In this document: positions 1-64,000 of the stretch, one piece after another
How positions within the stretch are numbered: the stretch's first letter is position 1
Layout: every line of letters begins with the position of its first letter
From: Celeribacter sp. PS-C1
GTDB taxonomy: Bacteria; Pseudomonadota; Alphaproteobacteria; Rhodobacterales; Rhodobacteraceae
Direction of reading: 5' to 3'
NCBI RefSeq assembly: GCF_019429625.1
Contig: NZ_JAHXRW010000006.1
Coordinates: 1-64,000 of the forward strand
DNA: 64,000 bases
Translations under genes and position numbers: made by a program
Notes under the pieces: generated by a model
What the model saw: the letters and a program-made list of their open reading frames with translations, nothing else
Database searches by the model: none
What the model was told of the DNA's origin: nothing

Positions 1-108
1 GACCAGATGGTGCCTGTTGACCTGGGCGGGCTGTCGCTGATACCCCTTGTTTTACTGGAGTTACCAGCTGAGGCAGTGCCTGTAACGGGAAGCTAACTAA
101 AAAGCCAA

Positions 109-193
109 CCGTGTGGGGGCACCATAACCTCAGCTAAAGCATTGGTTTTACTCCAGTTTACAGCAACTGTCTGGAGCCGTAGACCATGTCGGA
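109..193 (+). repeat. 85-bp inverted repeat, left copy (att-like, carries tRNA-Thr 3' end)
   Basis: This stretch is the exact reverse complement of 1370-1454 over all 85 bases. It begins with the last 16 bases of the tRNA-Thr gene including the encoded CCA, and ends with the bases ATGTCGGA, which in the other copy are the integrase start. The stop codon and about 15 C-terminal codons of the integrase are read from this copy on the minus strand. A tRNA 3'-end duplication is the usual mark of a tyrosine-integrase attachment site, but such copies are normally direct repeats at the two ends of an element. Here they are inverted and only about 1.2 kb apart. Confidence 0.9.
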
Positions 194-1377
194 CCACAGA
201 TTGCCTTCATCCACTTCCTGATGACTTCCAAAGGATAACCTGAACCGTAGCTGTGGCCGATCCCGCCCGTCTGCCAACCTCCAATCTGATCCACGATATC
301 GGAAGGACATTCGACGGCCCTCAGCCTGTCACGCATCGCGTGGCGGAAGCCGTGCATGGTGATCGTTTCGCCCGTCAATGTCTTGATCCATTTGTTTAGT
401 GCGGCGCTTGCGGAGTTAGCGCTGGTTGTCTCGCCTCGGTTATAGCTGGGGAAGGCAAATTGAGAGCCTGAGACTTGCGCAAGGACACGCTCTGCGGCCC
501 ACCGCGACAGCCCTTCCAACGGCACGATGCGTTCACTGCCCTTGGTCTTGAGGCTCCGCCACGGATGGGGCTGAATCACCACATGCATGGACCCGTCTGC
601 ATCTGTCTTGATGTCTTCACGCAATATACCCGCAGCTTCGGCGAGGCGGAGACCCGTGTCAGCCACCAAAGCGATTAACCAGCGCCGTTCGTCGTCATGC
701 TTCAGACAACCCTCAGCGATTTTGCCCAGCGAATCCTGCGATACCGGCTGACGCTTAGAGACACCTGCTTGCCTGTCGAAGTACACGTTCGAGAAAGGAT
801 TGGTGAACTCCAGACCCATCTCACTTGCGGCAAAGTTGGTCACAGCGCGTATGGTCCCGAAGATGCGGGACAAGCTACTGCCAGCGAGACCACGTTCAAT
901 GAGCTGATCGCGAAAAGTGTTAGCGTCCATCTTAGTGTAGGTGTCCAAGGGCTTGTCTCCACAAATGTCCAAGACATAGCCACATGCGCGATGCGCCATC
1001 GTGTGGAAGGTTTTGGCCCTCCCCTGCCCTTTGAGGCGCAGGTAGATCCCCACGGCTTCGGAGAGAGTCACTGAGGACGACTGAGTTACCGTTGGCTCCG
1101 CTGCAGGGCTGGACACCCGTGGAAGGTTTGCGGCCTCTCTGAGCATGTGCTGACCAGGCAGCTGCGTGTCTTGCGATCTCAAATGATACCAATACTCGTC
1201 CAGCTGATCGGCTGCACGTCTGGCTCTCGCTTCCGCGATTCTGGCACTGCGGGTTCTCAGTGAATGCACGATGCGGGGGGACGTGTAGTGGTGTTGCAGC
1301 GATTTGGGGACGCGGCGGCTAAAGTAGAAAACACCAGCTTTCACGAAGGTGAATGTGGGTAAAATGGTCTCCGACAT
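148..1377 (-). CDS. Tyrosine recombinase / phage-type integrase
   Basis: This 409-aa protein should catalyse site-specific recombination at the adjacent tRNA gene. The C-terminal half has the tyrosine recombinase signature: Arg in GLRLAEAAG, the HxxR box HGFRH, a GGW motif in place of the usual second His box, and the nucleophile Tyr in the SYGSGY region. The N-terminal part resembles the DUF6538-like and SAM-like core-binding domains common in alphaproteobacterial integrases. The ATG lies inside the right inverted repeat, and the final ~15 residues plus the stop lie inside the left one, so the native tail may have been replaced. The catalytic domain looks complete. Its target is inferred from position. 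Confidence 0.9.
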   Translation of the reverse strand: MSETILPTFTFVKAGVFYFSRRVPKSLQHHYTSPRIVHSLRTRSARIAEARARRAADQLDEYWYHLRSQDTQLPGQHMLREAANLPRVSSPAAEPTVTQSSSVTLSEAVGIYLRLKGQGRAKTFHTMAHRACGYVLDICGDKPLDTYTKMDANTFRDQLIERGLAGSSLSRIFGTIRAVTNFAASEMGLEFTNPFSNVYFDRQAGVSKRQPVSQDSLGKIAEGCLKHDDERRWLIALVADTGLRLAEAAGILREDIKTDADGSMHVVIQPHPWRSLKTKGSERIVPLEGLSRWAAERVLAQVSGSQFAFPSYNRGETTSANSASAALNKWIKTLTGETITMHGFRHAMRDRLRAVECPSDIVDQIGGWQTGGIGHSYGSGYPLEVIRKWMKAICGPTWSTAPDSCCKLE

Positions 1378-1454
1378 GGTCTACGGCTCCAGACAGTTGC
1401 TGTAAACTGGAGTAAAACCAATGCTTTAGCTGAGGTTATGGTGCCCCCACACGG
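1370..1454 (-). repeat. 85-bp inverted repeat, right copy (overlaps tRNA-Thr and integrase start)
   Basis: This is the partner of 109-193, identical over 85 bases in inverted orientation. It covers the last 16 bases of the tRNA-Thr gene with CCA, the 61-bp tRNA-integrase spacer, and the first 8 bases of the integrase ORF. The integrase promoter probably lies here, so the same promoter sequence would also exist in the left copy, pointing into the integrase 3' end as antisense. Recombination between the copies would invert the integrase gene while regenerating both its start and its tail. Confidence 0.9.
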
Positions 1455-1514
1455 ACTCGAACCGCGGACCTACTGATTACAAATCAGTTGCTCTACCAGC
1501 TGAGCTATAGGGGC
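1439..1514 (-). tRNA. tRNA-Thr (anticodon TGT)
   Basis: Read on the minus strand, the sequence folds as a 76-nt tRNA with CCA encoded. The 5' acceptor strand GCCCCTA pairs with TGGGGGC (one G-T), followed by discriminator A and CCA. The D arm is GCTC/GAGC, the anticodon loop is TTTGTAA with anticodon TGT (reads ACA, Thr), and the T arm contains TTCGAGT. The gene is intact. Its 3' end forms part of the inverted repeat next to the integrase, which marks it as the likely integration target. Confidence 0.96.
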
Positions 1515-1615
1515 ACTCGGGCGTCATTTACGCGGTGAAGATCGTGCTTGCAAGTGCTTTGTGAAGCGCGAACTTCAGATCCGCGCGATCCTACCCTTCG
1601 CCGAACTGCGCGCAA

Positions 1616-3331
1616 TTAGCTGAGGTCAGCTGCGTTCTCGGAACGGGCCATAAGGACCACGGCAACCAGACCGACGCCGATCACCAGAAGCGCAGCAGGG
1701 GAGGCTTGTTCGAGCTGTTCCAGCGAGGCTTTGTCATACACCCGTGTCGCCAGCGTGTTGTAGTTGAACGGGCGCAGCAGCAGGGTGGCGGGCAGTTCTT
1801 TCACGCAGTCAACGAAGACCAGCAAAAGTGCTGTGCCGACGGAGCCGCGGATCAAGGGCACGTAGACCCGACGGAGCGTGCCACCGAGTGTCTGCCCCAA
1901 AGACCGCGCCGCCATAGGCAGAGACGGCGACACGCGGCCCAATGCGGCATCGGTCGCGCCTTGGGCGATGGCGAAGAAGCGCACGACATAGGCGAGGATG
2001 ATCGCAAAGGCCGAGCCAGTGAGCAAAAGGCCCGGATCGAAGCCGGTCAGCGCCTCAACGGTGTCGGCCAAGACATGGTCGAGTCCAGCGAGCGGGAACA
2101 GGATACCGAGGCCCAGAACGGCCCCTGGCGCGGCATAGCCCAAGGTCGTAAACGGCAGGATCAGACGCGGTAGCTTACGGCCCGTCAGACGCACGCCGTA
2201 AACCATGAACAGCGCCGCAAGAACCGTCAGGATCGCCGCACTCCCTGCCACGGTGAGCGTGTTTTTCAACGCAGACACAAGCCCCGGAACAGCCCACTGC
2301 TCCGGCTCACCCAGCGCGTGATAGGAGATCACCGAGACCGGCAAGACAAACCCCACAAGGAAGGGCACGGCACAAAGCGCCAGCGCCAAAAGCCCCTGCC
2401 AGCCCGTGAGGCGAATAGGCTCGACGGGGCGGAGTTGGCGTGCACTTTGGTGAAAACGGGCCCGACCGCGCGAGACTTTTTCAAAAGCGACCAACAACAG
2501 CACGACGACGAGAACCACGGAGGCGATCTGCGCGGCGCCCCCCGCGTTCCCACCTTCGAGCCAGGTGGAAAAAATACCGGTCGTCAGGGTTTGCACGGCG
2601 AAATAGGAGACGGTGCCATAATCCGACACGGCCTCCATCATCACGATCGCTGTGCCCGCGGCAATCGCAGGGCGCGCGAGCGGCAAGCCAACGCGCCAGA
2701 AACGCTCGAAAGGCCCAGCACCCAGCGCACGGGCGGTCTCATAGACGGAGCCCGATTGTTCACGAAAGGCGGCGCGGGTCAAAAGGAACACATAAGGCGT
2801 GAGAGCCGCGGCCAGAACCACGATGGCGGAGCCAAGCGAGCGGATTTCCGGGAACCAATAATCGCGCGCGTTCTGCCAGCCAAAGAGCTGACGCAAGCCG
2901 CCCTGCACAGGCCCTGCATATTCGAGAAAATCCACCAAAGCATATGCGCCGACATAGGCCGGGATCGCCAACGGCAAGAGTAACAGCCACTCCAGCGCCT
3001 TGGAGAGCGGAAAGCGATACATGGTCACCAGCCACGCCGAGCCTGTTCCGACACAGGCCGCCAACCCCGCAACGCCAAAGGCCAGCAAGGCCGTCGTTGT
3101 CATATAGCGCGGCAAGGTGGTGGCCAGAAGATGCGGCCAGATGTTTTCGCTCGGGTGAAAGGCAATCCAGACCACGGCGATCAGCGGCATCAACACGAGA
3201 CCTGCGATCACAAAAGCCCCCGCAGACCAAGGCGACAGCCGCGACACGCGGGCCAAGCGGCCATGGCGGCGCGCGGCACCTGAGGCACCAGAGGCCTCGC
3301 AGGCCGGTGTCTGAGAGATTTGGTCGGTCAT
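1616..3331 (-). CDS. ABC transporter permease, Fe(III)-type (FbpB/AfuB family), two fused domains
   Basis: The product is a 571-aa inner-membrane permease with about twelve hydrophobic segments and two binding-protein-dependent transport domains. Each domain has an EAA-type loop for contact with the ATPase: ARALGAGPFERFWRVGLPLA near residue 200 and ARSLGQ..RRVYVPLIRGS near residue 475. This tandem arrangement is typical of ferric iron permeases such as FbpB. No periplasmic binding protein or ATPase is next to it. A matching ATPase of the FbpC type lies at 36863-37945. Iron as substrate is inferred from family resemblance only. The short hydrophilic N-terminus is cytoplasmic. Confidence 0.88.
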   Translation of the reverse strand: MTDQISQTPACEASGASGAARRHGRLARVSRLSPWSAGAFVIAGLVLMPLIAVVWIAFHPSENIWPHLLATTLPRYMTTTALLAFGVAGLAACVGTGSAWLVTMYRFPLSKALEWLLLLPLAIPAYVGAYALVDFLEYAGPVQGGLRQLFGWQNARDYWFPEIRSLGSAIVVLAAALTPYVFLLTRAAFREQSGSVYETARALGAGPFERFWRVGLPLARPAIAAGTAIVMMEAVSDYGTVSYFAVQTLTTGIFSTWLEGGNAGGAAQIASVVLVVVLLLVAFEKVSRGRARFHQSARQLRPVEPIRLTGWQGLLALALCAVPFLVGFVLPVSVISYHALGEPEQWAVPGLVSALKNTLTVAGSAAILTVLAALFMVYGVRLTGRKLPRLILPFTTLGYAAPGAVLGLGILFPLAGLDHVLADTVEALTGFDPGLLLTGSAFAIILAYVVRFFAIAQGATDAALGRVSPSLPMAARSLGQTLGGTLRRVYVPLIRGSVGTALLLVFVDCVKELPATLLLRPFNYNTLATRVYDKASLEQLEQASPAALLVIGVGLVAVVLMARSENAADLS

Positions 3332-3533
3332 TCTTTCGACATAGAGACTTTTGCGGCTGAGGTGAAGAGAAACCCGCGCCCCAAATGCGCGCCACGCGTC
3401 GCCCCCGCGCCTCGAGAGCGCGCTTGCTCAGCGGACAAAAGCACATATGGTAAAACACCCTTAACCTTCACGTCGCACAAAGGCATAAGGGGCACCGAAC
3501 AGTTGCGCAGGCAGGCCAGAGAAAGACCCGACC

Positions 3534-4412
3534 ATGATCATCTCAATGCATATCGGCGCCCATTGCACCAATGGCGCGCAGCTCATGCGCGGGCTTTTAA
3601 AGAATAAGGCCGTGCTGGCCGAACAGGGAGTCGCGGTCCCGCCCCTCGCCTACTATCGCGATATGCTTCCGCAGGTCATGAAGAAGGTGAAAAGCGAACG
3701 CGCCAGCCCCGAGACGCAGGAAATCTTGCTCGACCACATGCTCGACCTCGACGACTGCGCCCGCGTGGTGTTGAGCTATGAGGACGTGATCTGCATGCAC
3801 CCATTCATCTTCGATAAGGGCGGGTTCTATGAAAAGGCGAATTTCAAACTGCCGTGGCTGCGCAATGTCTTTGCGGACCACGAGATGGAATTCTTCATCG
3901 GGATCCGCAACCCGGCGACCTTTGTGCCGGAAGCCTTTTCCTTTTGCGGGCCAAGCGTGACATTCGAGGGGTTTCTCAATGGGGCCGACCTTGAGGCGCT
4001 CCGCTGGTCCGACCTGCTGCTCCGCATCGGCACGGTCTGTCCGGATGCCAAAATCACGTGCTTCGCCTATGAGGACACACCGCTCACCTGGTCGCAGGTG
4101 ATGCGCGACATGACCGGGGTCGCCCCCTCAGTACCCATGTCCGGCGGGCTCGATATTCTGGCGACGATCATGAAGCGCGAGGGCATGAAACGGCTGCGCA
4201 CCTATCTGCACACCCACCACCCCCAGACCGAAGAACAGCGCCGCCGCATTCTTCAGGCGTTTTTGGACAAGTATCTCGACGAAGATGCTTTGGAAGAAGA
4301 GATCGACCTGCCCGGCTGGGATGACTCTCTGGTCTCGCGGCTGACCGAAGCCTACGAGGAAGACCTTGAGCGGATCGAAGAGATGGAAGGCGTGCGCTTT
4401 ATCATGCCGTAA
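3534..4412 (+). CDS. Sulfotransferase-fold protein with degenerate P-loop, function unknown
   Basis: The protein has 292 aa. The N-terminus (MHIGAHCTNGAQLMRGLLKN) matches the position and spacing of the 5'-phosphosulfate loop of bacterial sulfotransferase-like proteins, usually HIGxHKTGTT. The Lys-Thr-Gly-Thr core is changed to Cys-Thr-Asn-Gly. A second element near residue 120, FFIGIRNPATFVPEAFSF, resembles the 3'-phosphate-binding RxP...S motif. The fold is therefore plausible, but PAPS use is doubtful. The gene is monocistronic, divergent from the ABC permease across about 200 bp and convergent with the metallopeptidase. It has no signal peptide. The functional assignment is tentative. Confidence 0.6.
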   Translation: MIISMHIGAHCTNGAQLMRGLLKNKAVLAEQGVAVPPLAYYRDMLPQVMKKVKSERASPETQEILLDHMLDLDDCARVVLSYEDVICMHPFIFDKGGFYEKANFKLPWLRNVFADHEMEFFIGIRNPATFVPEAFSFCGPSVTFEGFLNGADLEALRWSDLLLRIGTVCPDAKITCFAYEDTPLTWSQVMRDMTGVAPSVPMSGGLDILATIMKREGMKRLRTYLHTHHPQTEEQRRRILQAFLDKYLDEDALEEEIDLPGWDDSLVSRLTEAYEEDLERIEEMEGVRFIMP

Positions 4413-4436
4413 AATGGGGTCGGGGCCTGCGTCCCG

Positions 4437-5114
4437 TTACTCCAGTGCCCCCGCAATCAATCCCTCGACCCCGCTCACCGGATGCGCTCTGGCCCATTGC
4501 GCCACGCGGCACCCGGCCTGTGCGTAGGCGCTGGCGTCGCGGGCAGCCGCGGAATGGCGCCAATCGTGCGCTTGCATCGGCAATTGCTCTGCCCCCGGAT
4601 CACAGGTATCGGGATTGAGATCAAAACGCGGATCGCGGGAGACCCAAACGGCGATGCCCTCATCGACCCAGGCCGGGAATTGCCGCTGGGCGCGCAGCCC
4701 GATCTGCCGGTGCAGCGCCACATGGGTCAGCTCATGGGCGATGATTTCCGTGTCATGGCCGTGCGGAGACAGGTAGAACAGATGAGTGCCATAGGTCATC
4801 GCGCGCGCAGTCATGCCCCCCATGACCTTGTGACAGGTCTCTGTAAAACAGATCAAAATACGGGGACGGTCTTGTGGGCCAAAGACGGCCTCAACGCGCT
4901 CTTCGGCCAGAGCCAGACGGCGCAGCATCTCTTTCGAGGTGGTCGGGCCCCGCAGTTCGGAATAGACCTGCGGCGCCACTTTTTTGAACCCGAAACACCC
5001 GGGGCAGACACCGGCCAGAACCGGCGCCAATCCCAAGAGCATCAGCCCAAGCCCGAACCCCAAGGCAAGCGCCAAGGCGGAAAGGGCAAGGCGATGACGG
5101 GTGCGGGAGCGCAT
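4437..5114 (-). CDS. Membrane-anchored or exported zinc metallopeptidase-like protein (HELTH, gluzincin type)
   Basis: The product has 225 aa. Residues 8-35 form a long hydrophobic signal/anchor segment, so the rest should be periplasmic. Residues 127-131 (HELTH) form an HExxH zinc site, and Glu153 in WVDEGIAVWVS is placed like the third ligand of peptidase MA/gluzincin families. Several Cys pairs (C37, C40, C90, C94) suggest disulfides. It is the last gene of a minus-strand group after gapR, with 23 bp between them. The substrate cannot be inferred. Confidence 0.72.
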   Translation of the reverse strand: MRSRTRHRLALSALALALGFGLGLMLLGLAPVLAGVCPGCFGFKKVAPQVYSELRGPTTSKEMLRRLALAEERVEAVFGPQDRPRILICFTETCHKVMGGMTARAMTYGTHLFYLSPHGHDTEIIAHELTHVALHRQIGLRAQRQFPAWVDEGIAVWVSRDPRFDLNPDTCDPGAEQLPMQAHDWRHSAAARDASAYAQAGCRVAQWARAHPVSGVEGLIAGALE

Positions 5115-5137
5115 TCAGAAAGCTCGAAACACGCGCC

Positions 5138-5422
5138 TTAGCGCATGCCGAGAGCTTCCTTATACATATCGAGAATAGCCTCTTCTTCGGCAATCTCATC
5201 GGCAGTTTTCTTACGCAATGCGATGAGTTTGCGCATCGCCTTTGTGTCATAGCCACGGCCTTTCGCCTCGGCCATCACCTCTTTTTGCTGATCCGCGATG
5301 TCTTTTTTCTCAAGCTCAAGCCGCTCGAACCGTTCCACAAACTGGCGCAGCTCGTCGGCGGTCACGCGGTAGGAGGCGTCGGGGCCAGAAGCGTGGCCGG
5401 ATTCGATATCGTCGTCCATCAT
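5138..5422 (-). CDS. gapR: GapR-family nucleoid-associated protein (DUF2312)
   Basis: This 94-aa acidic, mostly helical protein contains the DUF2312/GapR core (VTADELRQFVERFERLELEK, then a region around KGRGYDTKAMRKLIALRKK). In Caulobacter, GapR binds overtwisted AT-rich DNA ahead of replication and transcription forks and stimulates gyrase and topo IV. The length agrees with the family. There are two adjacent ATG codons at the start (5422 and 5419), preceded by GAGGAAGG. The gene follows pxpA at about 130 bp and may be transcribed separately. Family assignment is firm; the role is taken from the Caulobacter homologue. Confidence 0.9.
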   Translation of the reverse strand: MMDDDIESGHASGPDASYRVTADELRQFVERFERLELEKKDIADQQKEVMAEAKGRGYDTKAMRKLIALRKKTADEIAEEEAILDMYKEALGMR

Positions 5423-5555
5423 GGGGAAACCTTCCTCAGGGGTATTGGAATATTTTTTGCTCTTCTCAAGCCCTGATCCCTACCCGTCGGGCGACGCCAT
5501 GGCAAGTCTCGGCCCCGTCGAATGCGCGGGGTTTCCGCCAACGGGTTTCACGAGG

Positions 5556-6311
5556 TCAGAGCTTAGCAATCTCGACGCCTGCTTCTTGCAAACCGGTCTT
5601 CAGGGCCGAGGCCATGGTCAATGCCCCTTCGGTGTCGCCGTGCACGCAAATCGTGTCAATTTTACAGGGGATATGCTTGCCGCTTTCGGTGATGATCGCG
5701 CCCGCTTTGAGCATCTCGAGAATGCGCAAGGAGATCGCTTGGGCATCGTGCAGCACCGCCCCCGGCTGACGACGATCCACAAGCGTGGCGTCATCATTAT
5801 AGGCGCGGTCAGCAAAAATCTCGCCCGCCCAAGTGCAGTTGAGGTCGCGCGCGGCTTGTTCCATCGCGGTGGCGGCGAGCACCATGATTACAATGTCGGG
5901 CTGAACCTTGAGAGCCGCCTCGAAACAGACCCGCGCGAGATCTGCATCCTCAGAGGCCATATTCGCCAGCGCCCCGTGCAGTTTCAGGTGACGCACCTGA
6001 CCGCCCGCCGCCCGCGCCATCGCCTGTGCCGCGCCCAGTTGATAGGTCACCAGATTGGCGATCTCCGCATGGCTCAGCGGTAGCCGCCGCCGACCGAAGC
6101 CTTTGAGATCGGCAAATCCCGGATGCGCGCCGATGCCGACGCCGTTGTCCACCGCAAGCTTCATGGTGCGCGCCATGACGTCCGGGTCGCCCGCGTGAAA
6201 GCCACAGGCGACGTTGGCCGAGGTGATCACCTGCATCAGCGCGGCATCGTCACCCTTGGTCCAATCGCCAAAGCCCTCGCCAATGTCGGAATTCAAATCG
6301 GCTTTCAGCAT
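5556..6311 (-). CDS. pxpA: 5-oxoprolinase subunit PxpA (LamB/YcsF family)
   Basis: The 251-aa protein belongs to the LamB/YcsF family, starting KADLNSDIGEGFGDW and containing the conserved segments SANVACGFHAGDP and GIGAHPGFADLKGFGRR. With PxpB and PxpC it forms the prokaryotic ATP-dependent 5-oxoprolinase that opens pyroglutamate to glutamate. It is the third gene of a pxpB-pxpC-pxpA operon on the minus strand, 12 bp after pxpC, with AAGGAT upstream of the ATG. Length matches the family (about 245-255 aa). Cytoplasmic. Confidence 0.95.
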   Translation of the reverse strand: MLKADLNSDIGEGFGDWTKGDDAALMQVITSANVACGFHAGDPDVMARTMKLAVDNGVGIGAHPGFADLKGFGRRRLPLSHAEIANLVTYQLGAAQAMARAAGGQVRHLKLHGALANMASEDADLARVCFEAALKVQPDIVIMVLAATAMEQAARDLNCTWAGEIFADRAYNDDATLVDRRQPGAVLHDAQAISLRILEMLKAGAIITESGKHIPCKIDTICVHGDTEGALTMASALKTGLQEAGVEIAKL

Positions 6312-6323
6312 GGGGTATCCTTC

Positions 6324-7337
6324 CTAGTCGTCGAGGTCATCACCGGCAGTCACGCCGCTGATCAGTTGATAGCTCAAAAGATCGTGGATCGTCGACGGGT
6401 CGCGAATGAGCGGCTGAACCTTGCGGCGCAACTCCTTCAGTCGCGCGTCATGTGCGGTGGCGATCCGGTCGGCCTCATCCAAGGTAATCTGACGAAACCA
6501 CAGCTCCGCCCCCTGCCCCGCCTGCGCCACCATTGGCAGGTCCGCCGCAATCACCGTGCCGATCCGGGGATAGCCGCCGATGGTTTGGCATTCGCACAAC
6601 AGAACATAGGGCAACCCGTCGCCGGTCATCTGAAGATCCCCCTCAAGGATGAAGTCCGAGGCCAACCCGGAGGGGGCCTGCGAGGGGAACCGCGCGTCGG
6701 CTTCCAGCCGCACGCCTTGACGGTTGGCGGTGACGGAGCGGGTAAAGGTCGTGTCAGCGAAACGAGATAGAACGTCAGGGGCGAACAGCCCTGTCTGCGG
6801 CCCGGCGATATACCGGATGTCGCCACCGGAGAAGCGTGTCTCGAGCGGCAAGCCAACGGAAGCGGCACCTGGATCAGCGTCTTCCCCCAAAGGAAGGCGC
6901 GTGCCGTCCTTGAGCGGTCCACCGAGGCCCGCCGTAACATGAGTCGACCGGCTGGAAAGTGTCTCCGGCGTGAGAATTCCGCCCGCGAAACTGAGATAGC
7001 CGTAGCTGCCGCGCTCCGCGGCTCCGATGGTCAGGCTCTCACCGGGGGACAAAAGATGCGTCGCATTCCAGCGCAGCGCCTGCGTTCCGACGCTGGCCCG
7101 CATCGGCGCGCCGGTGAGTGCGATGCGCGTGGGCATAGTGACTTCAAACGTGCCGCCTATCCCGGCCATCTCGAGGACGGCTTGTGGAGTGCTCTGCGAC
7201 AACAACGCCGCCGCCTCATAAAGCGCGACAGGATCAGCCGCCCCGCCGCGCGACAGGCCCAGATGGGCCATGTCGGGGCGCCCGAGGTCTTGCACGGTCA
7301 GGCCCGGGCCCGCTTTTTGAATGATCAACGCGTTCAT
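6324..7337 (-). CDS. pxpC: 5-oxoprolinase subunit PxpC (biotin-dependent carboxyltransferase-like, KipA family)
   Basis: The 337-aa protein has the KipA/AHS2 allophanate hydrolase-like domain. It starts with a motif around GPGLTVQDLGRPDMAHLGLS and carries a block GYPRIGTVIAADLPMVAQ towards the C-terminus. It acts together with PxpB in the 5-oxoprolinase complex. Its start overlaps the 3' end of pxpB by four bases (ATGA), so translational coupling is likely. The last ~40 residues are charged, with a final DDLDD, and are slightly longer than in enterobacterial homologues. Confidence 0.93.
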   Translation of the reverse strand: MNALIIQKAGPGLTVQDLGRPDMAHLGLSRGGAADPVALYEAAALLSQSTPQAVLEMAGIGGTFEVTMPTRIALTGAPMRASVGTQALRWNATHLLSPGESLTIGAAERGSYGYLSFAGGILTPETLSSRSTHVTAGLGGPLKDGTRLPLGEDADPGAASVGLPLETRFSGGDIRYIAGPQTGLFAPDVLSRFADTTFTRSVTANRQGVRLEADARFPSQAPSGLASDFILEGDLQMTGDGLPYVLLCECQTIGGYPRIGTVIAADLPMVAQAGQGAELWFRQITLDEADRIATAHDARLKELRRKVQPLIRDPSTIHDLLSYQLISGVTAGDDLDD

Positions 7338-8104
7338 GACCGCACTTCAAGCTTGGCGCCGCCGGTTGGGTCGCCAGAGTCCAAAAGCCCGTCCATCTCT
7401 GCCCCTGACACCGGGACCAGTCGCATTTCATCACCTGCGCTGAGCGGCAGAGGCATGTCGCTGTCGGGCCGGAAAACCCGAAACGCCGTGCGCGCGACCT
7501 GACGCCAGCCGGTCGGCGAGGCATTGGCAAAGAGCACGAGCTGGCGCACAGCCAAAGCAATCGCGCCCTGCGGCACCTGCGGGTTGAGGGCCGTCATCCG
7601 CGGCAGATCGAAGACCTCTGGCAAGAGGCCCAAGTAGGGCTGGCCGGGCGCGAAGCCAATGGCCAAGACCCGAAGCGGCGTTTGAACGATCTCGTCAATG
7701 AGATGTTCGGGCCTTAGCCCCGTCATCGAAGCCGCCTCCGCCAGATCGGGGCCATGATCCCCGCCGAACGCCACCGGCACGTGCCAAACCCGCTTGGCAG
7801 GCTCAGGCGTGGCATGGTGCCAGTCTTCACCCTCAAGAATCCGCACGATCTTTGCCCGCAAGGCTGCGCGGTCGGTGCATGCGGGATCATAGGAAAACAG
7901 CACTGAGGTCAGGCTCGGCGCGACACGGGTTACCCCATTGAGTGCGGCGGCCTCGCCCAAAGCATGCAGTTTCTGCACCGCCGCAATCGCCCAAGGTTCG
8001 GGCGTCAGAGAAAAGCGCACCAGCCACCCATCGCGTCCCAGAGGCAAAATCTCCGGACCGCCGTTCTGCGATGTCGAAATCTGGTTCATCTGATCGACGG
8101 TCAT
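7334..8104 (-). CDS. pxpB: 5-oxoprolinase subunit PxpB (KipI family)
   Basis: The 256-aa form from the ATG at 8104 is chosen (MTVDQMNQIS). The reading frame stays open to 8215, but the upstream residues do not look like KipI family sequence. The AHS1/KipI domain is clear: GWLVRFS, a block around VPVAFGGDHGPDLAEAA, and GFAPGQPYLGLLPE. It is the first gene of pxpBCA. The ribosome site before 8104 is weak, so the start may differ by a few codons (for example MNQ at 8089). Proposed role: subunit of pyroglutamate-hydrolysing 5-oxoprolinase. Confidence 0.92.
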   Translation of the reverse strand: MTVDQMNQISTSQNGGPEILPLGRDGWLVRFSLTPEPWAIAAVQKLHALGEAAALNGVTRVAPSLTSVLFSYDPACTDRAALRAKIVRILEGEDWHHATPEPAKRVWHVPVAFGGDHGPDLAEAASMTGLRPEHLIDEIVQTPLRVLAIGFAPGQPYLGLLPEVFDLPRMTALNPQVPQGAIALAVRQLVLFANASPTGWRQVARTAFRVFRPDSDMPLPLSAGDEMRLVPVSGAEMDGLLDSGDPTGGAKLEVRS

Positions 8105-8282
8105 TTGGAGCCTTTGGGGAGCATGCGTCCGATACTCATTCCAAACCCTGCGCCAATTTTCAATGACTTGGACGCGAGAAAGCCCCCTCATCGCGCAAAG
8201 ACCACAAAACAGCACCGCAAATGCTTGCCTGAAGCTGTGAGTTCTGTATCAAGCGGAGGTTGATGGAAACGAGGGACTGACA

Positions 8283-8498
8283 ATGGACGCATTGATCTGG
8301 GGCGGTGTGGCGCTGACTTTGGCGGGGGTGGCTCTGTTGGGCTACTGCATCATGGCTGCACTGAAGGCCAAGAAAGCCGGCGGCACGGATGAAGAGATCC
8401 GCGCGCGTCTTCAAAAGGTCGTCGCCCTCAACCTCGTCGCTCTTTTGGTCTCCGCCATGGGTCTGGGGGCTGTCACCATCGGGATCATTCTCGGCTGA
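8283..8498 (+). CDS. Small conserved membrane protein, function unknown
   Basis: This 71-aa protein has two strongly hydrophobic segments (about residues 3-27 and 46-70) joined by a basic/acidic helix rich in Lys and Glu (KAKKAGGTDEEIRARLQK). The start is preceded by GAGGGA at a suitable distance. It is divergent from pxpB across about 180 bp and stands alone on the plus strand. No catalytic motif is visible. Similar short two-helix proteins occur in many Rhodobacteraceae, but I cannot attach a function. Confidence 0.7.
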   Translation: MDALIWGGVALTLAGVALLGYCIMAALKAKKAGGTDEEIRARLQKVVALNLVALLVSAMGLGAVTIGIILG

Positions 8499-8823
8499 CA
8501 CGACGCGCAAGGCGCCTCCGACTCAGGGGCCCCTCATCTCCCGAATAAGCACACATAAGACCGATTCACTTCGCGAAAAATTGCCGTTCTTTCACATCAA
8601 ACAGGCGGAGAAACGCGCATCGTTTCCCCGCGAGAGACAGTCGCAAAAGAAACGCTGGAAATCCTTTTGCCTGCCGCGCAAAAGCCCTATTTGGATAACA
8701 GGTGATTAACCAATTAGAGCCTTCTTGAGTGTCATCCGTTTCAGCGCGGCGATCACGATCGCGCAACGAAGAAGGCCATTTTGGTGAAGGCGCGTGACGC
8801 ACAACGAGTTGGGGAGATGGTAG
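8499..8823. other. 325-bp intergenic region
   Basis: No convincing ORF was seen here. A 7-bp inverted repeat (CTTTTGC...GCAAAAG, 8664-8684) with a 7-nt loop is present but has no T-run after it. The segment around 8690-8730 is AT-richer than the flanks and could hold the promoter of the 339-aa gene that starts at 8824. Confidence 0.5.
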
Positions 8824-9843
8824 ATGAGCGAGCAGGAGACGGAACTTCAAAAAGCCATGCAAGGGATTGAGGACATTTCCGATTTCGCGCGTGACGAATG
8901 GTGCGAAGCGCTTGAGGAACTGAGCACGGATCTTGGCTATTACCAGACCTTGGGCGACCATCACAGCGTGGCCTTCCTCGACGAAAAACCCCGACTTCTC
9001 GTCACGTTTGAGAGCTATGAGCGCACCACGGAACGCACGCGCAAAGGCTATCCGGTCGGCATGTCTTTGGCTGGCAAACATGGCTGGTCCTCTCTGACGC
9101 TGCTCTCCCACGGCCCCGACGAGACCGGAGACTGGTTCCGCTCCAAACACATCTATGGCTATTTCGACCGGCTGGTGGACGAAGGCTTTTTCGAAGATTT
9201 CGATCAGGTGGTGTTTTACGGCGCTGGCGCCTGTGGCTACGCCGCCGCCGCCTTTTCCGTCGTGGCCCCCGGCGCCACCGTGATCACCATCGCACCTCAG
9301 GCCACACTGAACGGGCGTCTGGCCTCCTGGGACTCTCGTTTCCCGAAAACCAGGCGCATGGATTTCACCACGCGCTACGGCTTTGCACCCGATATGTTGG
9401 AGGGCGCGGAAAAGGCCTATGTGCTCTACGACCCCAAGGTCGAGGCTGATGCGATGCACGCCGCCCTCTTCAACGCACCGCATATCTCCCGCGTGCCTTG
9501 CCGCCTGTTCGGTGTCGATCCGGAATATGAAATCATGGAGATCGACGCTCTCGACCCGATCCTTGAGGCCGCGATGGAAAGCCGCCTCACGCAACGCGTA
9601 ATCACCCAAGAGCTTCGCAAAAGACGCACCCATCAGGGCTATCAGCGCCGTCTGCTGGCGGAACTCGCGCCGAAATCCCGCCCCTATCAAACGGCTTTTT
9701 TCTGCCGTTACGTATTAAACCAGCGTCGCCATGCCCCCCGCTTCCGCCGGGCCCTCAATATCGCAATGGAAGCGCTGGAAAGCGAGGGCAAAACCCTTCC
9801 TCCTGCGAAACCGGCGGCAAAGGCCAAGATCGAAACGACGTAA
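8824..9843 (+). CDS. Conserved protein of unknown function (339 aa, possible alpha/beta-hydrolase-like core)
   Basis: This is a 339-aa cytoplasmic protein with no signal peptide. The central region has alternating hydrophobic strands and a Gly-rich turn FDQVVFYGAGACGYAAAA (about residues 128-145) that sits like a nucleophile elbow, though with Ala-Cys in place of the usual Ser. A second strand, ATVITIAPQATL, follows. The C-terminal third is basic (Arg- and Lys-rich) and ends in an Ala/Pro/Lys tail. Homologues in roseobacters are sometimes labelled phosphoadenosine phosphosulfate reductase, but I see no PAPS-reductase motif. Monocistronic, convergent with ureG. Confidence 0.65.
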   Translation: MSEQETELQKAMQGIEDISDFARDEWCEALEELSTDLGYYQTLGDHHSVAFLDEKPRLLVTFESYERTTERTRKGYPVGMSLAGKHGWSSLTLLSHGPDETGDWFRSKHIYGYFDRLVDEGFFEDFDQVVFYGAGACGYAAAAFSVVAPGATVITIAPQATLNGRLASWDSRFPKTRRMDFTTRYGFAPDMLEGAEKAYVLYDPKVEADAMHAALFNAPHISRVPCRLFGVDPEYEIMEIDALDPILEAAMESRLTQRVITQELRKRRTHQGYQRRLLAELAPKSRPYQTAFFCRYVLNQRRHAPRFRRALNIAMEALESEGKTLPPAKPAAKAKIETT

Positions 9844-9850
9844 CGTCGGA

Positions 9851-9870
9851 GCGGGCTCAGGCGAGCCCGC
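9851..9870. terminator. Hairpin between convergent genes (possible terminator)
   Basis: GCGGGCTC (9851-9858) pairs with GAGCCCGC (9863-9870) over 8 bp with a 4-nt loop. It lies just after the stop of the 339-aa gene and overlaps the ureG stop codon. No T-run follows on either strand, so intrinsic termination would be weak. Confidence 0.45.
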
Positions 9871-10471
9871 CCTCTTCCTCGACAAAACGCACGACCTCAT
9901 CGACACCCGTCCCATGGCGCAACGCCGCCATGACATAGGCATTCGCGCCACGTGCGCGTTTCGTGTCCTCTTCCAAGAGCACAGGATCCACCCCCACATA
10001 GGGCGCCAGATCGACCTTATTGACCACCAGCATGTCCGAGCGCGTCACGCCAGGACCCCGTTTGCGCGGAATGTCCTGTCCTGCCGCCGTGTCGATCACA
10101 TAGATCGTCAAATCGGCCAATTCCGGCGAAAAAGTCGCAGCAAGGTTGTCGCCGCCGGATTCGATCAGGATAACATCCAGATCGGGAAACTTTTCCGACA
10201 GATCGGCGACGGCTGCGAGGTTGATCGAGGCATCTTCGCGGATCGCCGTATGCGGGCAACCGCCGGTTTCGACGCCGCGAATGCGCTCCATCGGCAGGAT
10301 TTGCTGGCGCATGAGCGCCTCGGCATCCTCACGCGTGTAGATGTCATTGGTGATGACCGCGATGGAGTATTTTTCTGAGAGCGCCTTGGCCAGCACCCCC
10401 GTCAATGTGGTTTTCCCGGCGCCCACCGGGCCGCCGATGCCCACTCGCAAAGGTCCGTTTGGTGAAGCCAT
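9857..10471 (-). CDS. ureG: Urease accessory GTPase UreG
   Basis: The 204-aa SIMIBI-class GTPase supplies GTP hydrolysis for nickel insertion into urease. The P-loop [10 protein letters not shown] is at about residues 12-21. The CPH nickel/zinc-binding motif occurs in GGCPHTAI. The conserved segments [15 protein letters not shown] and [10 protein letters not shown] (G4) are present. It is the last gene of ureE-ureF-ureG on the minus strand, about 17 bp after ureF. Length is typical (about 205 aa). Works with UreF and UreD on the apo-urease UreABC encoded at 13.5-16.2 kb. Confidence 0.97.
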
Positions 10472-10488
10472 GTTTTTCTCCTGTCTGC

Positions 10489-11127
10489 TCAGGTCTTGAA
10501 TATTCTGACGTCCATATCCTCATGGCGCGCCGCGTTCAAATCGGCGGCAAAAGCGCCGGTGGTGAGGCTTTCGGGCGTGGCGGCCAACGCCGCCTCGGCC
10601 ACCTGTTCGATCTCTGTGTGAAGCTGTGACAGGACGGTCTGCCCCGCCGCCTGTCCGAGCGGGATAAACCGCACGCCAGCCGAGACGAGGTTCGAGGTAA
10701 AACTATGAAGATAAAGCGTAATCACGATTTTGGCCGGCAGGTCCAGTTCCCGTGCCGCCTCGCCCACCGCGACCGGCAAGGCCCGCGCGGGTCGCGCTGG
10801 ACCGCCCATCTGGGTCACTGTTGTGACAAAGGCCTGCCCCTGTTCAAAGGTCTCCGCCCAGCGCTCTTTCGAGCCCGCCAGAGCCTCCGCCAGATCGCCC
10901 ATCTCTTGCGCATCAGCACCTTGAAGGACCATCGCCAAAAGGCAGGCATCCACATGCCCGCCGCCGCGCGTCAGGATCACACGAAGCCAGCCTTCCAGCC
11001 CCGCCGCATCGCGCACATGGCCGTCGGAGATCGCCAGTTCCAGCCCATGCGAATAGGCAAACGCGCCCAAGGGAAAGGAGGGCGAGAGCCATTGGGTCAG
11101 CGTCAGGAGTGCATGCGGATCGGTCAT
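10489..11127 (-). CDS. ureF: Urease accessory protein UreF
   Basis: The 212-aa all-helical protein has the UreF signature at the start ([21 protein letters not shown]) and a conserved region near residues 150-170 ([22 protein letters not shown]). UreF bridges UreD and UreG in the activation complex. It follows ureE by 6 bp and precedes ureG by 17 bp. The C-terminal residues [15 protein letters not shown] are the usual end of the family. Cytoplasmic. Confidence 0.95.
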
Positions 11128-11133
11128 GATGTC

Positions 11134-11715
11134 TCAGTCGTGGTGATGATGGTGGTGGGAATGCCCATGTGAGTGATCGTGTGAATGATCATGGGAGTGC
11201 TCATGGGAGTGACTGTGGTCATGGTGATGACCATGATCGTGGCTGTGTCCGTGCCCTCCATGATCCTGCCCCCCATGATCATGACCCATCGTCCGGCCAT
11301 GCCCATAGGCCCCACCTTCGGGACTGAACGGTGCCATGATCTCGGAGACCTCCGCACCCAGCTGCTCCAGCATCGCTTTGAGCACCGGATCGCGTTGGAT
11401 AACAAGCCGATCCGACGCAATTTCACAGGGCGTATGCCGGTTGCCGATGTGCCAAGCATAACGCGTCACCGTCTCGCCCGTGATGGCGTAAAGCTCTTCC
11501 TCTGCGGCGCGCACGCCGATCACCGTGCCGTCTTCGCAAGTAAACCCGTCGCCCTCGACGATAGAAACCGTCTGCGGCAAGTCGACAAAGATCGAAGCCC
11601 CCGCCTCAGTGGTCAGCTTTTTGCGACGCAGCAGCCGCTGATCATATGTCAGCGCCACAAAATCCTCGGCCTCGGCCCCGCAGCCCTTACAAATCTCATA
11701 GGCTTTTTTGCTCAT
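11134..11715 (-). CDS. ureE: Urease accessory nickel chaperone UreE with long His-rich tail
   Basis: The start is set at the ATG at 11715, which has GAGGAG just upstream, giving 193 aa; the open frame extends further but lacks support. Residues 10-20 contain a Cys pair (CKGCGAE). The metal-binding core around WHIGNRHTP (His89, His94) is conserved. From residue 139 to the end there are 27 His residues mixed with Asp, Ser and Gly, a nickel-storage tail as in Klebsiella UreE but longer. It is the first gene of ureEFG, so its promoter must lie in the 74 bp shared with the divergent unknown gene at 11790. Confidence 0.95.
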   Translation of the reverse strand: MSKKAYEICKGCGAEAEDFVALTYDQRLLRRKKLTTEAGASIFVDLPQTVSIVEGDGFTCEDGTVIGVRAAEEELYAITGETVTRYAWHIGNRHTPCEIASDRLVIQRDPVLKAMLEQLGAEVSEIMAPFSPEGGAYGHGRTMGHDHGGQDHGGHGHSHDHGHHHDHSHSHEHSHDHSHDHSHGHSHHHHHHD

Positions 11716-11789
11716 TTTGCTCCTCCTGTCAGGAATTGGGACTTTCTTAACCGACTCGCCCCCAAATGTAAGGCAAGGAGACCTTGCCC

Positions 11790-12653
11790 ATGACGTCCAT
11801 CCATGATCACACCCCATTTGACGCAGTCGATGCGCTCTTTGAGTTGCGCGCGCAAATGGCTCGGCTGCGCGATCTCGAGGCCGAACTTTGCGATGAAATC
11901 CGCAGCTTTGCGACCGAAAACGGTGGACAAAAGGTTTTTGGCGCCGCCCGTGTCGCGGTCATCGAAACCCGGATGCCCTCGCGGATCAATCCGTCGAAAC
12001 TGCCACCTGCGATCCTGAAAGACCCGCATTTTTTCGCCGCCGAGGAAGAAACCGTGGTGTTACTCTGGCCACGACCCGCAGCGGCGCAGCCCTCTCTCAG
12101 CACGCCTGTTTCCATACATGTGACTCCGGACGTAACAGGGGACGATTGCGGCGCGTCGGCTCTGGAGGCACCCGATGAGAACACCTCCGTCGACACCCTT
12201 ACGCCTGCAGCGAAAACTGAGTCTGATGCCTTCGTCAGTGCAGACGACCCTTTCGGCCTAAAATCTTCTGCCTCACAGAGCGACACTCCAACGCCGGAGA
12301 TGCCGATGATCGATGCGCGAGGCGCCAAAGAGGGTAAAACACCCAAGGATTTGCGGCCAAAGGAACATGCCCATCTGCAGCCCCTCGCAGGCCTACCCGA
12401 TGAAGATGTGGCGCAGATGATCATCGAAAGCGAGGCGACACTCGCACCGGCAAGCCTGCCAGACGCGTTGGAGAAGGCACGGGCACTTGAGGCGGAGGCG
12501 GACCAGCTTGCTGACCTGTCTGCAGATATGGCCACGGCCCCACTCGCCGCTTCTGCCCCCGATTTCAAGGCAAGCGATTTCGACGACAGCAACTTCATGC
12601 CGTCCACCGCATTTTCATCACGTCGCATCTCCGTGGGTGGCGGGGAGAGCTGA
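11790..12653 (+). CDS. Unknown protein, long paralogue (287 aa) inserted between ureE and ureC
   Basis: ATG at 11790 is chosen because AAGGAG lies 9 nt upstream; a TTG at 11784 is in frame. Residues 12-95 share a domain with the next gene: a helical LRAQMARLRDLEAEL segment, then strands ending SKLPPAILKDPHFF. The remainder (about 95-287) is acidic, Ala/Ser/Asp-rich and looks disordered, with a few helical patches. No enzyme motif is seen. Both ure modules run the other way, so it is not part of either urease transcript. Function unknown. Confidence 0.7.
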   Translation: MTSIHDHTPFDAVDALFELRAQMARLRDLEAELCDEIRSFATENGGQKVFGAARVAVIETRMPSRINPSKLPPAILKDPHFFAAEEETVVLLWPRPAAAQPSLSTPVSIHVTPDVTGDDCGASALEAPDENTSVDTLTPAAKTESDAFVSADDPFGLKSSASQSDTPTPEMPMIDARGAKEGKTPKDLRPKEHAHLQPLAGLPDEDVAQMIIESEATLAPASLPDALEKARALEAEADQLADLSADMATAPLAASAPDFKASDFDDSNFMPSTAFSSRRISVGGGES

Positions 12654-12718
12654 ACCACGCAGAACACTCGCTTCAACGCCCTCGATTGGCGCCAACTCGA
12701 TCCAGAAGGAGAGACACG

Positions 12719-13045
12719 ATGTATATGACCCGTTCGCCGGTTGATGAACTCGCGACCCTGCGCGCGAAAATCGCGGAACTGCGCGCCCGCGAGGCAGCGG
12801 TTGAAGCGCGCTTCATCGAAGGAAATGACACCGGCCGTTTCCCCGGGTTCACCTGTGATGTCGTGGTATCCCGCACCGCCTATCAGGTTTTTGACATCTC
12901 CAAGCTGCCGCACCACATCCTGAACGACGACCGGTATTACGCGACCAAACACGTCACCTCTATCCGTATAGAAGAGCGCGACGACAGCGACGCCGTAATC
13001 CTGCTCGGCGGGCCTGAAGAGTTTCAGGCTCTCGATCACCTTTGA
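12719..13045 (+). CDS. Unknown protein, short paralogue (108 aa) of the preceding gene
   Basis: ATG at 12719 has AGAAGGAGA upstream; the frame is open earlier without support. It matches the N-terminal domain of the gene before it: helix DELATLRAKIAELRAREAAV, then a beta region and SKLPHHILNDDRYYATK. It lacks the long acidic tail. The two genes are 65 bp apart and probably form a transcript. A stem-loop follows the stop. The domain is not one I can name. It may be a small binding module, but that is only a guess. Confidence 0.7.
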   Translation: MYMTRSPVDELATLRAKIAELRAREAAVEARFIEGNDTGRFPGFTCDVVVSRTAYQVFDISKLPHHILNDDRYYATKHVTSIRIEERDDSDAVILLGGPEEFQALDHL

Positions 13046-13048
13046 ACA

Positions 13049-13077
13049 CGGTGCGACCGACGACGTCTGTCGCACCG
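13049..13077 (+). terminator. Stem-loop after the paralogue pair
   Basis: CGGTGCGAC pairs perfectly with GTCGCACCG over 9 bp with an 11-nt loop, starting 4 nt after the stop codon at 13045. There is no T-run, so it may stabilise the mRNA end or give only partial termination. Confidence 0.45.
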
Positions 13078-13104
13078 ATCCTGTTCGCCGCGTTTCAGCA
13101 CCCT

Positions 13105-13329
13105 CTAGACCGAAAACAGGTCGCGAAACACGTAGTGTGGAATGCGGTCTCGTGTGATCCCGAGTTTCAGCAACTCGGCATCGCTCAACGCGTCGAGACG
13201 CGCAAGTTCGCCCAAGCGTTTGCGCCGAACGGCATAGGCGTTCACCCCCTGCCCCAATGTGACAAAGAACAAATCGAGACGTGCCCGCAGGCTTGGCGTG
13301 AGAATGGCGATATTTGCGACATGCTGCAT
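13105..13329 (-). CDS. DUF1127 (YjiS-like) small protein
   Basis: The 74-aa protein has a C-terminal DUF1127 motif: RRKRLGELARLDALSDAELLKLGITRDRIP. The N-terminal half is more hydrophobic. In alphaproteobacteria DUF1127 proteins are small Arg-rich proteins, some shown to bind RNA and affect sRNA turnover and phosphate or stress responses. GAGG precedes the ATG. It lies 153 bp after ureC on the same strand and is convergent with the unknown paralogue pair, so it probably has its own promoter. Confidence 0.85.
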   Translation of the reverse strand: MQHVANIAILTPSLRARLDLFFVTLGQGVNAYAVRRKRLGELARLDALSDAELLKLGITRDRIPHYVFRDLFSV

Positions 13330-13482
13330 GTCTGGAAACCTCTCTGATGGACGGTTTCCTCCCTACATCTCTACGATAGGCCGAAGCGGTGAACAAACAA
13401 TGCAACACCCGACGCACTCACGCCAAAAGCCGCACGACGCCGCGAAAAGCCGCATCGAGCGGGAAATCTGCTCGCAGAACCA

Positions 13483-15195
13483 TCAGAACAAGAAGTAGCG
13501 CTGCGCCATCGGAAGCTCTGTGGCGGGAGCACAAGTCAGCAACTCGCCATTCGCCCGCACCTCATAGGTCTCCGGGTTCACCTCGATCTCCGGCGTCGCA
13601 TTGTTCATCACCATAGACGATTTGCCGATGTTGCGAGTGTTCTCCACCGCGACGGTTTGTTTCGCAAGGCCCAGCGCCTTGCCCACGCCCTCGGCCTGCG
13701 CGGCCTGACTGACAAAGAGCACAGCGGAATTCTCGACCGCGCGGCCCATGGAGGCAAACATCGGACGGCTATAGACCGGCTGCGGCGTCGGGATAGAGGC
13801 GTTCGGATCGCCCATCTGCGCCACGGCGATCGAACCGCCCAGCAAAACCATCTCCGGTTTCACCCCGAAAAATGCCGGCGACCAGATCACCATATCGGCG
13901 CGTTTGCCCACCTCGATGGAGCCGATATGCTGGCTCATGCCATGCGCAATCGCCGGGTTGATCGTGTATTTCGCGACATAGCGCTTGACCCGCACGTTGT
14001 CATTGTCGCCAGTCTCATCCGACAGACGCCCGCGTTGTTTCTTCATCTTATCGGCTGTCTGCCATGTGCGAATGATCACCTCACCCACACGGCCCATCGC
14101 CTGACTGTCCGACGAAATCACCGAAAACGCGCCCATGTCATGCAGGATGTCTTCAGCGGCAATGGTTTCCTTACGGATGCGGCTTTCGGCAAAGGCCACG
14201 TCCTCGGGGATCGATTTGTCGAGGTGGTGACAGACCATCAACATATCGAGGTGCTCTTCGAGCGTGTTCTGCGTGAAGGGCCGCGTCGGGTTGGTCGAGG
14301 ACGGCAGGATGTTCTCATGGCCAACCACCTTGATGATGTCCGGCGCGTGACCGCCGCCCGCCCCTTCGGTGTGATAGGCATGGATTGTGCGGCCTTTGAT
14401 GGCGGCCAGCGTGTTTTCCACAAAGCCGCTCTCGTTGAGCGTATCCGTGTGGATCATCACCTGAACGTCCATGTCATCGGCCACCGACAGACAACAATCA
14501 ATCGCGCCCGGCGTCGTGCCCCAATCCTCGTGCAGCTTCATCGCGGCGGCGCCCGCTTTGATCATTTCGACCAGAGCCTGCGGTTGGCTGGCGTTGCCTT
14601 TGCCAGCCAGAGCAATGTTCATCGGCACGCCGTCCAGCGCCTGCAACATCCGGCCGATGTGCCAAGGCCCCGGCGTACAGGTGGTCGCAAGCGTGCCATG
14701 CGCCGGCCCTGTGCCGCCACCCAGCATACAGGTCAGGCCAGAATGCAGTGCATCTTCAATTTGTTGCGGGCAAATAAAGTGAATGTGGCTGTCAAAACCG
14801 CCCGCGGTGATGATCCGGCCCTCGCCCGCAATCGCTTCGGTCCCCGGCCCGACGATGATGTCCACGCCCGGCTGGGTGTCCGGGTTGCCCGCCTTACCAA
14901 TGCCCGCGATGCGTCCGTCTTTGAGACCGATGTCGGCCTTATAGATGCCGGTCACATCCAAGATCAGCGCATTGGTGATCACCGTGTCAACGGCGCCCTC
15001 GGCCCGCGATTTCTGCGACTGCCCCATGCCGTCACGGATCACCTTGCCGCCGCCGAACTTGACCTCTTCGCCGTAGGGTCCGGTCAAATCCTTTTCGACC
15101 TCGATGATCAGATCGGTGTCCGCCAAACGAACCCTGTCGCCGGTGGTCGGCCCGAACATATCAGCATAAGTCGCGCGGGAAATCTTTGCAGGCAT
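13483..15195 (-). CDS. ureC: Urease subunit alpha (catalytic), UreC
   Basis: The 570-aa amidohydrolase hydrolyses urea to ammonia and carbamate. All active-site residues are visible, numbered three higher than in Klebsiella: His137 and His139 (SHIHF), carbamylated Lys220 ([10 protein letters not shown]), His249 ([11 protein letters not shown]), His275 ([11 protein letters not shown]), the mobile-flap Cys322-His323 ([12 protein letters not shown]) and Asp363 (ISSDSQAMG). Length is standard. It follows the LprI-like gene by 12 bp in the ureD-A-B-x-C operon. Nickel is supplied by UreE, UreF and UreG encoded beyond the two plus-strand unknown genes. Confidence 0.98.
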
Positions 15196-15207
15196 GTGTT
15201 AAACCTC

Positions 15208-15582
15208 TCAATTCATTTCGTAGACGGCGCGCATCTCGTTCGTGCGCTGGCGCGTCAAATGTTCCAAACAGGTGTAGACGATCAGCGGCTGGATCGTGCC
15301 GCCCTCGAACAGGATGCCTTCGGCCTCGCAGGCGGCATCACGATAGGGGATCCAGGCCCGTTGAGCGGTGCGCAGCGCCTCGGCGACCGGATCGCCGCTC
15401 TGACGTGCGCGCGCCATGGCCCATGTGTAGGTGTCATTCAGATCTTCATCCGCCTTCACCCAACCTTGGTGTGCACAAGCATTCATGGCGGATTGCGTCA
15501 TCGCATTTTCGCAATCCAACTCCTGTGCTGACGCCGCAAGTGGCGCCATCATGGCCAGAGATATGAAGGCCGTGCGGATCAC
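15208..15582 (-). CDS. Secreted LprI-like protein (DUF1311) embedded in the urease operon
   Basis: This 124-aa protein starts at a GTG that overlaps the ureB stop (GTGA). Residues 1-19 are a signal peptide ending ASAQE. The mature part has the LprI/DUF1311 pattern: [15 protein letters not shown], then [17 protein letters not shown] and a last Cys near residue 107, giving four Cys likely in disulfides. Homologues include lysozyme-inhibitor-type lipoproteins, but this one lacks a lipobox. It is tightly coupled between ureB and ureC, so it must be co-expressed with urease. A role in urease is not established. Confidence 0.85.
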
Positions 15583-15884
15583 AACGGGCCCATCACTTTC
15601 TGATTGAAGCCGTAAACTTCACGCGCACCCGACAGAGGGACAAGATCCACCTCGCGCGTTTGGCCTGGCTCGAACCGCACAGCAGTCCCGGCCGCGATAT
15701 CAAGGCGTTTGCCCTTGGCCGCCTCACGGTCGAACTCGAGCCCCACGTTGGTCTCGTAGAAATGGTAATGCGAGCCGACCTGCACCGGACGGTCGCCCGT
15801 GTTGGACACGGTCAGCGTCGTCACCTCGGCGCCGGCGTTCAACTCGATCTCGCCGTCTTGGACAAAGTATTCTCCGGGAATCAT
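15579..15884 (-). CDS. ureB: Urease subunit beta, UreB
   Basis: The start is set at ATG 15884, with AAGGAG upstream ([16 protein letters not shown]), giving 101 aa; the in-frame extension to 15935 overlaps ureA and is not expected. The conserved [11 protein letters not shown] and a C-terminal FNQKVMGPL segment match the beta subunit. It is 10 bp after ureA, and its stop overlaps the GTG of the LprI-like gene. Forms the (ABC)3 urease complex. Confidence 0.96.
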
Positions 15885-15894
15885 GGCCTGCTCC

Positions 15895-16197
15895 TTAGCG
15901 AATGGGGTGGTGAACGGTGACAAGTTTGGTGCCATCAGGGAAGGTCGCCTCGACCTGCACCTCGTGGATCATCTCAGCGATGCCGTCCATGCACATGTCT
16001 TTCGTCACGACATGCGCCGCCGACTGCATCAACTCGGACACCATTTTGCCGTCACGCGCGCCCTCAACCACGAAATCGGTGATCAAAGCGATCGCCTCCG
16101 GGTGGTTCAGTTTCACACCACGTTCCAATCGCCCCCGCGCCACCATGGCGGCGAGCGAAACCAAAAGTTTGTCCTTTTCCCTGGGCGTCAGGTTCAT
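15895..16197 (-). CDS. ureA: Urease subunit gamma, UreA
   Basis: The product has exactly 100 aa, the usual length. It begins [20 protein letters not shown], contains [14 protein letters not shown] and [20 protein letters not shown] at the end, all classical UreA features. It lies 33 bp after ureD and 10 bp before ureB. Structural subunit of urease. Confidence 0.97.
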
Positions 16198-16230
16198 CGT
16201 CGTCCCTCGTTTTGCCGCACAAATGCAGCG

Positions 16231-17085
16231 TTAGACTTGCCAGACCCGCGGCAGTTCCGCCTGTCTGATTTGTTTCAACACACGCGCCACGTAGCGGCGC
16301 AATGGATAGCCATCTCCGGCCATCGCCCGGATCACCAGCTTGCCGTTCCAGCCGGACACCCCCGCCGTCACGCCGTCTTGGGTGATCTGTTTTATCAGTT
16401 CGGCCTGCCCCTCTACACCTTGATCGAACAGGCCGATGGTGGCAATGGCCCGCGCGCCGCAAAGCGTGGCGGCGTGATCACGGGTGGCCAAGAGCCCCGC
16501 GTCGATCTCGAGAGGCTCGAGAAATTCAAGCCGTCCGGCGCGGCGAATATCGCGGCGATCTGTCAGGTGCAGCGTCTCGATCACCTCGCCCATGGCGGCG
16601 CGACCCAGAACGAGGCTTTCAACGAACAAAAACCGCGCGTCGCCGGCAATCTCAGCAGACGTCCGGCGCGACAGGCGGGATTTCTCAAACAGAATGGTTT
16701 CCTGTGGCAACCACTCCAGCGACGCCCCCACCCCTGCCACCAAGGACACGGAGACCTCGGCATCGGCGCCGCCTTCGACAGAGGCATAGGCCCGCTCGGC
16801 GGTTTGTGTGGTGCCGATGAGACGCGCACCGCTTTCGACCTCGAGCCGGTAGTCCAGCCGATCTCCTGCGGTCAACCCACCGGATGTATTGAGAAAAACC
16901 ACCTCCGGCACAGCGGAATGCACCTTTGGCATCATCGCCTTAGCGGAGCCGGACTGGTGCAAATCTCTTAATCCCTTGGGCCCCATAACCACATGCGCGC
17001 GGCCTCGCACACGCTGCATCACAGGTGTCGCGGCCACAGGCGCAGCCGCCTGTAAAGTCTCATCTGTGCGCCGTGTGTCCAGCAT
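16231..17085 (-). CDS. ureD: Urease accessory protein UreD
   Basis: The 284-aa beta-rich protein is the scaffold that carries UreF and UreG onto apo-urease. Motifs: MMPKVHSAVPEVVFLNTSGG and LTAGDRLDYRLEVE near residues 50-80, and SLEWLPQETILFEKSRLSRR at about 124-143. It is the first gene of the minus-strand ureDAB-lprI-ureC operon. The promoter should be in the ~170 bp shared with divergent pyrC. Confidence 0.94.
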   Translation of the reverse strand: MLDTRRTDETLQAAAPVAATPVMQRVRGRAHVVMGPKGLRDLHQSGSAKAMMPKVHSAVPEVVFLNTSGGLTAGDRLDYRLEVESGARLIGTTQTAERAYASVEGGADAEVSVSLVAGVGASLEWLPQETILFEKSRLSRRTSAEIAGDARFLFVESLVLGRAAMGEVIETLHLTDRRDIRRAGRLEFLEPLEIDAGLLATRDHAATLCGARAIATIGLFDQGVEGQAELIKQITQDGVTAGVSGWNGKLVIRAMAGDGYPLRRYVARVLKQIRQAELPRVWQV

Positions 17086-17259
17086 CGGGGTCCTCCAAGT
17101 CGTCCCGAGACTAGCGGCACCGAGCGACCAGCTTCAATCCCACATCCGGCGCATCAGACATGGAAGCTCCCAAAAACCGACCAACCGCTCAAAAAATAAG
17201 CGCACGCGAGACTGTCGGTCTCTCTGGCGCTTTTGTCAGGAAAGAGGTAATTCAACCTC

Positions 17260-18300
17260 ATGACCGAGACTCTCACCATCCGCCGCCCCGACGACTGGCA
17301 CCTGCATCTGCGCGACGGCGCGATGTTGGAAGCTGTCTTGCCCGAAACCACGCGCCATTTCGCCCGCGCCATCGTGATGCCGAACCTCGTGCCGCCGGTG
17401 GTCACGAGCGACGACGCCAGCGCCTACCGCGAACGCATTCTCAAAGCGAACCCGCGCAAGGGTCAGTTCGACCCGCTAATGACGCTTTATCTCACGGAGC
17501 AAACCGACCCCGAGGACGTGGCCTTTGCCCATGCATCCGGTCTGGTCAAAGCCGTAAAGCTGTACCCGGCAGGTGCGACGACCAACTCCGCGTCCGGGGT
17601 CACGCATTTCGACAAAGTGCGGCCGGTGCTGGAAAAAATGGCCGAGATCGGCCTGCCGCTCTGCGTCCATGGCGAGGTGGTGCATGGCGATATCGACATT
17701 TTCGACCGCGAGAAGGTCTTTATCGACACGGTGCTGGACCCGATCCGCAAATCCACCCCAGACCTCAAGGTGGTGATGGAGCATATCACCACGAAAGAGG
17801 GTGCAGAATATGCACGCGAAGGCGGCGCAAACCTTGGCGCGACGATCACCACGCACCATCTGGTGATCAACCGCAACCACATCCTCGTGGGCGGGATCAA
17901 GCCGCATTACTACTGCCTGCCGGTGGCGAAACGCGAAACGCACCGTTTGGCTTTGGTTGAGGCCGCGACCTCGGGCGATCCGAGCTATTTCCTTGGCACC
18001 GACAGCGCGCCGCATCTCGATGGCGACAAGGAAAGCGCCTGCGGGTGTGCCGGCTGTTTCACCGCGACCAACACCATGTCGATCCTCGCCGAAGTGTTCG
18101 AGGCCGAGGGCGCACTTGATAAGCTTGAGGCCTTCACCTCGATGAACGGGCCGAATTTCTACGGTCTGCCGCTCAACGAAGCGACCATCACCCTGCGCAA
18201 AGGCAACCCGGTGCAATATCCCGCGAAAATCGACACGGCCAACGGGCCGGTGACGGTGTTCGACCCGCAAATGCCGCTCCACTGGAGCGTCGAGGCTTAA
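17260..18300 (+). CDS. pyrC: Dihydroorotase PyrC (class II)
   Basis: This 346-aa amidohydrolase closes carbamoyl-aspartate to dihydroorotate in pyrimidine synthesis. The metal-binding HLH is at His14/His16 ([10 protein letters not shown]). The carboxylated Lys100 is in AVKLYPAG. Further ligands lie in [14 protein letters not shown] and the catalytic Asp in GTDSAPH. Spacing matches E. coli PyrC with an offset of two. It is 12 bp upstream of pyrE, so the two consecutive pathway-related genes are co-transcribed. Confidence 0.97.
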
Positions 18301-18312
18301 GAGAGACTGACC

Positions 18313-18993
18313 ATGATCCCTTCGTCCTTCCCCGATGAGACCGAAATCGCCCGCCTGACGGCCCGTATGCTGTTGGAAATCGGCGCGGTGAATTTCCGCC
18401 CCGAGGACCCGTATATCCTCGCCTCCGGCCTGCCCTCGCCGACCTATATCGACTGCCGCAAGCTGATCTCCTACCCGCGCATCCGCTCGACGCTGATGGA
18501 TTTCATGGCGATCCAGATCATGCGCGAAGCGGGATTTGAGGCCTTTGACAACGTAGCGGGTGGTGAAACGGCTGGCATTCCTTTTGCCGCACTTGTGGCC
18601 GACCGTCTTGGCCTGCCGATGTCCTATGTGCGCAAGAAACCCAAGGGCTACGGTCGCAACGCCCGGATCGAAGGGGCGATGACCGAGGGCGAGCGCGTAC
18701 TTTTGGTCGAGGATCTGACCACTGATGGCGGCTCAAAACTTTCCTTCGTCGATGCGATCCGTGAGACCGGCGCCAGCTGTAGCTGGACAGCGGTGATCTT
18801 CTACTACGGCATCTTCCCGGAGACGGAAAAGACGCTTGGAGATCACGGGGTGAAACTGATCAGCCTTTGCACCTGGTGGGACGTTCTGGCCGAAGCAAAG
18901 CAACAGAAGATTTTCAACGAGACCACATTGGCCGAGGTCGAACATTTCCTCGGCGCGCCGCGCGCATGGCAGGAAAAGCATAAGAAATCCTGA
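18313..18993 (+). CDS. pyrE: Orotate phosphoribosyltransferase PyrE
   Basis: The 226-aa type I PRTase makes OMP from orotate and PRPP. The PRPP-binding motif is [20 protein letters not shown] (about residues 132-151). The Lys-rich catalytic loop is [11 protein letters not shown], and [10 protein letters not shown] is near the N-terminus. It follows pyrC by 12 bp. An intrinsic terminator lies about 45 bp after the stop. Confidence 0.96.
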
Positions 18994-19038
18994 GTGATGT
19001 CCCGTCTTTTAACCTGACGGATAAATGCACAAAATTTG

Positions 19039-19065
19039 AACGCCGCCTGTCAGGGCGGCGTTTTT
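19039..19065 (+). terminator. Rho-independent terminator of pyrCE
   Basis: AACGCCGCC pairs with GGCGGCGTT over 9 bp with a 6-nt loop (TGTCAG), directly followed by a T-run. It sits 45 bp after the pyrE stop. Confidence 0.9.
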
Positions 19066-19100
19066 CGTTGCATCCCGCAGGCTTAGCCCGACGCGCAGAG

Positions 19101-19109
19101 TTATCCACA
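19101..19109 (+). promoter_or_regulatory. Consensus DnaA box upstream of dnaB
   Basis: TTATCCACA at this position equals the strong R1-type DnaA box. It lies 98 nt before the chosen dnaB start and after the pyrE terminator, in a non-coding region. A single box fits DnaA-dependent control of dnaB rather than an origin. That use is an inference. Confidence 0.55.
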
Positions 19110-19206
19110 AAATATACACTTTGCGATGGCCCGCCCGAGTGGTCTAAGACACTCCAATCCGAGAGCGGGACGCGACTCGCGGGTCATAAAAAGAGGGCAG
19201 AATGAT

Positions 19207-20763
19207 ATGAGTGAAATCGCCAATCTCGAGAGCCATCGCGGTGAGAAAACCTCCGGCACTGATGCGTCATCGAGCACGGCTACGGGTGACACCAAAGGCT
19301 CTATCATCACCTCATACGCCGGCGCCGTTCCGCACAATATCGAAGCAGAACAACAGCTTCTGGGCGCGCTCCTGACCAACAACGATGTCTTCGACAAGAT
19401 CGTGTCGATCATCGCGCCCGAGCATTTCTATGACCCGGTCCACAAGGATATTTTCGAGAAAGCCTCCGAGCGGATTTCGAAAAACATGCTGGCCTCGCCG
19501 GTGACGCTCAAGGCCTATATGGAGGACCATGTCGGCCTCCAAGAACTCGGCGGTCCGGCCTATCTTGCGCGTTTGGCGGCCTCGGCGATCTCGACCTACG
19601 CGGTGCGTGACTATGCGCAGCTGATCTACGACCTGTTCCTGCGCCGTCAGTTGATCGAGCTGGGCAATGAAATCGCTGGCGCGGCCTCCTCAGGGTCTGA
19701 CACCCGCGACCCGAGCGAACAGATCGTTGCCGCCGAACAGCGCCTCTATGGCCTCGCCGAACAGGGCAAGGGCGAAACCGGGTTTACCTCGTTTCTCTCC
19801 GCCGTCACCCAGGCCGTTTTGAACGCCAACGCCGCCTACGAACGTGGCGGCGGCATGGCGGGGGTCGAGACGAAACTCATTGATCTCGATAAGAAAATGG
19901 GTGGCCTGCACCCCTCTGACTTGATCATTCTCGCGGGGCGTCCCTCGATGGGGAAAACCTCGCTGGCGACCAACATCGCCTTCAACATCGCGAAATCCTA
20001 CAAAAAGGGCCAGCTGCCCGACGGTCGCCAAGGTGCGGTCGAGGGCGGCGTCGTGGGCTTTTACTCGCTGGAGATGAGCGCCGAACAATTGGCCGCGCGT
20101 ATTCTGGCCGAGGCTTCCGAGATTTCCTCGCACAAGATCCGCCAAGGTGACATGACCGAGGAGGAATTCCGCCGCTTCGTCGATGCCGCAAAGACCTTGG
20201 AAAGCTGTCCGCTTTATATCGACGACACCCCCTCGATCCCGATCTCGCAGCTTGCGGCACGCGCCCGGCGGTTGCAGCGGACCCATGGGCTTGATCTGTT
20301 GATCGTCGACTATCTCCAGCTTGTGCGCGGCACCTCGCGGACCGAAGGCAACCGGGTGCAGGAGATCGGCGAGATTTCCATGGGCCTCAAGGCCATCGCC
20401 AAAGAGCTGAACATCCCGGTGATCGCGCTGTCGCAGCTCTCGCGGACGGTGGAATCCCGCGATGACAAACGCCCGCAGCTGTCGGATTTGCGTGAATCCG
20501 GCTCCATCGAACAGGACGCCGACGTGGTGATGTTCGTCTACCGTGGCGAATATTATAAAGAGCGCGAGAAGCCCGATGACGACAACCTCGAGGCGATGGA
20601 GAAGTGGATGGCCGATATGGAACGCCTGCACGCCAAGGCCGAGGTCATCCTCGGCAAGCAGCGTCACGGTCCGATTGGCACGGTCGAGTTGAGCTTCGAA
20701 GCGGAGTTCACCCGCTTTGGCAACCTCGCCGCCGACCGCTACAACAACTACGATTACGAATAA
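19207..20763 (+). CDS. dnaB: Replicative DNA helicase DnaB
   Basis: The 518-aa hexameric helicase is counted from ATG 19207 ([14 protein letters not shown]). An in-frame ATG at 19126 gives a basic leader unlike DnaB. The N-terminal DnaG-interacting domain begins at [16 protein letters not shown], and the RecA-like domain has Walker [10 protein letters not shown], the H2 segment [17 protein letters not shown], Walker [11 protein letters not shown] and the region around [20 protein letters not shown]. It is probably monocistronic, although alr follows at 74 bp. Confidence 0.97.
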
Positions 20764-20837
20764 ATTCAACGTGTAAAAGGTTAGGCCCGCGTCCTTTCGC
20801 CTTGCGACTCTCGGCGCGCGCCGTCAAATACATCGAC

Positions 20838-21878
20838 ATGGGTACTTCAGTTCTACAAATCGATCTCGGGGCACTGGCCGACAATTGGCGCGCCCTCGAC
20901 AAGCTCTCCTCGGAGGCTGTGGAAACCGCCGCCGTGGTAAAAGCCGACGCCTATGGGCTGGGTGTCGCGAAAGCCGCGCGCGCCTTGATGAAAGCGGGTG
21001 TCAAAAAGTTCTTCGTCGCCGCCGCTGAAGAAGGCGTGACTTTGCGCCAAGCCGTAGGTCCAACGCCGTGGATCGGGGTGTTCTCCGGTCACATGGCGGG
21101 CGACACGGATATGATCGGCGACATGAATCTGGTGCCGATGCTCAACTCGCTCGACCAAATCACCCGACATTTCGAAGCCCTGCCCGGCGCGCCTTTCGGC
21201 ATTCAGCTCGACACAGGCATGAACCGGCTTGGCCTTGAAGCCGCCGAATGGGATGCGGTCAAGGCTTTGGTGCTCAAGGCAAACCCCGATCTGATCATGA
21301 GCCATCTGGCCTGCTCCGACGAGCCGGATCATCCGATGAATGCGCAGCAATTGGCGGCGTTTCGCGCGATGACCGATGGGGTCAGGGTGCCCCGCGCTCT
21401 GTCCGCGACAGGCGGATTGTTGTTGGGGCCAGACTACCATTTCGACCTCGTGCGTCCCGGCATCGGGCTTTATGGCGGCTTCCCGTATGAGGACGGCAAA
21501 CCGGTCGTGAAACTCGAATGCCCGGTGATCCAGACCCGCGATGTCATGCCCGGCGAAACGGTCGGCTACTCGAACAGCTGGACCGCAGACGTGCCATCGC
21601 GCATCGCCACCGTCTCGGCGGGCTATGCCGACGGGATCACACGGCTGATTTCCAACAAGGCGGTTCTGTTCGACGGATCGATCCCCTGCCCGCTCGTGGG
21701 CCGTGTGTCGATGGACCTGATCACCGTGGATATCACCCACCTCGATCATGTGCCTCACGCGCTTGATCTGTTGTGCGCGCATCAGACACCTGATGATCTG
21801 GCCACCATCGGACAGACCATCGGCTATGAAATCCTGACGTCTCTTGGCGCGCGGTATCACCGCCGGTATATCGGATGA
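20838..21878 (+). CDS. alr: Alanine racemase
   Basis: This 346-aa PLP enzyme makes D-alanine for peptidoglycan. The N-terminal barrel has the PLP Lys in [11 protein letters not shown]; the C-terminal beta domain has [17 protein letters not shown] and [15 protein letters not shown] 20838 ([20 protein letters not shown]) is chosen by comparison with the family; the longer frame overlaps dnaB. The ribosome site is weak. The stop overlaps the ATG of mlaE (ATGA), so alr heads an operon with the lipid transport genes. Confidence 0.95.
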
Positions 21879-22663
21879 CCGCGCTTGTGACCCGCCCTCT
21901 GGCCGCGCTTGGGGCGACGGTGCTGGCCGCCTTGGCCAGCGTCGGGCGGGTGGCGCTTTTTGCGCTTTCGGCCTTTCGCCACATTCTGACGCCGCCATTT
22001 TATGGCCGCGAATTCCTGCACGCTTTGATGACTGTGGGCTATCTGTCGCTGCCCGTGGTCGGCCTGACCGCGATTTTCACCGGCGGCGCTTTGGCATTGC
22101 AGATTTATGCAGGTGGCTCGCGCTTCTCAGCCGAACAGGTCGTGCCACAGATCGTCGCTTTGGGTGTTGTCCGCGAACTGGGGCCCGTGATGGTCGGTCT
22201 GATGATGGCCGCGCGGGTAACCTCGTCGATTGCCGCCGAGATCGCGACGATGAAGGTCACGGAACAGATCGACGCTTTGGTCACGCTCTCGACCGATCCG
22301 ATGAAATATCTCACCGCGCCGCGCGTGTTTGCCGGTCTCGTCACCGTGCCGCTTTTGGTTGCGGTGGGCGACACGATTGGCGTGTTCGGCGGCTGGTTCG
22401 TGTCGACGCAATCTCTGGGCTTCAATGCAGCGACCTACCTTAAGAACACGGTCGATTTCCTTGAGGCCTCCGACATCATTTCCTCTCTGGTTAAGGGTGC
22501 TGCCTTTGGCGTGATCGCAACGCTGATGGGGTGCTATTTCGGGATGAATTCCGGTCGCGGCGCACAAGGTGTGGGCCGGGCGACGAAATCCTCCGTGGTC
22601 GCAGCCGCCGTTCTGATCCTCGCGGCCAACTTCCTTTTGACGCAGGCGTTTTTCACCACATGA
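21875..22663 (+). CDS. mlaE: MlaE-type ABC transporter permease (phospholipid/organic solvent transport)
   Basis: The 262-aa integral membrane protein has five to six hydrophobic segments and the MlaE family core: [47 protein letters not shown] and [11 protein letters not shown]. It should form the inner-membrane channel for retrograde or anterograde phospholipid traffic. It overlaps alr upstream and mlaF downstream by ATGA junctions. A substrate-binding MlaD (MCE) gene is not seen in this operon. Confidence 0.92.
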
Positions 22664-23409
22664 TCAGCCTAGAAAATGTCCATAAAGCCTTTGGCTCCAA
22701 AGAGATTTTGCGCGGCGTCGACCTCCATGTCGCCCGCGGCGAAAGCTGTGTGATCATCGGTGGCTCGGGCACCGGGAAATCGGTGATGCTGAAATGCATT
22801 CTTGGGCTGATCAAGCCGGACCAAGGCACGATCAAGGTTGGTGGCGAGGATATCACCGCCACCGGCGACCGCGATGCGTTCCTCGCGCGATTTGGTATGT
22901 TGTTTCAAGGGGCTGCGCTGTTTGACAGTCTTCCGGTCTGGCAAAACGTCGCCTTTCGCCTACTGCGCGGCTCGTTGAAACGACCCAAAGCCGAAGCCCG
23001 CGAGATCGCCATCGAAAAGCTGCGCCGCGTGGGTCTTGGCCCCGACGTCGCTGATCTTTTCCCCGCCGAACTGTCGGGCGGGATGCAGAAACGCGTCGGC
23101 CTCGCGCGTGCCATCGCCGCCGATCCTGAGATCATTTTCTTTGACGAACCGACGACGGGCCTCGACCCGATCATGGCGGGGGTGATCAACGAATTGATCC
23201 GCGAGATCGTGGTGGAAATGGGCGCGACCGCCGTGACGATCACCCATGACATGACCTCCGTGCGCGCGATTGCCGATAAGGTCGCGATGTTGCACCGGGG
23301 CAAAATCCGCTGGTTCGGGCCTGTGGCCGAGATGGACAGCGCGGATGATCCCTATCTCAAACAGTTCATCACCGGCTCCGCAGAGGGGCCGATTGAAACG
23401 CTGCGATGA
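22660..23409 (+). CDS. mlaF: MlaF-type ABC transporter ATP-binding protein
   Basis: The 249-aa ATPase starts at ATG 22660, overlapping the mlaE stop. Walker A is GGSGTGKS, the signature LSGGMQKRVGLARAI, and Walker B IIFFDEPTTGLDP, followed by the H-loop TITHDM. The variant signature with GGMQKR is typical of MlaF rather than of importers. It pairs with MlaE encoded just upstream. Confidence 0.94.
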   Translation: MISLENVHKAFGSKEILRGVDLHVARGESCVIIGGSGTGKSVMLKCILGLIKPDQGTIKVGGEDITATGDRDAFLARFGMLFQGAALFDSLPVWQNVAFRLLRGSLKRPKAEAREIAIEKLRRVGLGPDVADLFPAELSGGMQKRVGLARAIAADPEIIFFDEPTTGLDPIMAGVINELIREIVVEMGATAVTITHDMTSVRAIADKVAMLHRGKIRWFGPVAEMDSADDPYLKQFITGSAEGPIETLR

Positions 23410-23840
23410 GCAAGCTGCGCCTTCTCAACCTGTCGCTTTTGATCCTCTTCCCTATCGCTTGGGCCGCGCCGTTGATGAAGGCCGGACTTTTGCCGCTGTT
23501 TTCCCTGTCGGAAATCTCGGTTCTCTCGGGAATTGCCGCATTGTGGGAAAAGGACAAGTTTTTAGCGCTTATCGTGGTATTTTTTGCAATTTTGGCACCG
23601 ATCGGGAAAGTCTTAGCGATGGAAGGCCTGTTGTCCGGTCGCCTTTCAGAGCGCGTGAAGCCCTGGCTTTATCACCTTGGGCGGTTGGCGATGGCCGATG
23701 TGTTCCTGATCGCAATCTATATCACGGTCGCGAAAGGCATCGGGGTTGGACGGCTTGAAGTGGGCTGGGGGCTTTATCTGTTTACGCTTTGCGTGCTTGT
23801 GAGCCTCGGCTTGAGTATTTTGGCCAAGAAGAAGATCTGA
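23406..23840 (+). CDS. PqiA-domain membrane protein
   Basis: The 144-aa protein has four predicted membrane segments and belongs to the paraquat-inducible protein A family, though it is about a third of full PqiA length and lacks its zinc ribbon. Conserved block: LPLFSLSEISVLSGI, ending with KGIGVGRLEVGWGLYLF. It overlaps mlaF by four bases (ATGA). Association of PqiA domains with MCE transport systems supports a role in the same lipid transport module, but the detailed role is unknown. Confidence 0.85.
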   Translation: MSKLRLLNLSLLILFPIAWAAPLMKAGLLPLFSLSEISVLSGIAALWEKDKFLALIVVFFAILAPIGKVLAMEGLLSGRLSERVKPWLYHLGRLAMADVFLIAIYITVAKGIGVGRLEVGWGLYLFTLCVLVSLGLSILAKKKI

Positions 23841-23902
23841 GTGCTTGCGGAGACCCCGCGCGGCAGATTAGAACGAAGCAAGAACAATTCAGGAGCAGCA
23901 GA

Positions 23903-25273
23903 ATGGCCAAGGCGCAGAAGAATTTCGTGTGCTCCAATTGCGGAGCGGTGACGACCAAATGGTCGGGGCGCTGTGATGGCTGTGGAGAGTGGAACACGAT
24001 TGTCGAGGAACAGCCGCTTTCTGCTGCGGGGCCTGCGAAAAAGACGCTGGGCGGGATGCGGGGCAAGGAAATTCCGCTCTCGAAGCTTTCGACCAAGGAA
24101 AGCCCGCCGCCGCGCACCTCGTCTGGACTTGAGGAATTCGACCGGGTGTTGGGCGGCGGCTTGGTCCCTGCTTCTGCCATTTTGGTGGGCGGCGACCCGG
24201 GGATCGGCAAATCGACGCTTTTGTTGCAGGCCGCGGCACGGTTCGCGGGCGCAGGTCTGAAAGTCATCTATATTTCCGGCGAGGAAGCCAGCGCGCAGGT
24301 GCGGATGCGGGCGCAACGTCTGGGGCTGGCCGAGGCCAATGTGCAATTGGGCGCGGAGACCAACCTGCGCGATATTTTGACGACGCTGGAAAAGGAAGAA
24401 CCGGATCTGGTGATCATAGACTCGATCCAGACCATGTGGGCCGACAATGTCGAAAGCGCACCGGGATCGGTATCGCAGGTGCGCGCGGCGGCGCATGAAT
24501 TGACAACATTCGCTAAAACGCGCGGCGTCTCCGTGGTGCTTGTGGGCCATGTGACCAAGGAAGGCCAGCTTGCCGGGCCACGCGTGGTCGAGCATATGGT
24601 CGACACGGTTCTCTATTTCGAAGGCGAGCGCGGGCATCAGTTCCGGCTCTTGCGCGCCGTAAAGAACCGGTTCGGCCCGGCGCATGAGATCGGTGTGTTC
24701 GAGATGACCGGCGATGGATTGTCGGAGGTGACGAACCCCTCGGCGCTGTTTCTGTCGGAACGCGATCAACCTGCGCCCGGCTCGGTGGTCTTTGCAGGCA
24801 TCGAAGGCACGAGACCCGTATTGGTGGAATTTCAGGCACTTGTCGCCCCCTCGCCCCATGCGCAGGCGCGGCGCACGGTCGTGGGCTGGGACGGCTCACG
24901 CCTGGCGATGATCCTTGCCGTGCTGGAAGCGCGCTGTGGCATCCCCTTCGCGGGGCTCGATGTGTATCTCAACGTGGCGGGCGGCATGAAAGTCTCCGAA
25001 CCCGCCGCCGATCTGGCCGTGGCCGCAGCCCTTTTGTCGGCGCGCGAGGATGCGGCTTTGCCGAAGGACTGCGTGGTTTTCGGCGAGCTGTCCCTTTCCG
25101 GCAGTCTGCGCCCGGTGGGCCAGACGGAGAACCGTTTGAAAGAGGCTAAGAAACTCGGCTTTGCCTCCGCCATCGCGCCTGCGCAATCGAAAGCGGGCGA
25201 GAAAAGCGGCATGGAAATGCGGTTGATGAGCGATCTCGTAGGCTTTGTAGGCGAAGTCTTTGGCGCCGGGTAA
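23903..25273 (+). CDS. radA: DNA repair protein RadA (Sms)
   Basis: The 456-aa RecA-like branch-migration ATPase is counted from ATG 23903 with AGGAG upstream. The N-terminal zinc finger is CSNCGAVTTKWSGRCDGCGEW. Walker A is GGDPGIGKST, the RadA-specific KNRFG motif is in VKNRFGPAHE, and the C-terminal Lon-like domain (about residues 300-450) has LDVYLNVAGGMKVSEPAADL. Length is normal (about 455 aa). It acts on recombination intermediates in the cytoplasm. Confidence 0.96.
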   Translation: MAKAQKNFVCSNCGAVTTKWSGRCDGCGEWNTIVEEQPLSAAGPAKKTLGGMRGKEIPLSKLSTKESPPPRTSSGLEEFDRVLGGGLVPASAILVGGDPGIGKSTLLLQAAARFAGAGLKVIYISGEEASAQVRMRAQRLGLAEANVQLGAETNLRDILTTLEKEEPDLVIIDSIQTMWADNVESAPGSVSQVRAAAHELTTFAKTRGVSVVLVGHVTKEGQLAGPRVVEHMVDTVLYFEGERGHQFRLLRAVKNRFGPAHEIGVFEMTGDGLSEVTNPSALFLSERDQPAPGSVVFAGIEGTRPVLVEFQALVAPSPHAQARRTVVGWDGSRLAMILAVLEARCGIPFAGLDVYLNVAGGMKVSEPAADLAVAAALLSAREDAALPKDCVVFGELSLSGSLRPVGQTENRLKEAKKLGFASAIAPAQSKAGEKSGMEMRLMSDLVGFVGEVFGAG

Positions 25274-25433
25274 GCCGGGAAATCGGGTAAAAACGGTGCA
25301 GAACACCAAGACCTAAACGCCTCACTCTCCACCTTTTTACCCGCAAGCGCGGGAAAAGAGGTTGAAACAGATTGCAAAACTTGGTTCTTCATCCGCGACC
25401 CCCTGCGGGAAATGAGAATGAAGGACATGTGCC

Positions 25434-25988
25434 ATGGAAGGCTTTACTATCATCGACGGCATCGTGGCGCTGGTCATCATCGTGTCGGCCATTCTTGCCT
25501 ATAGCCGCGGTTTTGTCCGCGAAGGCATGGCAATCGCCGGCTGGATCGTGGCGGCCATTCTGGGCTATATGTTTGCGCCCAAAGCCGTGCCGCTTGTGAA
25601 AGAAGTTCCCTACCTGGGCGACTACATCACCGGCTCCTGCGAATTGTCCGTGATCACTGGCTTCTTTGCGGTCTTCGCGCTGGCGCTCATCGTGGTGTCG
25701 GTCTTCACACCGCTGTTTTCCTCCGCCGTTCAACGCTCCGCTCTGGGCGGGATCGATCAGGGGCTTGGGTTCCTGTTCGGTGTGCTGCGCGGCATCGTTT
25801 TGGTCGCCATCGCTCTGGTCGTGGTGGACCGCGTCTCCACCGGCGATCCGATCGAAGTGTTGGAAAACTCCCGCACGGCCAAGGTCTTTGCCCGCTCGCA
25901 GGATAAGATCGACGAGAGCCTGCCGGACGATGCGCCGGATTGGATCACGCAGCGCTATGAGGCGCTGGTTTCCACCTGCACGATGTAA
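25434..25988 (+). CDS. CvpA family membrane protein
   Basis: This 184-aa protein has four hydrophobic segments and the CvpA/colicin V production pattern: IIDGIVALVIIVSAILAYSRG at the N-terminus, GWIVAAILGYMFAP, and GLGFLFGVLRG near residue 105. It lies upstream of purF, as in many proteobacteria including E. coli cvpA-purF, but here a terminator and ~350 bp separate the two. The name cvpA would fit. Confidence 0.9.
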   Translation: MEGFTIIDGIVALVIIVSAILAYSRGFVREGMAIAGWIVAAILGYMFAPKAVPLVKEVPYLGDYITGSCELSVITGFFAVFALALIVVSVFTPLFSSAVQRSALGGIDQGLGFLFGVLRGIVLVAIALVVVDRVSTGDPIEVLENSRTAKVFARSQDKIDESLPDDAPDWITQRYEALVSTCTM

Positions 25989-26008
25989 GCGCAGCGAAAC
26001 ACTCTTAC

Positions 26009-26036
26009 AAAGGCGGCCTTTCGGGTCGCCTTTTTC
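26009..26036 (+). terminator. Rho-independent terminator after cvpA
   Basis: AAAGGCG pairs with CGCCTTT around an 11-nt loop and runs into TTTTT. It is 21 bp after the cvpA stop, and separates cvpA from purF. Confidence 0.88.
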
Positions 26037-26167
26037 TTTGCACCCTGTCGATCAACACGCCCCTGCAATTTTTAAGAAACGCTTTATGTGATCCTTTCGT
26101 GACACTGGCTTTGATAGGCCTTAAAGGAGGGGCAAGACACTCGTGACAGGATTCGGAGCCCGGCTGG

Positions 26168-26341
26168 ATGCGCCTTTCGCCCCAGACCTATACCTTTGAG
26201 CTTGGCGTATTGGATTGCGTCGGAACAGGTGCACCCTCTCAACTGAGACCTTCTCAACTCACTAATGACCGGGGCCCTGCCCCATTGGCCTCTCTGACCA
26301 TGACGGCAGAGATCGCAGCGACGACGAATTGGAGCGACTGA
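26168..26341 (+). CDS. Possible small ORF (57 aa) immediately upstream of purF
   Basis: An open frame runs from ATG 26168 to TGA 26341, ending one base before the purF start. It encodes MRLSPQTYTFELGVLDC... and ends TAEIAATTNWSD. The nearest Shine-Dalgarno-like sequence is about 35 nt away, and the composition is not clearly protein-like. It could be a leader peptide that couples to purF, or a chance frame. Low confidence. Confidence 0.2.
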   Translation: MRLSPQTYTFELGVLDCVGTGAPSQLRPSQLTNDRGPAPLASLTMTAEIAATTNWSD

Positions 26342-26342
26342 T

Positions 26343-27848
26343 ATGTGCGGGATTTTTGGGATCGCGAGCCGGACGAACGATGTCTTTGCGGAGCTCTACG
26401 ACGGTCTTTTGATGCTTCAGCATCGTGGTCAGGATGCCTCGGGCATCGTGACCTATGACGGCGAGTTTTTCCGCGAACGCAAAGGCTCCGGCCTCGTGAA
26501 AGACGTGTTCGGCCCGCAGGATGCGCCGAACCTTCTTGGCCGTCTCGGACTTGGCCATGTGCGCTACCCCACCGCGGGCTCGCTTTCTGCCGCCGAGGCC
26601 CAGCCGTTCTTCGTCAACGCGCCCTATGGCATCTACCTCGTGCACAACGGCAACATCACCAACACCGAAGAGCAGCGCGCCAAGGTGGTCGGCAAATATT
26701 CCCGCCATCTGCGCACCACCTCGGACAGTGAAATCCTGTTGAACGTGCTGGCCGACAAGGTCTCTGACGCCATTAAAGTGAATGGCACCGACGATCCCGT
26801 GCGCAACATTCTGGCCGGTGTCAAAATGACCATGGAGCGGGTGCAGGGCGCCTATTCCGTGATTTGTCTGATCGCAGGTGTCGGGCTTCTGGCCTTCCGC
26901 GATCCGCATGGCATCCGCCCGCTCTCCGTCGCCAAACGCGAAACCGATGCAGGCGATGAATATTCCTTTGCCTCCGAAGACGTTGCTTTTGGCATCAACG
27001 GCTTCGAGAAAATCCGCGATATGAAGCCCGGTGAGGCGATCCTGATTGATCTCGACGGCAACATGCACACGCGTCAATGTGTCGAGGGCAAGCTGACGCC
27101 CTGTATCTTCGAGTATGTCTACCTCGCCCGTCCCGACAGCATGCTTGACGGCATCTCCGTCTACAAAACGCAGCTCCGCATGGGCCAGACGCTGGCACAA
27201 CAAATCCTCAACAGCGGGTTTGAGATCGACGCAATCATCCCGGTGCCGGACAGTGCACGCCCTGCAGCCCTTGAGGTCTCCAACATCACCGGCATTCGCT
27301 ACCGCGAGGGTTTGGTGAAAAACCGCTATGTGGGCCGGACCTTCATCATGCCGGGCCAGAGCGAGCGTCAGAAATCCGTGCGTCGCAAGTTGAACGCCAT
27401 GGAACTTGAGATGAAGGGGCGCAACATCCTCTTGGTCGATGACAGCATCGTGCGCGGCAATACGATCAAGAAAATCGTTCAGATGTGTCGCGAAGCGGGT
27501 GCAAAAAAGGTCTACATCGCCTCTGCCTCCCCGCCCGTGAAATACGCCAATGTCTACGGCATCGACATGCCCACGAAACATGAGCTGATCGCCAACAATC
27601 GGAGCGTTGAAGAGATTTGCGACTATCTCAACGCGGACGGCCTGATCTATCAAAAGCTCGAAGACCTCGTCTGGGCGGCCAAAGAAGGCAACCCTGACAT
27701 CGAGGCATTTGATTGCTCCTGTTTCAACGGGGAATATGTCACGGGCGTTTCGCCGGAATACCTCGCCTCTTTGGAAACGTCCTCGCGCGTCAGCGAGAAA
27801 ATGAAAGACAAGGGCGTGGAGAAGACCTCTACCTCGCTGGCGAGCTGA
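26343..27848 (+). CDS. purF: Amidophosphoribosyltransferase PurF
   Basis: This 501-aa enzyme makes phosphoribosylamine, the first step of purine synthesis. The N-terminal nucleophile glutaminase starts with MCGIFGIASR, where Cys2 becomes the N-terminus. HRGQDASGI and GHVRYPTAG are glutaminase motifs. The PRTase domain has KNRYVGRTFI and the PRPP site ILLVDDSIVRGNT. GGAG lies 9 nt before the ATG. It leads a cluster with a DUF2199 gene and an SDR gene. Confidence 0.97.
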   Translation: MCGIFGIASRTNDVFAELYDGLLMLQHRGQDASGIVTYDGEFFRERKGSGLVKDVFGPQDAPNLLGRLGLGHVRYPTAGSLSAAEAQPFFVNAPYGIYLVHNGNITNTEEQRAKVVGKYSRHLRTTSDSEILLNVLADKVSDAIKVNGTDDPVRNILAGVKMTMERVQGAYSVICLIAGVGLLAFRDPHGIRPLSVAKRETDAGDEYSFASEDVAFGINGFEKIRDMKPGEAILIDLDGNMHTRQCVEGKLTPCIFEYVYLARPDSMLDGISVYKTQLRMGQTLAQQILNSGFEIDAIIPVPDSARPAALEVSNITGIRYREGLVKNRYVGRTFIMPGQSERQKSVRRKLNAMELEMKGRNILLVDDSIVRGNTIKKIVQMCREAGAKKVYIASASPPVKYANVYGIDMPTKHELIANNRSVEEICDYLNADGLIYQKLEDLVWAAKEGNPDIEAFDCSCFNGEYVTGVSPEYLASLETSSRVSEKMKDKGVEKTSTSLAS

Positions 27849-27851
27849 GCC

Positions 27852-28370
27852 TTGGCATCGCTTCTCGATCTCGACCCGCGCTGGCGCGCGCTCATGGACC
27901 CTGAGGGGGCGTTTGGCGGGTTGATCGACATTGGTTTCGATCATCCCTCCAACTGGCCGCATGAGGCGCGGGGCGAGGCGCCCTTTGTCAAAGCGGGCGA
28001 CGATCAACTGGCCTCTGAACTGTGCCGCCTCAACGACCGGCGCTTTCTGTGCGCCACGCTTGCCCTGCCCGTGCGCGGCTCTGAAGAGGCGCTGATGGTG
28101 GCGCTCTGGGTCGAGGTGCCGCACGCGGTCTTCTATGCCTATCTTGAGCTAATGGACGGCGGTGCGGTGCCGGAAACGACGCTAGCATCATTGGCCAACG
28201 ACCTTATGCCGCTCGCCAGACAAGAAGCGCCTGTGACGCTCGACTTCGGTGAAGGTACAGAACGTCCGGTTGCAACGCTCGAGGGGGTCCGCGACATCTC
28301 ACTGGATCAACTCCTCGATCTATACGAGGCCTCCGGGGCGCTTGAGCGCACTGCTCTCAAATCCCCTTGA
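27852..28370 (+). CDS. DUF2199 domain protein
   Basis: This 172-aa cytoplasmic protein starts at a TTG three bases after the purF stop. Conserved blocks include LNDRRFLCATLALPVRGSEE and ALWVEVPHAVFYAYLEL, matching DUF2199. The N-terminal DLDPRWRALMD may be slightly extended compared with the family. Its tight coupling to purF suggests co-translation, but no biochemical role is known. Confidence 0.75.
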   Translation: MASLLDLDPRWRALMDPEGAFGGLIDIGFDHPSNWPHEARGEAPFVKAGDDQLASELCRLNDRRFLCATLALPVRGSEEALMVALWVEVPHAVFYAYLELMDGGAVPETTLASLANDLMPLARQEAPVTLDFGEGTERPVATLEGVRDISLDQLLDLYEASGALERTALKSP

Positions 28371-28401
28371 CGCCGCGCTGGTCAAACGCCACACAAATCT
28401 C

Positions 28402-29070
28402 ATGACAGAGAACACTAAAATCGCCCTCATCACCGGCGCCTCACGCGGCCTTGGCTTTTTCCTCGCCGAGGCTCTGGCGCCCGACTATCACATCGTCGCC
28501 GTCGCCAAGACCACCGGCGCGCTCGAAGAGCTTGATGACCTGATCAAAGCCAAGGGCGGTCAGGCCACTTTGGCGCCGATGGATGTCACCAACCCGGACG
28601 CCATGGCGCATCTCTGTCGCGGGATTTACGACCGTTGGGGACACTTGGACCTCTGGGCGCATGCCGCTATTTATGCGCAACTTTTGTCCCCCGCCGATCA
28701 CATGGACCCGAAAGATTTCGACCGCACGATGAACACCAACGTCATCGCGACCGGCAAGCTGATCCCGATGATCTCACCGCTCTTGACCATGGGCGATACG
28801 CCGGGCGAAGCGCTGTTTTTCGAGGACAACCACGCGGGCGAGAAATTCTTTGGCGCCTATGGTGCCTCGAAAGCCGCGCAGATCGCCATGGCGAAAAGCT
28901 GGCAGGCCGAGACAGCCACGATGGACAAAGCCCCGCGCGTCCACATCCTGTCGCCGAAAGCCATGCCCACCGCCACCCGCGCTCGGTTCTTTCCGGGCGA
29001 GGACAAAACGACGCTCAGCCACCCGCGTGATGAGGCGCCGCGCCTGTTGAAAGAGGCCGGAGTGATCTAA
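28402..29070 (+). CDS. Short-chain dehydrogenase/reductase (SDR family)
   Basis: The 222-aa Rossmann-fold oxidoreductase starts at ATG 28402 (MTENTKIALITGASRGLGFF). The cofactor motif TGASRGLG is clear. The catalytic YxxxK is AYGASKAAQ (Tyr then Lys four residues on), but the usual NNAG is replaced by WAHAAIY. The length is short for the family. It lies 31 bp after the DUF2199 gene and may be in the purF operon. The substrate is unknown. Confidence 0.82.
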   Translation: MTENTKIALITGASRGLGFFLAEALAPDYHIVAVAKTTGALEELDDLIKAKGGQATLAPMDVTNPDAMAHLCRGIYDRWGHLDLWAHAAIYAQLLSPADHMDPKDFDRTMNTNVIATGKLIPMISPLLTMGDTPGEALFFEDNHAGEKFFGAYGASKAAQIAMAKSWQAETATMDKAPRVHILSPKAMPTATRARFFPGEDKTTLSHPRDEAPRLLKEAGVI

Positions 29071-29138
29071 GCAGCAATTAGGCTCAGACTAGACGAAGCA
29101 CTTCGCAAACCGGAAGATTTCTCAAGATAGTTATAGAC

Positions 29139-29852
29139 ATGCCGACATTATCGCGCCCGCAGCTCGCCCAGATGTATAATGAGCACCATATCCGGATTTT
29201 TCCTAGGCCACGCCCGGGCAAAGAGATGGCGGGCGACGGGGCCAGATTTGAGGCCAGAACGCAGCACTCTCCTGAGGGATTTATGCCTCTCGGCGCCTAC
29301 AGCTACAGTCAGTCGTATCTGTCGAATGTTTCATCTGTTGGACGTTACTGTTCAATGGGGTCGAAAATTTGCTCCATGGGGGCCGTGCATCCAACCGATT
29401 GGGTCAGTTCAAATCCGATATTTTACAACAGGGGACGATACAATCGCTTCATCGGTGAAGCTCCACCATTCAAACGCCGTTTTCGGGAAAAGTATGGGCC
29501 GATCACTATCGGGAATGATGTCTGGATCGGCGACCAAGTCGTCCTGAAAGGGGGAATTACCATCGGAGATGGCGCAGTGATAGGCTTTGGGGCCGTCGTA
29601 ACCAAAGATGTGCCGCCCTATGCGATCGTCGCAGGCGTGCCAGCGAAGATCATTCGTTATCGCTTTTCGGAGGACATTCGCACGGCAATGCAGGCCAGTC
29701 GTTGGTGGCGCTATGACGCGCATGATATAGCCGCTCTCTCGCATGACGATCCCGCGCTATTTTTAACAGAATACGAGAAGGCAGCCCCGAAGCTTTCCGA
29801 ACGTCCGGAGGATTTTAAAACTTATCAAGACTATTTGGGCGACGCAGAGTAA
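29139..29852 (+). CDS. CatB-like hexapeptide O-acetyltransferase
   Basis: The 237-aa protein belongs to the xenobiotic/CatB-like acetyltransferase group. Left-handed beta-helix repeats run through GPITIGNDVWIGDQVVLKGG and ITIGDGAVIGFGAVVTKD, ending VPPYAIVAGVPAKIIRYRF. An N-terminal region with a GAYSYSQSY motif precedes it. It probably transfers acetyl from acetyl-CoA to a sugar or small molecule. The DNA is visibly less GC-rich than its neighbours, which suggests acquisition. No polysaccharide cluster is next to it. Confidence 0.85.
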   Translation: MPTLSRPQLAQMYNEHHIRIFPRPRPGKEMAGDGARFEARTQHSPEGFMPLGAYSYSQSYLSNVSSVGRYCSMGSKICSMGAVHPTDWVSSNPIFYNRGRYNRFIGEAPPFKRRFREKYGPITIGNDVWIGDQVVLKGGITIGDGAVIGFGAVVTKDVPPYAIVAGVPAKIIRYRFSEDIRTAMQASRWWRYDAHDIAALSHDDPALFLTEYEKAAPKLSERPEDFKTYQDYLGDAE

Positions 29853-29883
29853 AAGGCCAAATAAGACAGACCTCTCGCATCTT

Positions 29884-30273
29884 TCAAAGCGGTGCGAAAA
29901 GGTCGACGCGGTAGCCATCCGGGTCCGCCACGGTTGCATATCGTTGCCCCCAGAACGCGTCCCATGGTTGGGTCAGCACCGAAAAGCCAGCCTCTTCGAT
30001 CGTCTTGGCAAAGGCATCTACCTCGGCCGGATTCTCGCACAGAAGCGCAAAACAGGAATGGTTCGGCGCCCGTGGCGCTTCGCCCGTCAGTTTTTCCATC
30101 AGGCTGGCGTGGTCGATCATCAAACGCGGCTCTCCGGGGGCGCGCACTGGCTCGACGTGATCTTCGGTCACAAAACCGCCCTCGAAATCAAACCCCAAGA
30201 GCGTATAAAACGCCATCGCCCGCTTCATATCGGTCGCAGTGACCGCAACGGCGTCCAAAACGGGTTTTCCCAT
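29884..30273 (-). CDS. VOC family protein (glyoxalase/bleomycin-resistance fold)
   Basis: The 129-aa protein has a single VOC unit: DAVAVTATDMKRAMAFYTLLGFDFEG at the N-terminus, NHSCFALLC in the middle and TVADPDGYRVDLFAPL at the C-terminus. The metal-ligand positions seem only partly kept, so catalysis is uncertain. It is alone on the minus strand, convergent with the acetyltransferase and divergent from surE. Confidence 0.85.
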   Translation of the reverse strand: MGKPVLDAVAVTATDMKRAMAFYTLLGFDFEGGFVTEDHVEPVRAPGEPRLMIDHASLMEKLTGEAPRAPNHSCFALLCENPAEVDAFAKTIEEAGFSVLTQPWDAFWGQRYATVADPDGYRVDLFAPL

Positions 30274-30371
30274 AGGTTTTTCCTCTCAGATCCGGCGGGC
30301 GACTTGCCGCGATTCCCAGCCTGCTTTAAGGACATAGGCAACACAAGGGGAAGTCCGAGGAAAGTCTGGCC

Positions 30372-31154
30372 ATGCGCATCCTGATCACCAATGACGACGG
30401 CATCAACGCGCCGGGTCTGAAAACGCTAGAGGCCATCGCGGCCCAGATCGCAGGCCCCGAGGGCGAAGTTTGGGTGGTCGCGCCGGCGTTTGAGCAATCC
30501 GGCGTCGGCCATTGCATTTCTTACGCGAGCCCCACAATGATTTCCGAACTGGGCCCGCGCCGCTGGGCCGCCGAGGGTTCGCCTGCGGATTGCGTCTTGG
30601 CTGGCCTGCACGACATCCTGCCCGCACGCCCCGATCTGGTGCTTTCCGGTGTCAATCGCGGCAACAACGCGGGCGAAAACGTGATGTATTCCGGCACCAT
30701 CGGCGGCGCCATGGAGGCCGCATTGCAGGGCGTGAAAGCCATCGCTCTGTCGCAGTTCTTGGGCCCGCGCAACTATGAGGCCGAAGACCCGTTCGAGGCG
30801 TCCGCCGTCCACGGCGCCCGCGTGATCCAGCATCTTCTGGACAATGCACCTTGGGGCGAAGATGACGCTTACCGTCTGTTTTACAACGTGAATTTCCCAC
30901 CGATCCCGGCCGCTGACGTGAAAGACATCACCGTTGCGCGTCAAGGTCGCCGCAAAACCCCGGGCTTCGTGATGGAGGGGCAGGTTTCCCCCACCGGGCG
31001 GCGTTTTCTTTGGGTGCGTGGCTCGGAACAATCCGTCGACACTGGTCCCGACACCGACGTCACCGCCAATCTCGAAGGCCATATCTCGGTGACGCCGATG
31101 CGCGCCGATTTGACCGCACATGACATGATCAAAGATCTGGAGCGTGCCCTCTGA
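30372..31154 (+). CDS. surE: 5'/3'-nucleotidase SurE
   Basis: The 260-aa metal-dependent nucleotidase starts [15 protein letters not shown] (metal Asp-Asp) and has [24 protein letters not shown] precedes the ATG. Length is in the normal range (250-265). It forms surE-pcm-nlpD, the same order as in E. coli, with its stop overlapping the pcm start by one base (TGATG). Confidence 0.96.
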
Positions 31155-31795
31155 TGGCCATGACCCCTGAAGCAAAAATGCAATACCTCTTCACGCTCCG
31201 GTCCAAGGGCGTGATGGATGTTCGCACGCTTCAGGCCATGGAAAAAATCGACCGGGGCGATTTCGTCAAAGGCCTCTTTGCGGAACGCGCCTATGAGGAC
31301 ATGCCGCTTCCCATTGCCTGCGGCCAGACCATTTCGCAGCCTTCCGTGGTGGGGCTGATGACCCAGGCGCTCAATGTGCAGCCGCGAGACAAGGTGCTCG
31401 AGGTTGGCACGGGATCGGGCTATCAGGCCGCTGTGCTGAGCCAGCTTGCCCGCCGGGTTTACACCGTAGATCGCTACCCCCGTCTGGTTCGCGAAGCACA
31501 GAGTGTCTTTGACCGTCTGGGCATCGTCAACATCACCTCGATGTCCGCCGATGGCTCCTTTGGCCTGCCCGATCAGGCGCCTTTTGATCGCATTCTTGTG
31601 ACCGCCGCCGCAGAGGACCCTCCGGGCCCCCTCTTGGCGCAGTTGAAAACTGGCGGTATCATGGTCTTGCCGGTCGGACAGTCCGATGCCGTTCAAAGCC
31701 TGATCAAGGTGACGCGGCTGGAGAATGGTTTCGACTACGAAGAACTGCGCGCCGTGCGTTTCGTGCCCCTCGTCGAGGGGATGGGTCAGGAGTGA
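31154..31795 (+). CDS. pcm: Protein-L-isoaspartate O-methyltransferase Pcm
   Basis: This 213-aa SAM-dependent methyltransferase repairs isoaspartyl residues. SAM motif I is [18 protein letters not shown]; the substrate-binding start has [18 protein letters not shown], and [16 protein letters not shown] is near the end. The ATG at 31154 overlaps the surE stop. Length is typical. It lies 69 bp upstream of the nlpD-like gene. Confidence 0.96.
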
Positions 31796-31864
31796 CCGAT
31801 TTTAAACACCTCCGTCAGAGAGGGACCGAAGGGGACCAGCCCCCGCCATTGAGGACAGAGTGAG

Positions 31865-33037
31865 ATGACGATTTTTTCGACGTTTGAGACCCGCCGAGCC
31901 GGACTTGCGATGATGGGCTGTGCCGTTCTGGCGCTGAGCGCCTGTGACAAGCCGATCGATTTCGATCTGCGCGGTGTGACGGATGCGTTCTCCACCGCCC
32001 CTGCGGCCTCAGAAGCCAAGACCATTTCGAAACCGAGGCCGAACGCTCAGGGCATCATCTCCTACCCGAATTACCAAGTCGCCGTCGCCAAACGCGGTGA
32101 CACCATCGCCGATGTGGCGAACCGCACCGGCCTCTCGGTCAATGAACTTGCGCGCTACAATGGCATCACGGATGACGTGACCCTGCGCGAAGGCGAAGTG
32201 ATCGCGCTCCCGCGCCGTGTCGATGGCGGCACGACCCGGGCCGGCACCATCGCCTCGGGCGAACGGATCGACATCACCGCGCTGGCCGAAGAGGGCCTGA
32301 GCAACGCGCAAGGCGGCCAAACGACCACGACGATGACCCAAGCCCAAGCCTCCACCCCGATTGAAGGCATGGAACCGGTGCGCCACCAAGTGAAACGCGG
32401 CGAAACCGCCTATTCCATCGCGCGCACTTACGGCATCTCCGTGCGGGCACTGGCGGATTGGAACGGCCTCGGTTCCGACCTCTCCGTAGAGGAAGGCCGC
32501 TATCTCCTGATCCCGGTCAAAGCCTCCGAAGTGACTGTCCAGACGACAGAGACTCAACCGGGCCAAGGTTCGCCGACCCCCACCCCGCCGTCCGCGTCGG
32601 AGCCCCTGCCCGACCCTGACACGGCCACCCCCGCACCGGCGACGACCAAACCGGCAGCGGATCTCGGCGCGACGCAGAGCTCGACTACCTCGGAAATGGC
32701 CAAACCCGTCTCCGGCGCGATCATCCGCGATTACGACAAGACCAAATCCAAATTCATCCTTTTCGCCGCCACCTCCGGAACCCCGGTGAAGGCCGCGAAA
32801 GACGGCACCGTGAAGTTGATCTCCACCAATGCCGACGGGGTGAAAATCATGGTCGTGGATCACGGCGGCGGCTTGCAGACGGCCTACAGCTTCATTGACG
32901 ACATCGCAGTGAAAAAAGGCGACAGCGTGAAACGCGGCCAGACAATTGCCAAGGTAACCGCCAACGAATTCAATGCCTTGCAGTTCATGGTATTCAAAGG
33001 CACCCAGACGGTCGACCCTACGCCTTACCTGAACTGA
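31865..33037 (+). CDS. nlpD: NlpD-like LysM/M23 lipoprotein, degenerate LytM domain
   Basis: The 390-aa protein has a lipoprotein signal (lipobox LSAC, Cys28), two LysM domains (about residues 67-115 and 174-218), a Pro/Thr/Ala-rich linker and a C-terminal LytM/M23 domain. Zinc ligands are lost: the usual His in YAHL is replaced in TAYSFID, and the HxH is replaced by LQFMVF. As in NlpD and EnvC, it should activate a cell-wall amidase rather than cut peptidoglycan. Last gene of surE-pcm-nlpD; a strong terminator follows 22 bp after the stop. Confidence 0.9.
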   Translation: MTIFSTFETRRAGLAMMGCAVLALSACDKPIDFDLRGVTDAFSTAPAASEAKTISKPRPNAQGIISYPNYQVAVAKRGDTIADVANRTGLSVNELARYNGITDDVTLREGEVIALPRRVDGGTTRAGTIASGERIDITALAEEGLSNAQGGQTTTTMTQAQASTPIEGMEPVRHQVKRGETAYSIARTYGISVRALADWNGLGSDLSVEEGRYLLIPVKASEVTVQTTETQPGQGSPTPTPPSASEPLPDPDTATPAPATTKPAADLGATQSSTTSEMAKPVSGAIIRDYDKTKSKFILFAATSGTPVKAAKDGTVKLISTNADGVKIMVVDHGGGLQTAYSFIDDIAVKKGDSVKRGQTIAKVTANEFNALQFMVFKGTQTVDPTPYLN

Positions 33038-33059
33038 CGGGATTTGAGTATTCTGATAG

Positions 33060-33091
33060 AAAAACGGGGAGGTTCGACCTCCCCGTTTTTC
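33060..33091. terminator. Strong bidirectional terminator between nlpD and the DUF815 gene
   Basis: AAAACGGGGAGGT pairs with ACCTCCCCGTTTT, a perfect 13-bp stem with a TCG loop. A-runs on the left and T-runs on the right make it function on both strands. It terminates surE-pcm-nlpD on plus and tatABC-DUF815 on minus. Confidence 0.93.
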
Positions 33092-33123
33092 TATTCAAAG
33101 TTACAGAGACATGCCGCGCCGGG

Positions 33124-33966
33124 TCAGCCCAGCTTGACACCCTTGCGACCCGCAAGATCGGTAAAGAACTGCCAGGCCACACGGCCCGAACGCGAGCCGC
33201 GCGTCGCCTGCCATTCGATGGCTTCGGCCCGCAGCGTCTCTTCGTCAACTTCGACGCCATATTCCCGGCAATAGCCTCGGATCATTTCCAGATACTCGTC
33301 CTGCGAACAAGGATGGAAGCCGAGCCAGAGCCCGAAGCGATCCGAAAGCGAGACCTTTTCCTCAGTCGCCTCTGACGGGTTGATCGCAGAGCTGCGCTCG
33401 TTCTCGATCATGTCGCGCGGCATCAGGTGGCGGCGATTGGAGGTGGCGTAGAACAGCACGTTGTCCGGGCGGCCTTCGATGCCGCCGTCCAAAACGGCTT
33501 TGAGCGACTTATAGTGCTGGTCGTCATGGCTGAACGACAGGTCATCACAGAACAGCAAAAAGCGATGCTTTGAGCCACGCAGCAGGTTCAGAAGACGCGC
33601 CACTGAAGGCAGGTCTTCGCGCTGCATCTCGACGATCTTGAGCGGCAGGCCCTGAGCATTCACCGCCGCATGGACGGATTTGACCAGAGAGGATTTCCCC
33701 ATCCCGCGCGCGCCCCACAAAAGCGCGTTGTTGGCCGGAAGCCCCCGCGCAAACTGTAGCGTGTTTTCCAGAAGCGTGTCTCGTGACCGATCCACACCAA
33801 CGAGCAGCGAAATATCGACACGCGAGACCGTTTTGACCGGCTGCAGCGCATCTGGCTCGGTGTGCCAGACATAGGCCTCCGCGCTGTCGAAATCGGGCGC
33901 ATCCATAGGTGCCGGGGCCATCCGTTCGAGGGCCTCGGCGATCCGTTTCAGGGTCTTACTTGTCAT
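33124..33966 (-). CDS. DUF815 AAA-type ATP-binding protein
   Basis: This 280-aa P-loop ATPase has Walker A WGARGMGKSSLVKS (near residue 87) and Walker B-like FLLFCDDLSF. ATG 33966 (MTSKTLKRIAEALERM) is chosen; its first 11 bases overlap the 3' end of tatC. The DUF815 family is widespread in alphaproteobacteria but unassigned. It is the last gene of the tat operon and ends at the bidirectional terminator. Confidence 0.88.
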   Translation of the reverse strand: MTSKTLKRIAEALERMAPAPMDAPDFDSAEAYVWHTEPDALQPVKTVSRVDISLLVGVDRSRDTLLENTLQFARGLPANNALLWGARGMGKSSLVKSVHAAVNAQGLPLKIVEMQREDLPSVARLLNLLRGSKHRFLLFCDDLSFSHDDQHYKSLKAVLDGGIEGRPDNVLFYATSNRRHLMPRDMIENERSSAINPSEATEEKVSLSDRFGLWLGFHPCSQDEYLEMIRGYCREYGVEVDEETLRAEAIEWQATRGSRSGRVAWQFFTDLAGRKGVKLG

Positions 33967-34846
33967 CTTCGTCGAACTCGGCAAACAGGTCTTCGTCCTC
34001 GTCGAGAACACCGGCGGCGCGGAGCTCTTCGGTGCGCTTTTTCTCTACACGCGCCACGAGGAAGATCGAGACCTCGTAGAGACCATAGACCACGACAAAG
34101 AGGATCAGCTGGGTCGTCACATCCGGCGGCGTCACCAAAGCGGCGACAGTCAGGATGCCCACGACGGCGTATTTCCGGGTCGCCCTCAGGCCCCGCGCAG
34201 TCGCAAGACCGGCTTTGCCCATCAGGGTCAAAAGCACCGGAAGCTGGAAACACAACCCGAAGGCCACGATCATTTTCAGCGTAATATCGAGACTTTCATT
34301 GACCTTGCCGTTGAAGACGATGTCGATGCCGGTGTCTGTCGAGGCAGCCGCCACATCACCGCCATTGGAAACCAGCGCCCCCACGAAAGACGGAAGATCG
34401 GCAAACCCCAAGAAGAAGGTCATCGCCAGCGGCACAACCACATATTGCGCGAAGGCCGCGCCCATCAGGAAAAGCACCGGAGAGGCGATCAGGAAGGGCA
34501 AAAACGCATTCTTTTCATTGCGATAGAGCCCCGGCGCCACAAAGCGCCACAGCTGATAGGCTATGACCGGAAAGGAGATCGCCAGACCGCCCACCATGGA
34601 AATGCGGATCAATGTAAAGAAATACTCCTGAGGCGCGGTGTATTGCATCACCGGGTTCGGGTTGCCCAACGCGCGCATGCTCTTTTCGATCGGAACCAGA
34701 AGAAAATCGAGGATCGGGCTGGCGACGGCGAAACAGATCACCATACCGACGACAAAGGCCAAAACGGCGCGAATGATCCGCGTGCGCAGCTCCGCCAGAT
34801 GCTCGATCAGCGGCGCGCTGCTGTCTTCGATATCGCTGTCGCTCAT
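33956..34846 (-). CDS. tatC: Twin-arginine translocase subunit TatC
   Basis: The 296-aa protein has six membrane helices and TatC family motifs: SSAPLIEHLAELRTRIIRA at the N-terminus, RNEKNAFLPFLIASPVLFLMG, and a last helix followed by KKRTEELRA. The C-terminal acidic tail (LDEDEDLFAEFDEDD) is longer than in E. coli TatC, as in many Rhodobacteraceae. Start overlaps tatB by four bases (ATGA). It is the substrate receptor with TatB. Confidence 0.96.
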   Translation of the reverse strand: MSDSDIEDSSAPLIEHLAELRTRIIRAVLAFVVGMVICFAVASPILDFLLVPIEKSMRALGNPNPVMQYTAPQEYFFTLIRISMVGGLAISFPVIAYQLWRFVAPGLYRNEKNAFLPFLIASPVLFLMGAAFAQYVVVPLAMTFFLGFADLPSFVGALVSNGGDVAAASTDTGIDIVFNGKVNESLDITLKMIVAFGLCFQLPVLLTLMGKAGLATARGLRATRKYAVVGILTVAALVTPPDVTTQLILFVVVYGLYEVSIFLVARVEKKRTEELRAAGVLDEDEDLFAEFDEDDK

Positions 34847-35298
34847 GCCTCGTCGCCCTTCTTGTCTGCCGCTTCTGCGTCCAATTCGGCCTGAAGCCGC
34901 TCGGTCGCTTTTTTCGCTGCCGCGTCAGAGATCTTCTTTGCCGCCTCGGCGCGATCCGGGCTGAGTTCGTCTTTTTGAAGCTTGTCCGTCTTGGGTGTCG
35001 CCTTGCCGTCAGCAGCCTTCATCGGATCCCATTTTTCAAAGGTGTCTGCCGCCTCATTCAGCTTGTCGAGACCGAATTTCTTCGGGTTCGACGCCCCTTT
35101 GAGCGCGTCAGCCGCCTCTTTCATGCCGCTTTCATCCGCCGCCGCTTCCATCGCGCGGGAGAACTCGCGCGCCATGGATTTCGCCCGCGCGGTGAACCGC
35201 CCGAGTGTGCGGAACATGCCCGGCAAATCTTTGGGGCCGACGACGATCAACGCCACGACCCCGATGATCAATAGTTCTGACATGCCGATGTCAAACAT
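34843..35298 (-). CDS. tatB: Twin-arginine translocase subunit TatB
   Basis: This 151-aa protein starts MFDIGMSELLIIGVVALIVVGPKDLPG, with one membrane helix, the glycine-proline hinge and an amphipathic helix (FRTLGRFTARAKSMAREFSR). The C-terminal part is a charged Lys/Ala/Asp-rich coil. Its 71-bp distance from tatA and overlap with tatC define tatA-tatB-tatC. Confidence 0.95.
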   Translation of the reverse strand: MFDIGMSELLIIGVVALIVVGPKDLPGMFRTLGRFTARAKSMAREFSRAMEAAADESGMKEAADALKGASNPKKFGLDKLNEAADTFEKWDPMKAADGKATPKTDKLQKDELSPDRAEAAKKISDAAAKKATERLQAELDAEAADKKGDEA

Positions 35299-35369
35299 CT
35301 CGCACCGCCTTGTCTAAGTGCCACAATCACAGGGGCCGATGGCCCCAACCCAAATGAGGAAAATAGGTC

Positions 35370-35585
35370 TCAGACCTTGTCTTTTTCGTCCTCGGGCGTG
35401 ACGTCTTTGGCGACTTCGGCAGCTTCGTCTTCAATCTCTTTGGTGCCCTCGGCCACGCCTTTTTTGAAGGACGTGATGCCTTTGCCGACCTCACCCATGA
35501 GGCCAGAGATTTTGCCGCGGCCAAAGAGAACCAGAACCACGACGGCGATGAGCAGGAGGCCCGGAAGGCCGATGTTGTTGAGCAT
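35370..35585 (-). CDS. tatA: Twin-arginine translocase subunit TatA
   Basis: The 71-aa form from ATG 35585 ([22 protein letters not shown]) is chosen because the family begins near there; upstream MERH is in frame. One membrane helix, then [23 protein letters not shown] as amphipathic helix, and an acidic tail. First gene of tatABC-DUF815; its promoter is in the ~215 bp shared with the divergent ABM-like gene. Confidence 0.95.
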
Positions 35586-35729
35586 GTGTCTCTCCATTTT
35601 TCACGGACGCAGAAGGCCCGTCACAACTCTCGGACCATAGGATTAGGGCGCGCGCTCGGGGAGGAAAAGCGCAAAATCGCATCAGCGGCCCCGTTGCACA
35701 ACATTGGCGCGGGTTGAGAAGCTGGAAAT

Positions 35730-35759
35730 CTTCAACTGACAGGTTTATGTCAGTTGAAG
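35730..35759. promoter_or_regulatory. 12-bp perfect inverted repeat, candidate operator
   Basis: CTTCAACTGACA (35730-35741) and TGTCAGTTGAAG (35748-35759) are perfect inverted arms around a 6-nt AT-rich spacer. It ends 42 bp before the ATG of the 108-aa gene, which is directly followed by a WYL/YafY-type regulator. The TGACA-N6-TGTCA form is similar to sites bound by DeoR/YafY-type regulators. No T-run, so not a terminator. Confidence 0.6.
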
Positions 35760-35801
35760 CGCGCCATTCCCAGATCATCGAAACCGAATCGGAGATATAC
35801 G

Positions 35802-36128
35802 ATGATTGACATTCAAATACTTGAAACTGTTACCTTTCGTCTGAATGAGGGCGTGAGCGACGCAGATTTCATGACAGCGGCACGCGGCCTCGACGGCTAT
35901 CTGGACCGCTGCGTGGGGCTCTGCACGCGCACCCTCTCCTGCAATAACACAGGGCTTTGGCGCGAGGATTACGTCTGGGCCAATGAGGCCGCCGCCAAGG
36001 CAGCCGACGCGGGCTTTATGGCGGCGCCCGAGGCGCAGGCCTTCATGGCTCTGGTCTCCCGCGAGAGCGTAAAAATGTCCCATGCAAAAGTCGCGCTCCA
36101 TCGCAGCGTGACAGAGATGGTGGCGTAA
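35802..36128 (+). CDS. Small dimeric alpha/beta-barrel-like protein (ABM-like), unknown role
   Basis: The 108-aa protein is counted from ATG 35802 with GGAG upstream (MIDIQILETVTFRLNEGVSD). It has the strand-helix pattern of stress-response/antibiotic-monooxygenase-like ferredoxin-fold proteins, but no known catalytic residues can be seen. It has a Cys pair in DRCVGLCTRTLSC. A regulator gene follows 3 bp later, so the two are co-transcribed and the regulator probably acts on this promoter. Confidence 0.65.
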   Translation: MIDIQILETVTFRLNEGVSDADFMTAARGLDGYLDRCVGLCTRTLSCNNTGLWREDYVWANEAAAKAADAGFMAAPEAQAFMALVSRESVKMSHAKVALHRSVTEMVA

Positions 36129-36131
36129 GTC

Positions 36132-36866
36132 ATGGCAGGCGGTCGCAAACAAACCGGCATCCGGCGCAGCGACCGCCTGTTCGATCTCATCAAGATTCTA
36201 CGTGACGGCAAGTTGCACAAGGCGCGCGATCTGGCCGCGCGCGTGGAGGTGTCCGAGCGCACGATCTGGCGCGACATGGCGACGCTCAGGGCCTCCGGCG
36301 TGCCCGTCGAGGGCGAACGCGGCGTCGGCTATATGATCACCGCACCGATCACCTTGCCACCAATGAACCTGACGATGGGAGAGTTAGAGGCGCTACACCT
36401 CGCGGTGGCCATTCTGGGCGAAGCGACGGACCCGGAACTGTCTGAAAATGCGCAAAATCTGGCGGCCAAGATCGATGCGGTCCTGCCGGAGAATACCGGC
36501 CCGCCTGCTGCCGGTTGGGGCCACGCGGTGCATCCCTTTGCCTTCGCCGACGCCCGCGCGGGATTTCAGCACATGCCGCTTTTGCGCCAGGCCGTGCGCG
36601 AACGCAAAGTGCTCCGCATCACCTATCTCTCCCTGTCGGGCGACAGCTCGACACGGCTCGTACGACCCTTACAGCTGGACTATTGGGGCCGGGTCTGGAC
36701 CATGAGCGCCTGGTGCGAGAAACGCGAAGGCTTTCGCACGTTTCGGGTCGATCGGATCGAGACTGTGATCGACACAGGCGCGCAATTCAAAGATGAACCG
36801 GGCAAAACACTGGCCGATTTCATCGCCTTTCAGAAAGACAATAAACCCGTCGAAGAAAAGAGTTAG
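36132..36866 (+). CDS. YafY/DeoR-type transcriptional regulator with WYL domain
   Basis: This 244-aa protein has an N-terminal HTH_11 domain (LHKARDLAARVEVSERTIWRD) followed by a 'wing', a middle helical region and a C-terminal WYL-like domain (LDYWGRVWTMSAWCEKREGF, then FRTFRVDRI). WYL domains sense small ligands. It follows the ABM-like gene by 3 bp, and a 12-bp inverted repeat in front of that gene is a likely autoregulatory site. It is convergent with the ABC ATPase gene (4-bp overlap of ends). Confidence 0.9.
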   Translation: MAGGRKQTGIRRSDRLFDLIKILRDGKLHKARDLAARVEVSERTIWRDMATLRASGVPVEGERGVGYMITAPITLPPMNLTMGELEALHLAVAILGEATDPELSENAQNLAAKIDAVLPENTGPPAAGWGHAVHPFAFADARAGFQHMPLLRQAVRERKVLRITYLSLSGDSSTRLVRPLQLDYWGRVWTMSAWCEKREGFRTFRVDRIETVIDTGAQFKDEPGKTLADFIAFQKDNKPVEEKS

Positions 36867-37945
36867 GCGCCGGTCACCGGAAACACGAAACACCGGTCCC
36901 GGCGCATCATCAGCCACATCGCCGTCCCCGGTTTCGGCAGGAACACCGAGGGCACCGTGGCCTTCAGAACCGATCCGTCAAACTCCATTTTGAACTCGAC
37001 AAGGCTCTCGCGCCCCATGAACCGCGCCCGCTGCACCACCGCGCGCGCAGGCGTGCCATATTGCGGCGTCGGATTGGGGCCGCGGCCTTCGCGGTCGAAG
37101 TCGATGCGCAGGTGCTGCGGGCGGATGACGATCTCTACCTCCGCACCATCGGGTTGCCCCGGACAGAGAAATTCGCCGAAGGCGGTGGTCACGGCAAGGT
37201 TCTGCACCCTGCCCCGGATCACGTTGATATCGCTGAAAAACGCCGCAGCGTTACGGTCCACGGGAGCGTTGTAGATATTATACGGCGCGCCTTGCTGCAC
37301 GATTTTTCCGTCGCGCATCAAAGCGATTTCATCGGCCATGCGCATGGCTTCGTGCGGCTCGTGGGTGACGAGCAGAACGGCCGTGTTTTCGGATTTCAAC
37401 ACGTCCAAAGTGCTGTCGCGGATATCGTCCTTGAGGCGTTCATCGAGTCCAGAGAAAGGCTCGTCCATCAACATGATCGACGGGCGCGGCGCCAAGGCGC
37501 GCGCAAGTGCGATCCGCTGTTGTTCGCCGCCCGAAAGCTGATGCGGATATTTGTCGATGGCGGACAAAAGCCCGACCTTCTCAAGCAATTCCTCGACACG
37601 CGCGCGTTTGTCAGATTTTGGCCCTTTCAGGCCAAAGCTGACGTTTTCCGACACGCTCAAATGCGGGAAAAGTGCGAAATCCTGAAACATCAATCCGATG
37701 GAGCGCTGTTCCGGCGGCACCCGAAACACGGTGTCGCAGACAAGATGCCCATCGACATAGATCTCGCCTTCGTCCTGCATATCGACGCCCGCTATGATGC
37801 GCAAAGTCGTGGATTTGCCACAGCCCGACGGCCCCAAAAGACAGGTGACCTGCCCCGGCATCACCGTGAGCGAGACATCGGACACCACATCACGGCCCTG
37901 AAAACGGCGGCGAATGTTGCGGATTTCCAGGCGCGGATCGGTCAC
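36863..37945 (-). CDS. ABC transporter ATP-binding protein, ferric/spermidine-type (FbpC/PotA-like)
   Basis: This ATPase has Walker A GPSGCGKST, signature LSGGEQQRIALARAL, Walker B IMLMDEPFSGLD and a TOBE-like C-terminal half. The GTG at 37945 (VTDPRLEIRNIRRRF) gives 360 aa. An in-frame TTG at 38008, overlapping the arsM stop, or one at 37993 with AAGGGAG upstream, are alternatives. No permease is adjacent. A two-domain ferric-type permease lies alone at 1616-3331, and the two may work together; that is an inference. Confidence 0.85.
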   Translation of the reverse strand: MTDPRLEIRNIRRRFQGRDVVSDVSLTVMPGQVTCLLGPSGCGKSTTLRIIAGVDMQDEGEIYVDGHLVCDTVFRVPPEQRSIGLMFQDFALFPHLSVSENVSFGLKGPKSDKRARVEELLEKVGLLSAIDKYPHQLSGGEQQRIALARALAPRPSIMLMDEPFSGLDERLKDDIRDSTLDVLKSENTAVLLVTHEPHEAMRMADEIALMRDGKIVQQGAPYNIYNAPVDRNAAAFFSDINVIRGRVQNLAVTTAFGEFLCPGQPDGAEVEIVIRPQHLRIDFDREGRGPNPTPQYGTPARAVVQRARFMGRESLVEFKMEFDGSVLKATVPSVFLPKPGTAMWLMMRRDRCFVFPVTGA

Positions 37946-38001
37946 GGGCGGGAGCTTTGTCTGACGAAAATTCTCAACTTCCCTAGCAGGCAAGCGCTCC
38001 C

Positions 38002-39057
38002 TTAGCAACAGCCACCGGAGGACGCAGGCGCGCTGCTCTCCGACAGCGTATCAAAGGGACTGGTCCCGCCGCAGCCAGCGAAAATGCCGTAATGGGTGGA
38101 AAAATCGCCGATAAACTCGAAATGCGGCGCAAAGCGTGTGTCGGCCAGCATTTTGAACGTGTTGCCGCAAACCGGGAAAACCCGCCCCGTCTCGATCACA
38201 TGGCCACCGTCCAACACGAATTCATGCGGTGCTCCCGGCACAGTGCCTTTGTAGATCACGGCCTGACCATAGTCTTCGCATTCCGGTTCGAGATCGAGCT
38301 TGAACAGCCGATAGGTGGCGGAAATGAACTTGATCGGCGCGACTTTGGCCTCCAGTTCGGGGTTCTCGACGGTCAACTCGCGATGCGTCACCAAACGCGG
38401 ATCAGCAAAGCCAGCAGCGCGGGCCATATATTCGAAATCGTTCCAGTAGAGCGCGCCGGACAGGCATTCGCCATAAAGCACCGGATCAGCCCGAAGCGCC
38501 TCCGGCACCCGGCGGTCGGCGTAGACATCGGAGAAATACATCTCCCCGCCCGGTTTTAACAGGCGGTAGGCCTCACGCAGCACGGCGGGCTTGTCCATGG
38601 CGAGGTTCAAAACGCAGTTGGAGACGATCACATCGAAACTGGCGTCGTCCAGCGGCAGATCATCGAGCTTTTCGATGTAACCCTGATGAAACGCCACATT
38701 GGACTGCGCATAGCCGAAGCGTTCGGCATGCCAAGCCTGATGACTGCGGGCAACGGCAAGTTGTTCCTCGGTCATATCGACACCGACGACAAAGCCGTCT
38801 TCACCGACGAATTGCGCCAAAGCATAGACATCGCGGCCCGAGCCAGAGCCGAGATCGAGCACCCTAGCGCCCTCCAACACATCCGGTGCGATCAGGCCAC
38901 AGCCGTAATATCGGCTCAGCACCTCGTCGTGGATGTTGGAGAGGGCCGATTTCAACTCCGCCGACAGATCATCGGGCGAGCAACAGGCGTTGGTTTTCAG
39001 ATCCTGCGACCCTTGCAACACCTTGCCGTAATAGTCCTGAACATCCGCATGGCTCAT
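38002..39057 (-). CDS. arsM: Arsenite methyltransferase ArsM
   Basis: The 351-aa SAM-dependent As(III) methyltransferase has the SAM motif VLDLGSGSGRD. All four functional cysteines are present and spaced as in Cyanidioschyzon ArsM: Cys25 (NACCS), Cys53 (YYGCGL), Cys148 (VSNCVL) and Cys198 (GECLS). The C-terminus ends SGGCC, a further thiol pair for As binding. No arsR, arsB or arsC is nearby. It is 21 bp after an SDR gene and just before the ABC ATPase gene, so a three-gene transcript is likely. Confidence 0.95.
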   Translation of the reverse strand: MSHADVQDYYGKVLQGSQDLKTNACCSPDDLSAELKSALSNIHDEVLSRYYGCGLIAPDVLEGARVLDLGSGSGRDVYALAQFVGEDGFVVGVDMTEEQLAVARSHQAWHAERFGYAQSNVAFHQGYIEKLDDLPLDDASFDVIVSNCVLNLAMDKPAVLREAYRLLKPGGEMYFSDVYADRRVPEALRADPVLYGECLSGALYWNDFEYMARAAGFADPRLVTHRELTVENPELEAKVAPIKFISATYRLFKLDLEPECEDYGQAVIYKGTVPGAPHEFVLDGGHVIETGRVFPVCGNTFKMLADTRFAPHFEFIGDFSTHYGIFAGCGGTSPFDTLSESSAPASSGGCC

Positions 39058-39078
39058 GGCCCTCTCCCCTATCTCGTC

Positions 39079-39858
39079 TCAGAAGGTCGAATTGAATTGG
39101 CCGCCATCCAGCAGCACGTTCTGGCCGACCATAAAGCCCGCATATTGCGAACACATGAAGGCACAGGTGGCACCGAATTCCTCAATGGTGCCATAACGCC
39201 CGGCGGGCACGGATTTGACGCGCTCGGCGGTGACTTCCTCCGGCGTGGTGCCGCGGCTGTCGGCCAAGGTCTTGTCCATGCCGGTCATACGATCCGTGGC
39301 GTGAAAGCCGGGCAGAAGGTTGTTCATCACAACGCCGGAGGCCGCGATTTGACGCGAGGTGCCCGCGACATAGCCCGTCAACCCCGCACGCGCCGAATTC
39401 GAGAGACCCAAGTGCCCCAGAGGCGACTTCACCGCGACGGAGGTGATGTTGACCACCCGGCCCCAGCCACGCTCCATCATCCCCGGCACCAGCGCCTTGA
39501 TCAGCGCGATGGGGGCCAGCATGTTCGAATCGAGCGCGCTGATGAAATCGTCACGGTCCCAATCGGTCCACATCCCGGCGGGCGGACCGCCTGCGTTGTT
39601 CACCAGAATATCGGCGCCCTCAGCCTCTTTAAGAATGGCTGCGCGGCCCTCTTCGGTGGTCACATCGGCTGCAACCGTCACCACGGCAACGCCAAACTCG
39701 TCGCGAATTTTCTGGGCCTCGGCTTCGAGCAACTCGGCGCCACGCGCGTTCATCACTAGATCGACACCTGCCTCCGCCAGTGCCCGCGCACAGCCCAGCC
39801 CAAGCCCTTTGGACGACGCGCAAACCAACGCCTTTTTGCCTTTGATACCAAGATCCAT
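39079..39858 (-). CDS. SDR family oxidoreductase
   Basis: The 259-aa Rossmann protein starts at ATG 39858 (MDLGIKGKKALVCASSKGLG) with GAGGAGACG upstream; the longer frame is not supported. The cofactor motif is CASSKGLGLG and NNAG is at ADILVNNAGG. The catalytic Ser is in NITSVAV, but the YxxxK position reads SNSARAG, so Tyr and Lys are missing and the 'divergent' SDR class is likely. It heads the minus-strand group with arsM. Confidence 0.85.
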   Translation of the reverse strand: MDLGIKGKKALVCASSKGLGLGCARALAEAGVDLVMNARGAELLEAEAQKIRDEFGVAVVTVAADVTTEEGRAAILKEAEGADILVNNAGGPPAGMWTDWDRDDFISALDSNMLAPIALIKALVPGMMERGWGRVVNITSVAVKSPLGHLGLSNSARAGLTGYVAGTSRQIAASGVVMNNLLPGFHATDRMTGMDKTLADSRGTTPEEVTAERVKSVPAGRYGTIEEFGATCAFMCSQYAGFMVGQNVLLDGGQFNSTF

Positions 39859-40253
39859 TCCCGTCTCCTCGTTGTCTGTGCGCAATTGCGTGTGATACAC
39901 TGTGACTCTGTTAGCGTATGCCTTGAACACCGTTTGTAGCGGGCATCTTTTCCGAGAGCCAGCCATGTCTGCCTCTCCCTTTCGAACAAGCCCGCCCACT
40001 CGCCTGTAACGTGCAAAAATCACCGTAAATCAAACCAGTTCCGCCCAAATCATGCCATTGTTTGAAAGAAGAATGAAAAGGTAAAAAATCAACATCCTGT
40101 AACCGATGTTTGACCGCACTATCACTATACAAGGACTGTGCACTTCGGCATATTGCCTTCCCAGCGATATCCGGGTGTGATCGGACTGAGTACGAATAGG
40201 CGAGCCAACTATCGAGTTTTACGAGAGGCTTCGCACGGGGTTTGGAGTGTAGA
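39859..40253. other. 395-bp divergent intergenic region
   Basis: No ORF with a ribosome site was found. The middle part (about 40010-40140) is AT-richer than the surrounding DNA. Promoters for the minus-strand SDR/arsM group and the plus-strand Hint gene must lie here. No known riboswitch or terminator was recognised. Confidence 0.5.
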
Positions 40254-41297
40254 ATGGCAACCACGGGAAATCAGATTTCCATGTCCAATCAGGTGGGTGA
40301 CCTGACCGGTTTGCCATTGCAAAGCTTTGCAGTTTACCGCGGGAAAGATTTTCGTGTGACAAGTGGGGTGAATCTCGGTGACGGCCTATCGCATGCCTCG
40401 GAGATAGAACTGGCCGACAATTACCAACTGCGCGGCGAGGCGCGGCGGAGCCGTTTGTCGGTTATGGTCGAGAACGAAAGTCTCATCATCGCCCACGGCA
40501 CCGAACTGGGCCACGTGCACCATGCACTGCATCTCGATTGCGTGGCGACCTTCATGGCAGCCTCCGGCGACACGGTTGAGGTTCTGGTGGTGGTCGAAAC
40601 CGATGAGAACGGCTTGATTGAAGAGACCTTTTTCCTGCCCTTCGCGCCGCTGAACCCCGACGTCGAATATGCGCTGGTGAAGGTCGATACCAAAACGGCG
40701 CGCACCCGCCTGTCGGATGTCGCCTGCGTCGCCTTTACGCGTGGCACGCAGATCACGCTTGCGAACGGCATGCAAAAGCCGATCGAAGAGCTGGCCATCG
40801 GCGACCGGGTTCTGACGCGCGACCATGGCCCCAAAGAAATCCGTTGGATTGGGGTGCAAACCGTGCGCGCCACGGGGGCTTTCGCCCCCATCGTGATCAA
40901 AAAGGGCGCTTTGAACAACGCCCGCGATCTGGTGGTCTCGCCGCACCACCGCATTTTTATCTATCAGCGCCGCGATGCCGTGCGCGCCGGACGCGCCGAG
41001 GTGTTGGTCAAAGCCAAGCTCTTGGTGAACGGCCAAAATGTCATCCAGGCCGAGGGCGGTTTCGTGGATTATTTCCAGATCCTATTCGACAGCCATGAGA
41101 TCATCTATGCCGAAGGCATCGCCGCAGAAAGCATGTTCGTGGACGGGCGCGTAAAATCCTTTTTCCCCGCCGACATTCAGGCACAACTTTCCTCGGATCA
41201 CACGGTCGCAGAAACAACCCGGGCCTTCGAGCTGCGCGATGGGATGCTAGAGCCCTCAGTGGCGGCGGATGTGTTGCGGTCCGCGTCGGGGAGTTGA
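40254..41297 (+). CDS. Hint-domain protein (Hedgehog/intein, Hint_2 family)
   Basis: This 347-aa protein is counted from ATG 40254 (MATTGNQISMSNQ). An N-terminal ~155-residue domain of unknown fold, without an obvious signal peptide, precedes the Hint domain. The Hint domain starts at Cys158 (CVAFTRGTQITLANGM), with IEELAIGDRVLTRDHG and the histidine pair VVSPHHRIFI. In roseobacters Hint domains are common in secreted proteins. Autoprocessing at Cys158 is possible. No secretion genes are adjacent. Its partner and substrate are unknown. Confidence 0.86.
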   Translation: MATTGNQISMSNQVGDLTGLPLQSFAVYRGKDFRVTSGVNLGDGLSHASEIELADNYQLRGEARRSRLSVMVENESLIIAHGTELGHVHHALHLDCVATFMAASGDTVEVLVVVETDENGLIEETFFLPFAPLNPDVEYALVKVDTKTARTRLSDVACVAFTRGTQITLANGMQKPIEELAIGDRVLTRDHGPKEIRWIGVQTVRATGAFAPIVIKKGALNNARDLVVSPHHRIFIYQRRDAVRAGRAEVLVKAKLLVNGQNVIQAEGGFVDYFQILFDSHEIIYAEGIAAESMFVDGRVKSFFPADIQAQLSSDHTVAETTRAFELRDGMLEPSVAADVLRSASGS

Positions 41298-41396
41298 GTA
41301 TTTCTCCTGCGACGAAGGTCTGAGCAAGCCCACATCACATTTGTGGCGCGTGTTTGCCCATTGCCCGCTCCCGCGCCCGCGCGTATATGAACGCGC

Positions 41397-43004
41397 ATGT
41401 TGGATCGCTCGCATAACGCCCCCGAATTGCCGCCGGAGATTGCTCGTCGCCGGACCTTCGCCATCATCTCGCACCCGGACGCCGGTAAGACGACGTTGAC
41501 GGAGAAATTCCTGTTGTACGGGGGTGCGATCCAGATGGCCGGTCAGGTGCGCGCGAAAGGCGAAGCGCGACGCACGCGGTCGGACTTTATGCAGATGGAA
41601 AAAGACCGCGGGATTTCCGTGTCGGCCTCTGCTATGTCATTCGATTTTTCGGGCTATCGTTTCAACCTTGTCGACACACCCGGTCACTCGGACTTTTCCG
41701 AGGACACCTACCGCACGCTGACTGCGGTGGATGCGGCAATTATGGTGATCGACGGCGCGAAAGGCGTGGAAAGCCAGACGCAGAAACTGTTCGAAGTCTG
41801 CCGGATGCGCGACCTGCCGATCCTGACCTTTTGTAACAAGATGGACCGCGAAAGCCGCGACACGCTTGAGATCATTGACGAAATTCAGGAAAATCTCGCG
41901 ATTGACGTGACGCCGGCCTCTTGGCCAATCGGCGTCGGCCGCGATTTCTTGGGCTGTTATGATGTGTTGAACGACCGTCTCGAATTGATGGACCGCGCCG
42001 ACCGCAACAAGGTCGCCGAGAGCATCAAGATCGAAGGATTGGACGACCCGAAACTGGCCGAACATGTGCCGGAGCACCTATTGGAACAGCTCAAGGAAGA
42101 GCTGGAGATGGCGCGCGAGTTGCTCCCGCCGTTTGATCGCCAAGCCTTCCTCGACGGCACGTTGACGCCGATTTGGTTCGGCTCTGCGATCAACTCCTTT
42201 GGCGTGCAGGAACTGATGGACGGCATCGCGACCTATGGCCCTGTGCCGCAACCGCAAAAGGCCACGCCGCGCGACATCAGCCCCGACGAGACCAAGGTCA
42301 TGGGCTATGTCTTTAAGGTGCAGGCCAACATGGACCCGAAACACCGCGACCGCGTGGCTTTCGTGCGTTTGGCCGCCGGACATTTCAAACGTGGGATGAA
42401 ACTCACGCATGTGCGGTCGAAAAAACCGATGGCGATCTCGAACCCGGTACTGTTTCTGGCCTCTGACCGCGAACTGGCCGAAGAGGCTTGGGCCGGGGAC
42501 ATCATCGGCATTCCAAACCACGGCCAGTTGCGCATCGGCGACACGTTGACTGAGGGAGAGGACATTCGCGTAACCGGCATCCCGTCCTTTGCGCCGGAGC
42601 TTTTGCAGGGCGTTCGTGCGGGCGATCCGATGAAGGCGAAACATCTTGAGAAAGCGCTGATGCAATTCGCCGAGGAAGGCGCAGCCAAAGTGTTCAAACC
42701 GGCCATTGGCTCGGGGTTCATCGTTGGCGTCGTCGGCGCGCTTCAGTTCGAAGTACTGGCCTCGCGGATCGAGTTGGAATACGGCCTGCCTGTTCGATTT
42801 GATGCGTCTCAATTCACATCTGCGCGCTGGGTGACCGGTCCGAAGTTGGAATTGGACAAGTTTATCAACGCGAACAAACAGCATATTTCCTACGACCACG
42901 ATGGCGATCCCGTCTTCCTGACCCGGCTGCAATGGGACATCGACCGCATCGAGCGCGACTACCCGGAGCTCACGCTTTCGGCGACGAAAGAGATGATGGT
43001 CTGA
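41397..43004 (+). CDS. prfC: Peptide chain release factor 3 (PrfC)
   Basis: This 535-aa translational GTPase recycles RF1/RF2. G1 is SHPDAGKTTLTEK, G3 DTPGHSDFSED, G4 FCNKMDRESRD. The residues RRTFAIISHPDAG and SASAMSFDF match RF3 rather than EF-G. Length is normal (about 530). An intrinsic terminator lies 10 bp after the stop. Confidence 0.97.
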   Translation: MLDRSHNAPELPPEIARRRTFAIISHPDAGKTTLTEKFLLYGGAIQMAGQVRAKGEARRTRSDFMQMEKDRGISVSASAMSFDFSGYRFNLVDTPGHSDFSEDTYRTLTAVDAAIMVIDGAKGVESQTQKLFEVCRMRDLPILTFCNKMDRESRDTLEIIDEIQENLAIDVTPASWPIGVGRDFLGCYDVLNDRLELMDRADRNKVAESIKIEGLDDPKLAEHVPEHLLEQLKEELEMARELLPPFDRQAFLDGTLTPIWFGSAINSFGVQELMDGIATYGPVPQPQKATPRDISPDETKVMGYVFKVQANMDPKHRDRVAFVRLAAGHFKRGMKLTHVRSKKPMAISNPVLFLASDRELAEEAWAGDIIGIPNHGQLRIGDTLTEGEDIRVTGIPSFAPELLQGVRAGDPMKAKHLEKALMQFAEEGAAKVFKPAIGSGFIVGVVGALQFEVLASRIELEYGLPVRFDASQFTSARWVTGPKLELDKFINANKQHISYDHDGDPVFLTRLQWDIDRIERDYPELTLSATKEMMV

Positions 43005-43013
43005 TTTCAAGAG

Positions 43014-43041
43014 GGTTCCCGGTTTTCTCGGGAACCTTTTT
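43014..43041 (+). terminator. Rho-independent terminator of prfC
   Basis: GGTTCCCG pairs with CGGGAACC over 8 bp with a 7-nt loop and is followed by TTTTT. Confidence 0.9.
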
Positions 43042-43076
43042 GCGCTTTCATGCGTCTGTCCCCGGAAGGATCAGGC

Positions 43077-43673
43077 ATGACCAAGCGCGCACTACCAGAT
43101 GACACAGACACGTTGACAGAGATGTTCGGCGATCTCGACAAGCTGACCGCAGTTGAACGCAAAGTGTCTGTCGGCAGCCTGGTCAAAACCATGGAATCGC
43201 GCGGCGTCGGCCCGTTCTACGTGCTCACCGGCATGCTCGTGACCTTTGTTGGCGCCATCCCCGGTCTGCCTGCCGTGGCGGGCGTTCTTTTGATCCTACT
43301 GGCCACGCAAACGCTTCGGGGCAAACGCGGCCTGTGGTTGCCGCGTTGGTTGCGGGACCGCACCGTCTCCACCGACAAACTCCGGAGCGGAAGCCAGAAA
43401 GCCCACACCCTCGCAGCCAAACTCGCGCCGTTCGTGCACAAACGCCTGACGGGTCTCGTCACCGGGCGCGGCCCCTCCCGCATCTTTGCTGTTCTGACAG
43501 CGCTTTGCGGCCTCGGCATGATCCTTGTCGGCTTTATTCCCGGCTTGCCTGTCGCTCTCTCGCTGCCGCTCATCGCCCTCGGCATCGGCCTCACCGGGCG
43601 TGATGGCCTCTGGATCATCGCGGCATTGGCACTGCTTGTCCCCGGCGCAGTTCTTTTGGCCCTTGGGCTTTAA
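43077..43673 (+). CDS. Exopolysaccharide synthesis protein ExoD family
   Basis: The 198-aa protein is counted from ATG 43077 with GGAAGGA upstream. It has the ExoD pattern with a VKTMESRGVGPFYVLTGML segment, several hydrophobic stretches (FVGAIPGLPAVAGVLLILLA and IALGIGLTGRDGLWII) and FIPGLPVALSLPLIAL. ExoD was named for a role in Rhizobium polysaccharide production, but its activity is unknown. There is no polysaccharide cluster nearby. Confidence 0.9.
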   Translation: MTKRALPDDTDTLTEMFGDLDKLTAVERKVSVGSLVKTMESRGVGPFYVLTGMLVTFVGAIPGLPAVAGVLLILLATQTLRGKRGLWLPRWLRDRTVSTDKLRSGSQKAHTLAAKLAPFVHKRLTGLVTGRGPSRIFAVLTALCGLGMILVGFIPGLPVALSLPLIALGIGLTGRDGLWIIAALALLVPGAVLLALGL

Positions 43674-43696
43674 GAGTCCTTTCACACGCAAGAGGA

Positions 43697-43712
43697 TGGC
43701 AAAGTTTTGCCA
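43697..43712. other. Short palindrome between exoD-like gene and CxxC protein
   Basis: TGGCAAA and TTTGCCA are perfect 7-bp arms with a 2-nt centre. The close spacing makes it more like a protein-binding site than a hairpin. It lies 84 bp before the ATG at 43796. Confidence 0.3.
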
Positions 43713-43795
43713 AAGGCATTTTTAGGGATGCGAAGGCGGCACAACTCGCTATGCTGTCGCAAAAATACACAGAATTTAAGCCCCGAGGAGACCTC

Positions 43796-44230
43796 ATGTC
43801 TGTCAGCCGTATCGCCTTGACCGCAGGCCTGTCCGCCGCCGCCCTCCCCGTTTTCGCGGAGGCGCCGGGCTGGGACCTTTTGAAAGGCGTCACGATTGAA
43901 GAGGTGGTGACGGAAACCACCTATGAGGTCAAAAAGGGCTTTCCCGAGCGGTTGAAAAATGGCGTGCCGGGCATGGAACTGACGGGCTACGCCGTGCCAT
44001 TGACTCCGGGCGATGACATCCGCGAATTGATCCTTGTGTCCGACATGGGGCTCTGCCCGTTCTGCGGCAGTGGCGAACACGGCGCCTCTGTTCAAGTCAG
44101 CCTGAACACCCCAATCCAAGGTCTTGAGGAAGGCGCGCGTGTCACCATCAAGGGAGACATGATGCCGGTGTTCGATCCGGAAACTTGGCAGGCAGCAGTC
44201 CTTGAGAATGCTGTAATTACAGGGTCCTGA
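43796..44230 (+). CDS. Periplasmic CxxC protein, DUF3299-like
   Basis: The 144-aa protein starts at ATG 43796 with GAGGAG upstream. Residues 1-21 are a signal peptide ending VFAEAP. The mature part resembles DUF3299: GMELTGYAVPLTPGDDIREL, then SDMGLCPFCGSGE with a CxxC pair that could bind metal or act as a thiol pair. Function unknown. Single gene with its own terminator. Confidence 0.75.
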   Translation: MSVSRIALTAGLSAAALPVFAEAPGWDLLKGVTIEEVVTETTYEVKKGFPERLKNGVPGMELTGYAVPLTPGDDIRELILVSDMGLCPFCGSGEHGASVQVSLNTPIQGLEEGARVTIKGDMMPVFDPETWQAAVLENAVITGS

Positions 44231-44259
44231 GACCGCGCAACACGCGAAGCCGAAAGTTG

Positions 44260-44290
44260 AAACGCCGCCCACAGTGGGGCGGCGTTTTCG
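44260..44290. terminator. Rho-independent terminator (convergent genes)
   Basis: ACGCCGCCC pairs with GGGCGGCGT over 9 bp with a 6-nt loop and is followed by TTTT on the plus strand. It sits between the plus-strand CxxC gene and the minus-strand osmC gene. Confidence 0.88.
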
Positions 44291-44300
44291 TTTTGATTGA

Positions 44301-44720
44301 TCAGAGAATTTCCAAGTCCATGGTGATCTCGCAATCGAGAAGCTGCGAAATAGGACAGCCTGTTTCGGCTTTCTCCGCCGCTGCCTTGATCGCCGCCGCA
44401 TCCGCCTCGGCAGAGACTTTCACATCGAGATGGGCGCGGACCACTTTCGGGCCGTCCTCCATTGACAGAAAAATAGTGGAACGCGTCTCGATTTTATCAG
44501 GCACGATACCGTCCTGACCCAAAATATTGGAAAACGCCATTGAGAAGCACCCGGCATGTGCCGCGCCGATCAGCTCCTCCGGATTGGTGCCGGCTTTGTC
44601 CTCGAAACGGGTGTTGAAGCCATAAGGCTGATCTTTCAGGGCACCGCTTTGCGTCGAAACACTGCCCTTGCCGTCTTTCAATCCGCCGCTCCATTCTGCG
44701 GTCCCATATTTCTTGATCAT
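44301..44720 (-). CDS. OsmC family peroxiredoxin
   Basis: This 139-aa protein, counted from ATG 44720 ([17 protein letters not shown]), has both redox cysteines of the OsmC family: AHAGCFSM and [10 protein letters not shown]. It reduces organic hydroperoxides in the cytoplasm. OsmC subgroup is favoured over Ohr by the N-terminal sequence. It is alone on the minus strand. Confidence 0.93.
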
Positions 44721-44945
44721 CGCGAGGCTCCTTTTTTTGAAATACATAGGCAGAGGTGTTTAGCTTAACGAAAACCGTGCCGGAAAGGTTCCCTGAATCG
44801 CTTAAACCGTGAAAAAGCGGCTTTCCTTGACCTTTTGCCTCATCAGGCGTAATAGAGCGCCCAAAGACGCATCGGCAATATGGCCGAGCGGGCCGCGCGG
44901 GGTTTTGCGGCCAATTCACAGCCGTAACATCGTGAAAGGCACAAT

Positions 44946-46409
44946 TTGACCAAGTTTACCGATCTTAATCTCGCCCCCAAGGTTCTCAAAGCCATCGAAG
45001 ATGCTGGCTACGAGAGCCCAACCCCCATTCAGGCCGGCGCCATTCCGCCCGCGCTCGAAGGGAAAGACGTGTTGGGCATCGCCCAGACCGGGACCGGCAA
45101 AACCGCCTCTTTCGTTCTGCCGATGATCACCAACCTGGCCCGTGGCCGCGCACGTGCGCGCATGCCCCGCTCTCTGGTGCTCTGCCCGACGCGCGAATTG
45201 GCGGCTCAGGTGGCTGAGAATTTCGATCAATATACCAAATACATGAAGCTGACGAAGGCGCTGTTGATCGGCGGCGTGAGCTTTAAGGAACAAGACGCGC
45301 TGATCGACAAGGGTGTCGACGTGCTGATCGCCACGCCCGGTCGTTTGCTCGACCATTTCGAGCGCGGCAAGCTGATCCTCTCCGACGTGAAGGTCATGGT
45401 GGTGGATGAGGCCGACCGGATGCTCGACATGGGGTTCATACCCGACATTGAGCGCATCTTTGGCCTCACCCCCTTCACCCGTCAGACCCTATTCTTCTCC
45501 GCCACCATGGCGCCGGAGATTGAGCGGATCACCAACACCTTCCTCTCGGCCCCTGCACGCATCGAAGTGGCGCGTCAGGCAACCTCTGGGGAAAACATCG
45601 CCCAAAGCGTGGTGATGTTCAAAGGCTCGCGCCGCGACCGTGCGGCCTCTGAGAAACGCAAACTTCTGCGCGCGCTGATCGATGCCGAAGGTGAAAAGCT
45701 GCAAAATGGCATCATCTTCTGCAACCGTAAAACGGATGTGGATATCGTCTCCAAGTCCTTGAACAAATATGGCTATCAAGCATCGCCAATCCATGGCGAT
45801 CTGGACCAGAGCCAACGGAACGCCACGCTGGAGAAATTCCGCAATGGCGAGATCAAGATCCTTGTGGCCTCTGACGTCGCCGCACGCGGGCTTGACGTGG
45901 CCTCCGTGACCCATGTGTTCAACTTCGACGTGCCCGGCCATGCAGAGGACTATGTGCACCGCATCGGTCGCACAGGCCGCGCCGGGCGTGACGGTAAGGC
46001 GATCATGATCTGCGAGCCGCGCGACGAAAAGAATTTCGCCGATGTCGAAGCGCTGATCGCCAAGGAAATCCCGCGCCTGGAAAACCCGCTCGGGACCGTT
46101 GCGGAAGAGACCCCGGAAAGCGACGAAGCAACGTCTGAAAAGCCGAAACGCACTCGCTCGCGTCGTCGTCGGTCCGACAAATCGGATGAGGTCAAAACCG
46201 CGGATCAGGCAGAAGAGGCTCAACAGGATCGCAGCACCACACCGCCGAAATCCGAGCCTAAGCCGGAGCCCAAATCCGACCACAGCGCAGACCAGAAACC
46301 TCAACATCGTCGTGGTCGCGGCCGTAAAGAGGATGAAAAGGTCGTGGGCCTTGGGGATCACCTGCCCTCTTTCATTGCTCTGAGCTTTGACGAGCGTCAG
46401 GCGGGATAA
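44946..46409 (+). CDS. DEAD-box RNA helicase (RhlE-like)
   Basis: The 487-aa protein starts at a TTG at 44946 (MTKFTDLNLAPKVL). Motifs: Q-motif region SPTPIQAGAIPPAL, motif I QTGTGKT, motif II DEAD in VVDEADRMLDMGFIP, SAT in FFSATMAP, and the C-terminal ARGLD and HRIGRTGRAG. A Ser/Arg/Lys/Glu-rich tail of about 110 residues ends the protein. It remodels RNA, probably in ribosome assembly or mRNA decay. A bidirectional terminator follows. Confidence 0.93.
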   Translation: MTKFTDLNLAPKVLKAIEDAGYESPTPIQAGAIPPALEGKDVLGIAQTGTGKTASFVLPMITNLARGRARARMPRSLVLCPTRELAAQVAENFDQYTKYMKLTKALLIGGVSFKEQDALIDKGVDVLIATPGRLLDHFERGKLILSDVKVMVVDEADRMLDMGFIPDIERIFGLTPFTRQTLFFSATMAPEIERITNTFLSAPARIEVARQATSGENIAQSVVMFKGSRRDRAASEKRKLLRALIDAEGEKLQNGIIFCNRKTDVDIVSKSLNKYGYQASPIHGDLDQSQRNATLEKFRNGEIKILVASDVAARGLDVASVTHVFNFDVPGHAEDYVHRIGRTGRAGRDGKAIMICEPRDEKNFADVEALIAKEIPRLENPLGTVAEETPESDEATSEKPKRTRSRRRRSDKSDEVKTADQAEEAQQDRSTTPPKSEPKPEPKSDHSADQKPQHRRGRGRKEDEKVVGLGDHLPSFIALSFDERQAG

Positions 46410-46434
46410 GTCTAAACCACCGGAACCAGAATTG

Positions 46435-46468
46435 AAAAACCCGCGCCTGAGAGCGCGGGTTTTCTTTT
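46435..46468. terminator. Bidirectional terminator between helicase and rnj
   Basis: CCCGCGC (46440-46446) pairs with GCGCGGG (46453-46459) around a 6-nt loop. An A-run precedes and a T-run follows, so it can terminate on both strands. It ends the helicase transcript on plus and the nuo-birA-coaX-rnj transcript on minus. Confidence 0.88.
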
Positions 46469-46511
46469 AAGAGTTTGCGGCAGGAAATCTGCCTCACTCA
46501 AGGCGCTCAGA

Positions 46512-48173
46512 TCAGCTCGACAAGCGCGAGATGATGATCTGCACCTCGGGCTTTTTACCGACTTCCTCTTGGGTCGTGCGGCGGATGATGCGGCGCATTT
46601 CTTCCTCGAGCTTGTCATCATCGGACAGGGTCTTGGGCTTGGCGCGCATCAGGAACTGGTTCACATCCTCTTCGAGCACGTCAATCAGAGGCGCGCGCGA
46701 AAGACCGGTTTCCGGGAGGCCGCGCAGCTCGCACCAGCAATCGCCCAGCGGCTCGTCATCCTCGATGATCACAGTGGCCACGACGAGGCCATTGAGCGCC
46801 ATTCGGATACGGTCGCGCACGATCCCGTCCATCGCGCCGATCTGGATCGACCCATCAAGATAGGTACGTCCGGTTTCGACATACTCAACCACGCGCGGTG
46901 CATTGCCGGAGAGATCGACGCCGACGCCATTCGGCGCAACAATCGCAGTCAAACCATTGGACTCGGCCAGCTTCGCATGTTCGCGCAGGTGGCGGTGTTC
47001 GCCATGCATCGGGATCACGACCTGCGGTTTGACGATCTCATGCATCAGCGCCAGATCGGGCCGGTTGGCGTGACCGGAAACGTGAATGTCATCGCGGCCA
47101 GAAATCGTATCGACACCCATTTCCGAGAAGGAATTGAGGATGCGGGCGATGGCGACCTCGTTGCCCGGGATGGTTTTCGAGGAGAAAATCATCGTGTCAC
47201 CCTCGGCCATCTTGAGGCCAAGGTATTTGCCGCGCGACAGCTGGGCGGTGGCGGCACGATGTTCGCCTTGCGACCCGGTCGTCAGCAGCATCAGGTTTTC
47301 ACGCGGCAGATCAGCCGCGTTTTCAGGGGCAACCGTTTTCGGGAAATCGGAGATGATACCGGTCTCAATCGCCGCCGTGATCATCCGGCGCATGGCGCGC
47401 CCCAGCAGGACGACGGAGCGCCCGGCTTTGGACCCCGCTTCGGCCAGCGTCTTCACCCGCGCGATGTTCGAGGCAAAGGTGGTCGCTGCCACCATGCCGT
47501 CGAGCGAGGAAATCAAATCGGTTAGCGGGCCGATAACCTCGGACTCGGAGCGGCCCGGAATAGGAGAAAAGACGTTGGTGGAATCGCAGACCAGCGCTTT
47601 GACGCCGTTCTTGGAAATCTCTTCGAACAGCGCCCGGTCGAAAGGCTCGCCCACCACCGGGTTTTCGTCGGTTTTGAAATCGCCGGTGTGGATCACGCGG
47701 CCGGCCGGGCTGTCGATCACAAGCGCGGAGGATTCCGGGATCGAGTGCGAGATCGGCACGAAGCCCACGGTGAAGGGGCCGACATTGATCTGTTCGGGCC
47801 AGGCGGAGACGGTTTTGATCTGCAACTCGTCATGGCCGTGTTCTTCGAATTTGAGACGTGCCAGATGGGCGGTAAACGCACGGGCATAGATCGGCGCATC
47901 GAGACGCGGCCAGAGGTGGCCAACGGCGCCAACGTGGTCTTCGTGGGCATGGGTGATGAAAATGCCGTCGATGCGGTCCTTGCGCTCCTCGAGCCAGGCA
48001 ACATCGGCAAAGATCAGATCGACGCCGGGTGTGCCGTCCATTGAGGGGAAAGTGACACCCAGATCGACGACGATATAGCGTTCATTGCCCGCAGGCCCGT
48101 AGCCATAGACATAGCAGTTCATGCCGATCTCGCCGGCGCCCCCCAGAGGGAGATAGAGAAGACGTTCGCTCAT
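46512..48173 (-). CDS. rnj: Ribonuclease J
   Basis: The 553-aa metallo-beta-lactamase RNase has the HxHxDH site as THAHEDHVGAVG, with VIDSPAGRVIHTGDFKTDENP and CDSTNVF as beta-CASP elements. Two RNA-processing domains follow, and the C-terminus is highly charged. RNase J acts as 5' exonuclease and endonuclease. Its start overlaps the coaX stop by four bases. It is the last gene of the long minus-strand chain after nuoN. Confidence 0.95.
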   Translation of the reverse strand: MSERLLYLPLGGAGEIGMNCYVYGYGPAGNERYIVVDLGVTFPSMDGTPGVDLIFADVAWLEERKDRIDGIFITHAHEDHVGAVGHLWPRLDAPIYARAFTAHLARLKFEEHGHDELQIKTVSAWPEQINVGPFTVGFVPISHSIPESSALVIDSPAGRVIHTGDFKTDENPVVGEPFDRALFEEISKNGVKALVCDSTNVFSPIPGRSESEVIGPLTDLISSLDGMVAATTFASNIARVKTLAEAGSKAGRSVVLLGRAMRRMITAAIETGIISDFPKTVAPENAADLPRENLMLLTTGSQGEHRAATAQLSRGKYLGLKMAEGDTMIFSSKTIPGNEVAIARILNSFSEMGVDTISGRDDIHVSGHANRPDLALMHEIVKPQVVIPMHGEHRHLREHAKLAESNGLTAIVAPNGVGVDLSGNAPRVVEYVETGRTYLDGSIQIGAMDGIVRDRIRMALNGLVVATVIIEDDEPLGDCWCELRGLPETGLSRAPLIDVLEEDVNQFLMRAKPKTLSDDDKLEEEMRRIIRRTTQEEVGKKPEVQIIISRLSS

Positions 48174-48949
48174 GTGTTGCCCATGTCCTTGTTATAGTTG
48201 TGGATCACGACAAGGCCGTGGATCGTCAGAAATTCGTCAAAATGGTCAAAGAGTTTGTGACCCTGATCGAAGAGCGGCGCAAGGCCTCCGGTCGAAATCA
48301 CCTGCATCGGACGGCCATATTCGGCCTTGATGCGGTTACAAGTCTCGCGCACGAGACCAATATAACCCCAAAACACCCCCGATTGCATACAGGCGACTGT
48401 GTTGGTGCCGATGACCTTCTCCGGCATGGTGACATCGACATGCGGCAGAGCGGCGGCCTTGAGGTGGAGACTTTCGAGCGAGGTGTTCACTCCCGGCGAG
48501 ATCACACCGCCGACATAGGCGCCGTCTTCGGCCACCACGTCGAAGGTCGTCGCCGTGCCGAAATCTACCACGATGAGATCGCCACCAAAGCGATCAAAGG
48601 CCCCGGCGGAGTTCACAAGGCGGTCCGGTCCCACAGTGGTGCCCTCATCGACACGCGGCATATGCGGCAAGAGGCATTCGGGTTTGCCGACCACGAGGGG
48701 GCGACAATTGAAATAGCGGTTCGCCAGAACCCGCAGGTTGAACACCACACGCGGCACGGTCGAGGAGATGATCACCTCGGAAATATCCGCCTCGATTTTC
48801 TGAAAATTCATCAGGGTCGAGAGCCAGACGTAATACTGATCTGCCGTGCGCTGGTGCTCGGTCGAGGTGCGCCATGTGGCGATGAACTCACTGCCGTTCC
48901 AGATGGAAAAGACAGTGTTGGTGTTGCCGGTGTCGATACAGAGAAGCAT
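48170..48949 (-). CDS. coaX: Type III pantothenate kinase CoaX
   Basis: The 259-aa acetate/sugar kinase-fold protein phosphorylates pantothenate. The N-terminal ATP motif is LLCIDTGNTNTVFSIW; the conserved block VVDFGTATTFDVVAEDG and GVISPGVNTSLESL are clear. It overlaps birA by one base (TGATG) and rnj by four. Confidence 0.95.
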   Translation of the reverse strand: MLLCIDTGNTNTVFSIWNGSEFIATWRTSTEHQRTADQYYVWLSTLMNFQKIEADISEVIISSTVPRVVFNLRVLANRYFNCRPLVVGKPECLLPHMPRVDEGTTVGPDRLVNSAGAFDRFGGDLIVVDFGTATTFDVVAEDGAYVGGVISPGVNTSLESLHLKAAALPHVDVTMPEKVIGTNTVACMQSGVFWGYIGLVRETCNRIKAEYGRPMQVISTGGLAPLFDQGHKLFDHFDEFLTIHGLVVIHNYNKDMGNT

Positions 48950-49701
48950 CAGAAATAGACCTCTGCGGCTGGTATGGTGAGCGTGCCCTTGGAGGTGGCA
49001 AGCACGAGATTGCCAAAGGCGTCCACGGTTTCGAACGTGCCGTGATGCGTCTCACGCATGGTGCGCGCCCGGATTTCTGTGCCGAGACGCGCCGCACGCG
49101 CGAGCCAGGCTTCGCGGATCGGGCCAAAACCGTAGGTGGTGAACTGCGCCTCCCAATGGGCATAGCTGAGCGCCAGTTGGTCGAGGAATTCTTCGGGCGC
49201 CACCAAAGCGCCGGTCTCATGCGCCAAGGACACGGGCGGTGTTGCCCCCTCTTCGACCATTGACAGGGGCGGTGCTTCGGCGAGGTTGATGCCGATGCCA
49301 ATCGCCAGATGCGCAGGGCCGCGCTCCAACAGGATACCCGCAACCTTGCCGCCGTTCAAAAGCACGTCGTTGGGCCATTTCAAAGAGAAGGGATCGGAGC
49401 GGCCAGTGACGGCGACGAAGGCGTCATAGAGCGCCAAAGAGGCCACGAAACTGCGCAGCGCAATCAACTCGGGGCGTTCCTGCGGGAACATCAACAGGGT
49501 CGCGGCGAAGTTGCCTTCCGGCATGGTCCAGGGGCGCCCGCGTCGACCGTGTGCCGCCGTCTGGGTCTGGGCCATGATCCATTGCGGAAATGTGGAAGAG
49601 GCCGCGATACGCGCGGCCTCCGACATGGTGCTGTCCACGGAGGGGAGGACGATCCGCCCTACCCCTTCGGGCCATGTATGACGTGTGTCAGCGGGGCTCA
49701 C
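48949..49701 (-). CDS. birA: Biotin-[acetyl-CoA-carboxylase] ligase BirA
   Basis: The 250-aa ligase attaches biotin to the carboxyl carrier protein. Biotin/ATP motifs: [38 protein letters not shown]. It lacks an N-terminal HTH, so it is class I and not a repressor. Its ATG overlaps the nuoN stop by four bases, coupling it to complex I genes. Confidence 0.94.
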
Positions 49702-51134
49702 TTGACCAGCGCATCCGCCGCAAGCGCCGCCATACCATCGACCCCGAACATGTTGACGATACCGACAAGCATGATGAGAGCGGAGATGGTGAGGAGCGCG
49801 AAGGTGACCGGGCTAGACACTTTGTCGAGCGGATCGGTCTCAGCGCCGAAGTACATGTAGTAAACGATGCGCAGGTAGTAGAAGGCACCGATCACGGAAG
49901 CGATCACACCGAAGACGGCGAGATAGACAAGACCCGCGCCCCAAGCGGCCTGAAGCACAGCCAGTTTCCCGAAGAAACCGAGCATCGGCGGCACGCCCGC
50001 GAGCGAGAACATCAGGACCAGAAGGGCCAGTGCTTTCGTCGGCGAGTTGCGCCAGTAGAGGTTCAGCGCGGAAATGTCGGTGACCGGTTTGCCATCACGC
50101 TCCATCGTCATGATGAAGGCGAAGGTGCCGATGTTCATCGTCACATAGATCGCCATGTAGATCATCGCGGATTGCACGCCCTCGGCATTGCCAGCCGCGA
50201 GCCCCATGAGCGCGAAACCCATGTGGGAGATCGAGGAATAGGCCATCAGACGCTTGATGTTCTGTTGGCCGATCCCGGCGATGGCACCCAAGAACATGGA
50301 GGCCACGGCGATGACCGCGAGCACCTGTTGCCAGTCACCAACGATGCCGCCGAAAGCGTCGTGCAGCACGCGGGCGAAGAGGCCCATGGCGGCGAGTTTC
50401 GGCGCGGTGGCGAAGAAGGCGGTGGTCGGCGTCGGAGCGCCTTCATAGACGTCCGGGGTCCACATGTGGAACGGCACGGCGGAAACCTTGAACGCAAGGC
50501 CGGTCATCACGAAGACGAGGCCAAAGAGCACGCCCACCGGCACGTCGTTCTGCACGACAGAGATGATGCCCGCGAAAGAGGTGGTGCCGGAAAAGCCGTA
50601 AACCAGGGACGAGCCGTAGAGCAGCAGACCCGACGACAGAGAGCCCAGCACGAAATACTTGAGCCCCGCTTCGGTGGATTTCACGCTGTCGCGGCGGAAG
50701 GATGCGATGACGTAGAGCGCCAAGGACATCAGCTCGAGGCCCAGATAAAGCGCCATCAGGTCGCCTGCAGATACCATGACCATCATGCCGATCGTGGAGA
50801 ACAGCACGAGGATCGGGTATTCGAACTTGGCGAAGCCGCGTTTGTCCAAGAAGTCGCAGGACATCACGAGCACAGCAGCACCCGCGAGCAACACGCCCAC
50901 TTTGCCGAAGCGCGAGAAGGCATCGTCGATGAACATGCCACCGAAAGCAGCACGAGAGCCCTCGCCGCCCAAGCCGATCATCAGCGCGATGATGACGAAG
51001 ACAGCGGCGGTCGCCCAGGTGATCAGAGCCGCGAGTTTGTCCTTGCCGGTGTAGACGGCGAACAAGAGCGCCGCCATGCCGTAGATGGCGAGGAGAACTT
51101 CCGGCAGGACGATGGAAAAGTCAGTAGAGGTCAT
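49698..51134 (-). CDS. nuoN: NADH-quinone oxidoreductase subunit N (NuoN)
   Basis: This 478-aa membrane subunit has about 14 helices, with the proton-translocating family motifs [27 protein letters not shown] and [14 protein letters not shown]. It forms part of the proton-pumping arm. Last nuo gene of the cluster, 13 bp after nuoM. Confidence 0.96.
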
Positions 51135-51147
51135 ATCCCGGTGTCCT

Positions 51148-52680
51148 TTAGTGGGTGGCGACGTCTGCCATCATCGGCAGAGCAGCGTGATAATTGTCAA
51201 TCAATGCAGAGACCGACGGCCCGATCAGATCGAGCACCAGCGCCGGGTAGACGCCCAAGAGGAGCGTCATCGCCACGAGCGGCGCAAAGATCCATTTCTC
51301 GCGCGGGGTCATATCCTTGATCGTCTTGAGGCTTTCCTTGATCAGATCACCCAAAACGACGCGGCGATAGAGCCAGAGCGCGTAGCAGGCGGAGAAAATC
51401 ACACCGGAGGCAGCGACCAAAGCGATCCAGGTGTTGGCCTGGAACATGCCGATGATCGTGAGGAATTCGCCGATGAAGCCGGAGGTGCCCGGGAGGCCGA
51501 CGTTGGCCATGGTGAAGAACAGGAAGACGAGCGCATAGGCCGGCATCTTGTTCACGAGACCACCGAAAGCGTCGATCTCACGGGTGTGCATCCGGTCGTA
51601 AATCACACCCACACAAAGGAAGAGCGCGCCGGAGACGAAACCGTGGGAGATCATCTGGAAGATCGCACCATCGAGACCCTGCTGGTTGAATGTAAAGATA
51701 CCTGCCGTGACGTAGCCCATGTGGGCGACCGAGGAATAGGCGATCAGCTTTTTCATATCGCTCTGCACCAAGGCGACGAGCGACGCGTAGACCACGGCGA
51801 TGACCGAGAGGATCAGAATGAAATCCGCGAGGTTGGCGGAGGCCACCGGGAACATCGGAAGCGAGAAGCGAAGGAAGCCGTAGCCGCCCATCTTCAACAA
51901 GATCGCAGCCAGAACCACGGAACCGGCGGTCGGTGCCTGAACGTGGGCGTCGGGCAACCAGGTGTGCACCGGCCACATCGGCATCTTCACCGCGAAAGAG
52001 GCGAAGAAGGCGAGGAAGGCAAGCGTCTGGAACCCGCCGATGATGTTGAAGCCCAGCACCTGGATCGTCTCCGACGAGAAGTCATGCGCCATGAGCTGCA
52101 CGATGTCGGTGGTGCCTGCATCGATATACATGGCGACCATGGCAACGAGCATCAGAACGGAGCCCAAGAAGGTGTAGAGGAAGAACTTGAATGCAGCATA
52201 GATGCGGTTCTTGCCGCCCCAGATGCCGATGATCAGGAACATCGGAATGAGGCCCGCCTCGAAGAAGAGGTAGAAGAGCATCAGGTCGAGAGCACAGAAC
52301 ACGCCGAGCATGAGCGTTTCCAAGAGAAGGAAAGCGATCATGTACTCTTTGACGCGAGTTTTCACATCCCATGCGGACCAGATCACCAGCGGCATGAGCG
52401 CGGTGGTGAGCATCACGAAGAGCACAGAAATGCCATCGACGCCCATCTTGTACTTGAGGCCCATGATCCAGTCGGCCTCTTCGACCATCTGGAACCCGGT
52501 GTTTTCGGGATCAAAGCCAAAGAGGATGAACAGAGAGATCACAAAGGTGATTACAGTGGCGAAGAGAGCCAATCGTTTTGCGTTGAGTTGAGCCACCGCA
52601 TCCTCGCCGCGCAGGAAAAGCGCGAGCACGAGGGCGGCCACCGTCGGAAGGAAGGTGACGAAAGAAAGCACGTTTTCCAT
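51148..52680 (-). CDS. nuoM: NADH-quinone oxidoreductase subunit M (NuoM)
   Basis: The 510-aa antiporter-like subunit has about 14 helices and the motif [27 protein letters not shown] with a conserved Lys, plus [14 protein letters not shown]. Start overlaps the nuoL stop by one base (TGATG). Part of the membrane arm. Confidence 0.96.
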
Positions 52681-54791
52681 CAGTGTGCCCCCCCGCCGAT
52701 CGACATCCAGGTTACCAAGATCACAATCCCCAGAACCATGCTAAAAGCGTAAGTGAAGATGAAGCCCGACTGCGCCCGGCCAGCAAGGCGGGTGAAGAAG
52801 GGCACGATGCCAAGCGCAAGACCGTTGATCCCGCCGTCAATGGTGCCTTCGTCGCCACGTTTCCAGAGGAAGCGGCCAAGGGCCAGAACGGGACGCACGA
52901 AGATCGCGTTATAGAGCTCGTCGAAATACCATTTGTTCAGCAGGAACTGGTAAGCAACGGGCTGGCTTTCGGCCAGTTTGCGCGGCGTTTCCGGTTTCCA
53001 GATGTAGAACCAAAGGGCGATCAGGAAGCCGAGGACCATAGCGACAAAGGGCGACACCTTGACCCAGGTCGGCGCGTGGTGCGCGTCGTCCAGAACTGTG
53101 TTGTCGGCAGCGAGGAAGATCGCGCCCTGAGGAGCCATGCCAGCCTCGCCATGCGCGGCCTCTTCGCCGTGCGTATCAGCAGCCACCGCATGAGTGTCCG
53201 CCGCTTCGCCGTGCGTATCCGCAGCAGCTTCGCCATGACCATCGACCATCTCGACTTCCGCGTGATGCGGCAGAGCGAAAAACTCAACGAATTTATCATG
53301 ATCGCCGAAGAAGCTGTTATACCAGATCATGCCGCCAAAGATCGCGCCCAAGGACAGCGTTCCGATCGGCACCAGCATGACAAGCGGGCTTTCGTGCGCA
53401 TGGTCATGCGCATGATGATCGCCGCGCGCCTTGCCGTAGAAGGTCAGGAAGATCAGACGCCAGGAATAGAAGGACGTGAACAGCGCCGCGATGACCAGCA
53501 TCCAGAAGGCGTAGCCGACACCAGACGCATAGGCGCTCTCGATGATCGCGTCTTTCGACAGGAAGCCGGCGAAACCGAAATGCGTGAGCGGGATGCCAAC
53601 GCCGGTGATCGCCAGCGTGCCGATGATCATCATCCAGAAAGTGAAGGGGATCTTTTTACGCAGCGCGCCGTAGTTGCGCATGTCCTGTTCGTGGTGCATC
53701 GCGGTGATGACCGAGCCCGCGCCCAAGAAGAGCATGGCCTTGAAGAAGGCGTGCGTCAAAAGGTGGAACATCGCCGGACCGTAAGCGCCCGCGCCTGCGG
53801 CCACGAACATGTAGCCGAGCTGCGAACAGGTCGAATAGGCGATCACGCGTTTGATGTCGTTTTGCACCAGACCGACGGTGGCGGCAAAGAAGGCCGTGGT
53901 CGCACCGATGTAGATGACGAACATCTGGGTCTGCGGTGCATATTCAAAGATCGGCGACATGCGGCAGACGAGGAAGACGCCCGCGGTCACCATGGTCGCG
54001 GCGTGGATAAGCGCCGACACAGGCGTCGGGCCTTCCATCGCGTCCGGCAACCAGGTGTGAAGGAACAGCTGTGCCGATTTGCCCATCGCACCGACGAACA
54101 AGAGGAAAGCCAGAAGGTTGGCGGCGTTCCATTCGGTCCAGAGGAAATGCAGCGACGTGTCCGCAAGCATCGGGCCTGCGGCAAACACATCGTCGAACCG
54201 CACGCTGTCGGTCAAAAGGAACAGACCGGCCATGCCGAGGATAAAGCCGAAGTCACCCACGCGGTTGACGATAAAGGCCTTCATCGAAGCGGCGCCGGCG
54301 GAGGGTTTCTTGATGTAGAAACCGATCAGCAGGTAAGAGGCCAGACCCACACCTTCCCAGCCAAAGAACATCTGGATCAGGTTGTCAGAGGTCACCAGCA
54401 TCAACATGGTGAAGGTGAAGAGAGAGAGATAGGCAAAGAAGCGCGCGCGATAGGGCTCGTCGTCGCCGAAGTTCTCGTCATGCGCCATGTAGCCCAGCGA
54501 GTAGAGGTGCACCAGCGCGGAGACCGTGTTCACCACGATCAGCATGATCGTCGTCAGACGGTCGAGGCGAATGCCCCAATCGACGGACAAAGACCCGCTT
54601 TCGATCCAGCGCAGGATGGTCACATGCTCGGTCGTGCCATCGAACGTCAGGAACACGATCCAGGACAGGATGGCGGCCAGAAACAACAGACCCGTGGTCA
54701 GATATTGCGCGGGCTTCTCGCCGATCACACGCCAGCCAAAGCCGCCGACGAGGGCGCCGACCAGCGGCGCGAAGAGGATGATCGTTTCCAT
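52680..54791 (-). CDS. nuoL: NADH-quinone oxidoreductase subunit L (NuoL)
   Basis: The 703-aa subunit has 16 or so helices and motifs [37 protein letters not shown] and [16 protein letters not shown] soluble insertion near residues 515-550 is made of Ala/Asp/Thr/His/Gly/Glu repeats (listed separately), lying before the lateral amphipathic helix region. It is longer than E. coli NuoL (613 aa) mainly because of that insertion and the preceding loop. Proton-pumping arm. Confidence 0.96.
53140..53240 (-). repeat. In-frame repeat within NuoL (AADTHGE-type units)
   Basis: A 22-nt unit at 53162-53183 recurs at 53204-53225 with one mismatch, a 42-nt (14-codon) period, so the frame is kept. At the protein level the units read AADTHGE. 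They make an Ala/His/Asp/Glu-rich loop near residues 515-550. Confidence 0.75.
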
Positions 54792-54797
54792 GTGCCC

Positions 54798-55103
54798 TTA
54801 CCCTTTCATCACGTTGACGTCTTCGACGTCGATCGTGCCGCGGTTGCGGAAGAAGCTCACGAGAATGGCAAGCCCGATGGCGGCCTCGGCGGCGGCCACG
54901 GTCAGAACCAGCATCGTGAAAATCTGTCCCGTCAGATCCCCCAGGAAGGAGGAGAAGGCGACAAGGTTGATATTGACCGACAGCAGGATCATCTCGATCG
55001 ACATCAGGATGATGATGATGTTCTTCCGGTTCAAAAAGAGCCCGAAGATGCCGATGACAAACAGCGCCGCGGCCACTGTCAGGTAATGTTCAAGTCCGAC
55101 CAT
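54798..55103 (-). CDS. nuoK: NADH-quinone oxidoreductase subunit K (NuoK)
   Basis: The 101-aa, three-helix subunit is counted from ATG 55103 ([18 protein letters not shown]). Membrane Glu residues are conserved in [20 protein letters not shown] and [16 protein letters not shown]. An upstream in-frame extension to 55151 is not expected. It is 6 bp before nuoL. Confidence 0.96.
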
Positions 55104-55190
55104 GTCGTCCCTCAGTTCTTTCTCTCTCGCCGCTTTTGCGGCCTTTTTCATCGGGGCGGGAGGACCTCGCCCCGGTCATTCATCTGAGGC

Positions 55191-55805
55191 TTAAAGCCCC
55201 TGCCCCGGTTTGATGTCTTTCATCTCGAAAGACTCTTCGGGCTTGCGATACATCTGTTTCAGCACGTTCTGGCGTTTGACATCCGAACGGTGGCGCAGCG
55301 TCAGGACGATCGCACCGATCATCGCAACCAAAAGGATCAGACCCGCCAGTTGGAAGAGCATCAGGTAATCGTCATACATGAGCTGGCCCAGAGCGGCGGT
55401 GTTGTGCACCTCGGCCGCATCGGGCGTCACGGAACGGCGCAGCGCGTCGGCGCCTTCGGCCGCGTGCCAGTCGCCAAAGGCAAACCCCATCTGAAGCAAC
55501 AGAACCACACCAATCAAAAGTGCGAACGGCAGGTACTTCGCCATCCCCGCCTTGAGCTCCGCGAAATCGACGTCGAGCATCATCACCACGAAGAGGAAAA
55601 GCACCATCACCGCGCCGACGTAGACAATGACCAAAAGCATCGCGACGAATTCCGCCCCCAGCAGGACGAAAAGACCGGAGGCGGTCAGGAAGGTGACGAT
55701 CAACCAGAGCACGGAGTGCACCGGGTTGCGCGACACAACCGTGAACACCCCGGCCACCAGCATCACGATGGCGAAAAGGTAAAATGCGTAATCTGCGACA
55801 GTCAT
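55191..55805 (-). CDS. nuoJ: NADH-quinone oxidoreductase subunit J (NuoJ)
   Basis: The 204-aa subunit has five helices. Motifs: [32 protein letters not shown] and [20 protein letters not shown]. Its start overlaps the end of the carboxymuconolactone-decarboxylase-like gene (ATGA). Membrane arm of complex I. Confidence 0.96.
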
Positions 55806-56209
55806 TCACTGCCCTCCTGCTTTTCGTTGAAGACCGCCTGAGCCAGCTCAAGCGCCTTCGTCATGGCGGGCACACCGCCCATCATCGACATCTGGTAAAT
55901 CACTTCCGCGATCTCTTTTTCGGTGGCACCCGCCTCCAAAGCGTGGCGCACGGTCAGTTTGAACGGGGCTTCGGCCTGCGCACCAAGCACGGTCAGCCCG
56001 GCGACCACCACAAGAAGTCGTGTTTTCGCATCGAGCCCGTCCTTGTTGAAGGTCGTTCCCCAAACCATCTCCATCCAATCCTTGGACATGGTCGGCCAAA
56101 GCTTGTCGAACGCCGGCACCTGAAAGGTCTCCATTGCCGGGTTCCAGGCAGAAGCCATCTTGTGGCTCTGCTCCATCATCTGTTCGAAAAGCTTGGTGAA
56201 ATCACTCAT
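55802..56209 (-). CDS. Carboxymuconolactone decarboxylase-like (AhpD-type) protein inside nuo operon
   Basis: This 135-aa protein, counted from ATG 56209 ([18 protein letters not shown]), overlaps the nuoI stop by four bases (ATGA) and the nuoJ start by four. It has the CMD fold pattern: a central [21 protein letters not shown] and [26 protein letters not shown]. The CxxC of AhpD is absent, so peroxidase activity is unlikely. Comparable genes occur in nuo clusters of related bacteria, but the role is unknown. Confidence 0.85.
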
Positions 56210-56697
56210 CGGTACGGTGCATCCAGTTCGAGGTTGCGGGCGATCTCCGCCTCCCAACGCGCGCCGTTCTCAAGGAGTTTCTCCTTGTCGTAGAACAGTT
56301 CCTCACGCGTCTCGGTGGAGAATTCGAAATTCGGGCCTTCGACGATAGCGTCCACCGGGCAGGCTTCCTGACAGAAGCCGCAGTAGATGCACTTCGTCAT
56401 ATCGATGTCGTAGCGCGTGGTGCGGCGCGAGCCGTCTTCACGGGGTTCGGCATCGATGGTGATGGCCTGCGCCGGGCAGATCGCTTCGCAAAGCTTACAG
56501 GCAATGCAGCGTTCCTCGCCGTTCGGATAACGACGCAGCGCGTGCTCGCCCCGGAAGCGCGGGGAAAGCGGCCCCTTTTCATGCGGGTAGTTGATCGTCG
56601 CCTTGGGCGCGAAGAAATACCGCAGACCGATTTTAAAGCCGGCCCAGATGTCCATCATCAGGAAATACTTGGCGGCGCGGGTGTAATCGAGAGCCAT
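56206..56697 (-). CDS. nuoI: NADH-quinone oxidoreductase subunit I (NuoI)
   Basis: The 163-aa subunit carries two [4Fe-4S] clusters (N6a, N6b): [16 protein letters not shown] and [16 protein letters not shown]. Each motif is CxxCxxCxxxCP. It conveys electrons toward the quinone site. Follows nuoH by 3 bp. Confidence 0.97.
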
Positions 56698-56700
56698 CAG

Positions 56701-57738
56701 TTAGCCTCCAACGGTCCAGCGCGCATAGGTTCCCCAGAACGCACCGTATTGAGCAAAGAACGCGACCAGAACGACCCAGCCCAGCGAAAGCGGCAGGAAG
56801 ACTTTCCAACCGATGCGCATCAGCTGGTCGTAGCGGTAGCGGGGCACGATGGCTTTCACCATCGAGAAGACGAAGAACGCGATCAGCATCTTGAGGATCA
56901 GCCACATGATGCCGTCAGGCAGGAATTCCACCGGAGAGTTCCAACCGCCGAAGAACAGGATCGACACCAGCGCGCACATCAGAACGACGGCCATCAGCTC
57001 GCCCATCATGAACAAGAGGAACGGCGTCGAGGAATATTCCACCTGGTAGCCGGCGACGAGTTCCGATTCCGCTTCGGGCAAATCGAACGGCGGGCGGTTG
57101 GTTTCCGCGAGTGCCGAGACGAAGAACAGGAAGACCATCGGGAAATGCGGCAGCCAGTACCAGGAGAAGATGCCGTTGCCGTCTTGCGCTGCGACGATGT
57201 CGCCAAAGTTCATGGAGCCTGACGACAGCACCACGCCGATGATGATGAGGCCGATCGAAACCTCGTAAGAAATCATCTGGGCTGCGGAACGAAGCGAGCC
57301 CAAGAACGGATACTTCGAGTTCGACGCCCAACCACCCATGATCACGCCGTAAACCTCCAAAGAGGAGACAGCGAAGATATAGAGGATCGCGATGTTCAGA
57401 TCCGAGATCACCCAGCCGTCATTCCACGGGATCACCGCCCAGGCGATGGCTGCGGTGATGAAGGTGATCATCGGCGCGAGGTAAAAGACGAATTTGTCAG
57501 CGCCTGCGGGCACGACCACCTCTTTGACGAGGTATTTCAAGAAGTCCGCGAAGGACTGCAAGAGGCCGAAAACGCCAACGATGTTGGGGCCTTTGCGCAT
57601 CTGGACTGCCGCCCAGATTTTCCGGTCGCCATACATCAGGAAGGCGAGCGCCACGAAGAGTGGCACGAGGACCAACAAGATCTGCCCAAGGGTGAGCAGG
57701 AAGATCCCCAGATTAGTTGTCGTGAAAAATTCGACCAT
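56701..57738 (-). CDS. nuoH: NADH-quinone oxidoreductase subunit H (NuoH)
   Basis: The 345-aa subunit has eight helices and forms the quinone chamber. The E-rich signature [26 protein letters not shown] is present, and [19 protein letters not shown] at the N-terminal cytoplasmic loop. It follows the 140-aa lipoprotein gene by 11 bp. Confidence 0.97.
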
Positions 57739-57749
57739 TTTTCAGCCTT

Positions 57750-58172
57750 TCACACCGTCGGTATTCCGTTGTCCCGACAGTTTGCGACGACGACTTCTGC
57801 GTCGAGCTTGCGCAAACCTTCGGGGAGCGCTGGCGAGATGGTGTAAACAGCATCCGCGCGCCAAATTCCAGCCTCTTGTGCGACATTTGTCCGCACATGT
57901 CGCGCAAACCCGAAACCCCGGATCAGCGCATATTGGGCAGCCGCGCAATCGGCATAGGCCACCACATTTGTTTTCGCCCTGTCTCCCTTGGCGGAGACGA
58001 GAAAATTAACCAGATCACCGTCCAAAAGACGGGTCTCGACCCCGAGATATTCGGAGGCCGCCGCGCGCGACACATGTGCCTCGGGTGCGGCGCAGCAGGT
58101 CTTGTCACAACCGGACAAGCCCACTGCCACTAGCCCGAGAGCGGCCATATGTGCCCCGCTCAGCGCCATCAC
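57750..58172 (-). CDS. Putative lipoprotein inside nuo operon, unknown role
   Basis: The 140-aa protein has a hydrophobic signal followed by lipobox LSGC (Cys22), so it should be a lipid-anchored periplasmic or membrane protein. It has seven or so Cys, including TCCAAP right after the lipobox. No family was recognised. Its start overlaps the nuoG stop by four bases, and nuoH follows 11 bp later, so it is translated with complex I. Confidence 0.7.
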
Positions 58173-60187
58173 TCAGCCGCCACCGGCGTCTCGGCGCGGG
58201 CTTTCGCCATGGCGGACAGTTCCGCCATCAGCACAGAGGCGCGCGCAATCGGGTTCGTCAGGTAGAAATCCTTGACCGCGTTGCGGAAGGAGGCCTTGCC
58301 CAACGATTTCTCCGGCAATGCGACCACATCGTTCTCCGGCACCTCGTCGATCTGCGCCAGATGCGGCACCTCAGAGATCAACGCGTTACGCAGTTGCGCC
58401 AGCGAGTCGTAGGGCAGCGTGGCGTCAAGCTCGGCAGAGAGTGCGCGCAGGATCGCCCAGTTCTCTTTCGCCTCACCCGGCGGGAAGGCTGCACGGAGTG
58501 CAAGCTGCGGACGTCCTTCGAGGTTCACAAACAATCCGTTTTCTTCGGTGTAGGCGGCGCCCGGCAGGATCACATCGGCGCGGTGCGCGCCCAGATCACC
58601 GTGCGAACCTTGGTAGATCACGAAAGGACCGTCGGCGATTTCCACCTCATCGGCGCCGAGGTTGTAGATCACCTCTGCCCCGTTGGTCGCAGCGTCCAGA
58701 CCACCTTCGGTCACAGCATTCACATCCATCGCACCCACGCGGCTGGCGGCAGTGTGGAGCACCATGAGTTTCGAACCGGTCGCTTCGCAAAGTTTCTGAG
58801 CTGTCGCCAGAACCGCTTCGCCATCGGCTTCGTTGATTGCACCGGCGCCGACGATGACCAGCGAGGGCTGGCTCAACACATCGCCGTAGTTATGACCGAG
58901 AAGGCTTTCGAGCGCCGCGCGGTCAGTGCCGACATGGGCGTAATCGTAGGTCAGATCAACGGCTTGGCCGACGAGACCGACCTTGGCGCCATTGGCCCAA
59001 GCCTTGCGGATACGGGCGTTCAACACCGGCGCTTCGTCGCGCGGGTTGGTGCCGATCAGCTGAATGTATTTCGCATCGTCGATGTCGGCGATGGAGGCGG
59101 TGCCAGCATAAACGCCACGGTTGCCCGCGGGCAGTTTGGCGCCGTCGACACGGCACTCGACATTGCCGCCAAGACCTTCGACCAGACCTTTCAAGGCATA
59201 GATCGCCTCGACCGGCGCCAGATCGCCGACGAGACCCGCAACCTTTTTGCCCTTCATCGCCGCAGCCGCAGCGGACAGCGCCTCGACCCAAGTGGCCTTG
59301 GTCAGCTTGCCGTTTTTGCGGATGTAGGGCGTGTCGATGCGCTGGCGTTTCAGACCGTCCCAGATGAAGCGGGTTTTGTCGGAAATCCACTCTTCGTTCA
59401 CGTCGTCATGGTTGCGCGGCAGAATGCGCATCACTTCGCGACCTTTGGTGTCGACGCGAATGTTCGAGCCGAGCGCGTCCATCACGTCGATGGTCTCGGT
59501 CTTGGTCAATTCCCACGGACGGGCGGTGAAGGCGTAAGGTTTCGAGGTCAGCGCGCCGACTGGGCAGAGATCGATGATGTTGCCCTGAAGGTTCGAGGCC
59601 AGCGTTTCGTTCAGATAGCTGGTGATCTCGCTGTCTTCGCCACGTCCCGTCTGGCCCATCTGGGTGATGCCCGCGACCTCGGTCGTGAAGCGCACGCAGC
59701 GGGTGCAAGAGATACAGCGCGTCATCGCGGTGCCGACGAGCGGCCCGAGGTTCAACTCTTCAGAGGCGCGCTTCGGTTCGCGGTAGCGGGAGAAATCGAC
59801 GCCATAAGCCATGGCCTGGTCTTGCAGGTCGCATTCGCCGCCCTGGTCGCAGATCGGGCAATCCAACGGGTGGTTGATCAGGAGGAACTCCATCACGCCC
59901 TCGCGCGCTTTTTTCACCATCGGCGAGTTGGTCTTGACCACCGGCGGCTGGCCTTCCGGCCCCGGACGCATGTCTTTGACCTGCATCGCGCAGGAGGCCG
60001 CCGGTTTCGGCGGGCCGCCCACGACCTCGACGAGACACATGCGGCAGTTGCCCGCGATGGACAGCCGTTCGTGATAGCAGAACCGCGGCACTTCGATCCC
60101 GGCCACTTCACAGGCCTGAAGGATCGTCATGGCCGGATCGACTTCGACCTCGGTCCCGTCAATGATGATTTTGCGCTTGTCTGCCAT
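58169..60187 (-). CDS. nuoG: NADH-quinone oxidoreductase subunit G (NuoG)
   Basis: The 672-aa iron-sulfur subunit has a [2Fe-2S] N-terminal domain ([23 protein letters not shown] with CRMC), a [14 protein letters not shown] element and a [4Fe-4S] site [10 protein letters not shown]. The remaining molybdopterin oxidoreductase-like domain is noncatalytic. Typical for alphaproteobacteria (about 670 aa). Follows the tandem DUF5333 genes by 6 bp. Confidence 0.97.
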
Positions 60188-60193
60188 TCTGCA

Positions 60194-60589
60194 TCACCTG
60201 TTCTTCATGAGTTTGCCAAGCGGCGTCCGCTTCGCAATCTGCGCTTTGCCGAAGGCGCACATCGCCTCCGTATCCCGTTTTTCAATGCCGTTGGCGGCAA
60301 AGAAGCGTTCCGATTTCGCGGCAAGCGTGGCGATAAACGCCGGGTCTTGCAGCGATTGAATGTCCTGCGCGCCATAGCCCTTGGCCGTGATCACGCTCAT
60401 CATGTCTTTCGCCTGCTGGTTCACGCGCGCCGGGCGCGGGGCCAGTTTGGGGCAGATCGTCGTCAGTTCCGTGACAATCATATTGTCGACGAGCACGGCG
60501 GAAATCTCTTCGTCCGCTATGATGTCTTGCGCCATCACAGGCGTCGCCAACAGAGCGATCAGAGCGGCATATGTGATACGACGGGTCAT
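60194..60589 (-). CDS. DUF5333 periplasmic protein (copy 1)
   Basis: The 131-aa protein has a signal peptide ending at residues 18-20 (PVMAQ) and a helical mature domain. It is a paralogue of the neighbouring gene at 60586-61008: both end in the pattern -CAFGxAxIAx...G. Two cysteines (in ELTTICPKL and EAMCAFG) could form a disulfide. Located before nuoG and after the second DUF5333 copy. Role unknown; presence in nuo clusters suggests assembly or stability of complex I, unproven. Confidence 0.8.
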   Translation of the reverse strand: MTRRITYAALIALLATPVMAQDIIADEEISAVLVDNMIVTELTTICPKLAPRPARVNQQAKDMMSVITAKGYGAQDIQSLQDPAFIATLAAKSERFFAANGIEKRDTEAMCAFGKAQIAKRTPLGKLMKNR

Positions 60590-61008
60590 TTTGTGCTCCT
60601 AAGGAAAGAGCCAATGACGGACCCGCGAGCAATCTCCGCCTCACCAAAGGCACAAAGGCCCTCGGGGGTTTTCGGATCGAACCCGGCCTGACGCACATAG
60701 GCCTCGCCCAGACGGCGAATGCGGGCTTCCTCATCGTCGCTTTCGACATAGGCGCGGATCTCGTCATCCGTGTAGCCCATGGCCGAGGCCTTGTTTTTCA
60801 GGCCCCAGAGGAAGGAAATGCCTTTGATTTTCTTGACCTCGATGGTCGAGCATTCATCCGACACTTCGACGGCAAGACCGGCCCAAAGCATGTTCTGGTC
60901 GATCTCTTGCACCTCTCGCAGCGGCGGCAGCTCCGCCGCAGCGGCGGCACCGGCCATCAGGGGGGCCGTAAACGCAAAAGCGAGGGCGATATGTTTTGTC
61001 AAATTCAT
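60586..61008 (-). CDS. DUF5333 periplasmic protein (copy 2)
   Basis: This 140-aa protein is counted from ATG 61008 (MNLTKHIALAFAFTAPLMAG) with a signal peptide ending AAAAAE. It is the paralogue of the gene at 60194-60589: MGYTDDEIRAYV and GLCAFGEAEIARGSVIGSF align with GYGAQDIQSL and AMCAFGKAQIAKRTPLGK. Its stop overlaps the start of copy 1 by four bases. Unknown function, shared with the nuo operon. Confidence 0.8.
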   Translation of the reverse strand: MNLTKHIALAFAFTAPLMAGAAAAAELPPLREVQEIDQNMLWAGLAVEVSDECSTIEVKKIKGISFLWGLKNKASAMGYTDDEIRAYVESDDEEARIRRLGEAYVRQAGFDPKTPEGLCAFGEAEIARGSVIGSFLRSTK

Positions 61009-61012
61009 GGGA

Positions 61013-61522
61013 CTACTCCGCAGCAACGGGCCGACAGCTTTTCTCACGGAAAAGCTTGGCCTCTTTGATGTACGACCAGCCAAAGGCCTGATCGCTGTCC
61101 CCATGTTTTTGTTTGTAGGCGAGACGTTCGAGCGCCTCGTCCAAGGTGGGCTTATGCCCGGGTTCCACGTACCACATCACGAAATGCTGGTCCTGCATCA
61201 GCTCGAACCATTCCTCGCGGCGGTCGTAAAATTGTTTGTGCACCGTGTTGAAAACGAAATGCTCAAGGCTTTCAACGTCTTCCCACACGGTGAGATTGGC
61301 GACGAATTTCGGATCATTGCCAATGTTGTTTTCCGTATTCCCGGTGCCCGGCTCACCCGAGCCCTCGGCCATCCAGACAAACCCCGGCATGCGTTTGCCC
61401 ATGCCGTTGATCTTGTCGAGCGCGCCCATGAACTCGGCCACGCGCGCGTCACCGGGTTCGGCCACAAGCCGCCCGATGTTGAGCTCCGCGATATGTTTGG
61501 TCGAGGTCACAGAAGAGGTCAT
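61013..61522 (-). CDS. DUF3291 protein inside nuo operon
   Basis: The 169-aa protein matches DUF3291, with HIAELNIGRLVAEPGDARVA at the N-terminus and LTVWEDVESLEHFVFNTVHK, then HFVMWYVEPGHKPTLDEALERL. It resembles the dimeric alpha/beta barrel (antibiotic monooxygenase) fold. No signal peptide. It lies 9 bp after nuoF and 4 bp before a DUF5333 gene. The role in complex I is unknown. Confidence 0.82.
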   Translation of the reverse strand: MTSSVTSTKHIAELNIGRLVAEPGDARVAEFMGALDKINGMGKRMPGFVWMAEGSGEPGTGNTENNIGNDPKFVANLTVWEDVESLEHFVFNTVHKQFYDRREEWFELMQDQHFVMWYVEPGHKPTLDEALERLAYKQKHGDSDQAFGWSYIKEAKLFREKSCRPVAAE

Positions 61523-61531
61523 GAAATCAGA

Positions 61532-62830
61532 TCACTCCGCCGCAAAAGCCGCCGACACGCGACCGGTTTTCTTGATTTTGATGCGCTCTTCGATGTCATC
61601 ACGGAAGTGACGGATCAGACCCTGAATCGGCCAAGCCGCCGCGTCGCCAAGCGCACAGATGGTGTGGCCTTCGACCTGTTTGGTCACGTCGAGCAACATG
61701 TCGATCTCTTCGATCTCCGCATCGCCCGTCACCAGACGGTCCATCACGCGCATCATCCAGCCGGTGCCTTCGCGGCACGGAGTACACTGGCCGCAGGACT
61801 CGTGCTTGAAGAAGGCCGACAGACGCCAGACCGCTTTGACCACATCGACGGAATTGTCCATCACGATCATACAGCCGGTGCCGAAGGAGGACTTATTCTC
61901 ACGCATCCAGTCGAAGTCAAAGATCGCGTCTTCCAGCGCCTCTTTCGGCAACACCGGACAGGACGCCCCGCCCGGAATGATGGCCTTGAGGTTGTCCCAG
62001 CCGCCGCGAATGCCGCCGCCATGTTTCTCGATGATCTCGCGCACGGACATCGACATTTCTTCCTCGAACACGCAGGGCGTGTTGACGTGGCCGGTGAGCG
62101 CCATGAGCTTGGTGCCCGCGTTGTTCGGACGACCGAAGGAGGCGAACCACTCGGCGCCACGCCGCAGGATCGTCGGCACGACGGCGATGGATTCGACGTT
62201 GTTCACCGTGGTCGGGCAACCGTAAAGACCCGCGCCCGCCGGGAAGGGCGGTTTCATCCGGGGCATACCCTTTTTGCCTTCGAGAGACTCGATGAGGGCG
62301 GTTTCCTCGCCACAGATATAGGCCCCTGCCCCGTGGTGCAGATAGATGTCGAAATCATAGCCGGATTTGCAGGCGTTGCGGCCAATGAGACCGGCGTCAT
62401 AGGCCTCGTCGATCGCGGCCTGAAGCGCCTCTTTCTCGCGGATATATTCGCCGCGGATGTAGATGTAAGCGGCTACAGCGCCCATGGCGAAACCGGCAAT
62501 CAAGGCCCCTTCGACCAGCGTATGCGGGTCATGGCGCATGATTTCGCGGTCCTTACAGGTCGCGGGCTCGGATTCGTCGGCGTTGATCACCAGATAGGCC
62601 GGGCGACCGTCGCTTTCTTTCGGCATGAAGGACCATTTCAGACCCGTCGGGAAGCCCGCGCCGCCACGACCACGCAGACCGGAGGCCTTCATCTGGTCGA
62701 TGATCCAGTCGCGTCCATTGGCGAGAATGCCCGCCGTGCCATCCCAATGCCCGCGCTTTTTGGCGCCCGCAAGGCTACGGTCATGCATGCCGTAGAGGTT
62801 GGTAAAGATCCGATCCTGATCCTTGAGCAT
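61532..62830 (-). CDS. nuoF: NADH-quinone oxidoreductase subunit F (NuoF)
   Basis: The 432-aa subunit, counted from ATG 62830 ([15 protein letters not shown]), binds NADH, FMN and one [4Fe-4S] cluster. Motifs: NADH site [16 protein letters not shown] site [15 protein letters not shown], and cluster ligands [15 protein letters not shown]. Length is normal (about 430 aa). Confidence 0.97.
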
Positions 62831-62843
62831 CGCTCTTGTCCCT

Positions 62844-63065
62844 TCAGTCTTTCCGGCGCGTGTCACGCCAAATCTGATACATCACCACAAACGACCAGAC
62901 GAACCCGGCCAAAGCGGCAAGATCGAGGAGAAACGCGTAGCGCGACGGCAATCCGAGTTTCCCACCCAACCATTGTGTCCCCAACCAGACTAACATCGTG
63001 ACGGCGATCACGACGGCGACCATGCGCGCCTTTTTCGCCAAATGCTGGTCCTTGTCAGGCACCAT
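62844..63065 (-). CDS. DUF5337 small membrane protein
   Basis: This 73-aa protein is counted from ATG 63065 ([20 protein letters not shown]). It has two hydrophobic helices (about 14-31 and 42-63) and a charged C-terminus WRDTRRKD. It is the DUF5337 protein typical of Rhodobacteraceae nuo operons, just before nuoF. Function unknown. Confidence 0.8.
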
Positions 63066-63076
63066 TTCCTTACTCC

Positions 63077-63778
63077 TCAATAAACGTCGCCATCCTTGAC
63101 GCGTTTCGAGAATTCCGTGTCCCCGCCAGCGGCGAGAATTTTGGCCTGTTCGGCCCATTTCGTCAGCTGCGCAGCCGAGGTGCCTTTGAGGGCTGCGCCC
63201 AAGGCCTCGATTTCATCGGCGCTCAGTGCGGCCACCTGCGCGAAGGTGGTGATCCCCCGCTCATGCAGCTGCACCTCGATTTTCGGCCCCACGCCCTTGA
63301 TCGTCTTCAGATCATCAGGCTCTGCCACAACGGCGGCTTCTGGAACGTCAGCGAAGGCAACCGGGGCTGCCTCCACCTTGTCTTCAACTTCTTCTTCGAC
63401 CGCTTCCGGTTCATCGACCGGATGGGCCTCCGGCGTTGCCGCCGCAGCCGCCGAGCGCACTTCGCGGGTGTCCGCTGCGTGCGGCTCGACCGCAATCTCA
63501 TCCGCCGCCGACGCCGGCTCATCGCCGATGCCAGAGGTCGCCATCAGGCCAGAGGCGCTGACATCGGCTTCCGGATGGCCGACATTGGCCTCCGTCGTGT
63601 CTTCATACCAACCGATCCACAGCAGGATCGCCACCAAGAGCGCCACGAGAACGCCGACGATGACCGAAGCCCCCGTCGAATAGCCCGCGACCCACATCAG
63701 TGCCAAAAAGGCGATCACACCGCAGATCGCGGCGATCAATCCGATTTTAGGCGTCTTAGCCTGCTGTGCTTCCGTCAT
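63077..63778 (-). CDS. Membrane protein with C-terminal helix-hairpin-helix domain, NuoE-tail-like
   Basis: The 233-aa protein has two hydrophobic segments (about residues 13-57), an acidic Ala/Glu/Val-rich middle and a C-terminal helix-hairpin-helix (DLKTIKGVGPKIEVQLHERG). Its end, EQAKILAAGGDTEFSKR, is nearly identical to the C-terminal tail of NuoE that starts the window's right edge (EQAKILAEGGETEFSKR). It follows nuoE and precedes the DUF5337 gene. A role in complex I is inferred from location and the shared tail. Confidence 0.75.
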   Translation of the reverse strand: MTEAQQAKTPKIGLIAAICGVIAFLALMWVAGYSTGASVIVGVLVALLVAILLWIGWYEDTTEANVGHPEADVSASGLMATSGIGDEPASAADEIAVEPHAADTREVRSAAAAATPEAHPVDEPEAVEEEVEDKVEAAPVAFADVPEAAVVAEPDDLKTIKGVGPKIEVQLHERGITTFAQVAALSADEIEALGAALKGTSAAQLTKWAEQAKILAAGGDTEFSKRVKDGDVY

Positions 63779-63850
63779 GTGTTACTCCTGAAATATCCCT
63801 GTTGGTCACTCATTCGGGCCGGATTTTTATGGCCTCTCGAGCTTTAAGTA

Positions 63851-64000
63851 TCAGTATTTCGCACGTTTAGAGAATTCGGTCTCGCCGCCTTCGGCGAGGA
63901 TTTTAGCTTGTTCGATCCAGCCATCGCGTTCGATCCGGCCTTTGAACTTCAAGCGGCTGTCGACCCAGGCGATCTCTTCCGCCGTCCATTTCGCGACCTG
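63851..64000 (-). CDS. nuoE: NADH-quinone oxidoreductase subunit E (NuoE), C-terminal part, runs off the window
   Basis: The reading frame is open from the right edge to TGA at 63851-63853 and encodes 49 residues ending GGETEFSKRAKY. These match the C-terminal extension seen in Rhodobacteraceae NuoE. The [2Fe-2S] thioredoxin-like domain is beyond the window. Assignment rests on the shared tail and the following genes. The gene is 72 bp upstream of the 233-aa gene. Confidence 0.8.
   Translation of the reverse strand, partial: QVAKWTAEEIAWVDSRLKFKGRIERDGWIEQAKILAEGGETEFSKRAKY

Follow-up and report, generated by a model that had tools for sequence, protein, structure and literature searches.

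We identified, at the start of a 64,000-nt stretch of Celeribacter sp. PS-C1 DNA (the window, meaning the whole stretch that was analysed), what would be one half, the one with the integrase, of a small integrative element that targets tRNA genes; its circle would carry two complete inverted attachment sites, and its integrase half or its cargo half could be flipped by the integrase together with homologous recombination. We give this reading about an even chance. DNA comparison indicates that the inverted repeat around the integrase gene is a real, conserved trait of the family; that in the circular form, as joined in silico for 11 relatives, the integrase sits between two inverted attP sites; and that the 85 bp repeated in the window are the portion of the attP repeat still visible beside attL.

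Window positions 109-193 are the exact reverse complement of 1370-1454 (85 nt), and either copy is made up of 16 nt of the tRNA-Thr(tgt) 3′ end, a 61-nt spacer, and the opening 8 nt of the integrase ORF; sequence comparison confirmed the original prediction on both the repeat and its contents, and a perfect inverted repeat of this length is far beyond chance. The tRNA-Thr(tgt) gene, which is the integration target (the attB gene), was called by ARAGORN at 1439-1514 (reverse strand). The attL site at 1370-1454 (reverse strand) consists of the 16-nt tRNA-derived core (1439-1454) and an att arm that extends 8 nt into the integrase ORF; it forms one arm of the inverted repeat, and a comparable arm is found in relatives. 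The ORF at 148-1377 (reverse strand) encodes a tyrosine integrase of 409 aa with DUF6538 and Phage_integrase domain matches, and its C-terminal residues are encoded within the other repeat copy. That copy (109-193, forward strand) is an inverted arm and core (arm′-core′) and belongs to a second attachment site inside the element, attP2; wherever the far end is visible (11 elements) it continues into a segment, X, which is inverted again beside attR at the far end. In the window, X, the remainder of attP2, covers positions 1-108 (forward strand) and is interrupted by the contig start. A GTAGAC box immediately upstream of the integrase ATG (1379-1384, reverse strand) and the box of the inverted copy (179-184, forward strand) are, from motif enrichment, putative arm-type integrase sites. 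X also holds TTGACC (17-22, forward strand), an instance of a conserved TTGAC box that is directed through core′ toward the integrase 3′ end and may be promoter-like or protein-binding; it is followed 16 nt later by GATACC (39-44, forward strand).

Since the window and contig C37 (245,805 bp, in the 40-contig assembly G000) share their first base, only one half of the element is visible, and its own far end lies beyond the contig start. The helicase-like protein of the relative L013 has no match in this genome, and the only other X match found there (C37:234067-234186, 93%) adjoins a different integrase; thus the far end of the window's element was not located. The second match (L010, L060) is a 93% copy of window positions 33-150 (X and core), joined to an integrase (29% identical) whose end meets tRNA-Thr(ggt), and X there interrupts what by eye is an apparent Hint-domain gene; the copy is perhaps a relic of an earlier such element, now hybrid. 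In a relative of the window's genus (L260), the tRNA-Thr(tgt) 3′ end (about 40 nt) is directly repeated 7.4 kb further on, apparently the mark of another island at this site.

Scanning species genomes yielded 47 integrase loci, many of them with an inverted repeat around the integrase by DNA comparison. Matches were found in 32 of 394 genomes of the family (E <= 1e-50), and, at E <= 1e-60 plus alignment, in 29 of 292 genomes of the order, 9 of 337 of the class, and 5 of 398 of the phylum (the sets overlap). The comparison set comprised 106 sources, with part of the matches from the family, order, class, and phylum scans fetched and the duplicates (L013 = L193, L022 = L182, and L026 = L180) removed. 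These sources hold 80 distinct full-length integrases, 64 of which have the repeat; among the 64 full-length relatives with enough flank on both sides it is present in 52 (a count that leaves out the window, which has too little sequence downstream, and the distant L113, which is without the repeat and would make it 52 of 65). The 12 relatives without it are L017, L036, L037, L162, L109, L107, L168, L169, L044, L172, L187, and L185; in L162 only the core (18 nt) remains as an inverted repeat, and L017 retains a stretch of 23 nt. Repeat-bearing integrases diverge down to about 31-46% identity, their hosts include (by record titles) Rhodobacterales, other alphaproteobacteria, and gammaproteobacteria, and the tRNAs adjoining the repeat are Phe, Thr, Leu, Arg, Ser, Gly, and SeC, with Asn once. 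The Asn case (L049:6678-8222, in a Methylocystis MAG) is a distant integrase between two inverted tRNA-Asn genes, with a 70-nt identical repeat common to both. No such repeat was found at any of 46 other tyrosine recombinases from 15 related genomes (50 loci were chosen, 30 of the controls coming from loci listed first, and 4 loci had no usable ORF); these controls are mostly of XerC/D size and only 3 adjoin a called tRNA, so the comparison is weaker than the number 46 suggests.

The original prediction had allowed for an assembly artefact, and two observations would fit one: the window opens at a contig end, and the contigs of 38 of the 80 relatives stop within 1.7 kb after the integrase, as against 5 of 80 that stop within 1.7 kb before it (1 of these 5 is our own cut). 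However, contig ends after the integrase are the expected consequence of the repeat between X and its distal copy, X′, which offers a cause for the recurrent break. The same structure is present in the complete record of the Ruegeria sp. TM1040 megaplasmid, in assemblies of one to four contigs (G045, G513, G785, G463, and G200), and in the independently assembled L013, whose integrase is 91% identical. We reject an artefact for the family on these grounds, together with the 52 of 64 count, and consider one in the window itself extremely improbable.

Complete elements were sought among the 41 arm-bearing loci with at least 400 nt past the repeat; 13 have a second inverted stretch downstream, and 11 were taken as complete (L175 and one L166 element were not), which means that the 11 are selected by the presence of the second X copy. 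These are L019 (Leisingera aquaemixtae), L042 (HIMB30), L061 (Ruegeria sp. TM1040 megaplasmid), L095, L096, L098, L099, L161, L163, L164, and L186. In all of them the order is tRNA, core, arm, integrase, arm′, core′, X, cargo, X′, core, and chromosome, and both ends carry the attL/attR direct repeat (10-25 nt in 10 elements, and at least 60 nt in L186). One option in the original prediction was an invertible cassette of the integrase alone, in contrast to the usual pattern of direct att repeats; the inverted copies are real, but by comparison with relatives the integrase is half of an element with ordinary direct attL and attR. When attL and attR are joined in silico, circles of 3637-13331 bp result; in each, the rejoined attP1 (X′-core-arm) and the internal attP2 form an inverted repeat that runs through the joining point without a break. 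This attP1/attP2 repeat extends over 265-3252 bp with 95.9-100% identity, and is fully identical in 6 of the 11 elements: L042 (327 bp), L163 (386 bp), L061 (1216 bp), L161 (1331 bp), L186 (1023 bp), and L095 (3252 bp); it is 265 bp (99%) in L019, and 334-913 bp (96-99%) in L164, L098, L099, and L096. Because the inverted copy spans the entire attachment region in all 11 elements with a visible far end, a simple scar of nested integration, the other origin that had been proposed, was rejected.

Three relatives of TM1040 provide an empty site for its element, with an intact tRNA-Phe joined directly to the attR-flanking DNA (L270, L271, and L272); a fourth match (L273) contains the attR-flanking DNA and the core, without a full tRNA before them. 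Insertion of this element is precise where examined. Some loci look different: a search of 30-56 kb revealed no distal X′ belonging to the arm-bearing L097, L160, or L165, and a second inverted stretch is missing from about ten loci that have arms and 7.8 kb or more past the repeat. At L166 (G874:C22), two such elements lie in tandem; the left-end core of the first is of tRNA-Arg type, whereas its internal and right-end cores are of tRNA-Phe type, as if the internal site remembered an old target or the element were composite. As to phage forms, three phage records match, none covering 80% of the query; four IMG/VR contigs matched in one scan, and no virion genes (capsid, tail, or terminase) were noticed by eye in the ORF lists of the elements, which are 3.6-13.3 kb long.

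The attachment sites share further features. Across 52 internal sites we counted 71 GTAGAC/GTCTAC boxes, as against 6.9 in shuffles. Most lie either on the X side, 80-140 nt before the core, or 40-100 nt after the core start; at many sites the arm-side GTAGAC box directly abuts the integrase start codon, and we read these boxes as putative arm-type integrase sites. In 29 of 49 sites (2.0 expected) a TTGAC box directed toward the core lies between −125 and −80, and in 1 of 49 one lies in antisense (the count covers sites with arms of at least 60 nt and X of at least 105 nt, L041 and L049 excepted). In most cases a poor −10-like hexamer comes 16 nt after the box (mean best −10 score 8.1, against 7.3 in shuffled sequence); the box may be promoter-like or a protein site, and the promoter reading is weak because the −10 match is poor. 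The two arms within a locus are perfect copies in 41 of 58 loci (arms of at least 70 nt), and a locus's own second arm is closer than the arm of any other locus in 57 of the 58 (L041 ties with L042), while arms of different loci share 60% identity on average; taken together, this suggests that the two copies are homogenised within each element. Folding of the lone 193-nt single strand gave no signal (z −1.0).

Comparison between elements indicates that both halves, integrase and cargo, occur in both orientations in nature. The related gammaproteobacterial elements L041 and L042 occupy a common tRNA-Phe site with alignable flanks, and their integrases are 94% identical, yet the integrase half of L041 is inverted. 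For the cargo, three elements on one contig (G045) share about 4.3-4.4 kb at 88-90% identity; L096 and L098 have it in the same orientation, and L099 has it inverted (at 89-90% identity), with 0 bp collinear. The gene of a helicase-like protein is directed toward the integrase in six loci (L013, L018, L023, L025, L050, and L100) and the opposite way in two (L019 and L061); in L095, each X holds a copy of it. Since X can be long, inversion of the cargo could stem from homologous recombination alone. The integrase is another matter: of the 67 arm-bearing loci, 50 have a tRNA called solely on the integrase start side, 1 (L041) on its end side, and 1 on both sides (L049, where the repeat is the tRNA itself), and the remaining 15 have no called tRNA, some of them showing a tRNA 3′ part by eye. 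The 50:1 bias (two-sided binomial 5e-14, for loci that are not fully independent) implies that integrase flipping is rare or that one state is strongly favoured; two near-identical attP sites are hardly distinguishable by sequence, so the fixed integrase orientation needs explaining. The predicted invertibility of the integrase has comparative support from one locus pair, and the flipped state is rare among sequenced genomes.

The cargo varies among the elements, each of which has one integrase of the DUF6538-type family by protein comparison. A type I restriction-modification system is present in L061, together with a BRO gene in both X copies; L163 encodes MzaB- and MzaC-like proteins and a methyltransferase, and L164 a PrimPol-like protein; L014, whose far end is outside the visible sequence, has a Prim-Pol/DUF3987 protein beside the integrase; and L042 (3.65 kb) has, besides the integrase, only two small ORFs over 90 aa. 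In L061, L095, and L161 a whole ORF is duplicated within the repeat, for example that of BRO or of a 633-aa helicase-like protein. The helicase-like proteins (636-655 aa) of L019 and L013 belong to no Pfam or PHROGs family, and that of L061 has one zinc-finger match below its cut-off; matches to PDB sequences have E-values of 0.29-0.98, AlphaFold models of three sequences have a mean pLDDT of 55.6, and the best Foldseek matches are the SF2 helicases DinG/XPD at a TM of about 0.2, so the helicase assignment, from a low-confidence model, is a lead only. Related proteins of about 525 aa in the cargo halves of L041 (135-1712), L172, L167, and L186 (5516-7090; weakly, 23% identity) are polymerase-like by eye; that of L041 has no Pfam match, and those of L041 and L186 have no PADLOC match. 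The three G045 elements (L096, L098, and L099) have a cargo pair of a 1074-1091 aa protein and a TPR protein, the latter differing in length by copy (664, 754, and 848 aa); in L096 the former has weak ResIII and PbeA-like matches, and the TPR protein has a sulfotransferase domain.

In the reading that we rank first, the integrase would recombine attL with attR for excision and attP1 with attB for integration, the internal attP2 would allow the integrase and homologous recombination to flip either half, and gene conversion would keep the two attP copies alike. In the usual orientation the integrase would lie behind the tRNA, separated from the X′ side of its site, where the promoter-like TTGAC box is; in the flipped orientation it would be rejoined to a complete X-core-arm site, so that flipping could serve as a built-in on/off switch for an element that possibly has no other regulator. 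The orientation bias might then arise because the integrase is active at the complete X-core-arm site and silent behind the tRNA, making the flipped state self-reverting, from selection against integrase transcription into the tRNA, or from integration via a folded single strand with one strand exchanged. Inversion is our first choice because both halves were found flipped; a folded single strand ranks second and amplification third. The folded strand would use attP2 as a splint that pairs with the arm (attL end) and with X′ (attR end) and builds a double-stranded site, with one exchange on a specific strand, much as with the CTXphi attP1/attP2 sites or integron attC; it would form during replication, transformation, or conjugation. 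This would suit the long, near-perfect complementarity of the two attP copies and the near-constant orientation of the integrase, which starts on the tRNA side at 50 of the 51 one-sided loci, a bias that two identical double-stranded attP sites alone would not yield. Published precedents, as far as the excerpts go, are CTXphi, in which two att sites of one strand pair together (PMC5357621), and strand-biased tyrosine-recombinase elements (PMC10214605). On the other hand, the repeats, with lengths of up to 3.2 kb, can reach far past the attachment site, cargo and one integrase half occur in flipped form, and no conjugation or rolling-circle gene was recognised among the scanned proteins (a minority of the cargo ORFs); we hold the folded strand to be rather unlikely.

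Amplification, which we judge unlikely, would proceed by attP inversion in a replicating circle, leading by analogy to double rolling circle replication and a raised copy number before reintegration. The layout resembles that of the yeast 2-micron plasmid (FLP/FRT), where, in the excerpted account, inverted repeats with recombinase target sites halve the circle and two isomers exist (PMC3147054): here too there is a tyrosine recombinase, and an in silico circle halved by inverted repeats with putative integrase targets. The Prim-Pol beside the integrase in L014, the PrimPol-like protein of L164, and the helicase-like protein of several loci make episomal replication plausible; but the 3.65-kb L042 has no replication gene recognised by eye in its ORF list, and there is no close free plasmid form in the plasmid collection, the sole close match being the integrated copy in the megaplasmid. 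Both orientations are known here between elements only, and our elements further differ in being bacterial, in integrating into tRNA genes, and in having a DUF6538-type integrase; we do not carry over the copy-number role of the 2-micron system. Lower still we place a passive inverted copy: the att region would have been duplicated long ago, and homologous recombination would keep the two copies alike, with no function and with inversions as side effects. The very variable length of the X repeat, the whole ORFs duplicated within three of the repeats, and the sufficiency of homologous recombination for cargo inversion would agree with it, whereas conservation of the repeat across such diverged integrases in alpha- and gammaproteobacteria, its coverage of the joining point and of the boxes on both sides of the core, and its absence from the 46 other recombinases argue against it.

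Like other tRNA-targeting integrative elements and genomic islands, these elements integrate at tRNA 3′ ends, have direct attL and attR, and carry an integrase gene beside attL that starts on the tRNA side; they differ in having a second complete, inverted attP beyond the integrase, with arms and X as near-identical inverted repeats. The usual description of a tyrosine integrase includes a single attP. Two att sites that can pair are also found in CTXphi and other IMEX (XerCD) (here the complementarity is read from sequence alone), but our elements have their own integrase, tRNA-gene targets, and repeats of hundreds of bp. Strand-biased circularizing integrative elements (SE), GInt, and Tn554 are also moved by tyrosine recombinases; SE need intA-tfp-intB and srap, and their description, in the excerpt available, has no internal inverted att site (PMC10214605). 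The elements here have one integrase of the family each, and no intA-tfp-intB operon was noticed by eye in their ORF lists. A tyrosine integrase of Thermococcales (archaea) is held responsible, according to an excerpted source, for inversions (PMC5495485). Our case differs in that the inverted site is built into the element itself. The archaeal inversions are reportedly large and chromosomal. Our literature searches (full text, with subscription papers mostly outside their reach and not all queries aimed at the layout) found no integrase between two inverted attP sites, and no paper under the domain name DUF6538; the elements are thus a variant of tRNA-targeting integrative elements with a layout that is apparently undescribed.

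A bolder view, which we hold only tentatively and well below even, is that they form a separate proteobacterial class in which the internal attP, complete and inverted, serves as a splint or as a switch by pairing or recombining with both ends. Excision and copying, either strand-specific or controlled by inversion, would then need only one integrase and a duplicated site, and no genes for an excisionase, a repressor, or replication. If true, the 2-micron plasmid would have a bacterial integrative counterpart, or peel-and-paste transposition would have one based on a tyrosine recombinase; peel-and-paste transposition, lambda Int, and IS605 are familiar points of comparison. An obligatory second site, whether splint, switch, or amplifier, would deserve a class of its own. 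That a widespread family keeps two complete, near-identical inverted attP sites, even in the 3.65-kb L042, points to an unrecognised step of integration, excision, or replication. Given how often contigs break after the integrase, such elements are easily missed in draft genomes; and since at least 2 of the 11 (L061 and L163) carry defence genes, the family may move anti-phage genes among bacteria.
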